A stretch of DNA of 51,018 nt from Geitlerinema sp. PCC 9228 (GTDB lineage: Bacteria; Cyanobacteriota; Cyanobacteriia; Cyanobacteriales; PCC-9228): contig NZ_LNDC01000081.1 in the NCBI RefSeq assembly GCF_001870905.1, positions 19,090 through 70,107 of the forward strand, read 5' to 3'. Positions within the stretch are counted from its first letter, which is position 1, and each line of letters begins with the position of its first letter. This document shows, in pieces, positions 1 through 51,018 of this stretch. The position numbers and the translations under genes are program-made. The notes under the pieces are model-generated. The model searched no databases and had not been told where the DNA came from. It saw nothing but the letters and a program-made list of their open reading frames with translations.

Positions 1-100
1 CGGAGTCTGCTACGAGACCAAGGCTGGACGAACCGAACGCAATCAACACGAATGTCGATTTTTGTCCAGTGATTAGGTTAGTCTGGAGTGGGATTTTGCT
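1..100 (-). other. window edge, possible truncated ORF
   Basis: Several frames stay open to the left edge. On the minus strand a GTG-started frame (around position 50 leftwards) would begin with a hydrophobic stretch, VLIAFGSSSLGLVADS, and could be the next gene after the 40-residue peptide. Too little is visible to call it. Confidence 0.15.
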
Positions 101-223
101 TTAGTGAGCTGAGCCGTTTCCGTGATAGTTATCGGTGTCGTAAAAGCCGTTTTGGGTTCCGAAAAACAGGCAAGCGACGATAAACAGGATGCTGAGCACG
201 GAAAGAACCAATTTCGTTTCCAT
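101..223 (-). CDS. 40-residue single-span membrane peptide, unknown function
   Basis: An ATG at 223-221 opens a 40-codon frame closed by TAA at 103-101. The peptide starts METKLVLSV, has one hydrophobic span (residues about 5-22, rich in Leu, Ile, Val and Phe), and ends in a polar tail rich in Asn, Tyr, Asp, Gly and His (FYDTDNYHGNGSAH). Size and layout resemble the many tiny thylakoid or plasma-membrane subunits of cyanobacteria, but I do not recognise the family. No clear Shine-Dalgarno sequence precedes it. Its leader, to the right, carries the AAACATCTAGGCA motif at 345-357. It is divergent from the htrA-like gene. Coding status is inferred from the clean start, stop and membrane-peptide composition. 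Confidence 0.55.
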   Translation of the reverse strand: METKLVLSVLSILFIVACLFFGTQNGFYDTDNYHGNGSAH

Positions 224-599
224 AGGAAGTTTTTGCCTATCTATTTGTTCGACAAATGTCTCGCCAGCAGCACGATGGCTTTCTTTTTCATTGTGCCACG
301 AATGGCGACAGAAAGGCTACAGCGGCAGCTGGCAAGGGAAGAAATGCCTAGATGTTTTTACCACGAAAGGGCGCGCCTGGGGAATTTTTTTAGGAAAATT
401 CGATCGATTTAGGCGTTTTTCCCCTCAGACGTAGCGTTTGTTGCTGTTCGTTAGGGGAATTTTTCGTATAAATAGGAAATTCCTACATGGTTTTTTCCCA
501 GGTTTTAAACGTAGAATTAAGATAGACAGCCCCAAGATGCGGCTTTTCTGTCTATATTTCTATCTTTTATCAAACTAGGTTGCTAGTTGGTATATTTTT
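224..599. promoter_or_regulatory. intergenic leader region between divergent genes
   Basis: This 376-bp gap separates the 40-residue peptide (left, minus) from the HtrA-type protease (right, plus). It holds a perfect 13-bp palindrome, TAGGAAATTCCTA, at 473-485, which could be an operator for the protease gene. An AT-rich TATAAATA lies at 467-474 with no well-spaced -35. On the minus strand it holds the 13-base motif AAACATCTAGGCA (345-357), shared with the RNA candidates at 5.9 and 8.7 kb. No other gene is convincing here. Confidence 0.4.
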
Positions 600-1817
600 A
601 TGAAATTGCCTTGGAAACAGTGGATTGTCTATGTATCCTTGCTGGCGTTGGGGGGTAGTGGCGGTTTCTTTTTCAACCGTTATTTAGAAGCGGAACATCG
701 CCAAAAGCAAGACCAAGAAGCCGTGCGCGTGGTGTTGAAGAAACAACCCGAGCGGGACTTTTCCTCATTGCCACGCCGTCAGAGTCCGGTTTCTTCCCGT
801 CCGAATTTTATTGCCAAAGCGGTGGAAAAAGTGGGACCGGCGGTGGTGCGGTTGGATGCGGTGAGAACGGTAGAATCAGAAGCCGAACATCCCCTGAATA
901 ATCCTTTATTTCGGCGGTTTTTTGGCGATCGCATGCCGCCAGAACGCAAACGCATCGAACAGGGAACCGGTTCGGGATTTATTTATCGCCAAGATGGCTA
1001 CATTCTTACCAATGCCCATGTGGTGAAAAACGCCAATCGGGTGCAGGTTTCCCTCAAAGACGGTCGTACCCTGGAAGGGGAGGTCTTGGGAACCGACGAA
1101 CTTACCGATATTGCCGTGGTAAAAATTGACGCCCAAGCCTTGCCCACTGCTGAGGGAGGCGATTCCGAAAAATTGGTGCCCGGTCAGTGGGCGATCGCGA
1201 TCGGCAATCCTTTAGGATTGGACAATACAGTTACGGTTGGGATTATCAGTGCCCTGGGGCGTTCTAGCAAAGAAGTGGGGATTGGCAACAAGCGGGTGCG
1301 TTTTATTCAAACCGACGCTGCCATCAATCCCGGCAATTCCGGCGGACCTTTGCTCAACGACCGCGGCGAAGTCATTGGTATCAATACCGCCATTCGCGCC
1401 AACGCCCAAGGGTTGGGTTTTGCCATCCCCATCGAAACCGCCAAACGCATTGCCCAACAAATTGTCACCAAGGGCACGGCCGACCATCCGTTTTTGGGAA
1501 TTCAGATGGTGGATTTGACCCCAGAAAATCGGCAGCAACTGGCCAGCCGTTTGGGAGATGAAGTGAAAATTCCTCCCACCACCGGCGTTTTGATTGTTAG
1601 AGTGCTGCCCGGTTCGCCGGCGGCAACAGCTGGATTGCGTCAAGGGGATGTCATCCTCCAAGTGGGCGGTCAACCGGTGAAAACCGCTACCGACGTGCAA
1701 GCAGCGGTGGATGCCACGGAAGTGGGAACCCAACTAGATGTAGAAGTCAAACGGGATGGGGAACAAGTCACTGTTACCGCCAAAACCGGTTCGTTTCCCA
1801 GCCATTTGGCAGATTAA
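600..1817 (+). CDS. HtrA/Deg-family serine protease (HhoA/HhoB/HtrA type)
   Basis: This is a 405-residue protein with an N-terminal membrane anchor or signal (residues about 8-25), a trypsin-like protease domain (about 70-285) and one PDZ domain (about 295-395). The catalytic triad is visible as His140 (TNAHVV), Asp170 (LTDIAVVKID) and Ser247 (NPGNSGGP). Such proteins degrade or refold damaged periplasmic or thylakoid-lumen proteins as oligomers. Length and the single PDZ match the cyanobacterial HhoA/HhoB/HtrA trio; which of the three it is cannot be told by eye. ATG start. Upstream lies a palindrome at 473-485. It stands alone on the plus strand. Confidence 0.93.
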   Translation: MKLPWKQWIVYVSLLALGGSGGFFFNRYLEAEHRQKQDQEAVRVVLKKQPERDFSSLPRRQSPVSSRPNFIAKAVEKVGPAVVRLDAVRTVESEAEHPLNNPLFRRFFGDRMPPERKRIEQGTGSGFIYRQDGYILTNAHVVKNANRVQVSLKDGRTLEGEVLGTDELTDIAVVKIDAQALPTAEGGDSEKLVPGQWAIAIGNPLGLDNTVTVGIISALGRSSKEVGIGNKRVRFIQTDAAINPGNSGGPLLNDRGEVIGINTAIRANAQGLGFAIPIETAKRIAQQIVTKGTADHPFLGIQMVDLTPENRQQLASRLGDEVKIPPTTGVLIVRVLPGSPAATAGLRQGDVILQVGGQPVKTATDVQAAVDATEVGTQLDVEVKRDGEQVTVTAKTGSFPSHLAD

Positions 1818-1965
1818 TCCCCGGCATGCAGCCATCAGCTAGGAAGGGGGCGATGGTATCGCCATGGGGGGTTGGCTGGTGAGGGGAGATGGGAACGACC
1901 CAAAAGGGAATGCCAGAGATCCCCAACTTCCCAAGCTGAGCTGGCATGCGGCTATTTGGTGAATG

Positions 1966-2325
1966 TTACTGTTCGTGCTTATCGGTGTCTTCCCCAGAAC
2001 GGTCGCTGGGGTCGGAGGTGTTGAGATGGGCTTCTAGTTCCATGCGTTGTTCCATTTGACGAAGGAAGTATCCCGTCATCATGGCGGAAGCTAGCAAGCC
2101 GGACATGTTATCGGAATCGGTGGAAATTTGGACTTTGAACTGTTCGCTGGGAAGAGCTCCCATTAACCCACGTACGTTTTGAGAGATAATGTCTTTGATT
2201 TCTGGACTGATGGATTTAGCCACCCGTGCTAGGACTTCTGGAGACTGTTCTTGCAAATACTCTAAAAGTGCATTTTCTTGTTCTTCGTCATCGTGGGCGT
2301 TCAGGAAATCAGGGTTAAAAGACAT
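1966..2325 (-). CDS. DUF760 domain protein
   Basis: A 119-residue acidic, soluble protein. The block from about residue 17 to 95 (ALLEYLQEQSPEVLARVAKS, then QNVRGLMGALP and LLASAMMTGYFLRQMEQR) matches the DUF760 family, found in cyanobacteria and chloroplasts. No biochemical role is firmly known from sequence. The last 25 residues are a polar tail (SDPSDRSGEDTDKHEQ). It follows scpB on the same strand after about 100 bp, so co-transcription is possible but not shown. Confidence 0.85.
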   Translation of the reverse strand: MSFNPDFLNAHDDEEQENALLEYLQEQSPEVLARVAKSISPEIKDIISQNVRGLMGALPSEQFKVQISTDSDNMSGLLASAMMTGYFLRQMEQRMELEAHLNTSDPSDRSGEDTDKHEQ

Positions 2326-2428
2326 AAGTTCGGCAGTCGTTGGGCTTTCTTTTTACCTATTTCAAGTTTATCGTTCCAAGGCAAGACCTGGTTGGGCGAT
2401 CGTGGGAAAATCTGGATATTTCGATCGC

Positions 2429-2941
2429 TTACTGGGCGTTTGAAGCCTCTGAAGTGGTTTGCGCCTGGGAAGTGAGAGCGGATAGGTCGTCCACTTGAAA
2501 ATATTGGTAAAATTTATCGGTAATTTGCAGCATGTAGGAGCGTCCGTCGGGGGGGCGGCGGCGGCGTACAAATCCCCGCTCTACCAGTTCTTGTACGTGT
2601 TGGTAGGCACCGGACCCGCGTACTTCTACCAATTCCGATTGGCGCATGGAACCGGATAGGGCGATCGCGGCGAGGGTCCGCAAACAACCGACCCCCAGTT
2701 CCACGGGAATGAGGGTTTGCACCAACTCTTGGAAGGCATCCCGCAGTTGCAGGGCGTAGCCATTTTTGGTTTCTACCACTTCCAAGGCACTCTCCCGGTG
2801 GGCATAATCGTCCATGAGCTGGATGAGGGCGTCTTGGACGGCATCGCGATCGCAGTCTGCGTATTGGGCAATTTCAGCCACCGAAAGGGTTTGTCCTTTT
2901 AAATACAGAATCGCTTCAATTTTGGCGGCAAGACTAGGCAT
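2429..2941 (-). CDS. scpB: Segregation and condensation protein B
   Basis: A 170-residue protein with two winged-helix domains, beginning MPSLAAKIEAILYLKGQTLS, the usual ScpB opening. Later landmarks are LRTLAAIALSG and LVEVRGSGAYQHVQELVERGFVRR. ScpB dimers bind ScpA and Smc to form the bacterial condensin that organises and segregates the nucleoid. I chose the ATG at 2941 rather than an in-frame TTG 24 bases upstream, because family members start at MPSL. It lies 27 bp behind the ABC ATPase on the same strand, so the two are probably co-transcribed. scpA is not in the window. Confidence 0.9.
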   Translation of the reverse strand: MPSLAAKIEAILYLKGQTLSVAEIAQYADCDRDAVQDALIQLMDDYAHRESALEVVETKNGYALQLRDAFQELVQTLIPVELGVGCLRTLAAIALSGSMRQSELVEVRGSGAYQHVQELVERGFVRRRRPPDGRSYMLQITDKFYQYFQVDDLSALTSQAQTTSEASNAQ

Positions 2942-2968
2942 AGTGGTAGGAGGACTTAGTACCAAGAC

Positions 2969-3820
2969 TCAATCGAGCTGTCGTCCGGTAAGTTCCACAA
3001 AAATATCTTCTAGGTTGGATTCGCGTACTAGCATCCCCGTGCGATCGCTTTGGCTGTCCAAATGGGCTTTGGCGGCTTCCAGGGTGGGAAAAAAGATATA
3101 ATCCCAGCGATCGCCACTTTGTTTCATCACCAACCCTTCTCCGTGTTTTCGGCGCAAATCCTCTAACGTTCCCAACTCAATTAACCGACCGCTATCCATG
3201 ATGCCAATGCGATCGCACAAATATTCCACTTCTTCCATGTAGTGGGTGGTCAGCAGCATGGTCATTCCTTGCTTGTTCAGGTCGCGAATAATCTCCCACA
3301 GGCGGCGGCGGGTTTGCGGGTCCAAGCCCACAGTGGGTTCGTCGAGAAACAAAATCTCCGGCTGGTGCAACATGGCTCTAGCCAATTGCAAGCGACGCTT
3401 CATGCCACCGGAAAGCTCTTTCACCAAACTGTTCTGCCGCTCAGCCAGTTCCACATACTCCAACCAGCGTTCGATGGCGGTTCGGCGTTTGGCTTTGGGG
3501 ATATGGTGGAGCTTACCGTGAAATTCCATATTCTCCCAAACTGACAAATCCATGTCTACGCTGGTTTGCTGCAAAACTACGCCGATGCGTTCTTTTACTT
3601 GTCTGGCATGGCGGCTGACATCGTACCCACCGATGTAAATGTCTCCTGCGGTGGGTTTGGTAAGTGTGGTCAGCATGCGGATGGTGGTAGATTTTCCGGC
3701 CCCGTTGGGTCCCAACAGGCCAAACATTTCCCCCGCGTCGATGGTAAAGGAAATATCGGTGACCACGGGGACGCGATTGTAAATTTTGCGAATGTTTTGC
3801 AGGGAAACAGCTGCGCCCAT
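2969..3820 (-). CDS. ABC transporter ATPase, DrrA/CcmA-type
   Basis: A 283-residue ATP-binding subunit of the exporter class. Visible motifs are Walker A GPNGAGKST (37-45), Q-loop Gln84, signature LSGGM (136-140), Walker B ILFLDEP (156-162) and the switch His193 (TTHYMEE). The C-terminal extension (to IFVELTGRQLD) is typical of drug or polysaccharide-export ATPases of the DrrA/NodI group. The longer frame reaches 3952, but the first 44 residues look non-native and MGAAVSLQNIRKIYNR is the expected start. No permease gene is adjacent, so its partner and substrate are unknown. It precedes scpB by 27 bp. Confidence 0.9.
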   Translation of the reverse strand: MGAAVSLQNIRKIYNRVPVVTDISFTIDAGEMFGLLGPNGAGKSTTIRMLTTLTKPTAGDIYIGGYDVSRHARQVKERIGVVLQQTSVDMDLSVWENMEFHGKLHHIPKAKRRTAIERWLEYVELAERQNSLVKELSGGMKRRLQLARAMLHQPEILFLDEPTVGLDPQTRRRLWEIIRDLNKQGMTMLLTTHYMEEVEYLCDRIGIMDSGRLIELGTLEDLRRKHGEGLVMKQSGDRWDYIFFPTLEAAKAHLDSQSDRTGMLVRESNLEDIFVELTGRQLD

Positions 3821-3968
3821 AGAGCGTATTGTAAGCGTATTCTCGTTGGATGGTGGACTTCGGCAAACCGCGAGGCAAACCAGGCTGCTACGATGCCCAG
3901 CGATGGAAGTAGCAAGCCATACAACCTTTTCTAAGCTAGCATGTTTTGCCATGTTTCCAGCTTTGGCT

Positions 3969-4226
3969 TTAGGAAATTTCCTCGTCTGCTTCTGCTTGCT
4001 CTTGCAGGGATTTCCAACCCGGTTCCCAGAGCTGGCGGTCTTTGAGCTGTTTGGCGTTTAACCAAAAACGTACGCTGGGGTCGCAGGAGGCAATCATTTC
4101 GGCGAACACCCATTTGCCTTTGTCTTGACGGTTGACCACTTCAAAATGTCGCCATCCCCAGGTTGCTTGTTTGGCTGTCCATTTGGACCCTACCAGATGG
4201 GGGAATTTTCGTTTTTGTTTGCCCAT
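3969..4226 (-). CDS. TIGR02450-family Trp-rich small protein
   Basis: An 85-residue basic protein with seven Trp. The pattern KFPHLVGSKWT, then GWRHFEVVN, EMIASCDPSVRFW and LKDRQLWEPGW fits the small tryptophan-rich family TIGR02450, found in cyanobacteria and some proteobacteria. The function is not established. ATG start at 4226. It is the first gene of a minus-strand run (this gene, ABC ATPase, scpB, DUF760), with a 148-bp gap before the ABC gene. Confidence 0.85.
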   Translation of the reverse strand: MGKQKRKFPHLVGSKWTAKQATWGWRHFEVVNRQDKGKWVFAEMIASCDPSVRFWLNAKQLKDRQLWEPGWKSLQEQAEADEEIS

Positions 4227-4416
4227 GGCTTTGGTTGGCTGAAAGTTGGTAGCGGTTGCGGCAATTTCATGTACTTTAGCGTTGCTGGGGAAGTTGTGGG
4301 AAGGGGCACTTTTCCCTGGGATGGCGTGGTTTTCTTTGTGCTAGGGTACTAGGATGCGTGCGAGCGATCGCCAAAAATTTATAGTAGAAACTGTTGCTAT
4401 TCCAAAAAAATAAACC

Positions 4417-5610
4417 GTGAAAGCAATTACAATTCTTGGTTCTACCGGTTCCATTGGTACTCAAACTTTAGAAATTGTCCGTCAGTATCCCGATCGCTTT
4501 CGGGTAGTCGGTCTAGCTACCGGACGCAATGTCGAACAGCTAGCGGCCCAAATTCGCGAATTCCAACCGCAAATCGCCGCCATTCACGACGAAACCCTGC
4601 TACCGGATTTGCAAGCCGCGATCGCGGATCTGTCTTTCCCTCCCCAACTGTTGGCTGGCATTTCTGGGGTAACGGAAGTGGCCCGCTATGGGGATGCGGA
4701 GGCTGTGGTTACTGGCATTGTTGGTTGTGCGGGGTTGTTGCCGACCATTGCCGCTATCAAGGCTGGGAAAGATATTGCCCTGGCGAATAAGGAAACTTTA
4801 ATTGCTGGCGGTCCGGTGGTGAATCCCTTGGTGGAAGAATACGGTGTGCGGTTATTGCCGGCTGACTCGGAACACTCGGCCATTTTCCAATGCCTGCAAG
4901 GGGTTCCCGACCGAAGTTTGCGTCGCATTCTGCTCACGGCTTCTGGCGGCGCGTTCCGGGATTGGCCTCCGGAAAGTTTGTCGCAAGTGACGGTTGCCGA
5001 TGCCATCAAACATCCCAATTGGTCCATGGGTAAGAAGATTACAGTGGATTCGGCAACTTTGATGAATAAAGGACTGGAGGCGATCGAGGCTCACTATCTG
5101 TTCCATTTGGATTACGATAGTATTGAAATTGTGGTGCATCCCCAAAGCATCATTCACTCGCTGATCGAATTGCAAGATACGTCGGTGCTGGCGCAGTTGG
5201 GATGGCCGGATATGCGGTTGCCTTTGCTGTATTCGCTTTCCTGGCCGGAACGGTTGTATACGAATTGGGAACCGTTGGATTTGGTGAAAGCTGGAGATTT
5301 GACATTCCGCGAACCGGACCGTAAGAAATATCCTTGTATGGAACTGGCTTACGCAGCTGGGCGTGCGGGGGGTTCCATGCCAGCGGTTTTAAATGCTGCC
5401 AACGAACAAGCGGTTTCTTTGTTTTTGGCCGAGAAGATTGCTTTTTTGGATATTCCCCGCGCCATCGAATATACTTGCGATCGGCATCGGGAAGAACACG
5501 TTGCCCATCCTTCTCTAGACGATATTTTGGCGGTGGATACTTGGGCACGCCAAGAGGTCAAAGATGCTTTGGAAACTGGGAAGTTACAACAAGTTCAGCT
5601 AACGGGGTAA
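4417..5610 (+). CDS. dxr: 1-deoxy-D-xylulose 5-phosphate reductoisomerase
   Basis: A 397-residue enzyme of the MEP isoprenoid pathway. It converts DXP to MEP with NADPH and a divalent metal, and supplies precursors for carotenoids, the chlorophyll phytyl chain and quinones. Visible landmarks are the N-terminal nucleotide-binding [21 protein letters not shown], the metal and substrate loop [11 protein letters not shown], and ASGGAFRDW. Length is normal. The start is GTG (4417-4419); no better ATG is in frame nearby. A hairpin with a T-run follows at 5674. Confidence 0.97.
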
Positions 5611-5673
5611 AATTTTGGTTCGATTCAAATCAAACTGGTTTTGAGCAGAGAAGTATAAATGTTTTCCGGAAGG

Positions 5674-5700
5674 AGACCGGCTGGCGTCGGTCTTTTTTTT
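5674..5700 (+). terminator. Rho-independent terminator after dxr
   Basis: AGACCG (5674-5679) and CGGTCT (5688-5693) form a 6-bp GC-rich stem with an 8-base loop, followed by eight T. It lies 64 bp past the dxr stop and upstream of the RNA promoter at 5777. Confidence 0.75.
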
Positions 5701-5776
5701 GTTTTTGTCGGGAATTGGGGGGGGGAATTTTGAAAGAGAATGCTGCGTGTTTGGTTAAGAATTGTCAAAATTGCTC

Positions 5777-5805
5777 TTGATTTTTTCTTGTTTGCTGGTT
5801 ATAAT
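5777..5805 (+). promoter_or_regulatory. sigma70-type promoter of RNA candidate A
   Basis: TTGATT (5777-5782) and a perfect TATAAT (5800-5805) are separated by 17 bp. The predicted start is near 5812, where sequence homologous to the other RNA copy begins. Confidence 0.7.
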
Positions 5806-5810
5806 TAAGG

Positions 5811-5910
5811 GTGACATAGGACGAGGGGACTCGTCATAAAAAAGGGGGAGTTTAATGAGACACTTCAACCCAAACATCTAACCTGCGCCAAAATAGTTTT
5901 ATTATTTTTG
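5811..5910 (+). ncRNA. small RNA candidate, family copy A
   Basis: About 100 nt with no ORF behind a good promoter. In order: TGACATAGG (5812-5820); a perfect 6-bp hairpin GACGAG-GGGA-CTCGTC (5820-5835); TAAAAAAGGGG (5837-5847); a weaker hairpin; then CCCAAACATCTA (5869-5880) and CCTGCGC (5882-5888). The same blocks in the same order occur on the minus strand at 8716-8786 (copy B), with a different hairpin stem that still pairs. The 3' end is an A/T-rich hairpin CAAAATA...TATTTTTG (5889-5910). It may belong to an already known cyanobacterial RNA family that I cannot name. Confidence 0.6.
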
Positions 5911-6059
5911 CCCTGCCTAGATGTTTGAGCGAAGGAACCCAAACGAACCTTCCCCTCCGGCAGTGGCACCAGAAAATCCCACTTTTTAACTCGAGCAAAA
6001 CTTTCTCCGGTGGAACCTCCTGCAGCAATCCTGCCTAGAATTCCATATGCAATTGTATA
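5890..6059 (-). ncRNA. small RNA candidate, family copy C, convergent to A
   Basis: About 170 nt behind a well-spaced minus-strand promoter (6066-6094). Its 3' part carries a GAAGG...CCTTC hairpin (5931-5952), then CAAACATCTA (5927-5918) and GGCAGGGCAAAAATAA, matching the 3' block of copies A and B. The 5' part is unlike A and B. It runs head-on into copy A, and the two CAAACATCTA cores form a 10-bp inverted repeat (5871-5880 with 5918-5927), so both may end at one shared hairpin. A 65-codon frame spans it but resembles no protein I know. Confidence 0.45.
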
Positions 6060-6065
6060 CATTTT

Positions 6066-6094
6066 AATATAGCATAAATTCGCAGTTTTGACAA
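6066..6094 (-). promoter_or_regulatory. promoter of RNA candidate C
   Basis: On the minus strand TTGTCA (6094-6089) and TATATT (6071-6066) are 17 bp apart. The -35 lies just past the stop codon of the Pilin_GH gene, so the transcript would be independent of it. Confidence 0.55.
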
Positions 6095-6110
6095 GAACTT
6101 TTCCAACTAT

Positions 6111-6590
6111 TTATTTAGATCGAATTTTCGTAAAATCAGGCGGACATGCTAGAGGGGAACCTTGCGATCGCCGCGAGGCTACGGCGGGAAATACCTGGGA
6201 AGAAATAGCAATGTCAGTTAGTGCCAGGTCGGTTTTGCAAGTAAGGCTAGAAACGCCGTTGCCGGGGGTACGCACTTCCAACAGAGCGATATAGCTGGGC
6301 AACTGCGATCGTTGAGCTTGTGCCACATGCATCACCAAAGTTTTATCAACAATGCGAATCGTATAGCGATAGGGAGTTTGCTTGTGGAGAGCAATATTCA
6401 AATCCCCAACACTAGAAGCAAAATAGGAATTATCCAAACGATAAGCCTGCTGGCTTCGGTTCATTTTGGTTAAATTTTCCAAAACTTGGGCAGAAGACTG
6501 ACGCTCGCAGCCAAGAATCGTTGCCAGCAAAGCAACAACTGCAAAAAATTGTATCCGGGAAAATCTCCAATTCGTCGTATAGATAGCCAT
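6111..6590 (-). CDS. Pilin_GH-type (type IV pilin-like G/H) lipoprotein
   Basis: A 159-residue exported protein. The N terminus is a signal with a lipobox-like LATILGC (Cys28), so it is probably a lipoprotein rather than a processed prepilin. The mature part has MNRSQQAYRLDNSYFASSVGDL, here spanning about residues 41-62, the hallmark of the cyanobacterial Pilin_GH family, which resembles the globular part of pseudopilins. The role is not settled. I use the ATG at 6590; the frame extends 17 codons further without a better start. It is monocistronic, and RNA candidate C starts just downstream. Confidence 0.75.
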   Translation of the reverse strand: MAIYTTNWRFSRIQFFAVVALLATILGCERQSSAQVLENLTKMNRSQQAYRLDNSYFASSVGDLNIALHKQTPYRYTIRIVDKTLVMHVAQAQRSQLPSYIALLEVRTPGNGVSSLTCKTDLALTDIAISSQVFPAVASRRSQGSPLACPPDFTKIRSK

Positions 6591-6695
6591 TTTCAAAACA
6601 GCGATGGCTGATTGGCTGAAAACTACAAACAAGATCCCCAACCTTCCCCCGACTTAGGAGAAAGTTGGGCGCATCGTCAAGCAAACCAAGACATT

Positions 6696-7310
6696 TTAGT
6701 ATTCAATTCCCATCTGTGCGGGAACACCTTGGCTAACGTGGTGTTTAATGCGGGTCATTTCGGTAACCAAATCGGCAATATCTATGAGAGACTGGGGGGC
6801 GTAGCGTCCGGTACTCACCACATGAGCGTGATGGGGACGGTTTTGAATGGCGGTTTGTATGGGTTCTACCTGCAACTGTGCTTTGTGCAGGGCAACGTGC
6901 AATTCGTCAAGCAACACCAAAGAAATTTCTGGATGGCTGATAAATTGGCTGGCTTGCTGCCAAGCATCTTCCGCCTTTTTCCGGTCGAGATCGGGGTCTT
7001 GGGTTTCCCAGCTAAAGCCGCCACCAAGGGTATAGATTTGTACCGGGAAACCGGCGGCTTGCAATTTTTGCAGCATCATGCGATCGCCGTCGGGGTAGGA
7101 ATGGGAATCTTTCACAAATTGCACCACAGCTACTGGTCGTTCGTGGGCTAAATGGCGGTATACCATATTCATAGCACTGCTGGTTTTGCCTTTGCCCAGG
7201 CCGGTAAATAAAAGATACAATCCTTTTTCGTTACCTTCGCGGCGACGGCGTGCTTTGTCTTTTGCCGCTTTGATTTTTTGCAAACGTTCTTTTACGCTTG
7301 GATCGGTCAT
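6696..7310 (-). CDS. cobO: Cob(I)yrinic acid a,c-diamide adenosyltransferase
   Basis: A 204-residue CobA/CobO/BtuR-family enzyme that transfers the 5'-deoxyadenosyl group of ATP to cob(I)alamin precursors. It has the P-loop GLGKGKTSSA (37-46), FVKDSH, the LVLLDELHVAL core and STGRYAP near the C terminus. Length and the charged N-terminal helix match the family. ATG start. No other cobalamin gene is adjacent, and I see no cobalamin riboswitch in the 248 bp upstream. Confidence 0.95.
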   Translation of the reverse strand: MTDPSVKERLQKIKAAKDKARRRREGNEKGLYLLFTGLGKGKTSSAMNMVYRHLAHERPVAVVQFVKDSHSYPDGDRMMLQKLQAAGFPVQIYTLGGGFSWETQDPDLDRKKAEDAWQQASQFISHPEISLVLLDELHVALHKAQLQVEPIQTAIQNRPHHAHVVSTGRYAPQSLIDIADLVTEMTRIKHHVSQGVPAQMGIEY

Positions 7311-7558
7311 TTTACCAATAAAAAGTCAAAATTTCTAAAATTGGTCAATTTGGTTTATGGTAGCAAATTTTTTCTGCTTGACCTAGGTTTTGGGAGAAGT
7401 TCGTTGCTGTAGCCTGGGGTGGCATTTTGGCCGGTTGCCCTATGGGAAAATTGATATGATAGGCATACTGTCTATCCCAGTAGGAATTGGCTGTCAAATA
7501 GCCAACAGGTGGCGCAACGTTCGAGAACCATCAATTTCTTTTTGGCTGGAGGAAGGAA
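7311..7558. other. intergenic region, no gene seen
   Basis: This gap between divergent cobO and the glycosyltransferase-like gene should hold both promoters. I see no consensus -35/-10 pair. A strong GGAGGAAGG ribosome site (7549-7557) sits just before the right-hand gene. Confidence 0.3.
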
Positions 7559-8665
7559 ATGCGATCGCCCAATCCAAACCAGGTTGCCGGGGAACAGCCA
7601 CAAAAGTCGGTTTTGCAAATTATTCCCAAAGTCTCGACGGAGATTTGTTCTGTAAGCAATTATGCCTTTCATTTAGCCAAAAAGCTCTGGCAAGATTCCC
7701 AAATAAGTTCCCATTTTTTGGTCTGCCAAGTCAGCGATCGCGCTTCTGTCACCCAGACAGATTTTCCGGTGCTGATTTTACCACAAAAGACCTCAAAGTC
7801 GTTTTTGGAGCAAATCCCTCCAGAAGTGACTCATATTCTCCTACACTACAGCGGTGCTGCTTATGCCAAGGGAAAAATGGATGCTCCGTTTTGGCTGCAG
7901 GAAGGATTGCAAGCGGTGCGGCGATCGCGGCAGGTGCAAGTTTTGGTCATTTTCCACGATATGCCAGTGGCTGAGTTTCAGCAAATGAAATGGGTTAACC
8001 CCATTGGGGGGATGGTGGCTTATCGCATTGCCCAACAGGCGGATGTGGCGATCGCGTTGAACGTTCGCTTGCAGGCGATTTTAGAAAAATGGTTGCAACG
8101 GGAGGTACGCTGTCTGCCCCAACCAGATTATTTAGAAAAACCACCGATTATTCCTCCTTTGCGCGATCGGTATCGGCGTGCTGTTGTCTTGGGCAGTCAC
8201 TCTCCTCTGCGCTGCCACCAGCAAAAGTGCGATGACGTTGCCCAAACTTGCCGCGATTTAGGGATGCAAGAAATTTATTATATTGCACCTACCTTGCAAG
8301 TACAAGTAGCTGCTTCTCCCCAGTTTGATTGGGTCGATCGAGGAAAAATGCAGCCCAGCGAGATTGGTTGGATTTTGCTTAATGCTTGGATTGGTTTTTT
8401 TAGTGCCAAAACCGCCAGCCACTTGGAACGTTCGGAAACTTTTGCTGCTTACTGCGCCCACGGTGTCGTTCCCATTGGCATGAATGGAGTTCCGGAGACG
8501 GTGGGCTCTCTGAAACGGGGCACCCACTACCTGCAAATTCCGGTGGTGACGAAGACCAATGAAGATCGGCTTCAGGGGGTTGCCGATCGCGCCCACCAGT
8601 GGTATCGCGATCGCTGCTGGCATCGAAATGCCCAATTCGTGGCAGCTCTAATTCAAAAGCAATAG
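7559..8665 (+). CDS. putative glycosyltransferase (GT-B-like)
   Basis: A 368-residue soluble protein. LLHYSGAAYAKGKMDAPFWL (about 93-112), followed by VLVIFHDMPV and a C-terminal HGVVPIGMNGVPE-like segment, recalls family-4 type glycosyltransferases in which a Tyr/Gly-rich loop precedes FHE/FHD. Substrate and product are unknown, and the usual C-terminal E-x7-E donor motif is not obvious, so the class is tentative. The ATG at 7559 has a strong GGAGGAAGG ribosome site 1-2 bases upstream. It is monocistronic, followed by a 7-bp A/T hairpin. Confidence 0.55.
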   Translation: MRSPNPNQVAGEQPQKSVLQIIPKVSTEICSVSNYAFHLAKKLWQDSQISSHFLVCQVSDRASVTQTDFPVLILPQKTSKSFLEQIPPEVTHILLHYSGAAYAKGKMDAPFWLQEGLQAVRRSRQVQVLVIFHDMPVAEFQQMKWVNPIGGMVAYRIAQQADVAIALNVRLQAILEKWLQREVRCLPQPDYLEKPPIIPPLRDRYRRAVVLGSHSPLRCHQQKCDDVAQTCRDLGMQEIYYIAPTLQVQVAASPQFDWVDRGKMQPSEIGWILLNAWIGFFSAKTASHLERSETFAAYCAHGVVPIGMNGVPETVGSLKRGTHYLQIPVVTKTNEDRLQGVADRAHQWYRDRCWHRNAQFVAALIQKQ

Positions 8666-8668
8666 TTG

Positions 8669-8689
8669 TCAATACAAAGTATTGATTTT
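8669..8689. terminator. AT-rich hairpin, possible bidirectional terminator
   Basis: TCAATAC-AAA-GTATTGA (8669-8685) is a perfect 7-bp stem followed by TTTT on the plus strand. It lies 3 bp after the glycosyltransferase-like gene, and also at the 3' side of minus-strand RNA candidate B. Confidence 0.4.
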
Positions 8690-8788
8690 GTCCCCATAAA
8701 TAAAATATTATTTTTGCGCAGGCTAGATGTTTGGGTAAAGGCGTCCCCAAACCTCCCCTTTTTTACGGCAATACTGCCCTATGTCATC
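8690..8788 (-). ncRNA. small RNA candidate, family copy B
   Basis: A minus-strand transcript predicted to start near 8788. In order it holds TGACATAGG (8786-8778), a 4-bp hairpin GGCA-GTAT-TGCC (8778-8767), TAAAAAAGGGG (8765-8755), an AGG...CCT hairpin, CCCAAACATCTA (8735-8724) and CCTGCGC (8722-8716). All blocks match copy A at 5812-5888 in the same order and spacing. The first stem differs in sequence but remains paired, which points to a conserved RNA structure. No ORF. The end is uncertain; an A/T-rich tail or the hairpin at 8669-8685 could stop it. Confidence 0.6.
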
Positions 8789-8792
8789 CCCT

Positions 8793-8821
8793 ATTATAAA
8801 ACTTATCAAAAAAATTGTCAA
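8793..8821 (-). promoter_or_regulatory. consensus sigma70-type promoter of RNA candidate B
   Basis: On the minus strand a perfect TTGACA (8821-8816) and a perfect TATAAT (8798-8793) are exactly 17 bp apart. This is the strongest promoter seen in the window. It lies 25 bp past the stop codon of the M56 peptidase gene. Confidence 0.8.
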
Positions 8822-8845
8822 CCCTGCCTATGGAAACTCATTTAA

Positions 8846-9718
8846 TTAATAATGAAAAGGCGCGATCGCCAAAGGTAAAAACGATACGGCTACCCACAAC
8901 CAGCAACGGCAGGGGACTTCCGGCGGTGATTCCGTAGGGTCGAGCAGAGCATCGATCCGTTCCAGCAAGCGGTTGTCGGGGTAGGCACAGCTAAAGGCCG
9001 TACCGAGATTTTCCGTAGTTTCTGTATCGGGAAGGGAATGCTGCACCACTTGCAATAGCGATTCCGCTAGGGTGAGCGGATCCACCCGTTGGCTTGCCCA
9101 AGCATCGGCGCGAATTTCTCGCAACAGGAGCAACTCCTGCCAGAGCAACTCCGTATGCGGCAGCCAGGAACAGCAGCGGCGCATCCATCCCAACCAAAAG
9201 AACCAAAACGGGTCCCGGTAATATTCGTGACCCTGTTCGTGGGTTAAAACCGCGTGCAACCGCTCGCGATCGAGCAATGCCAGCATGCCGCGGCTAACCA
9301 CCAGCGATCGCTGCCAGCATCCCACCAAAGCACTGTAGGCAATGGGCGTCTCTAACAAGCGAAACGAAATACCTTCCCAGACCTGTTGGGGATAGGTGTG
9401 TACCTTTTGCTGCAAATTCCAAGTTTGCCAAGCCAAGCAAACGAGCTGTCCCATGGCAAATATGAGAAATTCCCAAGCAAGAATATAGCTTACCCACCCA
9501 GCTTTACCCCAGACCATACCGCCCACCGGTCCCATCCAAACAATAGAAACCGCGGTCATAAACAGCAGCAAAGGGGGCAACAAAAAAGCTACCAAAGCAC
9601 GTAAATGGCGTTGGGGGTAAGTTTGGGACTTACGGTTCTCAGCAGTTGCCTGCCAACTGTAGCCGTATCGCACCGCCAAAGAGATAGCCAAAACCATGGC
9701 GATCGCGCTTGCGTGCAT
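8846..9718 (-). CDS. M56/BlaR1-like membrane metallopeptidase
   Basis: A 290-residue integral-membrane protease with hydrophobic spans near residues 1-20, 42-62, 76-98 and 263-285. The zinc site is HEQGH (160-164) plus Glu201 in REIRADAWA, as in gluzincins of the M56 family. In BlaR1/MecR1 systems such a peptidase inactivates the BlaI repressor; here no extracellular sensor domain follows. It starts 2 bp after the BlaI-type repressor gene stops, so translation is probably coupled. The signal it answers is unknown. Confidence 0.85.
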   Translation of the reverse strand: MHASAIAMVLAISLAVRYGYSWQATAENRKSQTYPQRHLRALVAFLLPPLLLFMTAVSIVWMGPVGGMVWGKAGWVSYILAWEFLIFAMGQLVCLAWQTWNLQQKVHTYPQQVWEGISFRLLETPIAYSALVGCWQRSLVVSRGMLALLDRERLHAVLTHEQGHEYYRDPFWFFWLGWMRRCCSWLPHTELLWQELLLLREIRADAWASQRVDPLTLAESLLQVVQHSLPDTETTENLGTAFSCAYPDNRLLERIDALLDPTESPPEVPCRCWLWVAVSFLPLAIAPFHY

Positions 9719-9720
9719 GC

Positions 9721-10137
9721 TTAGTCCTCCCTCGCTTGTCGCTGTGCTTGTAACCGTTGGGCGATCGCTTGGATTTGTTCCAAACTAGCTTGGTCCAAAC
9801 TATCGGCAAAAGCAGCTACCACATCGGGATTGCCCACAGCCAGAAACTCCTGTAGTTGCTGGTGGGCTTTGAGCATTTGTGCTTGGTGGCGGGAAACCGT
9901 GGGACTCCAGCGAAACGCCCGATTGGACGTATCGCAAACCAGCCAGCCCTTTTTCGTGAGGCGGCGCAACACCGTCATCACCGAAGCGTAAGCCAGTTCG
10001 CGGTCTGGGTCTTTGAGAATGCGGTCGTGGATTTGTTTGGCCGTTGCCCCATCCAAATCCCAAATAATCTGCATTATCTCCGTTTCCAGGGTGCCCAAGG
10101 AAAGTTGTTTGGGGCGATTTTCTGGTAAAGGAACCAT
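9721..10137 (-). CDS. BlaI/MecI/CopY-family transcriptional repressor
   Basis: A 138-residue winged-helix protein opening LSLGTLETEIMQIIWDLDG and continuing VMTVLRRLTKKGWL, the classic BlaI DNA-binding domain. The C-terminal half would dimerise and hold the cleavage site. I take the ATG at 10137; a TTG 16 codons upstream is in frame but adds an atypical tail. The M56 peptidase follows after 2 bp, forming a sensor-repressor pair that probably autoregulates. No beta-lactamase or copper gene is adjacent. Confidence 0.88.
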   Translation of the reverse strand: MVPLPENRPKQLSLGTLETEIMQIIWDLDGATAKQIHDRILKDPDRELAYASVMTVLRRLTKKGWLVCDTSNRAFRWSPTVSRHQAQMLKAHQQLQEFLAVGNPDVVAAFADSLDQASLEQIQAIAQRLQAQRQARED

Positions 10138-10274
10138 GGGTGCAAAAGCGTTGTCGGTGGAACAATCAAAAATCAGAAACAACAAAACTTAAGGACAGTC
10201 GTCGCGATCGCGCTGCCTTTTCTTCTAGGATACCAAGCCAAGAACCATCCCTGCATCTCCTTTGAAACCTACCC

Positions 10275-11375
10275 CTAGCAAAATGCTTCTACAATTCGCA
10301 CGATTCTCTGGGCCGCCAAACCATCCCCAAAGGGATTGGTAGCATTTGCCATAGCTGCATAAGCTTGCTCATCAGCCAATAAAGATTGCGCCGCCGCCAG
10401 GATACCATCGCTGTGGGTCCCCACCAACTTGGCCGTTCCCGCCGCGATCGCTTCCGAACGTTCCGTCGTCTCCCGCAACACCAGCACCGGCTTGCCCAAA
10501 CTAGGGGCCTCCTCCTGCAAGCCTCCCGAATCTGTCAAAACCAAATAGCAACCCTGCATCGCCCCCACCAAAGCCTGATAATCCAACGGTTCCGTCAAAA
10601 AAATACGGGGATGGTCTTGCAAAGCTGCCCGCAGGGGGTCGCGAACCTGGGGATTGCGATGTAAGGGCAATAGCAAAGCCGTATCTGCGAAAGCATCGAC
10701 AATCTGGCGCAAGCCTTGAGCAATTCCCCGTAACGTCTTTCCCCAACTTTCCCGCCGGTGAATCGTTGCCAACAAAACCCGATATCGCTGCCAATCCAAC
10801 CCCGGTACCTCGCAGCGGGGATTTCCCTTCGCCACCGCCAGCAACGCATCGATGACCGTATTGCCCGTTTGGTGAATCCTGCCAACAACGCCCGAGTTGC
10901 GTAAATTATCCACAGCCAGTGCCGTAGGGGCAAAATGCAGCTGGGCAATTTGGGAAATCAAGCGGCGGTTGGCTTCTTCCGGGTAGGGATGAAATAAATT
11001 ATTGGTACGCAACCCCGCCTCCACGTGAGCCACAGGAAATTTCTGGTAAAAAGCCGCCAAAGCCGCAGCAAAAGCCGTGGTTGTATCCCCCTGAACCAAC
11101 ACCAAATGCGGTTGAATTTTCGCAAACAGCGATTCCAACCCCGTCAGGCTGCGACAGGTGATATCCCCTAACGTCTGGGAGGCTTGCATAATTTCTAAAT
11201 CGTAGTCGGCGTGCAGTTGAAACAGCTGCATCACCTGAGCTACCATTTCCTTATGCTGTCCGGTTAGAATCACATGGGGACAAAACTGGGGGGACCGTTG
11301 AAACGCAGCAATAACTGGTGCCAGCTTGATAGCTTCTGGGCGCGTTCCGAGAACGATACAAATGGGAAATGGCAT
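10275..11375 (-). CDS. wecB: UDP-N-acetylglucosamine 2-epimerase (non-hydrolysing)
   Basis: A 366-residue GT-B fold enzyme interconverting UDP-GlcNAc and UDP-ManNAc for surface polysaccharides. Landmarks are LGTRPEAIKLAPVI at the N terminus, VQGDTTTAFAAALAAFY, HVEAGLRT, TIHRRESWGK, LTDSGGLQEEAP and VLRETTERSEA. All are standard for WecB/MnaA. The ATG at 11375 is preferred; the frame runs 31 codons further into poorly conserved sequence. No other wec gene is adjacent. Confidence 0.95.
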   Translation of the reverse strand: MPFPICIVLGTRPEAIKLAPVIAAFQRSPQFCPHVILTGQHKEMVAQVMQLFQLHADYDLEIMQASQTLGDITCRSLTGLESLFAKIQPHLVLVQGDTTTAFAAALAAFYQKFPVAHVEAGLRTNNLFHPYPEEANRRLISQIAQLHFAPTALAVDNLRNSGVVGRIHQTGNTVIDALLAVAKGNPRCEVPGLDWQRYRVLLATIHRRESWGKTLRGIAQGLRQIVDAFADTALLLPLHRNPQVRDPLRAALQDHPRIFLTEPLDYQALVGAMQGCYLVLTDSGGLQEEAPSLGKPVLVLRETTERSEAIAAGTAKLVGTHSDGILAAAQSLLADEQAYAAMANATNPFGDGLAAQRIVRIVEAFC

Positions 11376-11509
11376 AGGAAAGTTAAAATCTAGCCAATTG
11401 GGAAAGCGTGCAATGGACATAGAGCCAAACACTCTTATTTTAGCAAAATTGGGAACCCCAAAAACCACTCATTCCGTCATTAACCAACGGGAACCACGTT
11501 TTGGCAGCC

Positions 11510-11980
11510 ATGGCACCATCAAGAATTCGCATTGCCCAGGATAAAGCTGATTTGGTCAAAGCCCTAACAGCGACCGATAGCAAAACCGGTTTGTTTTCTA
11601 CCTATGCCGATGCGGTTTTGTTTGCAGCAGCTTTGGGAGTCAAGCGGGGCAAACGGGAACCCTTGCAAAGCATTTCCAAACGCGAACCGGGCCCCATCTC
11701 CCAAGATTATTTTGTCAATCGCGGTTACGATGCAATCGTGGATCTAATTGCCATTGGCGAAATCAAAGAAAAAGAGATTTTAGCCAATAGCAATCCGGAC
11801 TCCCAAGCCCAACGCATACAGATTTTTGAAGAGTATGCCAATGGTGGGTTGGAAATTTTGCGCGACGAACTGAAAGGGGCGATCGATTATGCCGAGCAAA
11901 TTCTGCTGATGATGGTTGGGGAACGGTTCCATACGGAGGAATCCGGACAAAAAAGTTTCGATCTAAGTCGTTTTTTATGA
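11510..11980 (+). CDS. DNA phosphorothioation-associated protein 4 family
   Basis: A 156-residue soluble protein. FSTYADAVLFAAALGVKRGK, a central LIAIGEIKEKEIL and the near-invariant RIQIFEEYANGGLEIL closely fit the family annotated DNA phosphorothioation-associated protein 4, normally found beside dnd genes that place sulfur in the DNA backbone or restrict unmodified DNA. The molecular role is unknown. No dndA-E, dndFGH or other dnd gene is in the window, so it is an orphan here. I use the ATG at 11510, not the TTG three codons upstream. It is divergent from wecB. Confidence 0.75.
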   Translation: MAPSRIRIAQDKADLVKALTATDSKTGLFSTYADAVLFAAALGVKRGKREPLQSISKREPGPISQDYFVNRGYDAIVDLIAIGEIKEKEILANSNPDSQAQRIQIFEEYANGGLEILRDELKGAIDYAEQILLMMVGERFHTEESGQKSFDLSRFL

Positions 11981-12356
11981 TTTTTGTGATATTGGGCAGT
12001 AGGTTTGGCATCAATGGGTCACACCTTCAAGGGACAACATCCAAAGGGGATTCTCGATCGCCAGAAGGGGCACTACCATTCAAACCAGTCTCTGCGTTGG
12101 CGAGGTATCTGCCAATCGATTGTTGTGTTTTTTAACAATTTCCCGTCAAACCCAGGAGAAAATGATAAGCTAAAAAATAGCATCTTGTATGACATTGAAA
12201 ATACACAAAGATTCGCGGAAGCCACCAGCAGCAGGAAAATCCAGCTATTTTCCTAGTCGTCTGTGTTGTGCTTTCGTGGTTTTACGTCGGTGCGTCGCTC
12301 ATTTGTAGGCGTTCATCCTCACACTTTCTGCGTCGTCTACAAGCTTCTATTGCTCA
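11981..12356. promoter_or_regulatory. intergenic leader with two stem-loops
   Basis: No convincing gene. An 8-bp perfect inverted repeat AGGAAAAT-CCAGCT-ATTTTCCT lies at 12233-12254. Directly before the next gene, TTGTAG (12303-12308) pairs with CTACAA (12337-12342), and the enclosed loop carries CCTCACAC (12317-12324). A short frame at 12005-12256 lacks family resemblance and is not called. Confidence 0.3.
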
Positions 12357-13193
12357 ATGTTAAATACCATCCTCTTGCGTAAAAGTCTGCTGAGACTTAC
12401 GGCGATCCTGGCGGTTCTAAGCGTACCTTTTGCAGGTATGTCTGAAAGTGCCGCCTCACCTTCTGAAACCACAGAGACTCGTGGCTCTGAGTCCTCCATG
12501 GCCGAATCGTCAGTTCCTCAAGACCCTCTTGGCAGCCGCCATCCCATTCCCTGGCGCTGGATTATTAATACGCACCAAGAGGTGAGTTCCCAAAGCGGGT
12601 CGGGCGTCCGTTACTACCGCAGCCAATCTCTGGTTTCTCCGGACGGTCAGTATGCTGCCTACAGCCGGATTAAATTGCGCGTCCAACCGGAGTTGTATCG
12701 CAGCCACGTGAGCAGTGTGTTATTTGTAGAAAACCTGCAAAACGGACATCTGCGTGCCATTACGCCCACTTCTCCTTTTGCCGACCACCCGTTTGCCGTT
12801 GCTGCTTCTGAAGTGCCCCAAGGCGCGATGTCCATTTTGGTACCTGTTTCTTGGTCTTCAGGGGGCGATCGCGTTTTGGCTAGGGAGTTTGAAGGGATTT
12901 TCAACTCTTCAGTCGCTTCCGATTATGCTGTGATTTGGGACCGGCAACAAGACCGTACAGCCACCATCGCCCCCAATAACATTGAATACACCAATGCCAT
13001 TTTGTTGGGATGGAGCCAAAACCATAACAATAGCGTTCTGTTTCGCGCCGGCATCATGGGCGAACCGCAATGGTCCCTATGGGCAGTTAATTTCGACGGC
13101 ACCACGGTAGCCGCCAACCAAGACGAAGCTGTCTTATTTGGTCGCACGGCCGATAAAGTTTGGTCGGGACCGCAGCAAGCTTACTGGCAGTAG
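12357..13193 (+). CDS. exported protein of unknown function
   Basis: A 278-residue protein with a signal peptide (residues about 1-32; basic start, hydrophobic LLRLTAILAVLSVPFAG, then Ala/Ser). A Ser/Glu/Thr-rich linker follows to about residue 60. The mature part contains SLVSPDGQYAAYSRIKLRVQ, VLFVENLQNGHLRAI, YAVIWDRQQDR and WSLWAVNFDGT, a pattern like beta-propeller blades of the TolB/WD40-like type. I do not recognise the family with certainty. The ATG is preceded by a stem-loop leader. A terminator follows at 13230. Confidence 0.7.
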   Translation: MLNTILLRKSLLRLTAILAVLSVPFAGMSESAASPSETTETRGSESSMAESSVPQDPLGSRHPIPWRWIINTHQEVSSQSGSGVRYYRSQSLVSPDGQYAAYSRIKLRVQPELYRSHVSSVLFVENLQNGHLRAITPTSPFADHPFAVAASEVPQGAMSILVPVSWSSGGDRVLAREFEGIFNSSVASDYAVIWDRQQDRTATIAPNNIEYTNAILLGWSQNHNNSVLFRAGIMGEPQWSLWAVNFDGTTVAANQDEAVLFGRTADKVWSGPQQAYWQ

Positions 13194-13229
13194 CAACCGT
13201 GCGGTTGAACCCCAAACAAATCTTATGCC

Positions 13230-13277
13230 AACCTACTTGTTGCCGGGTCAAGCCCCAACTCAAGTAGGTTTTTCTTT
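13230..13277 (+). terminator. Rho-independent terminator between convergent genes
   Basis: AACCTACTTG (13230-13239) and CAAGTAGGTT (13261-13270) form a perfect 10-bp stem, followed by TTTTTCTTT. It ends the exported-protein gene and abuts the end of the convergent DUF4335 gene. Confidence 0.8.
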
Positions 13278-13284
13278 ATGTTTT

Positions 13285-14760
13285 TTAGGGGAATCCATGC
13301 CAGGGGCTGACTTCCAGGGTTCCCCCCGGCTGAAACACCAGGCGAAACTCGGCCACTCGAGCGCGCCTCACGGCACCGTTTTCATCCCGGGCCAGTCTTT
13401 GCGCGGGCTCCAGCAAACCGGCGAGGGGGGTTCGGGAAACTTGCTGGCGAGCGGATTGGGTTTGGGCTTCGTAGTCGATCATGGCACCCGACTGGCTCAT
13501 TTCCACCCGATATTCCAAAGGTTCGTCAAAGGTGGGGTCTTCCGGTAGGGCCTCGGTAACCTTCTCGATCAGGCGGTCCTGCAAGTCCAAAATGGTGGCT
13601 GCATCCTGAATTTCCGGCGGCGGGTCGGGTTCGGAAATATAACCGCGCCAGGGACTAACTTCTAAATTGCCGTTTTCGGTAAATACCACCCGGAACAGGG
13701 CGACGGATTCTGGGGCGGCTGCCTCTTCGGAGGTGGGCAGATACACCAAATCTGGCAGGGGCGTGCTCTCTGTTTGCTGTTCGGCAGGGGCGTTGAGATG
13801 TTTGTAGCCTAGAATAGCACCATCGCTGCCCACGCCAACTTGGTATTCTAAGTCTTCTACATATTCTCGATTGTCCCAAGCTTTTTCTAATTCGTTATAA
13901 AGCTGCCATTTCAAAGCTTCTAACTGGTTGGGGTCGGTGATTTCCGGCCGAATGGACAAAGCCGCCTGTAGTTCTTCTACGGAAGGGGGAGTTGGCGTGG
14001 CGGTTTCCGATGCTGGCGCTTCGGGAGTGGGTTCTACGGTGGGTTCGCCCTCGAGGGTGGGTTCGGGGTTGGTGGCGCTGTTTTGGGGAGAGGGCTGGGG
14101 AGTTGGTGTGGTGGCTGGCGAAGTTGAGGTTGGGTTTTGGTCTTGGGAATCGGGAAGTAGTTGTTGCGGGCGTTTGACTTCGGGATAGGGCATCCAGAAA
14201 AAGACCGCTCCCGCGATCGCGACGCCGGCGATGCCTACTGCTGCTGGCAAGACCTGTTGGTTGGGGTCGCTGCTGCGTTGGACGTACTGTTTGGGCAGCG
14301 GTTGCAGTTGTAGGGAAAGATGGGGCAGGGTCAATCGGTCCGCCAGCAATTGGTCGATCGCTTCTAGCAGGTCGAATAATTCTAATGTGGAAAGATAGAT
14401 CTGTTGGACCTGGCGATCGCTGCTTTCCCCTTCCATGGAGGAACTTTCCGGATATACCAACAAACAGTGACGGTTGCCTTCCACCGGTTGCAACTGTACC
14501 GCTGGTATAGTACCGCCCAAACCAGCCAGCGATCGCGTTTGACTCAAAAACTCTTGGGCGTAGCGACTTACAGCCGCCACCAACCCCTGCAAAAATTCCA
14601 TGCCACCGCCCACTTGTTGCTCCTGGGTGTGAAAATGGCACTGGGCGTCAATCAGAATTGACATCACATCCAGACTCGGTTGGGTGTAGCTTTGCGAGTC
14701 CGTTAGTCCTTCCAAAACCAAAGTACAGTTGGGCAGCTGGTACTGACGTTGAATCGTCAT
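13285..14760 (-). CDS. DUF4335 domain membrane protein
   Basis: A 491-residue protein starting MTIQRQYQLPNCTLVLEGL, typical of the cyanobacterial DUF4335 family. An N-terminal soluble domain (about 1-180) is followed by a single membrane span near 190-210 (VGIAGVAIAGAVFFW), a long Pro/Thr/Glu-rich linker (about 215-285), then two related C-terminal repeats each ending in a LEVSPW motif (GNLEVSPWRGY and GTLEVSPWHGF). It starts 4 bp after the DUF3038 gene stops, so the two are probably translated together. The function is unknown. Confidence 0.85.
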   Translation of the reverse strand: MTIQRQYQLPNCTLVLEGLTDSQSYTQPSLDVMSILIDAQCHFHTQEQQVGGGMEFLQGLVAAVSRYAQEFLSQTRSLAGLGGTIPAVQLQPVEGNRHCLLVYPESSSMEGESSDRQVQQIYLSTLELFDLLEAIDQLLADRLTLPHLSLQLQPLPKQYVQRSSDPNQQVLPAAVGIAGVAIAGAVFFWMPYPEVKRPQQLLPDSQDQNPTSTSPATTPTPQPSPQNSATNPEPTLEGEPTVEPTPEAPASETATPTPPSVEELQAALSIRPEITDPNQLEALKWQLYNELEKAWDNREYVEDLEYQVGVGSDGAILGYKHLNAPAEQQTESTPLPDLVYLPTSEEAAAPESVALFRVVFTENGNLEVSPWRGYISEPDPPPEIQDAATILDLQDRLIEKVTEALPEDPTFDEPLEYRVEMSQSGAMIDYEAQTQSARQQVSRTPLAGLLEPAQRLARDENGAVRRARVAEFRLVFQPGGTLEVSPWHGFP

Positions 14761-14764
14761 GCCG

Positions 14765-15427
14765 TTACACCTCTCCCTCAAACAAACTCATCCACAGCCT
14801 TTGCATGCCGTAGGTACCGGTACAAAATAAAAGCTGCCCCAACAATCCCATCGCCAGCTCGTTGAGGCGTTCGTCACTGCTGTAGGCGGCAACAGCACTG
14901 CGGCGGAGATTCATGCGGGAACGATAGTGAGAGCGAAAACGCTCCAAATACTGGGAAATACGTAGATGTTGCCGGTAGGGAATTTGTTTTTCCTGCAATT
15001 TTCGATCGTCCACCAACAACTGGCGAATGGTAAAGGTTAGCCGCCGACTGAGATGGCAAACAATCGCCACCAACGCTTTGCCTTCCTGCCAACGCAACGT
15101 ACGCCGCTGGCTGTGGAGACGCCAGGGATTGGCACTGCGCAGCTGCCACAAGGTCACGCGGTTGGGAATAATATCTTCCAACCCCAGCTCTTTGGCTACC
15201 TGCAAAAACTCCTCCGAACCGCCCAAGTGCAATGCCTCAATGGCTAGCAAAAGCAAGTCCAATTGCGTCCGCGAGCGTGGCGGGCATTCGCGCTCGTCTA
15301 AAGGCGGGTCGGGGAGCATGGCCAGCATGGGAGAGCTAGTTGCTTCCTCCGATACCGGCGCACCGCTGGCCAGATTGACATTTTTGTTGGAATTTGCGGG
15401 TGCTCGTTCCACAGAATCGTTCGTCAT
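14765..15427 (-). CDS. DUF3038 domain protein
   Basis: A 220-residue protein. A polar N-terminal tail (1-50) precedes a basic helical domain with RTQLDLLLLAIEALHLGGSE, LVAIVCHLSRRL and MNLRRSAVAAYSS, as in the DUF3038 family of cyanobacteria. No catalytic motif is visible. DUF3038 and DUF4335 genes commonly sit together, and here the gap is 4 bp, suggesting a shared complex. ATG start at 15427. Confidence 0.85.
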   Translation of the reverse strand: MTNDSVERAPANSNKNVNLASGAPVSEEATSSPMLAMLPDPPLDERECPPRSRTQLDLLLLAIEALHLGGSEEFLQVAKELGLEDIIPNRVTLWQLRSANPWRLHSQRRTLRWQEGKALVAIVCHLSRRLTFTIRQLLVDDRKLQEKQIPYRQHLRISQYLERFRSHYRSRMNLRRSAVAAYSSDERLNELAMGLLGQLLFCTGTYGMQRLWMSLFEGEV

Positions 15428-15659
15428 TCCTATCCTAATTCCTAATCATCCTTTGTTTTTTGACACCATTTCCCTGGCAACTATACCCATTTAAGATACC
15501 CATTGTATCCGGGCAACCTATCAGCCATCCCCCTAGCATTCCCACTCCTTTAAAATTATAGAATGTAGGTGGGTGCGACAGAGCAGCTGGCAAGATTTGA
15601 TTTTCCAATTCGGAAGTCAATTGGCCCGAGAGCCTTTCTGAAGAACCACTGCCGGTGAC
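15428..15659. other. intergenic region left of the IS element
   Basis: Upstream flank of the DUF3038 gene; no gene seen. If the structured block at 15660-16090 is a guide-bearing RNA, the bases just left of 15660 would be the guide. Confidence 0.3.
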
Positions 15660-16090
15660 AAACCTCAACACCCCCGGCTGAAGCACGGGGGCTTCATGCC
15701 TCCAGCTTCAGGTAGCTGACCAGCCTAGGTCTTCACTAACTAACTACGTTTTTCAGGTCATGGAACCTACAAATGCTTTCGGTGTTTGTCGCTCTGCCGT
15801 TAACGGTTAAACCGCCCTACCAGGGGGAAGGCAGTGCCGTTAGCCCCACCAGCCCTAAAAACATTGGCGAGGAAAATATGATACCGTACAGGGTAGACGA
15901 TTCCGGCTAAAACACCGAAAGAGCAGAAACTGTACCTCTTTTCGCCCTTTTCGGGCGTGGGGAAGGCAATTCAAGCCGCCGTTCGTGTTTCCTCCCGGTG
16001 CGAAAGCGACAGGGCTTGCAAACGTATCGAAGATTTTCCGCGATCCGGTTAGAATATGCCTTGAGCTATGGGCGACAGCCCCGCGCTCTA
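15660..16090. ncRNA. structured noncoding block, possible omega-RNA or HEARO-like RNA
   Basis: About 430 bp with no plausible protein and strong pairing. CTTTCGGTGTTT (15776-15787) is a perfect 12-bp complement of AAACACCGAAAG (15910-15921), closing a domain that contains the palindrome CCGTTAACGG (about 15818-15827). A further hairpin is CGCCC-TTTTC-GGGCG (15943-15957). On the minus strand it ends in a hairpin like TnpB-element right ends; on the plus strand it sits upstream of the nuclease gene as IscB guide RNAs do. Orientation is therefore undecided. Confidence 0.4.
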
Positions 16091-16094
16091 TGCG

Positions 16095-16292
16095 TCAGCA
16101 TGAGCAACGGGAAGGATAGCCTGTGACTCGTAGCGAAGCGGAAAGGCACAATGAATCGGGTCGGTTCTGGTTCTCCACGTAATTTTTCAGTTGGGCACCT
16201 GTAACTCCCCCACAACTAGCAATAAAGTAAGACTCGTGGTGTGCTTTTAGCTCAGAAACGGCTCTACCACTAGAAACAAAATCATTTTTCAT
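16095..16292 (-). pseudogene. tnpA (Y1 transposase) remnant with internal deletion
   Basis: The 65-codon frame joins the TnpA N terminus (MKNDFVSSGRAVSELKAH) directly to the TnpA C terminus (ESYFIASCGGVTGAQLKNY and VENQ). The middle of about 80 residues, including the His-hydrophobic-His metal site, is missing, while the C-terminal helix with the nucleophilic Tyr remains. The junction keeps the reading frame. The product cannot be a working transposase, so the element would need TnpA in trans. It is divergent from tnpB, with a 54-bp gap. Confidence 0.75.
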
Positions 16293-16346
16293 CAATCACC
16301 GTACCAATTTTTGCTAAACTGACTTTAACAGCTAGAGAGACAGAGG

Positions 16347-17627
16347 ATGATTCCTTCTTACCAATACCGCTTGAAACCGACCTATGACCAACGGTGTCGA
16401 ATGACGCGCTGGTTGGATATGCTGAGGTATCAGTATAATTATCTTCTAACTGACAGGTTTGATTGGTGGGAAATGAATCATTGTTCTATCAACGCTTGTC
16501 CTTTGGTTAGCAGTATTGCTAAACCAAGAGAAAAACCAACTTATTACGGTCAAAAACGTTCTTTGGTTCAACTAAAAGAGGAAAGACCGTGGTATAAGGA
16601 AGTTCATACTCATGTCCTCCAAGATGTAGTTAAGCGGGTTAATTTAGCTTTTCAGCGATGGTTAAAGGGGGATGGCAATGGTAAGCGCAGCGGTAAACCC
16701 AGATTTAAGGGGAAGAATCGTTATCGCACTATGGCGTTCTCCTCTATGCCCTCCGACCCCGTTAACGGGAACAGAGTCAAGTTTCCCAAGCTAGGGGAAA
16801 TCAAATTTATTCGACATCGCCCTCTCCCCGAAGGGGTTAAGGTAAAACGAGCGTTGATTACGAAAAAGGCAGATGGCTGGTATGTCACGCTAACATTAGA
16901 GGATAAATCAATCCCAGATTCTGCGACTTTGGACATCAAGACGACTCAAGATAATAATCTTGGTATTGATTCGGGCTGGGAGTGTTTTGTAGCTGGTTCG
17001 GACGGGTCTACCAAAGAACCGCGTAGGTTTTACCGTCAAGCTGAAGACAAATTAGCTAAGCTTCAAGTCAACAGAGACAAGAAAGCGGAAGGTTTTAAGC
17101 CTCGACGGAAGTTAAACCAACGTATTGCTAAACTTCATCAAAAGATTGCTAGACAACGGAAACAATGGCATTACGAATTAGCTGGAGAACTGTTGGATCG
17201 GGCAGATGTTTTATTTGTGGAAGATTTGCAAGGATCCAACATGACGGGTCGAGGCCAACCTAAACAAGATGAAAATGGAAATTATCTCCCCAACCGTTTA
17301 TCAGCCAGATCGGGACTAAATAAGAGTTTTGCTGATGCGGGGATAGCGGAATTCCTCAATGAAATCCTTTTCTACCAAGCCGAAAAAGCTGGTAAACCAG
17401 TCATTAAGGTAAATCCAAAAGGAACGTCTCGGCATTGCTCTAACTGTCTCAACCGAGTCCCGAAAGAGTTATCTGACCGTTGGCATAATAGTTGTCCTCA
17501 TTGCGGTATTGAACTCCAAAGGGATGTAAACTCAGGAATTTTAATTAAGAAAGTGGGGTGGGGCATCGCCTCACTAAAAAACGCGAATCCCTCTAAAGGG
17601 AGGAGAAGCCAGCAGCGTACCGCGTAG
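16347..17627 (+). CDS. tnpB: TnpB RNA-guided nuclease (IS605 OrfB)
   Basis: A 426-residue protein of full family length. The RuvC catalytic acids are all present: Asp208 (LGIDSG), Glu292 (LFVEDLQG) and Asp393 (QRDVNSG). The zinc ribbon is intact: Cys364/Cys367 (CSNC) and Cys383/Cys386 (CPHC). The N-terminal helix-turn-helix-like part (about 1-130) is also complete. TnpB cuts DNA using a right-end transcript as guide and helps retain the element. The stop codon lies inside the right-end hairpin. The ATG at 16347 follows GAGAGACAGAGG. The gene looks functional. Confidence 0.93.
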   Translation: MIPSYQYRLKPTYDQRCRMTRWLDMLRYQYNYLLTDRFDWWEMNHCSINACPLVSSIAKPREKPTYYGQKRSLVQLKEERPWYKEVHTHVLQDVVKRVNLAFQRWLKGDGNGKRSGKPRFKGKNRYRTMAFSSMPSDPVNGNRVKFPKLGEIKFIRHRPLPEGVKVKRALITKKADGWYVTLTLEDKSIPDSATLDIKTTQDNNLGIDSGWECFVAGSDGSTKEPRRFYRQAEDKLAKLQVNRDKKAEGFKPRRKLNQRIAKLHQKIARQRKQWHYELAGELLDRADVLFVEDLQGSNMTGRGQPKQDENGNYLPNRLSARSGLNKSFADAGIAEFLNEILFYQAEKAGKPVIKVNPKGTSRHCSNCLNRVPKELSDRWHNSCPHCGIELQRDVNSGILIKKVGWGIASLKNANPSKGRRSQQRTA

Positions 17628-17635
17628 CGGTCGCT
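17614..17635 (+). repeat. right-end hairpin of the IS element
   Basis: AGCG-T-ACCGC-GTA-GCGGT-CGCT forms a near-perfect stem overlapping the tnpB stop codon. Such imperfect hairpins are recognised by Y1 transposases at element ends. Confidence 0.6.
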
Positions 17636-17644
17636 GTCTGGAGT

Positions 17645-17684
17645 ATGTCACTATGTCACTAATCTTGGCCTGGGAACTGGCCAA
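17645..17684. repeat. tandem 8-mer and inverted repeat upstream of apt
   Basis: ATGTCACT is repeated back to back (17645-17660), followed by TTGGCC-TGGGAACT-GGCCAA (17665-17684). This lies in the 100 bp between tnpB and apt, and could mark the insertion junction or an apt control site. Confidence 0.35.
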
Positions 17685-17729
17685 ATTCGCTAGTGCAACC
17701 GCAATTCTACCAAGTCAATTTCACTGATT

Positions 17730-18245
17730 ATGGATTTAAAATCTTTAATTCGCGATATTCCAGATTTTCCCGAACCGGGCATTATTTTCCGAGATATTAC
17801 CCCCCTACTGCGCGATCCACAAGGTTTGCGCTATACCATCGATGCTTTGACCGAACAAAGTGCCGCTTTTACCCCCGATTGCGTGGTGGGAATTGAATCT
17901 AGAGGGTTTATGTTTGGCGTTCCCATTGCCCAACAATTGGGCGTAGGTTTTATTCCGGTGCGCAAATCGGGCAAGCTACCGGCGGAGGTACATTCCATCG
18001 AATACGAGTTAGAGTATGGGAAAGGATTGTTGGAAATTCATAAAGATGCTCTTTGCCAGGGCGATCGCGTTTTGATTTTGGACGACCTGCTGGCAACAGG
18101 TGGCACTGCCAAAGCAACGGCGGATATGGTGGAAAAAACTGGGGCACAAGTGGCTGCTTGTGTGTTTGTCATCGAGCTTTTAGCCTTAGAAGGCAGGAAA
18201 AAATTCAATCACCATACCCCTGTGGTTAGTTTGATCCAATATTAA
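17730..18245 (+). CDS. apt: Adenine phosphoribosyltransferase
   Basis: A 171-residue enzyme making AMP from adenine and PRPP in purine salvage. It shows [21 protein letters not shown] at the N terminus (about residues 7-27), ESRGFMFG, and the PRPP-binding [14 protein letters not shown]. Length is normal. An ABC permease gene follows after 16 bp on the same strand, suggesting co-transcription. The IS element has inserted close to its promoter region. Confidence 0.97.
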
Positions 18246-18261
18246 ATCCAAGCATCAATCT

Positions 18262-19305
18262 ATGAGCCTAGCCAGCCAACAGTGGAAAAATCTGCAACAA
18301 AAAGCGATCGCTGCCCTCACCAGCGATACCCTTACTTATACACTCAAACGCCTGTTACAAGGACTTTTCACCCTGTTGCTGGCTTCGGTACTCAGTTTTG
18401 CCATTATCCAACTGGCACCGGGTGACTACTTGGATAACCTGCAGCAAAACCCAGAAATCTCCCAAGAAACCCTAGAACAATTGCGCCGCCAGTTTGGTTT
18501 GGACCGTCCGCCGGTGCAGCAATACCTGCTGTGGCTGCAAAGCATCATCACCGAAGGGGATTTCGGCCGCAGTTTCACCTACCAACGACCGGTTACCGAA
18601 GTGCTAGCGGAACGCATTCCGGCCACGCTGCTGCTGGCGATTTCCTCATTGGTGGTTACCTGGGCCATTGGCATTCCGTTGGGCATTTTAGCCGCCATCC
18701 GCCAAAACAGCGCCATCGATCGCTTTTTGCGCCTAATGAGCTACACCGGCCAGGGATTTCCCAGCTTCATTACCGCCTTGCTGCTTTTATTTTTAGCCCA
18801 AAAAACCTCTCCTCTGTTTCCAGTTGGTGGTATGACCAGCATCGACCACGCCGATTTCAACTTCATCGGTAAAGTTCTCGATATTGGCTGGCATTTAATT
18901 CTACCCACCATTGCCCTGAGCATTACCAGTTTTGCTGGCTTGCAGCGGTTGATGCGCGGTCAGCTACTCGATGTTTTGCGCCAAGACTACATTCGCACCG
19001 CTCGTGCCAAAGGACTGCCGGAAAATCGGGTTATTTATGTCCATGCGTTGCGCAATGCCATCAACCCGCTTATCACCATTTTGGGGTTTGAATTTGCCAA
19101 TTTGCTCAGCGGTTCTTTTATCACCGAATTATTTTTCAACTGGCCGGGATTGGGACTTTTAACCCTACAAGCGGTACAATCTCAGGATTTGTACCTGGTG
19201 ATGGCAAGTCTGATGATGGGAGCTACCATGTTGATTGTGGGCAATTTGATCGCCGATTTATTGCTAAAATTTGTGGACCCCAGGATTCAGTTAGGGCAAG
19301 AGTAA
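18262..19305 (+). CDS. DppB/OppB-type ABC transporter permease
   Basis: A 347-residue inner-membrane permease of the dipeptide, oligopeptide or nickel class. After a short polar N terminus the first span begins near residue 33. A periplasmic segment carries FAIIQLAPGDY and a conserved LRRQFGLDRP. The cytoplasmic EAA-type loop is DYIRTARAKGLPENRV, followed by NAINPLIT. Partner permease (DppC), ATPases and binding protein are not in the window, so the substrate is unknown. It follows apt by 16 bp. Confidence 0.9.
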   Translation: MSLASQQWKNLQQKAIAALTSDTLTYTLKRLLQGLFTLLLASVLSFAIIQLAPGDYLDNLQQNPEISQETLEQLRRQFGLDRPPVQQYLLWLQSIITEGDFGRSFTYQRPVTEVLAERIPATLLLAISSLVVTWAIGIPLGILAAIRQNSAIDRFLRLMSYTGQGFPSFITALLLLFLAQKTSPLFPVGGMTSIDHADFNFIGKVLDIGWHLILPTIALSITSFAGLQRLMRGQLLDVLRQDYIRTARAKGLPENRVIYVHALRNAINPLITILGFEFANLLSGSFITELFFNWPGLGLLTLQAVQSQDLYLVMASLMMGATMLIVGNLIADLLLKFVDPRIQLGQE

Positions 19306-19335
19306 TCTTTTCAATCGCTGAAAAATACAACTGTT

Positions 19336-19620
19336 ATGTACTCGCAAACCTACTATTTGGTTCGTTCCCGACAAAACGGACAATATTTGCAAGCCAGACC
19401 CGACGAGGAACAACGCCTGAACTACGTACTGGCTTTTCGAGAACAATACGAAGCCTTGAGCTACCTAAATACCCACGCTCCGGAGGTAGCCGACCGCTTT
19501 GGGATCGAATCACTGCCGGCTTCCCAACTGCAAGAGGTGCTGGATCGTTGGGAGTTTAATGGCATTGCTTTGGTGCGAGACCCGGTGGAACCGCAGGTGG
19601 AATTTTTGAGTAGAACCTGA
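19336..19620 (+). CDS. conserved cyanobacterial hypothetical protein
   Basis: A 94-residue soluble protein starting MYSQTYYLVRSRQNGQYL, with LNTHAPEVADRFGIESLP in the middle. I recall similar short proteins in other cyanobacteria, but no function. It follows the permease gene by 30 bp on the same strand and may be the last gene of an apt-permease transcript. It converges on pstB with a 25-bp gap. Confidence 0.65.
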   Translation: MYSQTYYLVRSRQNGQYLQARPDEEQRLNYVLAFREQYEALSYLNTHAPEVADRFGIESLPASQLQEVLDRWEFNGIALVRDPVEPQVEFLSRT

Positions 19621-19645
19621 CTGGCAGCTATTTGATCTGATGGTT

Positions 19646-20512
19646 TCATTCGCTCGACTCAGCAGAAAGCAAGCGATCGCTTCCCGATTGCAAGCCGGAA
19701 AATCCCTGATAGACGTATTCCCAAGTGGCCTGAACATTGGGTTGGCGAAAAATTACTGTGGTGGGGGCATATTCCACCAACCGACCCACCCGTTGGCTAT
19801 CGGTGGTATCTACATTGAAAAAAGCCACCATATCCGTCACCCGCGCTGCTTGCTTGAGGTTGTGAGTAACAATAACAATCGTATATTGTTGCTTCATTTC
19901 TTCCAAAAGATAATCAATCCGCGACGAAGAGATGGGGTCTAAAGCAGAACAAGGTTCGTCCATCAGCAAAATTTCCGGGTTGAGGGCAATGGCGCGGGCA
20001 ATGCACAGGCGTTGTTGCTGGCCACCAGAGAGATGCAAGGCATTTTTGCGCAAATCATTTTTCACTTCTTCCCACAAACCCACCTGACGCAAGGCATGTT
20101 CCACCCGTTCGTCTATCTCACCGCGATAGCCATTCACGCGCAACCCCAAAGCAATATTTTCATAAACCGATTTGGGAAAGGGATTGGGTCGTTGAAAAAC
20201 CATCCCAATGCGACGGCGGACTTCCACGGGATTGATGCGGGAGATTTCCCGTTCGTGTAGAAAAATTTTGCCCGTCACCTCAGCGCGGGTAATGGCATCG
20301 TTTAGGCGATTAAAACAGCGTAGCAACGTACTTTTGCCACAGCCAGAAGGACCAATAAAACCGGTAATTTGATTTTTAAAAATTCCCAGCGTTACATTGG
20401 CGATCGCAGGGGTACCATCGTAAGCCACAGATACATCTTCCGTCCTTAAAATCACCTCTTGGGGACCATTTAAATCTTCCTTTTCCGAGTTAGTTAGCGT
20501 ATTTTCCGACAT
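19646..20512 (-). CDS. pstB: Phosphate ABC transporter ATPase
   Basis: A 288-residue PstB. Walker A is GPSGCGKST (54-62), with CFNRLND after it as usual in PstB, then [12 protein letters not shown], the signature LSGGQQQR and Walker [13 protein letters not shown]. It powers high-affinity phosphate uptake through PstC/PstA. I chose the ATG at 20512 because GAGGAGGA lies about 9 bp upstream; a longer frame has no such site. The fused PstC-PstA gene ends 20 bp upstream on the same strand, so the two form an operon. Confidence 0.95.
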
Positions 20513-20532
20513 ACAATTTTTCCTCCTCAAAA

Positions 20533-22455
20533 TTAACGACGATGGCGAGATATATCACGCAGCAAAACCGCCACAATATTTAAAAACAAAACAATCGCAC
20601 CCAAAACCAAAATAGCGGCGGCAGCATTTTCACGAAAAGCTTCTTGGGGTTTGGATACCCAAAAGAAAATTTGCGTTGTCAGCGTAGTAAAACTAGTTTG
20701 CAACCCCTCAACCGAAAAGGAAGGAGTAAACCGCAAAAACGCAACTGCCCCTACCGCAATCAAAGGTGCAGTTTCGCCAATGGCGCGAGAAATTGCTAAA
20801 AACATCCCCGTCACCAATCCAGGCAACGCTCTAGGAAGAGTAATACTCCAAATCACCTGCCAGCGGCTCATTCCCACCGCATAACCGGCTTGTCGTTGTT
20901 CGCCAGGAACCGAACGCAGAGTTGTTCGCGCTGTAATAATAACCGGCGGTAAAATTAAGATCCCAATGGTCAAAATTGCTGCCAAAATACTGTTGCCACC
21001 CGTGATAAAACCAAAAGTCTCGCTAAAAACCGCCAGTCCCAACAAACCGTAAATAATTGGCGGAACAGCTGCCATATTGGCCAGGTGAATTTCCAACAGT
21101 TCGCTGAGGCGAGTTTGGGGTAAATATTCCTCTAAATAAATAGCTGCTCCCAATCCAATGGGAAAAGCCAGTGCCACTGTACCAACCAATATCCACAAAG
21201 TGCCAATCAAAGCCGCATAAATACCTGCTTCTTCTGGATTGCGAGAAGGGAAGCTACTTAAAAAGACCCAATCCAACTGATGGGCACCTTTTTGTAGGGT
21301 GACAATAACCAACAGAGCAAAAACCAAGATGCCCACAAAAGCCGCCAGTGCGGATAAAAATTCAAACAGAGTATCGAAACGATTGCGTTGGATGTATTTG
21401 GCGAAAAATAAATTTTCTTGTTGGGAAGGAGTCAGTTCGATTTGAGCGTTCAATTGGGATGCTTCCATATCCTTTTGCTCTTGTTCGGTCAGTTCCGGCT
21501 GGGGAATCACCAACCCCGACATTTCCTGGCTGTGGCGGCGTACCAACCAATGGCCAAGACCGTTGAGAGCAAAGGTAACTACAAACAAGACCAAAGCCAG
21601 GGTAAAAATGGTATGGGAACGCAAAGACCCTGTCGCCACGCCCCCTAAACTCACTTGCACCATATAAGCTGTGATGCTTTCTACGGGGATGAGAGGGTTG
21701 AGGGTAAGCTGGGGATTTTGCCCGGCAGCAATACTGGCAATAATGGTTTCTCCCAAAGAACGGGAAGCTGCTAGGGTTAAGGCAGCTACAATGCCAGGAA
21801 AGGCTACCGGCAATAAAATTTTGAGAGTCACTTCCCGTTTGGTAAAGCCCAGGGCATAGCCCCCTTCACGTAAAGCTGTGGGCACATTATGAAAGGCGTC
21901 TTCGCTGATGGAGGAAACAATGGGGGTGATTAAAATGCCGGTCATCAATCCCGCACTCAAAGCATTAAAGGGCGGTAATCCTGGTACTACATGTTTCAAA
22001 AAAGGGGTAAGGAAGAGAATAGCAAAATACCCGTAGGCAATGGTGGGAATGCCAGAAAGGGCTTCCAGGCTGGGTTTGAGGAAACGACGTACTGAGGGGT
22101 TGGCATACTCGCTGAGATAAATAGCCGCTAAAATCCCTGTGGGAATGGCCACCAACATAGCGATCGCGGTAATGGTCAGGGTACCGCTGATCAAAACAAT
22201 AACCCCAAACTGCCGGCTTTTATAATCAGGCGTCCATTCGGTATCGGTGAAAAATTCCCAAATGGGAACTTGTTGGAAAAACATCCATGCGTGGTACAAA
22301 AAGATTGCCAGAATGGATAGAGCAATGATGACGGGAATGCTGGCCGCAAGTGCCAGAACTCCGTGTACAACGCGCTCTTGGATGACTGACAATTGGAGTT
22401 TGACACGTTGTTTCCGATGCTGGGATGACTTGGTCGGTAAATTCCCTCGACTCAT
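20533..22455 (-). CDS. fused PstC-PstA phosphate ABC permease
   Basis: A 640-residue protein made of two complete permease halves. Residues about 25-305 are PstC-like ([19 protein letters not shown], then [15 protein letters not shown]-type loop [16 protein letters not shown] at 194-209). Residues about 355-640 are PstA-like ([30 protein letters not shown]; second loop [16 protein letters not shown] at 519-534). A 50-residue polar linker joins them. Normally these are two genes. With pstB downstream this gives a transporter core from two polypeptides; pstS is not in the window. No frameshift or internal stop is seen. ATG at 22455. Confidence 0.9.
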
Positions 22456-22833
22456 GAATGGTTTTCAGACATTTTGGTGGTGTTACAAATGGTTGTTTTG
22501 CCGGCAGCTAGCAACTGGTAACCTTAATGTGGTTTTCGGGACCCATCTAGCCGTCAATGTGGTTCGATGCCCCTTTTGGGGATGGATGGTGAAAGGGTCA
22601 CCCCACCTATACTTTTCCTTCTATGATTTCAAAAAAAGGATAATTCGAAGTTAAGGTTTGGTTAGCACCTGCTGCGGCTTTCTAGTAAAGGCACGAGTTG
22701 GCGATCGCGGTGGGGAAAATGCCAGGAAAAACCAGTTTTCGCACATAGGAACGAGGGCACTGGAAAATTTGGTACAATTCAGCTAGCGATCGCGACGGAA
22801 ACCACTAGCATTCTCAATAATTTTCCCAACGCC
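22456..22833. promoter_or_regulatory. divergent promoter region, pst operon and raf1
   Basis: No gene seen. For the pst side, two 8-mers like the cyanobacterial Pho box, CTTAACTT and GCTAACCA, lie 3 bp apart on the minus strand (22648-22666). For raf1, an extended -10 TGGTACAAT is at 22770-22778. Small hairpins CCCC-TTTT-GGGG and GGTGA...TCACC and a 9-bp direct repeat AATGTGGTT also occur. Confidence 0.35.
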
Positions 22834-23964
22834 ATGAGCGAAACCCCTTCCTACCAAACCCCGCCAAATCCATCCCTTTCCGAAAGGGAAGCCAGGCAAC
22901 TGCTCGATGCGTTGCGCCGTCAAGAAGGCACTTGGCTCGATCGAGGACGTGCAATCTGGCGCTTGCAAAAGGGTGGCTACGACCCCAAAGCCATTTTTGA
23001 CGAAACCGGCATCACCACCTCCCAGCAAAATCAGTTGGCTGTAGCTTCTCAGGTCTACGATACCTCCCTCGCCACCCAGGCAACAGAGCAACTGCGATCG
23101 CACTACGCACAAACCGGCAGCGACATTTTGTACGAACTGCGGGTATTAAGCAACGACGAACGCATTGCCGTCGCCGAATTCAGCTACCAAAGGCAGTTAA
23201 GCATCGCCGACGTTCGCGAAGTCACCAAAGCCGTCAAAGATTTTTCCCGCCTCGCGGAAATCCCTGAAGGATTCACCGAACATCCCGGAGATGCCGTTGC
23301 CTACGCCTACTGGAAACGCGCGCGCGACTATTCTGACTTGCAAAGCCGTACTCGCCTCATTGCCAGTGGCTTGCGATACGCACATTCGGAGACTGCCAGG
23401 CAAAAACTCGAACATTTACTGAGTGATTTGGCAGCAGTTCCCCAAAGCAAAGCACCCACTGCCCCCACCTATCGGGTGGAAACAGAAATCGAACTGCCGC
23501 GGATCGTACCGGTTGTGGGTACGTTTCCCCTGACGCCAAAAGATTTGGAGAATACCCCCACTCTGGGTAGCGAAGACCCCTTTCAGGTGGCTAAAATTGC
23601 CAAATCTGGAGAGTTTGTGCCCCTACCAGGCTGGCCGGTGATTCGCCAAGCGGAAGACCCGGTTGCCATCCACGCCACGGCGCGAACGGATGCCAGTGCT
23701 ATGTCGGTGGATGCGTTGCTGGTTTCTCCTGCTGAGGAAAACGAGGTGAAAAATTCAGAACCAGTTTTGGTAATTATCGATCGCGCCATTCGTACTTTTG
23801 AAGCGTTTCGTTATTTCTTGGTAGAAAAAGAAGGACAGCTCCAGCTCACTTGGTTTGATGCGGACCCCCAGGTGCCCTTGTGGGCTGAGGTGTTGTTGAT
23901 TTTGAAACCCAAGCGCATTTTTGATGAGGAGGCAATGGAGGTTTCTTGGCAGTATGAGGAGTAG
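22834..23964 (+). CDS. raf1: Rubisco accumulation factor 1
   Basis: A 376-residue Rubisco assembly chaperone. The N-terminal helical domain reads LLDALRRQEGTWLDRGRAIW, then LQKGGYDPKAIFDETG, the characteristic Raf1 opening; a long linker leads to the C-terminal beta domain (LPGWPVIRQAEDPVAIHA, DRAIRTFEAFRYFLVE). Raf1 dimers hold folded RbcL subunits until the octameric core forms. Length is normal. It is divergent from the pst operon and converges on the prolyl oligopeptidase. The ATG is at 22834. Confidence 0.92.
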   Translation: MSETPSYQTPPNPSLSEREARQLLDALRRQEGTWLDRGRAIWRLQKGGYDPKAIFDETGITTSQQNQLAVASQVYDTSLATQATEQLRSHYAQTGSDILYELRVLSNDERIAVAEFSYQRQLSIADVREVTKAVKDFSRLAEIPEGFTEHPGDAVAYAYWKRARDYSDLQSRTRLIASGLRYAHSETARQKLEHLLSDLAAVPQSKAPTAPTYRVETEIELPRIVPVVGTFPLTPKDLENTPTLGSEDPFQVAKIAKSGEFVPLPGWPVIRQAEDPVAIHATARTDASAMSVDALLVSPAEENEVKNSEPVLVIIDRAIRTFEAFRYFLVEKEGQLQLTWFDADPQVPLWAEVLLILKPKRIFDEEAMEVSWQYEE

Positions 23965-24075
23965 GTTGGGGGAGAAGCGTGGGCGCATGGGGGAGACAAA
24001 AATAAATTTATTTCCTAAATCTGCTACTTCCTCCTTATTTTCCACGCCCCCACGCTCGCATGCTCGGTACGTTCC

Positions 24076-26118
24076 CTAAACCACCATCTCTAAAGTGCGG
24101 ACCAAAAAGGCCAAGCGATCGCTGGCTTCTTCAATCCGCTTGCTGGTGGGTTTGCCGGCACCGTGACCGGCTTTGGTTTCGATGCGAATTAACACGGGAT
24201 TTTCGCCTTGGTGAGCAGCTTGTAAGGCAGCGGCAAATTTAAAACTGTGGGCGGGAACGACGCGATCGTCGTGGTCTGCAGTGGTAATTAACGTAGAAGG
24301 ATAGCGAGTACCGGGTTGGAGGTTGTGTAGGGGGGAATAGGCGTATAAAGCAGGAAAGTCTTCTGGGTTGTCTGGGTCGCCGTAATCGCTTTTCCAAGCC
24401 CAACCAATGGTAAATTTATGAAAGCGTAGCATATCCATCACGCCAACAGCAGGGACAGCTGCTGCAAATAGGTCCGGGCGTTGAGTCATACAAGCACCCA
24501 CCAACAAACCACCGTTGCTACCACCACCGATAGCTAATTTTTCGCGACTGGTCCACTGATTTTCCTGCAACCATTCCGCAGCCGCAATGAAATCATCAAA
24601 GACATTCTGCTTTTGATGTTTGGTGCCCGCCTGGTGCCAGTCTTCGCCGTATTCGCCACCGCCGCGGAGATTGGGAATAGCAAGAATGCCTCCCATTTCC
24701 AGCCAAATAGCTTGAGTCACGGAAAAACTGGGCGTCAGGGAAATATTAAAACCGCCGTAGCCGTAAAGATAGGTGGGATTTTCTCCGTTGGGTAACAAAC
24801 TTTTTTTATAAGTAACAAACATGGACACCTGGGTACCATCTTTGCTGGTGTAAAAGACCTGTTCGGTGCGGTATTGTTGGCTGTCGAAGTCAACCTGTGG
24901 CTGGCGGTAGAGGGTACTTTCCCCGGTGACCATATCGTAGCGGTAGATGGTGGGAGGATGGATAAAGCTGGTAAAACTGTAGAAGGTTTCGCGATCGCTT
25001 GGTTTGCCGTCAAAACCGCCAACAGAACCAATCCCCGGCAGTTCTACATTGCGAACGAAGGTGCCATCGAGTTGGAAAATTTCGATCTGGCTGTAGGCAT
25101 TCTTGAGGTAAGCCGCAACCAACTGATGGTTGAGCAGGGTCACATCTTCCAGGATTTCCTCACGTTCGGGGATCGCCTCTTCGCGTTCCCCCGTGGTAAT
25201 ATCGATCGCGATCGCTTTGCCTCGGGGAGCGTTGCAATCGGTAAAAAACCAAAACCGCGACCCATCGTTGCCAATCAAGCGGTAACTCGCTTCAAACTCA
25301 CTAATGAGTTCCACCACTGGGGCATGGGGTTGGGTTAAATCTTGATAGAAAACCAAATTTTTGGGGTCGGTGCCCTTCCAAACGGAGATAATCAAATAAC
25401 GACCGTCTTCGGTGACGCGACCGCTAAATCCCCATTCTTTTTGGTCTGGGCGTTGGTAGACCAGCACATCTTCCGATTGGGGAGTATACAGGTGGTGGTA
25501 GTAGAGTTTTTGGTAGTAATTGAGGCTGGAAAGCTGTTGCGATGGTTGGGGTTCGTCGTAACGGCTGTAGTAAAACCCCTGATTATCTTTGGTCCAAGAT
25601 ACGTGGGAAAATTTAATCCAGTTGAGGGTTTCTGCCAAATCTTCGCCAGTTTCGATGTTGCGGATTTTCCACTGCTGCCAGTCAGACCCTCCCGCAGAAG
25701 TTCCGTAGGCAATCCAACCACCGTCATCGCTGATGGCAATACCAGAAAGAGCCACCGTACCATCTTCGGAGAACGTATTGGGGTCTAGGAGAACTTGCGG
25801 TTCGCCGTCAAGCGATCGCAGCGTGTAGAGAACGCTGTGATTTTGCAAGCCATCGTTTTTAAAATAAAAATAGCGCCTTCCCCGTCGCCAAGGGGTGCTG
25901 TATTTTTCGTAGTTCCAAAGTTGGGTGAGGCGGTCTTGAATCTGTTGGCGTTGGGGAATTTCTTCTAAATAGGCAAACGTGACGCGATTTTGCGCTTCGA
26001 TCCAAGCCTTGGTTTCCTCAGAATCCAAATCTTCCAACCAACGATAGGGGTCGGCTACTTGGGTTCGGTGGTAGGTATCGATATGGTCTACCGTTTTGGT
26101 TTGGGGATATTGCAGCAT
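24076..26118 (-). CDS. Prolyl oligopeptidase family protease (S9A)
   Basis: A 680-residue serine peptidase. A beta-propeller (about 70-410) gates an alpha/beta-hydrolase domain formed by both termini. Catalytic residues are Ser534 (GGGSNGG), Asp near 617 (DHDDRVVP) and His652 (KAGHGAG). The N-terminal DPYRWLED is also typical. These enzymes cut small peptides after proline, usually in the cytoplasm, and no signal peptide is seen. Start ATG at 26118. It is monocistronic, converging on raf1; an inverted repeat AGCGTGGG/CCCACGCT (23976-24056) lies in the gap. Confidence 0.95.
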   Translation of the reverse strand: MLQYPQTKTVDHIDTYHRTQVADPYRWLEDLDSEETKAWIEAQNRVTFAYLEEIPQRQQIQDRLTQLWNYEKYSTPWRRGRRYFYFKNDGLQNHSVLYTLRSLDGEPQVLLDPNTFSEDGTVALSGIAISDDGGWIAYGTSAGGSDWQQWKIRNIETGEDLAETLNWIKFSHVSWTKDNQGFYYSRYDEPQPSQQLSSLNYYQKLYYHHLYTPQSEDVLVYQRPDQKEWGFSGRVTEDGRYLIISVWKGTDPKNLVFYQDLTQPHAPVVELISEFEASYRLIGNDGSRFWFFTDCNAPRGKAIAIDITTGEREEAIPEREEILEDVTLLNHQLVAAYLKNAYSQIEIFQLDGTFVRNVELPGIGSVGGFDGKPSDRETFYSFTSFIHPPTIYRYDMVTGESTLYRQPQVDFDSQQYRTEQVFYTSKDGTQVSMFVTYKKSLLPNGENPTYLYGYGGFNISLTPSFSVTQAIWLEMGGILAIPNLRGGGEYGEDWHQAGTKHQKQNVFDDFIAAAEWLQENQWTSREKLAIGGGSNGGLLVGACMTQRPDLFAAAVPAVGVMDMLRFHKFTIGWAWKSDYGDPDNPEDFPALYAYSPLHNLQPGTRYPSTLITTADHDDRVVPAHSFKFAAALQAAHQGENPVLIRIETKAGHGAGKPTSKRIEEASDRLAFLVRTLEMVV

Positions 26119-26251
26119 ATATGACAGTCAGGAAAAATGTAGCTTGCCAGGTAGATGAATATTTTATCGGATTCGATCCAGGTAGAGCGATGGTCGCTTT
26201 GGGGGATTTTTTCTAAGTCTGAATATAGGAAAAATCTATGGTTGCCATTGA

Positions 26252-26282
26252 AAAAAAGGACAGGCGCGTTCCCTGTCCTTTT
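26252..26282 (-). terminator. Rho-independent terminator after ndhD1
   Basis: AAAAGGACAGG (26254-26264) pairs over 11 bp with CCTGTCCTTTT (26272-26282). Read on the minus strand it ends in a run of seven T, placing it just downstream of ndhD1. Confidence 0.85.
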
Positions 26283-26306
26283 GTTAGCGTTAAGAGAGCA
26301 TGGAAG

Positions 26307-27899
26307 CTAATCTTTTGCGATCGCAGGGGCTTGCCAAGCTGGCCAGGTATTTGTCGAAGAAGCCACCTGGGAAGTTTCTCCTAGCGTCGGCACGGACTGG
26401 CGAAGTCGCGCCGTAATTTGCTGGGTAGTGGCATCGTACATACCCGAAACAATCTTGGGATACAAACCAATGCCAATCACCGGCACCAACAAAGAAGCAA
26501 TAATGAACACTTCCCGCGGTTCCGCATCCACCAAAACTTCGTGTTCCACCAACTCCTTGTTTTCCTTGCCGTAGAAAATTTCCCGCAACATGGAAAGCAA
26601 GTAAATCGGGGTCAAAATTACGCCTACCGCCGCCAAACTAACCACAACCACCTTAAACAGGGGATTGTAGGCATCGCTGGTGGCAAAGCCCACAAACACC
26701 ATCAACTCTGCCACAAAACCACTCATCCCCGGCAAAGCCAAAGAAGCCAGCGAGCAGGTAGTCCACATGGAGAACATTTTGCGCATTTTCTGACCGACAC
26801 CGCCCATTTCATCCAACATGAGCGTATGGGTGCGGTCGTAGGTAGCTCCCACCAGGAAGAACAAACTAGCCCCAATCAAACCGTGGGAGATCATCTGTAG
26901 AAGCGCTCCGCTTAAGCCCAAATCGGTAAACGAAGCAATCCCAATCAAAACGAATCCCATGTGGGAGATAGAAGAGTAAGCAATCTTGCGCTTGAGGTTG
27001 CGTTGGGCAAAAGACGTGAGGGCAGCATAGATAATATTAACCACACCCAAAATCACCAAAATCGGGGCAAAATTGGCGTGGGCATCGGGCAACATCCCCG
27101 CATTCATGCGAATAAAAGCATAGCCCCCCATCTTCAGCAAGATGCCAGCCAGCAACATGTGTACCGGGGCAGTTGCTTCGCCGTGGGCGTCAGGCAGCCA
27201 GGTATGCAGGGGAAAAACCGGTAGCTTCACCGCATAGGCAATAAAGAACGCCGCATAAACCCAAAGTTGGAAATTATAGGCATAGTCCTTCACCGCCAGG
27301 CTGTTCATATCGAAAGTTACCGTATCCCCGTAGAAAGCCATACTCAAAGCTGCCAGGAGGATAAACAGGGAACCACCAGCGGTATACAGAATAAATTTGG
27401 TGGCTGCATAGCGGCGTCGTTTGCCGCCCCAAATTGACAGCAGCAGGTAGACCGGAATCAGCTCTAGCTCCCAGACCAGGAAAAATAGGAGCATATCCTG
27501 CACGGCGAACACCGCAATTTGCCCGCCGTACATAGCTAGCATGAGGAAGTAAAACAGCTTGGGTTTGAGGCTAACCGGCCAGGCGGCCAAAATCGCCAAA
27601 GTCGTGATAAAGCCAGTTAGCAGAATCAGGGGCATGGAAAGCCCATCGGCAGCCACCGACCAATTCAAATCGAATTGGGGCACCCAAGGGTAGCTTTCTA
27701 CCAATTGCAATCCGGATTTGGACAAATCGTATTGGGTATAAAACGTCCAAACAATGAGGGCAAAATCCACCAAACCGACAATGAGGGCGTACCAGCGTAC
27801 GGTTTTGCCCCCTCGATCCGGAATCATGGGTACCAACAGAGCTGCCACTACGGGCAACAGAATAATGGTTGTCAGCCAAGGAAATTCCGATACATTCAC
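26307..27899 (-). CDS. ndhD1: NAD(P)H-quinone oxidoreductase subunit 4 (NdhD1 type)
   Basis: A 530-residue proton-pumping membrane subunit of NDH-1, with about 14 hydrophobic spans. Family landmarks are [39 protein letters not shown], and [14 protein letters not shown]. The N terminus [14 protein letters not shown] matches the D1 paralogue of the respiratory/cyclic NDH-1L complex rather than the CO2-uptake D3/D4 forms; this is a judgement by eye. It starts at GTG (27899). ndhF1 lies 217 bp upstream on the same strand. A strong terminator follows. Confidence 0.95.
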
Positions 27900-28116
27900 G
27901 ATCTTTCACTCCAAAATTTGCGATCGCCACTGTCTCGATAGTTTTTTCCCGATTCCATTCACCGCCAAGCCAGGCTGGGAATCGATGGTGATTTGGCCGA
28001 AGTTTTGACACCAAAAACATCGAGCCAAACCTAGCTTTTGGCAGTTCGCAGGATGCAGCCAGGGTTGAGATCGCCGTACAACTCGTTACAGGTGTGCCAT
28101 GGCCATGGGGGTCTCG
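27900..28116 (-). other. gap between ndhF1 and ndhD1
   Basis: No gene seen. The 217-bp spacing is long for an operon, so ndhD1 could have its own promoter, but I find no consensus -35/-10 pair. Confidence 0.3.
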
Positions 28117-30201
28117 TTATCCCATGCTAAAAAACACCACCAAACCTAGAATGGCTGCAAATACAATCAAAGCGTAAAACTGAGCGCGACCGTTCTCGAA
28201 ATATTTCAATCCTTCACCGCCGAGAAGCGTCGCCAATCCCGTGAGGTTCACGGCACCATCGACCACGCGATAGTCTACTTCCAGAATTTGTCGTGCTAGG
28301 CGTCGCGAGCCTTTGACAAAGATGGCCTCATTAATATCGTCCAAGTACCACTTATTGACAGAAAATTTGTACAAGGGAGCGAGGGATTTGGCAACCCGTG
28401 CCGGACTAATTTTTCCAGAGAGGTACATTAAGGAAGCTACTGTAATGCCAATCAGGGCAATTCCCACGGAACTACCCGCCATAATGGTAAATTCCGTCCA
28501 GTCAAAAGCGACGGCATGTTCGGCAACCTCTGCAGCTGCCTCGGGGGGATAGATAAATTCCTCAAAATAATTGGCAAACGGCATCCCTACGAACCCCAGG
28601 GCTATGGAAGGAATTGCCAGGACCATCAAAGGCACAGTCATGCTGGCAGGGGATTCGTGGGGATATTCGCTGTGGTGATGCGAAGCTTCGTCGTGGGCAT
28701 CGCTTTCCGCTTCCAGTTCTTGGGGATTCATGGCCCCCGGTCCAAAAGCGGCGGCCCAAGCGGCTTGTTCTTCAGCTGGGGTTGCTTCTGCGAGGACTTG
28801 CCGGCGAAGATCGCGGTCGTTGCCGCGGAAAGAACCTTCAAAGGTGAGGAAGTACAGCCGGAACATGTAAAAAGCGGTCAAACCGGCGGTCAACCATCCC
28901 ACGACCCACAAGGCGGCGTTGGCCTCAAAGGCTTGGGAAAGAATCTCATCTTTCGACCAGAAGCCAGCAAAGGGCGGAATGCCGCAAATGGATAGGGTAC
29001 CGATGGCAAAAGTGATGGCGGTAACGGGCATATACTTGCGCAAACCACCCATCAAACGCATATCTTGTGCCAGGGTCGGATTGTGCCCCACCACTTCTTC
29101 CATGCCGTGGATGGTCGAGCCAGAGCACAAAAAGAGCATGGCTTTGAAGTAGGCGTGGGTCATTAGGTGGAACAAACCGGCACTGTAAGCACCCAGGCCC
29201 ATCGCCATCACCATGTATCCCAGTTGGGAAATGGTGGAGTAGGCAAGACCTTTTTTAATATCGTTTTGGGTCAAGGCAATGGTTGCCCCCAAAAAGGCAG
29301 TGAATGCCCCGGTCCAAGCAATGGTATCCATGGCAAGGGGCACTTCGCCAAATACCGGATACATGCGCGCAATCAGGAAGACACCGGCGGCGACCATGGT
29401 AGCAGCGTGAATCAACGCTGAGATGGGTGTGGGTCCTTCCATAGCATCCGGCAACCACACGTGTAGGGGGAATTGGGCGGATTTGGCCACTGGGCCCAGA
29501 AACAGCAGCACGGCAAATAAAGCTGCGATCGCGCCACTGAGGGCACCGGTGCTCACCGCATCGCTGAGGCGGGAACCCATGAGGTCAAATTCGAAGGTAC
29601 CGGTCGCCCAATACAGACCTAACATGCCTAACAAAAAGCCAAAGTCGCCCACGCGGTTGACCACAAAGGCTTTTTGGCAGGCATCGGCGGCGGCAGGGCG
29701 TTCGTACCAAAAGCCAATCAGCAGGTAGGAAGCCATCCCTACCAATTCCCAGAACACGTAGGTCTGGACGAGATTGGGGGACATCACCAGACCCAACATG
29801 GAGGATCCAAACAGGCTCAAGTAGGCAAAAAAGCGTACGTAGCCTTTGTCGTGTTCCATGTACCCATCGCTGTACACCATAACCAACAAGGTAATGGTGG
29901 TGACGATGACCAGCATGAGGCTGGCGAGGTGGTCGATGGTATATCCCATGGAGAGGTGAAACTCTCCGGCGGCTGCCCATTCAAACATTTGCGTGTAGGG
30001 GGCAGCCCCTTGGATTTGGTCCCAAAGCAGGGCAAATGACAAAACCATCGCCGCTCCCATGAGGGAGATGATAAAAACGGCGGTGGGTTTGCGCAGGTGG
30101 CTGGTGGCGTTGCTGTAGGAAATCAGCCCCAATCCCACAAGCATCGCCCCGACTAAGGGTAAAACAGGAATCAGCCAGGCATACTGATAAATCGGTTCCA
30201 T
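28117..30201 (-). CDS. ndhF1: NAD(P)H-quinone oxidoreductase subunit 5 (NdhF1 type)
   Basis: A 694-residue proton-pumping subunit at the distal end of the NDH-1 membrane arm. Landmarks are MGYTIDHLASLMLVIVT, FWELVGMASYLLIGFWYERP, HVWLPDAMEGPTPISALIHA and KKGLAYSTISQLGYM. A long C-terminal part holds the lateral helix and a His-rich loop (HDEASHHHSEYPHE, about 495-508). It is F1 type from the match to the NDH-1L form and its pairing with ndhD1. ATG at 30201. Upstream is a 200-bp gap before the thioredoxin gene, with GGGCTAG repeated twice. Confidence 0.95.
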   Translation of the reverse strand: MEPIYQYAWLIPVLPLVGAMLVGLGLISYSNATSHLRKPTAVFIISLMGAAMVLSFALLWDQIQGAAPYTQMFEWAAAGEFHLSMGYTIDHLASLMLVIVTTITLLVMVYSDGYMEHDKGYVRFFAYLSLFGSSMLGLVMSPNLVQTYVFWELVGMASYLLIGFWYERPAAADACQKAFVVNRVGDFGFLLGMLGLYWATGTFEFDLMGSRLSDAVSTGALSGAIAALFAVLLFLGPVAKSAQFPLHVWLPDAMEGPTPISALIHAATMVAAGVFLIARMYPVFGEVPLAMDTIAWTGAFTAFLGATIALTQNDIKKGLAYSTISQLGYMVMAMGLGAYSAGLFHLMTHAYFKAMLFLCSGSTIHGMEEVVGHNPTLAQDMRLMGGLRKYMPVTAITFAIGTLSICGIPPFAGFWSKDEILSQAFEANAALWVVGWLTAGLTAFYMFRLYFLTFEGSFRGNDRDLRRQVLAEATPAEEQAAWAAAFGPGAMNPQELEAESDAHDEASHHHSEYPHESPASMTVPLMVLAIPSIALGFVGMPFANYFEEFIYPPEAAAEVAEHAVAFDWTEFTIMAGSSVGIALIGITVASLMYLSGKISPARVAKSLAPLYKFSVNKWYLDDINEAIFVKGSRRLARQILEVDYRVVDGAVNLTGLATLLGGEGLKYFENGRAQFYALIVFAAILGLVVFFSMG

Positions 30202-30411
30202 CGCAAAAATACTACTTGAGAGTTCGTCATTGAAACGGCTAGCCCTTATAGATTGTTACATATACCTAGCCCGTATTACTCGATCGACCGACGAATTCTC
30301 AAGATGGTTGATGGATGGACAAGGTGGAGAATTAGAGAAATCGGGGGATACCCAGGCGGGGAATCGGCAAAATTTTTTATTTTTCCATAGCCCCGATGGG
30401 TCTTCAACTGG

Positions 30412-30804
30412 CTAGCCAAATTCTGAGGATAGGCGGGCGTATGTAGAAGCAGTGGGTGCTATTGTGGTTGTGCTGCTTTGGTCGTCCCCAGCCAATTGGG
30501 CGAGGATGTGTTTGAGTTCTTCGCGCCCGGAGAAATGTTCGATGCGATGCCAAACGTCCCCTTGCACGAACAGAAGCAAGGTTGGTAGGGTTTTTAGTTT
30601 GTAGGCGTTGGCAAGTTTGAAGTTTTCGTCGGCGTTGATTTCCACTACTTGGATGCGATCGCCGTAGTTGCTTTGGAATTCCGTCAAAATGGGGTGGACC
30701 AGTTTGCAGAGCCCGCACCAAGGTGCCCAAAAATGGACCAAAACTGGCTGGGGCGCTTGCAGGACCTTGCTTGTAAACTCTTTTTCGCTAAGAGCGGACA
30801 GCAT
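30412..30804 (-). CDS. thioredoxin-family protein with CGLC active site
   Basis: A 130-residue thioredoxin fold. The active site is WCGLC (Cys30, Cys33) instead of the usual WCGPC, and the cis-Pro loop LKTLPTLLLF is present. A 25-residue Ser/Thr-rich tail follows the fold. It probably acts as a cytoplasmic disulfide reductase; the target is unknown. The ATG at 30804 has GGGAGA about 5 bp upstream and is preferred to an in-frame TTG at 30816. Its position between nnrU and ndhF1, all on the minus strand, ties it by context to electron-transport genes. Confidence 0.88.
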   Translation of the reverse strand: MLSALSEKEFTSKVLQAPQPVLVHFWAPWCGLCKLVHPILTEFQSNYGDRIQVVEINADENFKLANAYKLKTLPTLLLFVQGDVWHRIEHFSGREELKHILAQLAGDDQSSTTTIAPTASTYARLSSEFG

Positions 30805-30811
30805 GTTTTCT

Positions 30812-30845
30812 CCCAAATTTTTTGTTAATTTATAATCTATTTGGG
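30812..30845 (-). promoter_or_regulatory. inverted repeat over TATAA upstream of thioredoxin gene
   Basis: CCCAAAT (30812-30818) and ATTTGGG (30839-30845) are a perfect 7-bp inverted repeat bracketing an A/T tract with TTATAAAT on the minus strand, just before the thioredoxin start. It may be the promoter or an operator. Confidence 0.35.
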
Positions 30846-30935
30846 ATCATGCTACAACGAAATTTCCAGATTCGCTGCCAACTTGCCGGAAATTTAAAAT
30901 TTGTAAAAATCTTTCCCCCTCTTTCGTAATTTTGA

Positions 30936-31670
30936 TTAACGCCATCCCAACCAAGCACTCCCTTGGATTAGGTAAGGGTGCGCCCAAGCCAGCAGCCAAA
31001 CAAATAGGGCCACGCCCAGGTACGCCGGACGCAAAAACTCCTGTGGTTTCAGGGTTTGTCGTCCTTGCCAAATGGCCAAAAACGGAATGATGGAGGTACG
31101 TGCTTTGACTGGGGGAAAGGCTTCTGGATATCGCTGCAGCCAGCGGCGATCGCCATGCCAAACCCCAAACAGGTGGTGGGCAATCAACCCCAAAGAGGTC
31201 ACCACCGCGAAACTGCTCCCCAACCACAGGGTATGGGCGATGCACCAAATGACTTGCCCCACCATTTGCGGGTGGCGGCAGATGCGGATAATTCCGGTTT
31301 CGTACAAATGTACCTGTGGCTTTTGCACGGCGGCAATTTCTAGTAGGTTAAAAGTAGCCGGATATAAGAAAACAAAGGAAATGGCAGAAAGCACCCAAAC
31401 CAGCGATCGCATTCCAGGCACATCCTGCACCTGCCACAGTTGCACGCCGTCGTAGCGGTGGTTGATGAAATATACGACCAGCAACACGGCCAAAGGCAGA
31501 CTGACCAGGGCAAACAGGACGCGATATCCCCGCGCGCCCAACCATTGCTCTCCTTGCCCTCGCCAAGCAGCCAAACCGCTGTGTGCCAGAGCAAAGCCTG
31601 CCAGCAGAGCCACCATCACCAAGTGGCTGTCTGCGATCCAATTCCAAACCGAACCATGGTCGAACATCAT
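30936..31670 (-). CDS. NnrU-family membrane protein
   Basis: A 244-residue protein with six or seven hydrophobic spans. ALAHSGLAAWRG near the N terminus and the His-rich ETGIIRICRHPQMVGQVIW plus AHHLFGVWHGDRR place it in the NnrU family, whose plant relative Z-ISO is the heme-dependent 15-cis-zeta-carotene isomerase. A role in carotenoid or NO metabolism here is inference. Two adjacent ATGs (31670, 31667) are possible starts. It is divergent from rbcR, sharing a 190-bp control region. Confidence 0.85.
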   Translation of the reverse strand: MMFDHGSVWNWIADSHLVMVALLAGFALAHSGLAAWRGQGEQWLGARGYRVLFALVSLPLAVLLVVYFINHRYDGVQLWQVQDVPGMRSLVWVLSAISFVFLYPATFNLLEIAAVQKPQVHLYETGIIRICRHPQMVGQVIWCIAHTLWLGSSFAVVTSLGLIAHHLFGVWHGDRRWLQRYPEAFPPVKARTSIIPFLAIWQGRQTLKPQEFLRPAYLGVALFVWLLAWAHPYLIQGSAWLGWR

Positions 31671-31860
31671 ATAAGGAAATTAAATAGAGTAAGATTCAAT
31701 ACTAGGCGTATCTAGAAACCATATGGGAGGTTTTAAGGACCTCAATCGCTATACTGTAGCGTATTTTAACGAACGTAGCCTACTTTTCTTTCTAGATCGC
31801 CCAACCAACGGCCCAGGCTGCTGTTGATTTTGTCCGCAAGCCCTTTTAGGTTGATATCAT
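31671..31860. promoter_or_regulatory. control region between nnrU and rbcR, possible LysR box
   Basis: CGCTA-TACTG-TAGCG (31747-31761) is a perfect 15-bp interrupted palindrome of LysR-box size, and GAGGT-N7-ACCTC (31727-31743) lies next to it. LysR regulators often control themselves and a divergent neighbour from such sites. No clear -35/-10 pair was identified. Confidence 0.4.
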
Positions 31861-32889
31861 ATGTCTGAGTTGCCTTTCACTTTGGATCAGTTACGCATTC
31901 TCAAAGCGATCGCCGCGGAGGGAAGTTTCAAACGAGCTGCTGACAGTTTGTACGTTTCCCAACCAGCCATTAGCCTGCAAGTACAAAACTTAGAGCGGCA
32001 GCTCAACGTTCCTCTGTTCGACCGCGGTGGCAGGCGCGCCCAACTCACCGAAGCCGGGCATTTGCTGCTCAGCTACGGGGAAAAGGTACTCACCCTTTGC
32101 CAGGAAACCTGCCGCGCTTTAGAAGACTTGCAAAACTTGCAGGGAGGCACCCTAATTATTGGTGCTTCTCAAACCACCGGTACGTATCTGCTGCCGCGCA
32201 TGATTGGCATGTTCCGCAACCGCTATCCGGAAGTATCGGTACAGCTGCACGTCCATTCCACCCGGCGCACGGCTTGGAGCGTTCTCAACGGTCAAATCGA
32301 CCTAGCCATTGTTGGCGGCGAAGTACCGGCGGAACTGCACGATTCTTTAGAAATTATTCCTTACATCGAAGACGAACTGGCCCTATTACTACCCGCTGCC
32401 CATCCCCTGGCGAAAACGGAAAACATTCAAAAAGAAGACCTGTACAAACTGAAATTTATTACCCTAGAATCACAATCCACCATTCGCAAAGTCATCGATC
32501 AGGTGCTGTCGCGCTACGGCATCGATACCCGTCGTTTTCGCATTGAAATGGAACTCAACTCCATTGAAGCCATCAAAAATGCGGTGCAATCGGGCTTGGG
32601 TGCTGCCTTTGTCTCTACTTCCGCCATTGAAAAGGAACTGCAGCTAGGCACCCTACACCGTGCCCACATTCAAGATGTAGAAGTCAAAAGGATGCTTTCG
32701 GTGATTTACAATCCCAACCGCTACCGTTCCAAGGCGGCAGAGGCCTTCAGTCGAGAACTGCTGCCTCAATTTGCGCCGCCGGGATGGGAAAACAAAAAAC
32801 CGCCGGTTCCGCCTTCTCCGCCGTTTGAACCGGACAAACAACCGCCACCGTCGTCCAACTCCGGTACGCCCAATTCTACGCTCACCTAA
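31861..32889 (+). CDS. rbcR: LysR-family regulator, RbcR (Ycf30) type
   Basis: A 342-residue regulator. The winged helix-turn-helix (about 5-64) reads [20 protein letters not shown] then [16 protein letters not shown], and the effector domain opens with [20 protein letters not shown]. This matches RbcR, which activates Rubisco and carbon-fixation genes in cyanobacteria and red-lineage plastids. A Pro/Ser-rich tail of about 40 residues is extra. It is divergent from nnrU, which sits beside thioredoxin and ndhF1/ndhD1. The paralogues NdhR and CmpR are less likely by eye. Confidence 0.88.
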
Positions 32890-33064
32890 AAGCAAACCCC
32901 TGTTTCCACTAGCTTTTGGAATTTTTTCTGGCTGGTTGGTGCATAAAAAGGCTGCAAGCACGCTGCCAGCGATGTGACCATCCAGTCACCGAATTGCCTT
33001 GGGCATGACACTTGTCCAAAAACCTGATACAACAACTGGCAAAGCAACTGGTAAAACAACTGGC

Positions 33065-34528
33065 ATGGAAGTCTACTGCACCCGTCCTAGCTGTCCCAGA
33101 CCCAACAACGTTTTTCCCGATCTGGACGATAAAAACAACCTCACGACCACCCAGCAAAAATACTGTACAACTTGCGGTATGCCCATTATTCTGGCTGGGC
33201 GCTATCTCCCCTTGCGTTTGTTAGGTCAAGGTGGGTTTGGGGCAGCTTTTCTCGCCAGAGACCGCTATACGCCAGCCATGCGTCCGTGCGTGGTCAAACA
33301 ATTTCAACCTTCTGGGGATTTAACGTCCCAGCAACGGGAACTGGCGCAAAATTTATTCCAGCGCGAAGCTGTGGCCCTGGAAGAGCTGGGCAACGCACAT
33401 CCCAATATCCCCAATCTTTTGGCTTTTTTCCCTTTAGAAATTCCTTCCCGTAGCGACCCCAACCAAAACGAACAATTTTTTTATCTAGTCCAAGAATATA
33501 TTGATGGCCAAAATTTAGAACAGGAACTGGAACAAAAGGGCAAGTTTTCTGAAGCGGAAATTTTGGAGGTTTTGCGATCGGTTTTGGATATTCTGCGGGT
33601 GGTTCACGAAAAAAATGCCATTCACCGGGATATCAAGCCGGCTAATATTATGCGCAATCAGGACAATCGCCTGTATTTGCTTGATTTTGGTGCTGTGAAG
33701 CGGGCGGCTATGGGGGGCACCCAACTCCAACAACAAGGTGCTTCCACTGGCATTTTCTCCATGGGTTTTGCGCCACCGGAGCAAATGTCGGGGAGTACGG
33801 TGTATCCGGCAACGGATTTGTATGCTTTGGCTGTGACTTGCATTACCCTGCTGACGGGGCGGCAGCCTATGGATTTGTACGATTCTTATAGCAATCAGTG
33901 GAACTGGCACGAGGAAGCCAAGGTGAGCGATCTCACGGCGGCGGTGTTGGATAAGTTGTTGCAAGCCACTCCCAGCGATCGCTTTCAGGCCGCAGAAGAA
34001 GTGCTGGCAGCTCTGCCAGAATCGGGTACTGCCAGTGGCGGTGGTTCTACTGGGACCTCTTCTGCATCGATTGGGTTGGCACCGACCCAACAGCAGAGCC
34101 GTTCTTCCCCGTCGCCACCAGCTCCTTCTCCGGCACCTGCGCCAAGTTCCAACGTGCCTGCAACTGCCTCTGGTAGCCGTTCGTTTTCTATGGTGGAAGT
34201 GATGGCAGGGGCTGCTTTTACGGGATTTGAGGGGTCTTTGCTGTACCTGGCTGCGGCTACGTTTGTGGCCCCGGGCCTTAGCATGGCGATCGCGGTGTTG
34301 CTGTCGGCGGGATTGGCGATCGCGCAAAACCGACGGCTGATAGAAGGCAAGGATTTGCCCATTTTGGGGGCGATTACCGTGGCGTTGGTGATTCTGTCCC
34401 CACTATCGGGAGGTATTCTCAACAATCCCCTGGGCATTGCCACGATTGCGGTGGTTTCTGGGGCAGTCGCGATCGCGGTTACCGCCATTTTCCAGCTGGT
34501 GCGTTCGATGCTGGCTAATTTTCTCTAA
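33065..34528 (+). CDS. Ser/Thr protein kinase with membrane C terminus
   Basis: A 487-residue Hanks-type kinase. A zinc-ribbon-like N terminus (CTRPSC ... YCTTCG) precedes the kinase domain: GQGGFG loop (54-59), Lys78, HRDIKPAN (187-194), DFG (207-209) and APPEQ. A Pro/Ser linker then leads to a hydrophobic C-terminal region of about four spans. All catalytic residues are present. Starts at 32999 (TTG) and 33005 (ATG) are in frame, adding the repeat TTGKATGKTTG; the ATG at 33065 gives the family-typical MEVYCTRP start. The stop overlaps the end of the convergent pentapeptide gene. Confidence 0.92.
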   Translation: MEVYCTRPSCPRPNNVFPDLDDKNNLTTTQQKYCTTCGMPIILAGRYLPLRLLGQGGFGAAFLARDRYTPAMRPCVVKQFQPSGDLTSQQRELAQNLFQREAVALEELGNAHPNIPNLLAFFPLEIPSRSDPNQNEQFFYLVQEYIDGQNLEQELEQKGKFSEAEILEVLRSVLDILRVVHEKNAIHRDIKPANIMRNQDNRLYLLDFGAVKRAAMGGTQLQQQGASTGIFSMGFAPPEQMSGSTVYPATDLYALAVTCITLLTGRQPMDLYDSYSNQWNWHEEAKVSDLTAAVLDKLLQATPSDRFQAAEEVLAALPESGTASGGGSTGTSSASIGLAPTQQQSRSSPSPPAPSPAPAPSSNVPATASGSRSFSMVEVMAGAAFTGFEGSLLYLAAATFVAPGLSMAIAVLLSAGLAIAQNRRLIEGKDLPILGAITVALVILSPLSGGILNNPLGIATIAVVSGAVAIAVTAIFQLVRSMLANFL

Positions 34529-35331
34529 TTGCACCCCTGTAGGGAAGTTTCCCCATCCGGCATGATGGCACCGCAAAAGGTCACCCCCCGCAGGTCGGCA
34601 CCTTCTAACTTGGCATTGAGTAAGTTGGTATTGTTCAAGTTGGCATCTTGCAGGTCGGCATCGATAAACGTGGCGTCTTTGAGGGTGGCTTCCTGGAAAT
34701 TGGTTTCTTGCAAATCGGCTTCAAAAAACACCGCGTCGTTGAGCAACCCCCCGGCAAAGGAGGATCCTTTTAAGTCAGATTCGCTAAAATTTACGTTGGA
34801 CATAGCGGCACGGGTGAAGTTGGCTTGGGCAATATTAGTATTACTCAAGCCAGCATTACGCAAATCGGCATTGCGAAAATTGGCACCATCCAAATCGGCA
34901 CCGCTAAATTGCGTATTCTGAAGAATCGCTCCTTCTAAATTTGCTTTATCCATATCTACATCGCGCAGGACCGTATTGCTTAAATCGGCTCCTACCAGGG
35001 AAATTTCCTGCATTTCAGCACCAATCAAATAAGCATCGGTCATAACTGTATTGTCAAGAATCGCAAAATCCAGGATCGCATCCCGGAGATTGGTTCCCAC
35101 CAAAAAAGCTCCCCGCAAGTCTGCCCCCGTAAGATCCACTTCGCTCAAATCCATACCGCTTAAATCCGCCCCAGTTAAATCGCATCCCCCGCACTCGCGG
35201 TTTTCCATGAGATTTTGCACGTGTTCGGGATTTTCCGCTAGGGTAGGACCCCATCCTACCAAAACAGCGATCGCACTTGCGATGGCTAGCTGCGCGTACC
35301 AAGACCATGTCGCTCGTTGTTTCCCTGCCAT
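34525..35331 (-). CDS. exported pentapeptide-repeat protein
   Basis: A 268-residue protein with an N-terminal signal or anchor (about 10-30, AQLAIASAIAVLVGW), then ECGGCDLTGADLSGMDLSEV and about 40 pentapeptide repeats of the A(D/N)LxG type, forming a right-handed beta-helix. It is likely in the lumen or periplasm; the function of such proteins is mostly unknown. I use the ATG at 35331, which places the basic N terminus just before the hydrophobic span. Its stop overlaps the kinase stop by 3 bp, tail to tail. Confidence 0.88.
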   Translation of the reverse strand: MAGKQRATWSWYAQLAIASAIAVLVGWGPTLAENPEHVQNLMENRECGGCDLTGADLSGMDLSEVDLTGADLRGAFLVGTNLRDAILDFAILDNTVMTDAYLIGAEMQEISLVGADLSNTVLRDVDMDKANLEGAILQNTQFSGADLDGANFRNADLRNAGLSNTNIAQANFTRAAMSNVNFSESDLKGSSFAGGLLNDAVFFEADLQETNFQEATLKDATFIDADLQDANLNNTNLLNAKLEGADLRGVTFCGAIMPDGETSLQGCN

Positions 35332-35369
35332 AAACTTTGGCCATCCGTTACCAGCACTATTGTAGACAC

Positions 35370-35395
35370 AAAAAAACTCTGGAAAGATTCCAGAG
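35370..35395 (-). terminator. Rho-independent terminator after ABA4-like gene
   Basis: CTCTGGAA (35377-35384) and TTCCAGAG (35388-35395) form a perfect 8-bp stem with a 3-base loop. On the minus strand seven T follow. It lies 50 bp past the ABA4-like stop. Confidence 0.82.
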
Positions 35396-35444
35396 CGTGA
35401 CAATCCATTATTTTAGCCAAAATCATCCCCAGGTTCGCAGAAAA

Positions 35445-35909
35445 TTAAGCTGTGGGATTGGTTTCGGCGGTGGTTTCCTTAGCTGCCGAAGCAAAAAACC
35501 GATTCCAGATACCGGCGGTGATGATATGGGAAAGCAAGCCAGAAGGTCCGGCAAACAGGCATAAAATCAGCGAATGGGTGGTCACCAAACCCGTTCTTTG
35601 TCCTTCCCAATAAATCCAACGACCGACAAACAAATCCATTACGATAAAATGAACCCAGCCAATGGCTGCCGCCGACTCTTGGGCAAAAAAGCCGGCAATT
35701 TCGCTGAGGGTGGGATTGGCAAGGGAGGAAGCGGCTTCGCTGTCAAACCCAACGATAAATAGATAAACGTAGGTAGCAGCCAGCAGAACCAAGGGAATGG
35801 TGGAAGTCATGACCTTGCGGGTCACCCCCCAGTTGGGGAGAAAAATCATTAACGCCCAAAAGGGCAGCACAAAAAGGTTGGCAGCGTTGAAAATATAGTC
35901 TAAAATCAT
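35445..35909 (-). CDS. ABA4-like (DUF4281) membrane protein
   Basis: A 154-residue protein with four hydrophobic spans. FNAANLFVLPFWALMIFLPN opens it and GWVHFIVMDLFVGRWIYWEG is the family core. Plant ABA4 is needed for neoxanthin synthesis; cyanobacterial relatives have no settled role, so a carotenoid link is inference. ATG at 35909 with GAAGG upstream. It is monocistronic with a good terminator. Confidence 0.88.
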   Translation of the reverse strand: MILDYIFNAANLFVLPFWALMIFLPNWGVTRKVMTSTIPLVLLAATYVYLFIVGFDSEAASSLANPTLSEIAGFFAQESAAAIGWVHFIVMDLFVGRWIYWEGQRTGLVTTHSLILCLFAGPSGLLSHIITAGIWNRFFASAAKETTAETNPTA

Positions 35910-36048
35910 AGCAAAACCTTCGCGATCGCTGTACGGTCGGTGCTTTCATTATAAAAATCTAAAAAAATTTGCCCATCTGGAAAGCCAGGATTTTTTTAAG
36001 CTAAACTGGTAAAATCGTCCATTCGCCAATATCGTTCGGATAGATTGT

Positions 36049-36144
36049 ATGGAAGCACAAGAATTGCTAACATTGGTTTTCTTGCTCAGTCCGGGATTGC
36101 TGCTTTCGGCATTGATTATGGCAGCCTTTGCCGCCGGAGGATAA
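36049..36144 (+). CDS. 31-residue single-span membrane peptide
   Basis: ATG at 36049, TAA at 36142-36144. The product starts MEAQELLTLVFLLSPGLLL and ends in a small Ala/Gly tail (AAFAAGG). One hydrophobic span covers nearly all of it. This is the size and type of minor photosystem, cytochrome b6f or NDH-1 subunits, but it does not match PetM, PetN, PsaM, PsbT or Psb30 as I recall them. It sits in the 245 bp between divergent ABA4-like and convergent recJ, ending 10 bp before recJ stops. Confidence 0.6.
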   Translation: MEAQELLTLVFLLSPGLLLSALIMAAFAAGG

Positions 36145-36154
36145 CCAAGGATCC

Positions 36155-38470
36155 CTATCGTAGTGTTGCTTGGATGGTAGCAATGGGAACGGTTTGGAAA
36201 TACTGCCGGCGAAACTGAATTTCCCCGATCGCTTCCCGGAGGGGTTGCATTTTTTCGGGACTTGTGTTATAAAAATCCCCATCACCCAAAATTTGGATAC
36301 CCGCAGGGGTTTGCACCACCTCCCATCCCAGCTGGGTGAGAGCCTGCAATCCCACCTGTAAAAGCGGATAGTTGGCAATCGGCAATTTAGCCAGCAAATC
36401 AGCCTCAGAAACAATTTTTTGGGTACGGCTGAGATATTTTGCCATGCCAACCAGTCGCTGCCAAATTTCCGTTGCGGTTACCTCCTCGTTGCAGCGATAG
36501 GCCAATGCCAAGGGTTTTTGCAGGCGAACCGCTTGCTGCCACCATTGAGACAGTTCGTCCCAACTTTGAGGGCATTGCTTCACCAAAACCCATTCTTCTC
36601 CCTGGGGAACTTCTGTCGCCTGCCGAAAATCGAGAATGGCCGGTACATCGCCATTGGTCATTTTTACAGAAGCTGGTGTTTCCCGTAGGCGAAAATCCAC
36701 CAAACGCACTTCGTATTTCTTTTTCGCCAAATTGGCTTCCAACTCCACAATGGCATCCACAGCCTTTCCTAGTGGCAAATCTTCCTTGGGATGTCCCCAC
36801 CAAACACCAGAAAATCCGATATCGCCGCGGTGGTTGCAAATTTTAAACTCGGTTTTCTTATATTTCATCGGTCGCTGCGTTCTTTTATCCTGAAGAGATT
36901 TATCGTAGGGATTGACAAACCGGCAATTTTCCAGCAAAAGCCGGGGAACGGGATTTCCCATGCCGTAGGGTTCCAAGCATTTTAATTCTTTAAACAAATT
37001 TTTGCCTAACTCCTCGACCGAGACTTTTAAGTCCGCAGCAACCTGAGGAACCCCCAGATTTTCATTTTTGTCTGCCAAATGCCGTAGCTTGCGGTTGAGG
37101 GTTTCCCGTAACAGGGGAATGTTGGCTGCCGGCAAACTCATCCCAGCAGCAAACGGATGTCCGCCCCAGCGGGTTAGCAAATGGGAGCAATCGCAAATCA
37201 GCCGGTACAAGTCAATTTCGCAGACCGAACGTGCCGACCCCATGGCTGTTTCCCCATCAATTCCCAACAGCAACGTTGGCATGCCATATGCCTCAGCAAT
37301 TTGACTGGCGACCAATCCCAAAATCCCCACCGACCAACTTTCATCAGCCAAAACAATGAAGCACGTGGTAGATAGGTCAATTTCGGCTAATTTGTTTCTC
37401 ACTTGAGCGGCTACTCGTTCTGCCATTTCCTGGCGGCGGTGGTTGGTAAGTTCTACTTTTTCTGCTAGTTCCGAACAGCGTTGCACATCCCGGCTGGTGA
37501 GTAGTTCCACACACAAACTGGCATCGCCGTAAATGCGGCTAACGGAATTGATACGCGGACCAATACCAAAAGAAATATCCGTGGGGCGATCGCCACTACG
37601 CTTGCAAAGGTCCAAAAGCTTGCCAATTCCCGGTCGGTGGCGTTGGTCGGGGGGTTTGTGGTAATCGGCTTGCAATTGTTCGATGCCTTTTTGTGCCAGA
37701 TAGCGACAATCTCCCGTTAGTTTCACTAAATCGGCAATCAGTCCTATGGCTACTAAATCCAGCAAATGTTCTAACGGTTGTTGGGGAATATGGGGAAAAC
37801 TTTCATAAAGAGCTTCTATGAGTTTGTACGCCACCGCCACCCCCGACAGATGGGCCAAAGGATGGTCAGCAGGAAGCGATCGCGGATTGATAACCGCCAC
37901 CGCCGCCGGCGGGGAATCCGGGAGGGTATGGTGGTCGGTAACAAGAACATCCATACCCAACTGAGCGGCATAGTCAATTTCCCCGAGATTGCTGTTTCCC
38001 GTATCGCAAGTCACCAGTAGCTTGTATCCCGATGACGCCAACCGTTTCAAGCCAGCCTTATGCAAGCCGTGGGAATCTTGCAGGCGATTGGGAATAAAAT
38101 AGGTCAACTTCTCTGGCGGGAAAAACTCACCCAACCCTTCCCACAGAACGCTGGTTGCCGTTACGCCATCAGTATCGAAATCTCCCCAAATGGCAACAGC
38201 TTCCCCACCTTCCATAGCCAATTGCAGGCGATGGACTGCCAATTTCATCGGTTCGCCAAAGGCAAACGGACTGGTGGGTTGGTAAGCCTTGCAGTCGAGA
38301 AACCCCCGCAGTTGTTCCTCTTGGCGAATGCCTCGCTGCCAAAGCAGTTGCGCCAGATAGCGACCGTCCCACTCTGCCGCAGATGGAAGGTAGCGTTGTA
38401 CCATTGGTCGAAACCAGGCAGGGGGAGTTTCTGTGGGAGGAAGTTGCCAAATAGGAGAGCGAGTCGACAT
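36155..38470 (-). CDS. recJ: Single-stranded-DNA-specific exonuclease RecJ
   Basis: A 771-residue DHH-family 5'-3' exonuclease used in recombination and mismatch or base-excision repair. Metal motifs are GDFDTDG (about 96-102), CDTGNSN and TDHHTLP (178-184); the DHHA1 part has a GGHPFAAGMSLP motif. It is longer than the E. coli enzyme (577 aa), with a C-terminal extension of about 200 residues, as in many cyanobacteria. The ATG at 38470 gives MSTRSPIWQLPP; a longer frame to 38506 overlaps the upstream kinase gene. The start lies 5 bp after that gene's stop, so they may be co-transcribed. Confidence 0.93.
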   Translation of the reverse strand: MSTRSPIWQLPPTETPPAWFRPMVQRYLPSAAEWDGRYLAQLLWQRGIRQEEQLRGFLDCKAYQPTSPFAFGEPMKLAVHRLQLAMEGGEAVAIWGDFDTDGVTATSVLWEGLGEFFPPEKLTYFIPNRLQDSHGLHKAGLKRLASSGYKLLVTCDTGNSNLGEIDYAAQLGMDVLVTDHHTLPDSPPAAVAVINPRSLPADHPLAHLSGVAVAYKLIEALYESFPHIPQQPLEHLLDLVAIGLIADLVKLTGDCRYLAQKGIEQLQADYHKPPDQRHRPGIGKLLDLCKRSGDRPTDISFGIGPRINSVSRIYGDASLCVELLTSRDVQRCSELAEKVELTNHRRQEMAERVAAQVRNKLAEIDLSTTCFIVLADESWSVGILGLVASQIAEAYGMPTLLLGIDGETAMGSARSVCEIDLYRLICDCSHLLTRWGGHPFAAGMSLPAANIPLLRETLNRKLRHLADKNENLGVPQVAADLKVSVEELGKNLFKELKCLEPYGMGNPVPRLLLENCRFVNPYDKSLQDKRTQRPMKYKKTEFKICNHRGDIGFSGVWWGHPKEDLPLGKAVDAIVELEANLAKKKYEVRLVDFRLRETPASVKMTNGDVPAILDFRQATEVPQGEEWVLVKQCPQSWDELSQWWQQAVRLQKPLALAYRCNEEVTATEIWQRLVGMAKYLSRTQKIVSEADLLAKLPIANYPLLQVGLQALTQLGWEVVQTPAGIQILGDGDFYNTSPEKMQPLREAIGEIQFRRQYFQTVPIATIQATLR

Positions 38471-38475
38471 AATCA

Positions 38476-40509
38476 CTACTGATACAAGTGGGCAAACAAA
38501 TTCCATTCCATCACGCGGTCTTGCTTGCCACTGAGCAACGTACGACCGCCATCGGCGAAGAGAATGCCTGCCAAATCGGAATTGGATTTCAAAGTACCGG
38601 TGATGCCTTGGTTATCTACGGGAGACAGGTGAATGGTACCGCTAAAATCGCTGCTGGCGAGGGTATGACCGTCAGGACTAAAGGCAAGGGATTTGAGTTT
38701 GCGGTCGTGTTGGCTAAAGGTTTCTATGGATTCGCCGGTTTGCACGTCCCACAGTTTGATGGTGCGATCCCAACTGCCGCTGGCGAGGGTTTTGCCATCG
38801 GGAGACATGGCCACCGACCATACATCGGAAGTGTGACCGATGAGGGTTTGTTGCAAGTTACCGGTGGGAATATTCCAGAGTTTCACCGTACCGTCGCTGC
38901 TGCCGGAAGCCAGTAGGTTGCCCCAGGGAGAGAAAGCCAGAGATTGTACGTCGTCGCGATGCCCTTTGAGGGTGTTTAAGTGAATGCCGGTACGCAGGTG
39001 CCACAGGTGAATGACATTGTCTTGACCGGCACTAACTAGATACTGACCGCTGGGACTGATGGCGAGGGTATAGACGGAGGCGTGGTGGCCTTTGAGGTTG
39101 TGGAGAAGCTGACCGGTGGCTGTATCCCAAATCTTGACGCGGTTGTCTTGAGTGGCACTTACTACTTTACTTCCATCAGGACTTACTGCGATCGCCCAAA
39201 TGGCCCCTTCGCCAGCTTGCCATTGCGTTACCCGTTGGTTGGTTTTGGAATTCCAAACTTCAACGGTTCCCTCATCGGTTCCCAAAGCCAGCAAATTCCC
39301 GTTTTGGCTGCGATCCATCGACCAAATGGTTCCCAGGGTATCTAGCATGCTGCTGACGGGAGAGGTGGGTTGTGCGGCTTGGGTTTGGAATTGCGGTGGT
39401 TCGACTTTGGGAGAAGGCAGCGGATGCATGCTGGGCGCTTGCAATCCTACAGGTTCGACGGTGGGTCGGTTGGCGAGGTGGCTGACAAACATGCCCACAG
39501 CAACGCCGCTGGCGGCTACTAGAGTACCTAGGGAAGCAAACCGCAATTTAGCGATCGCACCGGCGGTGGTTTTGGGAGTGAGTTGCTGGGGCGTGGGAAC
39601 GTTGTGAAAGGCGATCGCGGAGGCTACGGGATTGCGGTTCAGGTCTTTGGCAACTTCGCTGGCGTGGCGGTAGCGTTGTTTGGGGGATTTGGCGACCATG
39701 CCCTCTAAGATGGCAGCGGTGCGTTTGCTTACCGGTTGTTTCAGATAAGCTTGCCAAACCCAGGTATCGGTTTTGGGGTTGAACAGGTCAAAGGGAGACA
39801 GGCCAGTAAGCAAGTGCAGGCAAGTTACTCCCAAACTGTAGATATCGCTGCGAGGGCTGCACGCGCCTTTCACTTGTTCGGGGGCAGCGTATTCGGCGGA
39901 ACCGATGGGATGGTTGCCAGCGTAGAGGTTGGTGGTACCGGTGGCAAATTGCGCGTTATTGAAGTCCACCAGATAAATGCGATCGCCGGATCGAACGAAA
40001 TTTTCTGGCTTAATATCCCGGTGAATAATTTGCCGGCTGTGGATATAATCGAGAATAGGCAATACTTGTTGTAGGAATTCCCGCAGTTCGCTTTCGGAAA
40101 AAACTCCGTTGGCACCAATTTCGTCGGCTACGTTTTCCCCTTCAATCCATTCTTGTACGGAATATTGATAGTCTCCCTCTCGAAAATACGCCCACATTTG
40201 GGGAATTTGGGGATGTTCTGCCAACGATTCCAAACGCAAATAAGTGGAGTGGGAAGGTGGCGTTGCCGTTACGGAGGAATGGCTATCTGGCAAATTGAAT
40301 TGCTTGATGGCACAGAAGGGAGTCGAAGGTTTATCTTCGTCAACAGCCAAGAACGTTCTTTGAGAAGCTTTCGGCGTTAGTCGTTTGAGGATGCGGTAGC
40401 GGTTTTTGAGAACCAAGCTAGACCCACAACTGTGGCAAGTACGGTGTTCGACTTCGCTCATCTCAGGTTGTTCTGGGTGTTGGCAGTGGGGATTGAGGCA
40501 ATAACTCAT
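38476..40509 (-). CDS. Ser/Thr kinase-like protein fused to WD40 repeats
   Basis: A 677-residue protein. A zinc-ribbon-like start (CLNPHC ... CHSCG) leads to a kinase-like domain (about 38-290), one membrane span (about 325-345) and a seven-blade WD40 propeller (about 390-677, with repeated LKGH and SPDG..LASGS motifs). Lys69 and HRDIKPEN (163-170) are present. The Gly-rich loop is absent (LKRLTPKASQRTF) and DFG is DFN (182-184). It may be a weak kinase or a scaffold. The propeller would lie across the membrane from the kinase. ATG at 40509. Confidence 0.9.
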   Translation of the reverse strand: MSYCLNPHCQHPEQPEMSEVEHRTCHSCGSSLVLKNRYRILKRLTPKASQRTFLAVDEDKPSTPFCAIKQFNLPDSHSSVTATPPSHSTYLRLESLAEHPQIPQMWAYFREGDYQYSVQEWIEGENVADEIGANGVFSESELREFLQQVLPILDYIHSRQIIHRDIKPENFVRSGDRIYLVDFNNAQFATGTTNLYAGNHPIGSAEYAAPEQVKGACSPRSDIYSLGVTCLHLLTGLSPFDLFNPKTDTWVWQAYLKQPVSKRTAAILEGMVAKSPKQRYRHASEVAKDLNRNPVASAIAFHNVPTPQQLTPKTTAGAIAKLRFASLGTLVAASGVAVGMFVSHLANRPTVEPVGLQAPSMHPLPSPKVEPPQFQTQAAQPTSPVSSMLDTLGTIWSMDRSQNGNLLALGTDEGTVEVWNSKTNQRVTQWQAGEGAIWAIAVSPDGSKVVSATQDNRVKIWDTATGQLLHNLKGHHASVYTLAISPSGQYLVSAGQDNVIHLWHLRTGIHLNTLKGHRDDVQSLAFSPWGNLLASGSSDGTVKLWNIPTGNLQQTLIGHTSDVWSVAMSPDGKTLASGSWDRTIKLWDVQTGESIETFSQHDRKLKSLAFSPDGHTLASSDFSGTIHLSPVDNQGITGTLKSNSDLAGILFADGGRTLLSGKQDRVMEWNLFAHLYQ

Positions 40510-40637
40510 AGCGAAAACTCCATAGGTGGTTTCATGAACGGTCTGGCAATCGGTTTTTTGTTAATAAGAAGAAGCCTGGAAACTGGAAATAGGGAAGGGA
40601 AGCCATTTCTGAAAGCAAAAAGCGACCGCGACTGGGG

Positions 40638-41132
40638 TCAAGCCAATGGCAAAAAGGCAGATTCAATATAGGCTTCGAGAACCAGTTGGTGGTTTTCTAG
40701 GTATATAGGATTTCCTACGATGATAGCAGTATCCGGAGGTGGATGGGTGGAACCAGGGTGCGATCGCGCTGTCAAACGACAACAACGCACCAACGCCACA
40801 TCAAACCGACAGGGATTTTCGCTGAGGTGGGGATTTTCCGCCAAAAACAAAGACGCAGCTTTTTGCAATTTGTTTTGCTTGCTAGGAGTCACAGCCAACC
40901 TGCCGCCTGCATCCCAATTGTTCCCACGGCGGGTTTTTACCTCCACGAAAGCAATGGGGGCGTTGGTTTGGTTGTTATTATATTGAGCAATAATATCGAT
41001 TTCTCCCCAGCGACATCGCCAGCGACGATCCAAAATACGCCACTGCTGTTGCTGCAACCAGGTGGCAACCAGCGTTTCCCCTAGTTCGCCGGCTTGGTGG
41101 TTGGCAGGTTGTTTGTCGGCTGGCTGTTTCAT
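40638..41132 (-). CDS. YraN/UPF0102 family endonuclease-like protein
   Basis: A 164-residue protein with the YraN layout: GELGETLVATWLQQ, WRCRWGEIDIIA, then AFVEVKTRR, which together form a PD-(D/E)xK-type nuclease core (Glu and Asp of EID, Glu-Val-Lys). The biological substrate is unknown. It is longer than typical members (about 120 aa) through an insert and a C-terminal tail. ATG at 41132. It is in the same orientation as the kinase-WD40 gene, 128 bp downstream of it in transcription terms. Confidence 0.88.
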   Translation of the reverse strand: MKQPADKQPANHQAGELGETLVATWLQQQQWRILDRRWRCRWGEIDIIAQYNNNQTNAPIAFVEVKTRRGNNWDAGGRLAVTPSKQNKLQKAASLFLAENPHLSENPCRFDVALVRCCRLTARSHPGSTHPPPDTAIIVGNPIYLENHQLVLEAYIESAFLPLA

Positions 41133-41280
41133 AAACTTGTTGTAGGTCTATTATTTTATTTGTAGAGCGTTTGTGGTGGCTCGGTCAACGAAAAAATGCG
41201 ATCGCTGGCTTGCTATTTCCCAGCTTTCCCCAAATTATGGCCCACAGACAGCTTGGGGAAATTTTATTTTCGTTCCTCCC

Positions 41281-41904
41281 TCAACCCGATTGTTTGCCTA
41301 CAACCATATCCATATCAATATTAAAGAAATCCATAAATTCTTGTAACGCCTCAGAAGGTTGGTCCAATCCTGCCGGTGGAGATACTGCAAAAGGCTTGTC
41401 ATTTTCATTGATTTGCGGGTCGTAGATATCTTCGCAAGTTTGCAAACGGCAACAAGCCAGGTAGAGAAGTCGCAAATCGCCATTGCAAAGGTCATCGTAG
41501 AGGGGAAGCAACGGCGAAAGGGCATCCTGTTTTTCGTCAATCCACCCCGTAGCCAAATCTTCATTGGCAAGCTGGATGCTGAGGATGAGGGATTTTTCGG
41601 TGGGTCGAACTTCGATTGCCTCGCTGCTAATGCAATAAGGAGAGAGGGTTTCCGGGTCCAGGGCATCTTTGGGAAGGCGAAAGGCGAGCTGTCGAACGCC
41701 AAAGTTGGCGATGTAATACATCATATCGAAGCAGCGATCGAGGGTTTCCAGGGGGTCGCCGCGAAAGTCGCCGTAGGCATAGATGAAACGCGCTGTATGG
41801 GTTTCCAAATCGACACGACTGGATAGGCTTTTCAGATATTCCCGGTCTTCTTTGGTCAGGCGGCGGTTGATGGATTGGAATTCGTAGTATTGAAACTCGC
41901 TCAT
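41281..41904 (-). CDS. conserved hypothetical protein, cyanobacterial type
   Basis: A 207-residue acidic soluble protein starting MSEFQYYEFQSINRRLT, followed by SRVDLETHTARFIYAYGDFR. I recall similar proteins (MSEFQYYEFQ) in other bacteria, sometimes near SWIM zinc-finger genes, but no function. Two ATGs are possible: 41925 (GGAGG 3 bp upstream) and 41904 (GGAG 8 bp upstream); the second gives the family-like start and better spacing. Confidence 0.7.
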   Translation of the reverse strand: MSEFQYYEFQSINRRLTKEDREYLKSLSSRVDLETHTARFIYAYGDFRGDPLETLDRCFDMMYYIANFGVRQLAFRLPKDALDPETLSPYCISSEAIEVRPTEKSLILSIQLANEDLATGWIDEKQDALSPLLPLYDDLCNGDLRLLYLACCRLQTCEDIYDPQINENDKPFAVSPPAGLDQPSEALQEFMDFFNIDMDMVVGKQSG

Positions 41905-42689
41905 GGAAAAATCTCCGGTAGCCATTTGCCTCCATCTTATCCTTTTGTTTGCCAGTGAGGGAAATGGTTGCCGTGCCCGCCCCAGCTTGAAAATATCTGC
42001 GATCGCAACGATTCAAATATTGTATTTTTATAGAAGAATAGGCAAATAAATTGGATGTGTGGTCCAAAAATCGACCATGAAATTCCCTGAAACCATTTGC
42101 TTTTCTCTAGGCTGTGGCTAATATTCTTGCCGCCTATCGTTTTAATATTCCAATCGTTTCCCCCAAACAGGCAATTTTTTTGTTGAGAATCTATATCAAT
42201 TAAAACACGGATTTGCGCCTTTGTAGCCAAAATGCTAAAATCAAAAGTGACTTTTAAAGTCCTAATGTGGCGTCTTATATTCAATTTTACCCAAAATTCC
42301 CTTTAGCAAGGCTAAAACTCCCATAACTTCGTGCGGAAAAATCGCGATCGCGCTTCAAAACAACCCCCTCGCTCGCAGAAATTTTTCAGACCCCCCAGCC
42401 AGGTATCTTGACATTTTCCGGATTTTGTGGTATGCAGCCGGAAATCGGTTGGTATTGGTTTTCCGAAGCTAGCGAATCTCATCCCCAATCCGATAATATA
42501 AACCACAAATATCTTCCAAGCCGTCTCCCTTTGCAAGGGGACTACAGGGGGTTTTCCGAAGTTCTTCCTCGGTTTCATTATCCGGTCTTGCTAATGCGGA
42601 TGTCGTATTGCAGCCATCTGGTTAACCAAAAAGCGATCGCGATCGAGCAAAATCATCCCAAACCTTCCCAACTTGAGGAACCACAAAAC
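41905..42689. promoter_or_regulatory. 785-bp intergenic region, mostly unexplained
   Basis: Divergent flanks. On the plus strand TTGACA (42408-42413) and TATGCA (42431-42436) are 17 bp apart and could drive the exported-protein gene with a 250-bp leader. Open frames across 42312-42690 lack family resemblance. The GC-rich right half looks unlike the AT-rich left half (42010-42300). No repeat, RNA gene or array was recognised. Confidence 0.35.
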
Positions 42690-43553
42690 ATGAAAAAAAA
42701 TTCTCCTAAAATTCTTTCAAGTCTGCTGGCTCTATCCTCCGCCTTCCTAGCAGCATCTCCCGTCATTGCTCAAACCGAAATCGAATTTGGTGAAGATGCC
42801 ATCAATCGAACCATTCAACAAGATGGAATTCAGATAACAGTCAACTACGAACCCATAGAAATCGGCACCGGTAGCGATCGTAAAAACCTACAATATACCA
42901 TTTCCTATCAAGGGAAAGAAAGGGTTGCCGAGAAAAAATTTACCTTTTATACAGGAAGTGCTTTTCTACAAGATTTAGATAATAACGGCATTTCAGAAGC
43001 AATTGTAAAAACTTTCAGCGGCGGTGCCCATTGCTGTACCATTTTTAGCATTTACAGCTGGGATGGCAACCAGTTCGTAGAAACAGCAGTAGGCGGAGAT
43101 GGTGCCGGCGGTTCGTTTATGGATATAGACAACGATGGAACCACTGAATTTGTTACCATGGATAATGCTTTTCTCTATCAGTTTAGTTCCTACGCCGGTT
43201 CGTTTCCGCCAACGAAGATTTTAAAATTTGCAAGTGGTGATTGGGTTGACGTAACGCGGCAGTATCCCCAATATTTAGAATCCGTTGCCGCCAGCATGTA
43301 TCAAACCTTTGTTAGTAACAAAAATAGTGGCGAAGTGAACGGCATTTTAGCGGGATACGTTGCCCAGAAAATTTTGTTAGGGGAATATCGAGAGGGATGG
43401 GATTTCATGCTAGCCAATTACGATCGCACTTCGGATTGGGGATTAGAAATTTATGAAGGAAATACGCAAGTAGGAACGTATTCTGATTTTCCCACAGCGT
43501 TGCGGATGTTTTTAATCGAACAAGGATATCTGCAACCGAACGACTCGTTATAG
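42690..43553 (+). CDS. exported protein with VCBS/FG-GAP-like Asp-rich motifs
   Basis: A 287-residue protein with a signal peptide ending near VIA-Q (residue 27). The mature part has DLDNNGISEAIV and DIDNDGTTEFVT, calcium-binding-like loops seen in integrin-type FG-GAP repeats, and HCCTIF between them. The role is unknown. The ATG at 42690 has GAGGA 10 bp upstream; a longer frame begins at 42408 but lacks a signal. The last codons are part of a unit that is repeated twice more downstream (43613-43837). Confidence 0.75.
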   Translation: MKKNSPKILSSLLALSSAFLAASPVIAQTEIEFGEDAINRTIQQDGIQITVNYEPIEIGTGSDRKNLQYTISYQGKERVAEKKFTFYTGSAFLQDLDNNGISEAIVKTFSGGAHCCTIFSIYSWDGNQFVETAVGGDGAGGSFMDIDNDGTTEFVTMDNAFLYQFSSYAGSFPPTKILKFASGDWVDVTRQYPQYLESVAASMYQTFVSNKNSGEVNGILAGYVAQKILLGEYREGWDFMLANYDRTSDWGLEIYEGNTQVGTYSDFPTALRMFLIEQGYLQPNDSL

Positions 43554-43837
43554 AATATTTGTACCTGGGGCACGAATTTTGTCGGGTGGGCATTGCCCAC
43601 CCTACTAGCTTTGGGATGTTTTTCATCGAACAAGGGTACCTGCAACCGAACAACTCATTATAGAATATTTGTGCCTGGGGAACGAATTTTGTCGGGTGGG
43701 CAATGCCCACCCGACTAGCTTTGTTGGTAAGAAAAAGCGTTGCGGATGTTTTTCATCGAACAAGGGTACCTGCAACCGAACGACTCGTTATAGAATATTT
43801 GTACCTGGGGCACGAATTTTGTCGGGTGGGCATTGCC
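43497..43837 (+). repeat. three tandem copies of the gene 3' end plus palindromic hairpin
   Basis: Copy 1 (43497-43612) includes the last 19 codons of the preceding gene and a downstream palindrome GGGTGGGCATTGCCCACCC. Copy 2 (43613-43722) and copy 3 (43737-43837) repeat this with few changes. TCGAACAAGG recurs at 43516, 43626 and 43756. Copy 3 is cut inside the palindrome. The palindrome itself is a widespread cyanobacterial intergenic repeat. The duplicated coding parts lie past the stop codon and are not translated in frame. Confidence 0.85.
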
Positions 43838-43899
43838 CGGGTAGGGCACACCCCCACCAACCCATTTAATTTAAAATAACTTAAAACCCAATTTCAGCT

Positions 43900-45048
43900 A
43901 TGTCTAACAAAAACGATACCGCCGTCACAATCATTGCCTTAATCATTTCCCTCGCCATTGTAGGTGGTGTGGGATGGTGGTTGGTTGGTAATAGCAATTT
44001 TTTAAAACTCAACCAAAGGGCAACGCAAACTACCAAAACCAAAACGCCAGCTACCAGTTCCCAAACCAATTGCCAAACAGATGCAGCAGCCGTTCTCAGT
44101 TTAGCAGTTAGTTCCGACTATCAAACATTAGCCATTGCTCGTTCTGAAGGTCAAATTGAAATTTGGGATTGGCAGAACCAACAAGAAAAAAATGCCCCCC
44201 TGCAAGGTCATAAAGGTCGAATTAACGATATTGCCATGTCTCGAAACGGAAAAATTCTCGTTAGCGGGGGAGGCGATGGAACGGTTAAAGTTTGGGATTT
44301 ACAGACGGGAAATTTACGGCAAAAGCTTCTCAGCCGACAATTTGGTCGTATTCTAAGTGTAGATATTCGTAGCGATGGCACGAAAGTTGCGGCTGGTAGC
44401 AGTACCGGGAAAATTGCTGTATGGAATCTATCAGATAGCAACAGCAATTCACAACCCATACAACTCCAAATAGATAGCCAAAAAACCAAAATCCAAACAG
44501 TTGCCTTTCATCCCACCAATCCCAATATCCTAGCTACTGGCGGCAACGATGGCAAAATTTGGATTTGGAACCTAGACACGCAGCAGCAAACCAATCTTTC
44601 TCCCCTGGAAAAATCCAATGTCACCCATGTTTTTGACCTGGCATTTAGCAGCGATGGAACTCAGCTAGCCAGCGGTACCAATTTAGGAGAAATCGATATT
44701 TGGAATTTGAATACAGGGGAACGGAATACATTAAAATTTAACGCCCATGATTTTTTGGTGAGTGCCGTTCGTTTTGGCAATAACCAACAGTATTTGGCAA
44801 CAGCCAGCTATGATGAAACGGTGAAACTATGGAATTTCAATCCCAGCCAATCCGAACAGCGAGTTAATTCCCTGCGCGGTCATTATGGATTTGTTTACGA
44901 TGTGGCTTTTTTAACGCCAACCGGAGAAACTTTAGCGAGTGCTGGATACGATGGTACGCTTCGGATTTGGCAAAAGAACGACCAACAGCAATGGCAAAAT
45001 GAAATTTTATGTTCGGCAAAAAATACAGGGGGAAATGAAACGCCCTAG
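43900..45048 (+). CDS. membrane-anchored WD40-repeat protein
   Basis: A 382-residue protein. One N-terminal span (about 9-30, IIALIISLAIVGGVGWWLV) is followed by a Thr-rich linker and six or seven WD40 blades, each ending in IW-W or VWDL/IWNL patterns such as GTVKVWDLQTG and GKIWIWNLDTQ. The propeller is probably periplasmic and serves protein-protein contacts; partners are unknown. ATG at 43900. It follows the triplicated repeat. Its stop abuts the stop of the convergent betaine-binding gene without a gap. Confidence 0.9.
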   Translation: MSNKNDTAVTIIALIISLAIVGGVGWWLVGNSNFLKLNQRATQTTKTKTPATSSQTNCQTDAAAVLSLAVSSDYQTLAIARSEGQIEIWDWQNQQEKNAPLQGHKGRINDIAMSRNGKILVSGGGDGTVKVWDLQTGNLRQKLLSRQFGRILSVDIRSDGTKVAAGSSTGKIAVWNLSDSNSNSQPIQLQIDSQKTKIQTVAFHPTNPNILATGGNDGKIWIWNLDTQQQTNLSPLEKSNVTHVFDLAFSSDGTQLASGTNLGEIDIWNLNTGERNTLKFNAHDFLVSAVRFGNNQQYLATASYDETVKLWNFNPSQSEQRVNSLRGHYGFVYDVAFLTPTGETLASAGYDGTLRIWQKNDQQQWQNEILCSAKNTGGNETP

Positions 45049-46080
45049 CTATTGATTTTGCAGTTCTTTTCTGGCTGCTTCCAGCCAACGATTAAACGTT
45101 GGTTGGTTGTTTTGAATCCATTCCCGCGCGTGAGAACGAATGGCGTCGGGGGTATTTTGTCCTTTTTTCATAAGTTGATTTTGAGCGTTAATATCTTCCA
45201 TGGGAATAGTGGCAACTTCTAAGAACCGTTTTGCAACTGGATTGTCATTGAGGAATTGTTCGTTGGCAACAATGCCTATTTTATCGATGGGAAATCCTAG
45301 ATTTTTTCCCTGAAATTTGGTATCCATGTTTTCCAGAACTTGTTGTTCTTCGGGAAGAGCGGTATAGGGAACTTCTAGCCAAATGACTTCTTGCCCTGGT
45401 TGCAATCTTTCGTTTAACCAGTAGGGTGTCCAAGTATAATAAAGAATGGGTTGGTTGTTCTGAAAACGATTTAGCATTTCGTCAACCAGAGCGGAATAAT
45501 TTCCTTTATCGTGTTCTACAGTTTCTCGAAGATTGTAGGCATCGAGATGGTGTTCGATAATGCGTTCGCACCCCCACCCTGGATTGCACCCCACTAAGTT
45601 GGCTTTGCCGTCACCGTCGCTGTCAAAAAGTTGGGCAATTTCTGGATTTTGCAAGTCTTGAATATTGGAAATTCCATGTTTTTGAGCGGTGGGTTTGTCG
45701 ATTAAGTATCCTTGTAAGGCATTTTCGATTAAGGTTCCCACTTTTTGCATGCCTTCTTGTCGGTATTTGGTATGGAGAATATGCCAGTGACTGGCTGTAT
45801 AATCGAGATAGCCTGCCGCGATCGCTTCGTGGAGAAATTGATATTCCACTTCGGTTCCGGAAATGACTTGATATCCCAGTTTCTCCAGTCCCATATTGAC
45901 AACTTCGGTTTGAAATAGTTCTTCTAACGTTCCATAACTAGAACGAACTTTGACTGGTTCTGGAATTTTCTTCAAAGCTTCTGGAGCAACAGAACCACGA
46001 TCGCTGCAACCAGTTAAACTCATGATTGCTAGTATGAGGGAAAGTGCGATCGCGGAAAAAGAGATGCGACTAAATTTCAT
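45049..46080 (-). CDS. glycine betaine/proline-type ABC substrate-binding lipoprotein
   Basis: A 343-residue OpuAC/ProX-family binding protein. The signal peptide ends in a lipobox LTGC (Cys25). KVRSSYGTLEELFQTEVV opens the domain, and GYLDYTASHWHILH, NPGWGCERII and YYTWTPYWLNE carry aromatic residues of the kind that form the quaternary-amine cage. The ligand is inferred, not shown. ProV/ProW partners are absent; the AbgT gene lies 88 bp upstream on the same strand and may share a transcript. Confidence 0.85.
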   Translation of the reverse strand: MKFSRISFSAIALSLILAIMSLTGCSDRGSVAPEALKKIPEPVKVRSSYGTLEELFQTEVVNMGLEKLGYQVISGTEVEYQFLHEAIAAGYLDYTASHWHILHTKYRQEGMQKVGTLIENALQGYLIDKPTAQKHGISNIQDLQNPEIAQLFDSDGDGKANLVGCNPGWGCERIIEHHLDAYNLRETVEHDKGNYSALVDEMLNRFQNNQPILYYTWTPYWLNERLQPGQEVIWLEVPYTALPEEQQVLENMDTKFQGKNLGFPIDKIGIVANEQFLNDNPVAKRFLEVATIPMEDINAQNQLMKKGQNTPDAIRSHAREWIQNNQPTFNRWLEAARKELQNQ

Positions 46081-46168
46081 AATGGTTTTTGATTTCGCTC
46101 GAACAACAGTTGATTGTAGCTATGGGAATCAATTTAGCGCAAGTAAAGAGCGATCGCGATTGTTCCGC

Positions 46169-47719
46169 TCACGTTTGATAAATGGGGGCATTGGGACCTA
46201 ACGGCAATTCCAAAACCACCCAGACAAAGAACAACACCAGCCAACTGATTAAGAAGGCAATGCTATAGGGAATCATGAGGGCAATCAAACGCCCAACTCC
46301 CAATTGTTTGTCGTATTGCTGTCCAAAGGCAAGCACCACGGGAAAATAGGGCATCAACGGCGTGATAATATTGGTACTAGAATCACCAATGCGGTAAAGG
46401 GCTTGAATCGCTTCTGGCGAATAGCCAATAAGCATGAGCATGGGCACAAAAATCGGTGCCAAAACTGCCCATTTTGCGGAAGCCGAACCAATAAACAAGT
46501 TTAAAACCACGCTAAAGGCAAGAAATAAGAATAAGGCAGGTACGCCCTCGATGCCCGTTGCTTTGAGAAAATTCGCGCCACTAATGGCAAAAATAATTCC
46601 CAAATTGCTCCAATCAAAATAAGCAATAAACTGTGCTGCTATAAATGCCAGAACCAAATAATATCCTAGGGAACTCATGGCTTTCGACATGGTATTGGCG
46701 ACATCTCTATCGGTGCGGATGGTGCCCGCGACTTTGCCATACGCCAGACCAGGAAAGAAAAATCCCAATGCCACTAGAAAGACAATTCCTTCCATAAACG
46801 GCGAGGAAATCGATTTGATAAGTTCGGAGGTTTCTGGATCCCGCAAGACAGCTTGTGGAGGTAATGTTAAAAGGGCGATACAGACAAGATAGGCAAGTAA
46901 GGCATATCCCGCCCAACGCAATCCTTTCCGTTGCGAAGGGGTTAGTTCTTCAACTTCGTTTGTTTCGGGTTCCTCATTGTTGTAGGTGCCTAATCTGGGT
47001 TCTACGATATAGTCGGTAACGTACCAGCCTACAAAAGCGATCGCAACGGTAGAAACTGCCATAAAATAGTAATTTGCCATGGCATTTACAGTATACGCTT
47101 TCTCGATTAACTGGGCAGCACTTTGGGATAATCCTGCTAGCAAGGGATCCAGTGGATTGATAATCAAATTGGCACTAAAGCCACCGGAAACCCCAGCAAA
47201 TCCGGCAACCAAACCAGCGATGGGATGGCGGTGGAAAGCTCGAAATACCACTGCCGATAGAGGAACCAAAATGACATACCCCGCATCTGCTGCTAAATTC
47301 GACATCACCCCGGCAAACACCACCATGGGAGAGGCAAATTTGGCGGGGGTAACGAGAATTAGCCGTCGTAAGGCGGTGGACAATAAGCCACTATGTTCGG
47401 CAACGCCAACGCCTAACAAGGCGACGAGAACGGTACCTAAAGGGGGAAATTGGACAAAGTTGGGTACGGCTTCGCTGACAATACGACGAATGCCTTCTGC
47501 TGTAAGTAAGGAAACGGCTTCTACGGTTTCTTCTTTGGCTGGGTTGACGACGGCAAGGTTCGCCCAAGATGCGATCGCGCTAGCAAAAATGGTAAACAGG
47601 GCAAGGAGGGCAAATAGCGTTACTGGGTCTGGTAAGCGATTCCCAAGGCGTTCGATAAAGTTGAGAATTGTCGCCAATCCTCTAGTTTGCTGAGGCTTTG
47701 GGGAGGGTGATTGACTCAT
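46169..47719 (-). CDS. AbgT-family transporter
   Basis: A 516-residue membrane protein with about 11-13 hydrophobic spans. GNRLPDPVTLFALLALF, LLGVGVAEHSGLLSTALRR, SNLAADAGYVILVPL and GDSSTNIITPLMPYFP are AbgT landmarks. Characterised members import p-aminobenzoyl-glutamate or export sulfonamides; the substrate here is unknown. ATG at 47719. The betaine-type binding protein follows after 88 bp. Confidence 0.92.
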   Translation of the reverse strand: MSQSPSPKPQQTRGLATILNFIERLGNRLPDPVTLFALLALFTIFASAIASWANLAVVNPAKEETVEAVSLLTAEGIRRIVSEAVPNFVQFPPLGTVLVALLGVGVAEHSGLLSTALRRLILVTPAKFASPMVVFAGVMSNLAADAGYVILVPLSAVVFRAFHRHPIAGLVAGFAGVSGGFSANLIINPLDPLLAGLSQSAAQLIEKAYTVNAMANYYFMAVSTVAIAFVGWYVTDYIVEPRLGTYNNEEPETNEVEELTPSQRKGLRWAGYALLAYLVCIALLTLPPQAVLRDPETSELIKSISSPFMEGIVFLVALGFFFPGLAYGKVAGTIRTDRDVANTMSKAMSSLGYYLVLAFIAAQFIAYFDWSNLGIIFAISGANFLKATGIEGVPALFLFLAFSVVLNLFIGSASAKWAVLAPIFVPMLMLIGYSPEAIQALYRIGDSSTNIITPLMPYFPVVLAFGQQYDKQLGVGRLIALMIPYSIAFLISWLVLFFVWVVLELPLGPNAPIYQT

Positions 47720-48325
47720 AGGCGATTTTGGTAGCGGTTTCTAGAGAGATAACAAAAAATTCCCTAAAATGGAAGCTACAGGGCAAATCGAAATAAACGC
47801 CGAAGTCTGGAAAGCATCTTTTCTGGCAGTTCTAAAACCGGAATTAGCGATCGCGCTTTGAAAGATATCCTCTATGCCAGCAATTTTGTAGAGTCTCCAT
47901 GGAAGTAGCTTGACTTGTTCGTATTTGTTTGGATATCAGAATAGAAGAAAAAACACTTTTGGTTTTATTACTGAAAAATTTTAAGGTTGCAAAACGATTC
48001 AAATATAAAGCGTAAAATCGGGAAAACTGCTATAATACATCTCTTAAACGAGAACGAGTTTTTTGGGGGAATTTGATAAGGAAAGGCAGAACTGAAGCCA
48101 ACGCAGAAGCTATGTCGCAACCTAAATCAGAACATTACCAACTATCTAGCTTCTTACTCTGAGGGAAATCTATTTTCCAATCCATCAGCAAAAAAATATT
48201 AACCCAACGCTCCCCATCTCCAACCACCCTTACCAAAGAACTCCCCATTCTCCATCTCCAACCCCACCACAATATGGCAAAATTCATAAAGGTACACATT
48301 CACCAGTTCGCCATCCCGTTTCTCC
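47720..48325. promoter_or_regulatory. 606-bp intergenic region, valS leader
   Basis: No gene seen. An extended -10, TGCTATAAT (48028-48036), is the best promoter-like site and points toward valS, which would give a leader of about 280 nt. The -35 is poor. AACGAGAACGAG followed by six T (48048-48064) lies just after it, but I cannot draw a stable stem. The left 250 bp should hold the promoter of the AbgT gene. Confidence 0.35.
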
Positions 48326-51018
48326 ATGAGTGAAACCAGCAACAACCTAGCCAAACAATACGACCCCAAAACCACCGAAGCCAAATGGCAGCAGTTTTGG
48401 GCAGACAAGCAAATCTTTCAAGCCGACCCCAACCATCCCGGCGAACCCTACTGCATCGTCATCCCGCCACCCAACGTCACCGGCAACCTGCACATGGGAC
48501 ACGCCTTTGAAGCCTCCCTCATCGACGTGTTGGTTCGCTACCATCGCATGCAGGGATACAACACCCTGTGGCTGCCGGGAACCGACCACGCCAGCATCGC
48601 CGTGCAAACCATTCTCGACAAACAACTGAAAGCCGAAGGCACCAACCGCTACGAACTCGGTCGGGAAAACTTCATGCAAAGGGCGTGGAAGTGGAAAGAA
48701 GAATCCGGCGGTCAAATTGTTAACCAACTGCAACGTTTGGGCGTATCCGTGGATTGGAGTCGGGAACGCTTTACCATGGATGCCCAGCTTTCCGATGCGG
48801 TTCTGGAAGCTTTTGTTCGCCTCTACCAAGACGGGTTAATCTATCGCGGGAACTATATGGTGAACTGGTGTCCCGCCAGTCGTTCGGCTGTTTCCGACTT
48901 GGAAGTGGAACCAGAAGAAGTCAACGGGCATCTGTGGCAATTCCGCTATCCCATTAGCGATGGTTCCGGCTATGTGGAAGTCGCCACCACCCGTCCGGAA
49001 ACCATGTTGGGGGATACGGCAGTGGCGGTGAACCCCAACGACGATCGCTACCAGCATTTAATCGGACAAACCCTCACTTTACCCATTCTACAACGAAAAA
49101 TTCCAGTTATCGCTGACGAACAGGTAGACCCAGAATTTGGTACCGGTTGCGTCAAGGTAACGCCCGCCCACGACCCCAATGACTTTCAGATGGGGCAACG
49201 CCACAAGCTAGAATTTATTAGCATTATGAACTTGGATGGCACCCTCAATGCCAATGCGGGAGAATTTGAGGGGCAAGAACGGTTTGTGGCGCGCAAAAAT
49301 GTGGTCAAACGCCTGGAAGACGATGGCTATCTGGTTTCGGTGCAAGATTATCTCCATACCGTTCCCTACAGCGATCGCGGTAAAGTTCCTGTAGAACCCC
49401 TCCTATCTACCCAGTGGTTTGTCAGCATTCAACCCCTCGCCGATAAAACCCTAGATTTCCTGGACAACCAAAACCTGCCCCGCTTCATTCCGGAACGTTG
49501 GAAAAAGGTCTATCGGGATTGGCTAGCCAATATCAAAGACTGGTGCATTTCCCGGCAACTGTGGTGGGGACATCGCATTCCCGCTTGGTATGCCGTTAGC
49601 GAAACCAACGGCGAAATTACCGACGATACCCCCTTTGTCGTGGCGAAAAACGAGGAAGAAGCCAGGGGGCAGCTCAAAGCACAATTTGGCGAAAATGTCA
49701 AGATCGAACAAGACCCGGATGTGTTGGATACCTGGTTCTCCTCCGGATTGTGGCCCTTTTCTACCTTGGGATGGCCCCACAACACCCAAGATTTAGAAAC
49801 CTACTATCCCACCACTACCCTGGTCACCGGCTTCGATATTATCTTCTTCTGGGTCGCCCGCATGACCATGATGGCTGGGTATTTCACCGGCACCATGCCT
49901 TTTAAAGATGTGTACATCCACGGGTTGGTGCGGGATGAGAACAACAAGAAAATGTCCAAATCCGCCGGCAATGGTATCGATCCGCTGTTGCTGATGGAGA
50001 AATACGGTACCGATGCCCTGCGCTATACTTTGGTCAAGGAAGTGGCTGGTGCCGGTCAGGATATCCGTCTGGAATACAACCGCAAAACCGACGAATCTGC
50101 CTCGGTGGAAGCTTCCCGCAACTTCGCCAACAAGCTGTGGAACGCGGCACGGTTCGTGTTGATGAATTTGGACGAACAAACCCCGGTCCAGTTGGGGATG
50201 CCAGCGGTGGAAAATTGCCAATGGAGCGATCGCTGGATTCTCTCTCGCTACCAGCAAACCGTCAAAAAGACCAGCGATTACCTGAGTAGCTACGGGTTGG
50301 GCGAAGCCGCCAAGGAACTGTACGATTTTATTTGGGGCGATTTCTGCGATTGGTACATCGAACTGGTGAAAGCCCGCCTGCAAGGGGATGATGCCGATTC
50401 CCGCCGGGTGGCACAGCAAGTTCTTGCCCACGTCAACGAAGGGATTCTCAAACTCATGCATCCCTTCATGCCCCATTTGACCGAGGAAATTTGGCAAACT
50501 CTGACAAAAGCTAATGCCGAACAAACCCTCGCCTTGCAAAACTATCCCAGCTACGACGAATCCTGGGTCAACACGCAGCTAGAAACCGACTTTGACTTGC
50601 TCATTGGCACCATTCGCTCCATTCGCAATTTACGCGCCGAAGCCGAAATCAAGCCCAACACCGCCGTGGGGATTATCTTACAAAGCGAAAGCGATCGCGA
50701 ACGGCAAGTTTTGGAACAGGGGCAAGCCTACATCGAAAACCTGGCCAAAGCCAACCCCCTGACCATTACCGCCACCCTCGACGAATCCATGCAGCAAACG
50801 TTAGCTGGCGTGGTGGGAACGGTACAGGTCTTGTTGCCTTTGGCTGGGGTGGTTGATGTGAGCGAATTGCGTGCCAAATTAGAAAAACGCCTGCAAAAAG
50901 TGGAAGCGGAAGTGAAATCCTACCAAGGGCGCTTGCAAAATCCCAATTTTGTCAACAAAGCGCCAGAACCGGTGGTGGAAGGGGCGCGCAACGCCCTCGC
51001 CGAAGCCGAAAAACAGGC
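48326..51018 (+). CDS. valS: Valine-tRNA ligase (partial, runs off the right edge)
   Basis: 897 complete codons are present from the ATG at 48326, with no stop before the window end; only the last few residues are missing. It is a class I synthetase charging tRNA-Val. The HIGH-type motif is HMGH within [15 protein letters not shown], and the KMSKS motif is KKMSKSAGN. The editing domain ([19 protein letters not shown]) and C-terminal coiled-coil arm (about 860 on, [18 protein letters not shown]) are visible. The N terminus [14 protein letters not shown] fits the family. A long leader precedes it. Confidence 0.96.

What the first reader, a model, noticed from the sequence alone, without database searches (positions are those of the whole stretch)
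5777..8821. A repeated promoter-driven noncoding RNA family (copies A and B)
Two intergenic loci, plus strand 5777-5910 and minus strand 8690-8821, share TGACATAGG, TAAAAAAGGGG, CCCAAACATCTA and CCTGCGC in the same order and near-same spacing. Each has a -35/-10 pair with a 17-bp spacer (B is full consensus TTGACA/TATAAT). The first hairpin has a different stem sequence in each copy (GACGAG/CTCGTC against GGCA/TGCC) but still pairs. Covariation plus promoters argues for a functional small RNA. It may be a known cyanobacterial family that I cannot name.
Basis: partly seen in the sequence, partly recalled or inferred. Interest (0 to 1): 0.78.

Follow-up and report, generated by a model that had tools for sequence, protein, structure and literature searches.

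The report
Large small-RNA gene family, cyanobacterium
The two matching stretches belong to a family of small RNA genes, nearly all with their own promoter, present in about 46 copies in this one cyanobacterial genome and sharing one short 3' sequence with relatives in three other cyanobacterial families; what the RNAs do is not yet known.

Summary
A (5812-5895, +) and B (8786-8709, -) are two of 46 copies in this 4.8 Mb cyanobacterial genome; a looser model gives 48 hits. A third copy, A', lies in the window on the minus strand (about 6058-5903), tail-to-tail with A. Nearly all copies have a sigma-70-type promoter: 42 of 46 score at least 10/12 (about 1.7 expected from shuffles), 41 of 46 with a 17-nt spacer. 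In the 22 most similar copies two hairpins covary. The copies end in a hairpin followed by AAACATCTA (exact in 38 of 46) and, nine nt on, AAAATA (41 of 46). Hairpin plus tail also occurs in three other families of the order (3-16 model hits per genome, only partly read). Rfam gives only chance-level matches. In a related genus, copies stay beside the same genes across species. In this genome 19 of 34 host intergenic regions lie between convergent genes. Best reading: a new, greatly expanded family of paralogous trans-acting small RNAs using the 3' tail as a shared interaction module. Transcription, targets and partner are untested; a partial target test was negative. It works like multicopy families such as FopS or motif-sharing ones such as Yfr1/Yfr10, but is not shown to belong to any.

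The parts
5777..5805 (+). promoter of copy A: TTGATT, 17-nt spacer, TATAAT
   Evidence: scored 10/12
5812..5895 (+). copy A (type 1 small RNA), predicted start near 5812, through the conserved tail; the 3' end is not mapped
   Evidence: (110 bits)
5820..5835 (+). hairpin 1 of A (GACGAG/CTCGTC)
   Evidence: covariation in 22 copies
5844..5871 (+). hairpin 2 of A (GGGGGAGT/ACTTC..CCC)
5872..5895 (+). conserved 3' tail of A: AAACATCTAACCTGCGCCAAAATA
   Evidence: tail mean pairwise identity over 46 copies 0.83
5890..5910 (.). A/T-rich element shared by A and A', between the two facing tails
   Evidence: direct reading
5903..5926 (-). conserved 3' tail of A' (AAACATCTAGGCAGGGCAAAAATA)
5927..5955 (-). 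hairpin 2 of A' (GGGGAAGG/CCTTC)
5903..6058 (-). copy A' (type 3), convergent with A; predicted start near 6058
   Evidence: R2 44 bits, E 8e-11; promoter
6066..6094 (-). promoter of A': TTGTCA, 17-nt spacer, TATATT
8709..8786 (-). copy B (type 2 small RNA), predicted start near 8786, through the conserved tail
   Evidence: (96 bits)
8793..8821 (-). promoter of B: TTGACA, 17-nt spacer, TATAAT (12/12)
8767..8778 (-). hairpin 1 of B (GGCA/TGCC)
8733..8758 (-). hairpin 2 of B
8709..8732 (-). conserved 3' tail of B: AAACATCTAGCCTGCGCAAAAATA

Best explanation
A and B (and A') are members of a new, strongly expanded family of paralogous small regulatory RNAs. Each copy is transcribed from its own sigma-70-type promoter (inferred from sequence) as an RNA of roughly 85-160 nt: a variable 5' part, one or two hairpins, then a nearly invariant 3' tail AAACAUCUA-N-S-C-W-G-S...AAAAUA that directly follows the last hairpin. 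Many promoters feeding one conserved tail suggest a trans-acting system in which the tail is the common output module, either a base-pairing seed or the handle of one RNA-binding protein, while promoters and bodies give each copy its own input and specificity. Shown here: copy number, promoter sequences, hairpin covariation (types 1 and 2), tail conservation across families, and tail-to-tail gene placement. Inferred: transcription, trans action, and what the tail binds.
For: 46 copies counted, 48 hits with the core model. Promoters: 42 of 46 score >=10/12 against about 1.7 expected, 41 of 46 with 17-nt spacer, at a consistent distance in types 1 and 2; the nine tail-like places that I had dropped as non-members score only 7 or 8. 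In 18 of the 22 type 1/2 copies (those with a 17-nt spacer, one near-duplicate left out) the -35 and -10 agree (identity 0.84, 0.76) while the spacer (0.38) and the DNA upstream (0.26) do not, so promoters look kept by selection and not merely copied. Covariation in 22 copies: 98.7% of cells paired, 27 double-change cells vs 9.8 shuffled (0 of 500 reach it), and every slid control far lower; RNAalifold finds the same hairpins unaided. Tail plus hairpin outside this genome: 10 further genomes accepted of 388 searched, with 3-16 core-model hits each. In genus g9 four paralogues (i-iv) lie beside the same neighbour gene in 3 to 6 genomes each. Neighbour genes in this genome are diverse: 18 of 20 scanned had a Pfam family, with no common function, which fits trans action.
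Against: No RNA data exist here. The tail does not pair with translation starts better than shuffled tails do (323 starts in 451 kb). Predicted tail accessibility is only moderate: mean unpaired probability 0.58 in this genome, 0.49 elsewhere. Hairpin 2 alone is only modestly more stable than shuffles: mean z -1.0, 18 of 45 below -1. A T-run within 18 nt of the tail is present in 29 of 46, so 3' ends are unclear. In the other genomes only 19 of 36 distinct copies have a promoter scoring >=10 (2.0 expected). Type 3 (24 copies) is a residual class with diverse 5' parts; its covariation was only read by eye, not counted.
Confidence: 0.75

Rival explanations
1. The conserved tail plus A/T box is mainly a bidirectional terminator or collision block, and the short transcripts are by-products.
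For: RNA 3' ends face gene 3' ends: 19 of 34 host intergenic regions lie between convergent genes against 15 of 130 elsewhere (Fisher 2e-7), and 23 of 26 single copies face a convergent gene. Ten pairs of copies face each other over a shared A/T element. In the other genomes 14 of 22 rows also face a convergent gene (6 do not, 2 have no downstream gene in reach; rows include orthologues).
Against: Does not explain the promoters at fixed spacing, the covarying upstream hairpins or the sequence-specific tail kept across families. T-runs are missing near 17 of 46 tails.
Confidence: 0.15
2. A non-autonomous mobile element (MITE- or SINE-like) that spreads through the genome and happens to carry RNA structure.
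For: Scattered copies; duplicated blocks on contigs C94 and C95; two C149 copies with the same body from the hairpin 1 loop on, behind different promoters; family found in few lineages.
Against: The promoter lies upstream of the shared body with near-unrelated spacer and flank, so a moving body would need a ready 17-nt-spaced promoter each time. Copies keep their neighbours among species of genus g9. No transposase family was among the 20 neighbour genes scanned. No second genome of this family is held, so empty sites could not be checked.
Confidence: 0.1
3. Cis-acting antisense RNAs to the 3' ends of the convergent neighbour genes.
For: Many copies point at a stop codon about 50-95 nt past the tail start.
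Against: The neighbours have no common function, the conserved part is not the part that would overlap the neighbour, and pairs of copies face each other instead of a gene.
Confidence: 0.08
4. Short peptide genes (a purine-rich ribosome-site-like stretch followed by a reading frame ending NI-stop).
For: AAAGGGGAGG resembles a ribosome site, and ATC-TAR is in frame in many copies (direct reading).
Against: By eye I see no consistent ATG start in that frame in the type 2 copies, type 2 hairpin 2 lengths vary by single bases (25 to 29), the stop is lost in ATCCA variants, and changes keep pairing. No coding-potential test was run.
Confidence: 0.02

Closest known systems
FopS (family of paralogous sRNAs) of Bacteroides, PMC11697453 (abstract and passages read)
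   Same: Many paralogues in one genome (14; 12-15 per genome in relatives), most intergenic, own promoters, a conserved stretch with variable remainder; there the conserved part is the mRNA seed, and the RNAs are bound by the RRM protein RbpB.
   Different: Conserved part is at the 5' end; other phylum; about a third of the copy number; sequences were not compared.
Yfr1 / Yfr10 and Yfr2-5 of cyanobacteria, PMC6778093 (abstract and passages read)
   Same: Cyanobacterial trans sRNAs; Yfr10-type RNAs share one short motif inside otherwise divergent, non-syntenic RNAs.
   Different: Different motif; Rfam Cyano-1 is not among the matches at A or B; few copies per genome.
Multi-copy predicted sRNAs of Nostoc (PMC4734099, passages), and NsiR1 tandem repeats (title in its reference list; rest recalled)
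   Same: That survey reports predicted, transcribed sRNAs with several nearly identical copies in one heterocystous genome, grouped into families.
   Different: Their sequences were not seen here, so they were not compared; NsiR1 is one tandem array, whereas these copies are scattered.
Multicopy rhizobial sRNA families SmelA075/SmelA099, PMC3927594 (passages read)
   Same: Several copies per genome, intragenomic spread, shared hairpin and loop motifs.
   Different: Other phylum and architecture, on several replicons, mobile elements near some multicopy families, fewer copies as far as the passages show.

Membership tests
Yfr2 / Cyano-1 (RF01701) | Match to the Rfam covariance model | tested here: not met
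   Cyano-1 is not among the matches at A or B up to E 10. The genome's best Cyano-1 hit is another locus, C15, 34.7 bits, under the 41-bit cut-off
Any of 4227 Rfam 15 families | Score at or above gathering, or a credible weak hit, on a copy | tested here: not met
   37 of 46 copies; 11 homologous loci. On copies only chance-level hits: miRNA and other models at E 2.4-9.6 at A and B, and CbSR14 (24.4 bits, cut-off 172, E 0.37) over the other strand of one type 3 copy. Nine copies (L067-L073, L144, L145) were not scanned
Yfr1 / Yfr10 | Unpaired motif ACUCCUCACAC (recalled) | tested here: not met
   absent from the window; the longer form is absent from the loci held; tail sequence differs
Multicopy paralogous sRNA family (as FopS, LhrC) | Many related intergenic copies in one genome | tested here: met
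   46-48 copies
Multicopy paralogous sRNA family (as FopS, LhrC) | Own promoters and detected transcripts | tested here: inconclusive
   promoters met in 42 of 46; transcripts not testable here
Multicopy paralogous sRNA family (as FopS, LhrC) | Conserved seed pairing with several mRNAs | tested here: inconclusive
   no enrichment at 323 translation starts in 451 kb; coding regions, 3' UTRs and the rest of the genome not tested
IS200/605- or MITE-type mobile element | Mobile unit with defined ends, found at different places in close relatives | tested here: inconclusive
   in g9 four paralogues keep their neighbours among species, which is against; not testable in the own family (no second genome held)
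HEARO/IscB-type RNA | Match to RF02033 | tested here: not met
   HEARO hits lie off the copies; two lie close downstream of copies

The most novel reading that the evidence does not exclude
This genome runs an RNA hub of nearly 50 independently promoted small RNAs that all present the same 3' handle to one unknown partner (an RNA-binding protein or a hub RNA), with facing sRNA pairs that can limit each other, the whole being a lineage-specific expansion of a handle already shared by at least four cyanobacterial families.
Probability: 0.3. Interest if true: 0.85.

Novelty: new variant of a known kind. Interest (0 to 1): 0.66.

Why it matters
The multicopy sRNA families in the passages read here reach about 15 members per genome; nearly 50 promoter-bearing copies in a 4.8 Mb genome, with one nearly invariant 3' module and free variation elsewhere, is a natural experiment on why bacteria multiply sRNA genes. 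Because the tail is shared by the copies and across families, one tail-based pull-down in one strain could reveal the partner of the whole system. It would also add a sizeable regulatory layer to these cyanobacteria that Rfam 15 does not annotate.

Tried and rejected
Rfam at relaxed thresholds on A, B, 37 of 46 copies and 11 homologous loci: only chance-level hits on copies.

Phages, plasmids, IMG/VR: no match by blastn with B or by the tail pattern in viral contigs.

Target search: the tail's complement contains ATG, so I tested pairing at 323 heuristic translation starts in 451 kb. Mean, top ten and minimum duplex energy lie inside the range of 60 shuffled tails. It says nothing for the rest of the genome.

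rRNA: the type 1 tail pairs with 23S GCGCAGGATAGGTGG at -21.4 kcal/mol (13 pairs round one mismatch), just beyond the best of 100 shuffles (-21.0; 0 of 30). Of five other tails tested, four pair best elsewhere in the rRNA loci (one of them by only 0.1), and one (g9 iv, -19.3) prefers the same site. The pairing is not kept by most variants, so not adopted. Longest perfect match is 7 nt, as in shuffles.

Peptide: rejected, see rivals.

Rows dropped: of 55 tail-like places read, 9 were left out by eye before any count, for lack of the hairpin and the A-rich end, most lying inside open frames (C58:7087, C85 twice, C20, C31, C69, C107, C65, C95:62814); counting them, 42 of 55 would have a promoter >=10. 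Of the 15 positive genomes, four were not accepted: G252 and G371 (tail without hairpin by eye) and G035/G077 (an orthologous pair with deviating tail and coding-looking context; not tested further). Of 11, G024 and G060 hits lie in open frames of 188 and 199 codons and G468 is doubtful, leaving 8. C58:11309 and C100:24152 came late and are not in the 46. Many of the 142 places and of the g9 hits were not read. One row printed B on the wrong strand; later calls use the right one. C185 was registered 9 nt off and left out; one search corrects the tail figures.

Gene calls are my own longest-open-frame heuristic, not a gene finder; two of 34 loci (C11:21057, C45) overlap an open frame of 100 codons or more.

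Papers; one search was too broad to be useful.
Full report
What was claimed and what is there. All coordinates hold. Alone, the words are not rare at one or two mismatches. The combination is: CCCAAACATCTA-N(0-3)-CCTGCGC has six exact occurrences in the 4.8 Mb genome and none in the backward control; the same pattern one letter shorter has none in 59 other genomes of the order.

A family of about 46. A covariance model of those six found 35 matches at E<=0.1 with a capped search and 41 at E<=1 when more candidates were scored. A 15-nt tail pattern with up to two mismatches gave 142 places against 81 backward (about 100 of the 142 listed). I read 55 tail-like places; 46 have the hairpin and tail and were kept, nine were dropped. 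A sequence-only model of hairpin arm plus tail gives 48 hits in this genome at E<=0.05.

Three classes. Type 1 (9 copies, includes A) has hairpin 2 GGGGGAGT/ACTYC; type 2 (13, includes B) GGGGAGG/CCTTTACCC; type 3 (24, a residual class, mostly GGGGAARG or GGGGAAAC with a pairing 3' arm and CGCTC) has a longer and more diverse 5' part. The tail starts AAACATCTA in 38 of 46 (one or two changes in the rest), has S-C-W-G-S at positions 11-15 in 42 of 46 and AAAATA at 19-24 in 41 of 46; mean pairwise identity 0.83. Ten pairs of copies face each other with tails 38-40 nt apart over a shared A/T element; nine combine type 1 with type 3, one type 2 with type 3.

Promoters. Scanning 200 nt upstream of each tail for TTGACA/TATAAT with 16-18 nt between, 42 of 46 score 10 or more out of 12; mononucleotide shuffles of the same DNA give about 1.7 of 46. 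The nine dropped places score 7 or 8. The spacer is 17 nt in 41 of 46. In 18 type 1/2 copies the -35 and -10 agree (pairwise identity 0.84 and 0.76) while the spacer (0.38) and the 30 nt upstream (0.26) are near unrelated. For types 1 and 2 the predicted start falls 52-63 nt before the tail in all but one copy (C173, where the scan chose a distant site), close to the conserved ACATAGG.

Structure. On 22 type 1/2 copies the two hairpins are paired in 98.7% of cells; six pairs change on both sides; 27 double-change cells against 9.8 in shuffles, none of 500 shuffles reaching it; slid controls give 41-51% paired. RNAalifold proposes the same hairpins without being told, as it did on the first six. 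In type 3 the same position carries GAAGG/CCTTC, GAAAC/GTTTC, GAAAG/CTTTC, GAAGA/TCTTC, and GGGGC/GCCCC in C104 (read). Single-sequence stability of hairpin 2 is only modest (mean z -1.0, 18 of 45 below -1), and the tail is predicted unpaired with mean probability 0.58, so its accessibility is plausible but not shown.

Distribution. The tail pattern with one mismatch occurs in 15 of 388 genomes of the order, of which I accept 11, this one included, after reading the flanks; the backward control hits 4 of 388 once each. The core model hits 11 of 386 genomes of the phylum, 8 convincing, this one included. Accepted genomes fall in four families of the held set: f1 (this genome, the only one seen), f6 (G005), f9 genus g9 (seven genomes), f12 (G011, G081). 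With the core model at E<=0.05 the other ten genomes have these hits, only partly read: G005 7, G008 9, G096 10, G037 7, G079 16, G193 13, G156 16, G170 6, G011 3, G081 3. Read: seven further places in G008, five in G096, two in G081, two late ones in this genome, and one each in G024, G060 and G468. Of the 12 g9 places 11 are distinct and 10 of these score >=10 for a promoter; one class has a GC-rich stem directly before the tail and a T-run right after it. Over all 36 distinct copies of other genomes tested, 19 score >=10, 2.0 expected. Two named genomes carry an exact form: Phormidium willei BDU 130791 and Cyanobacteria bacterium SW_9_44_58 (records of this genome itself may be left out there). 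Viral contigs, phages and plasmids gave nothing.

Context. In g9 each of four paralogues keeps a neighbour gene across genomes (gene names are my reading of the sequences, not a search): i beside an ABC-transporter ATPase (6 genomes), ii after an ApcD-like gene (3), iii beside an FtsH-like gene (4; Dxs-like on the other side in 3), iv before an AspS-like gene (3; KsgA-like on the other side in 2). So the genes are stable, not hopping, at that depth. In this genome the neighbours are diverse (20 proteins scanned, 18 with a family: histidine kinases, MurJ, RmlD, MsrA, NAD kinase, GUN4, ketol-acid reductoisomerase and others). Placement is not random: 19 of 34 host intergenic regions lie between convergent genes against 15 of 130 others of at least 150 nt (Fisher 2e-7), and 23 of 26 unpaired copies point at a convergent gene (binomial 9e-5). 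In the other genomes 14 of 22 rows do, 6 do not, 2 cannot be told. Gene calls here are heuristic.

How it probably works. A shared tail behind dozens of separate promoters suggests a trans-acting RNA family with one output and many inputs. The tail may be a base-pairing seed, as the conserved parts of FopS (PMC11697453, passages) and Yfr1/Yfr10 (PMC6778093, passages) are, or a protein handle; I could not separate these. A test at 323 translation starts was negative, and a 23S complementarity is not kept by most variant tails. The tail-to-tail placement suggests in addition that the A/T end serves as a common terminator, or that readthrough into a same-strand gene is selected against.

Known or new. 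No Rfam family credibly matches the 37 copies and 11 homologous loci scanned. Papers: searches by terms and by the tail's letters found no description; only this open-access library was searched. The passages seen of the review PMC6202907 name no such family. The Nostoc survey PMC4734099 (passages) does report predicted sRNAs with several nearly identical copies; I did not see their sequences, so a relation is not excluded, though the scan of one genome per species with the tail pattern returned only the two genomes named above.

Noticed in passing
window 15664-15882 (+): HEARO (RF02033) RNA, 109.8 bits; the genome has 43 matches at E<=0.001.
   Followed up: partly
L055:1236-1453 (C112) and L062:1207-1423 (C185): Two HEARO RNAs start about 150 and 175 nt downstream of a family tail's start on the same strand; a rough hand estimate of chance, not run as a call, is 0.2 such cases, so possibly a link or a preferred insertion site.
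   Followed up: partly
G000:C15:12476-12545 (L001:1501-1570, -): Sub-threshold Cyano-1/Yfr2-like RNA, 34.7 bits, with GTGTGAGGAG.
   Followed up: no
L050 (C94) and L054 (C95): Two contigs carry a similar double array of two convergent sRNA pairs about 450 nt apart, with partly shared flanks, which looks like a segmental duplication.
   Followed up: no
L058 (C149:10660 and 11911): Two copies identical from the hairpin 1 loop through the tail, behind different promoters; the second lacks the 5' arm of hairpin 1. Points to gene conversion or movement of the body. The second faces a YhaV-type toxin gene (L058:1754-2206).
   Followed up: partly
L175, C56 (23S rRNA, near position 2090): 13 pairs round one mismatch between the type 1 tail and the 23S stretch GCGCAGGATAGGTGG; most variant tails do not keep it.
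   Followed up: yes
tails of the copies: Tail positions 11-15 follow S-C-W-G-S in 42 of 46 (CCTGC 17, GCTGC 9, GCAGG 8, GCAGC 4, CCTGG 3, GCTGG 1), a strand-symmetric pattern; in 7 of 10 facing pairs the two members carry the opposite forms CCTGC and GCAGG.
   Followed up: no
L099 / L084: In SW_9_44_58 the tail ends 3 nt before the ATG of an open frame that looks like a DUF29 protein (name recalled, not scanned).
   Followed up: no
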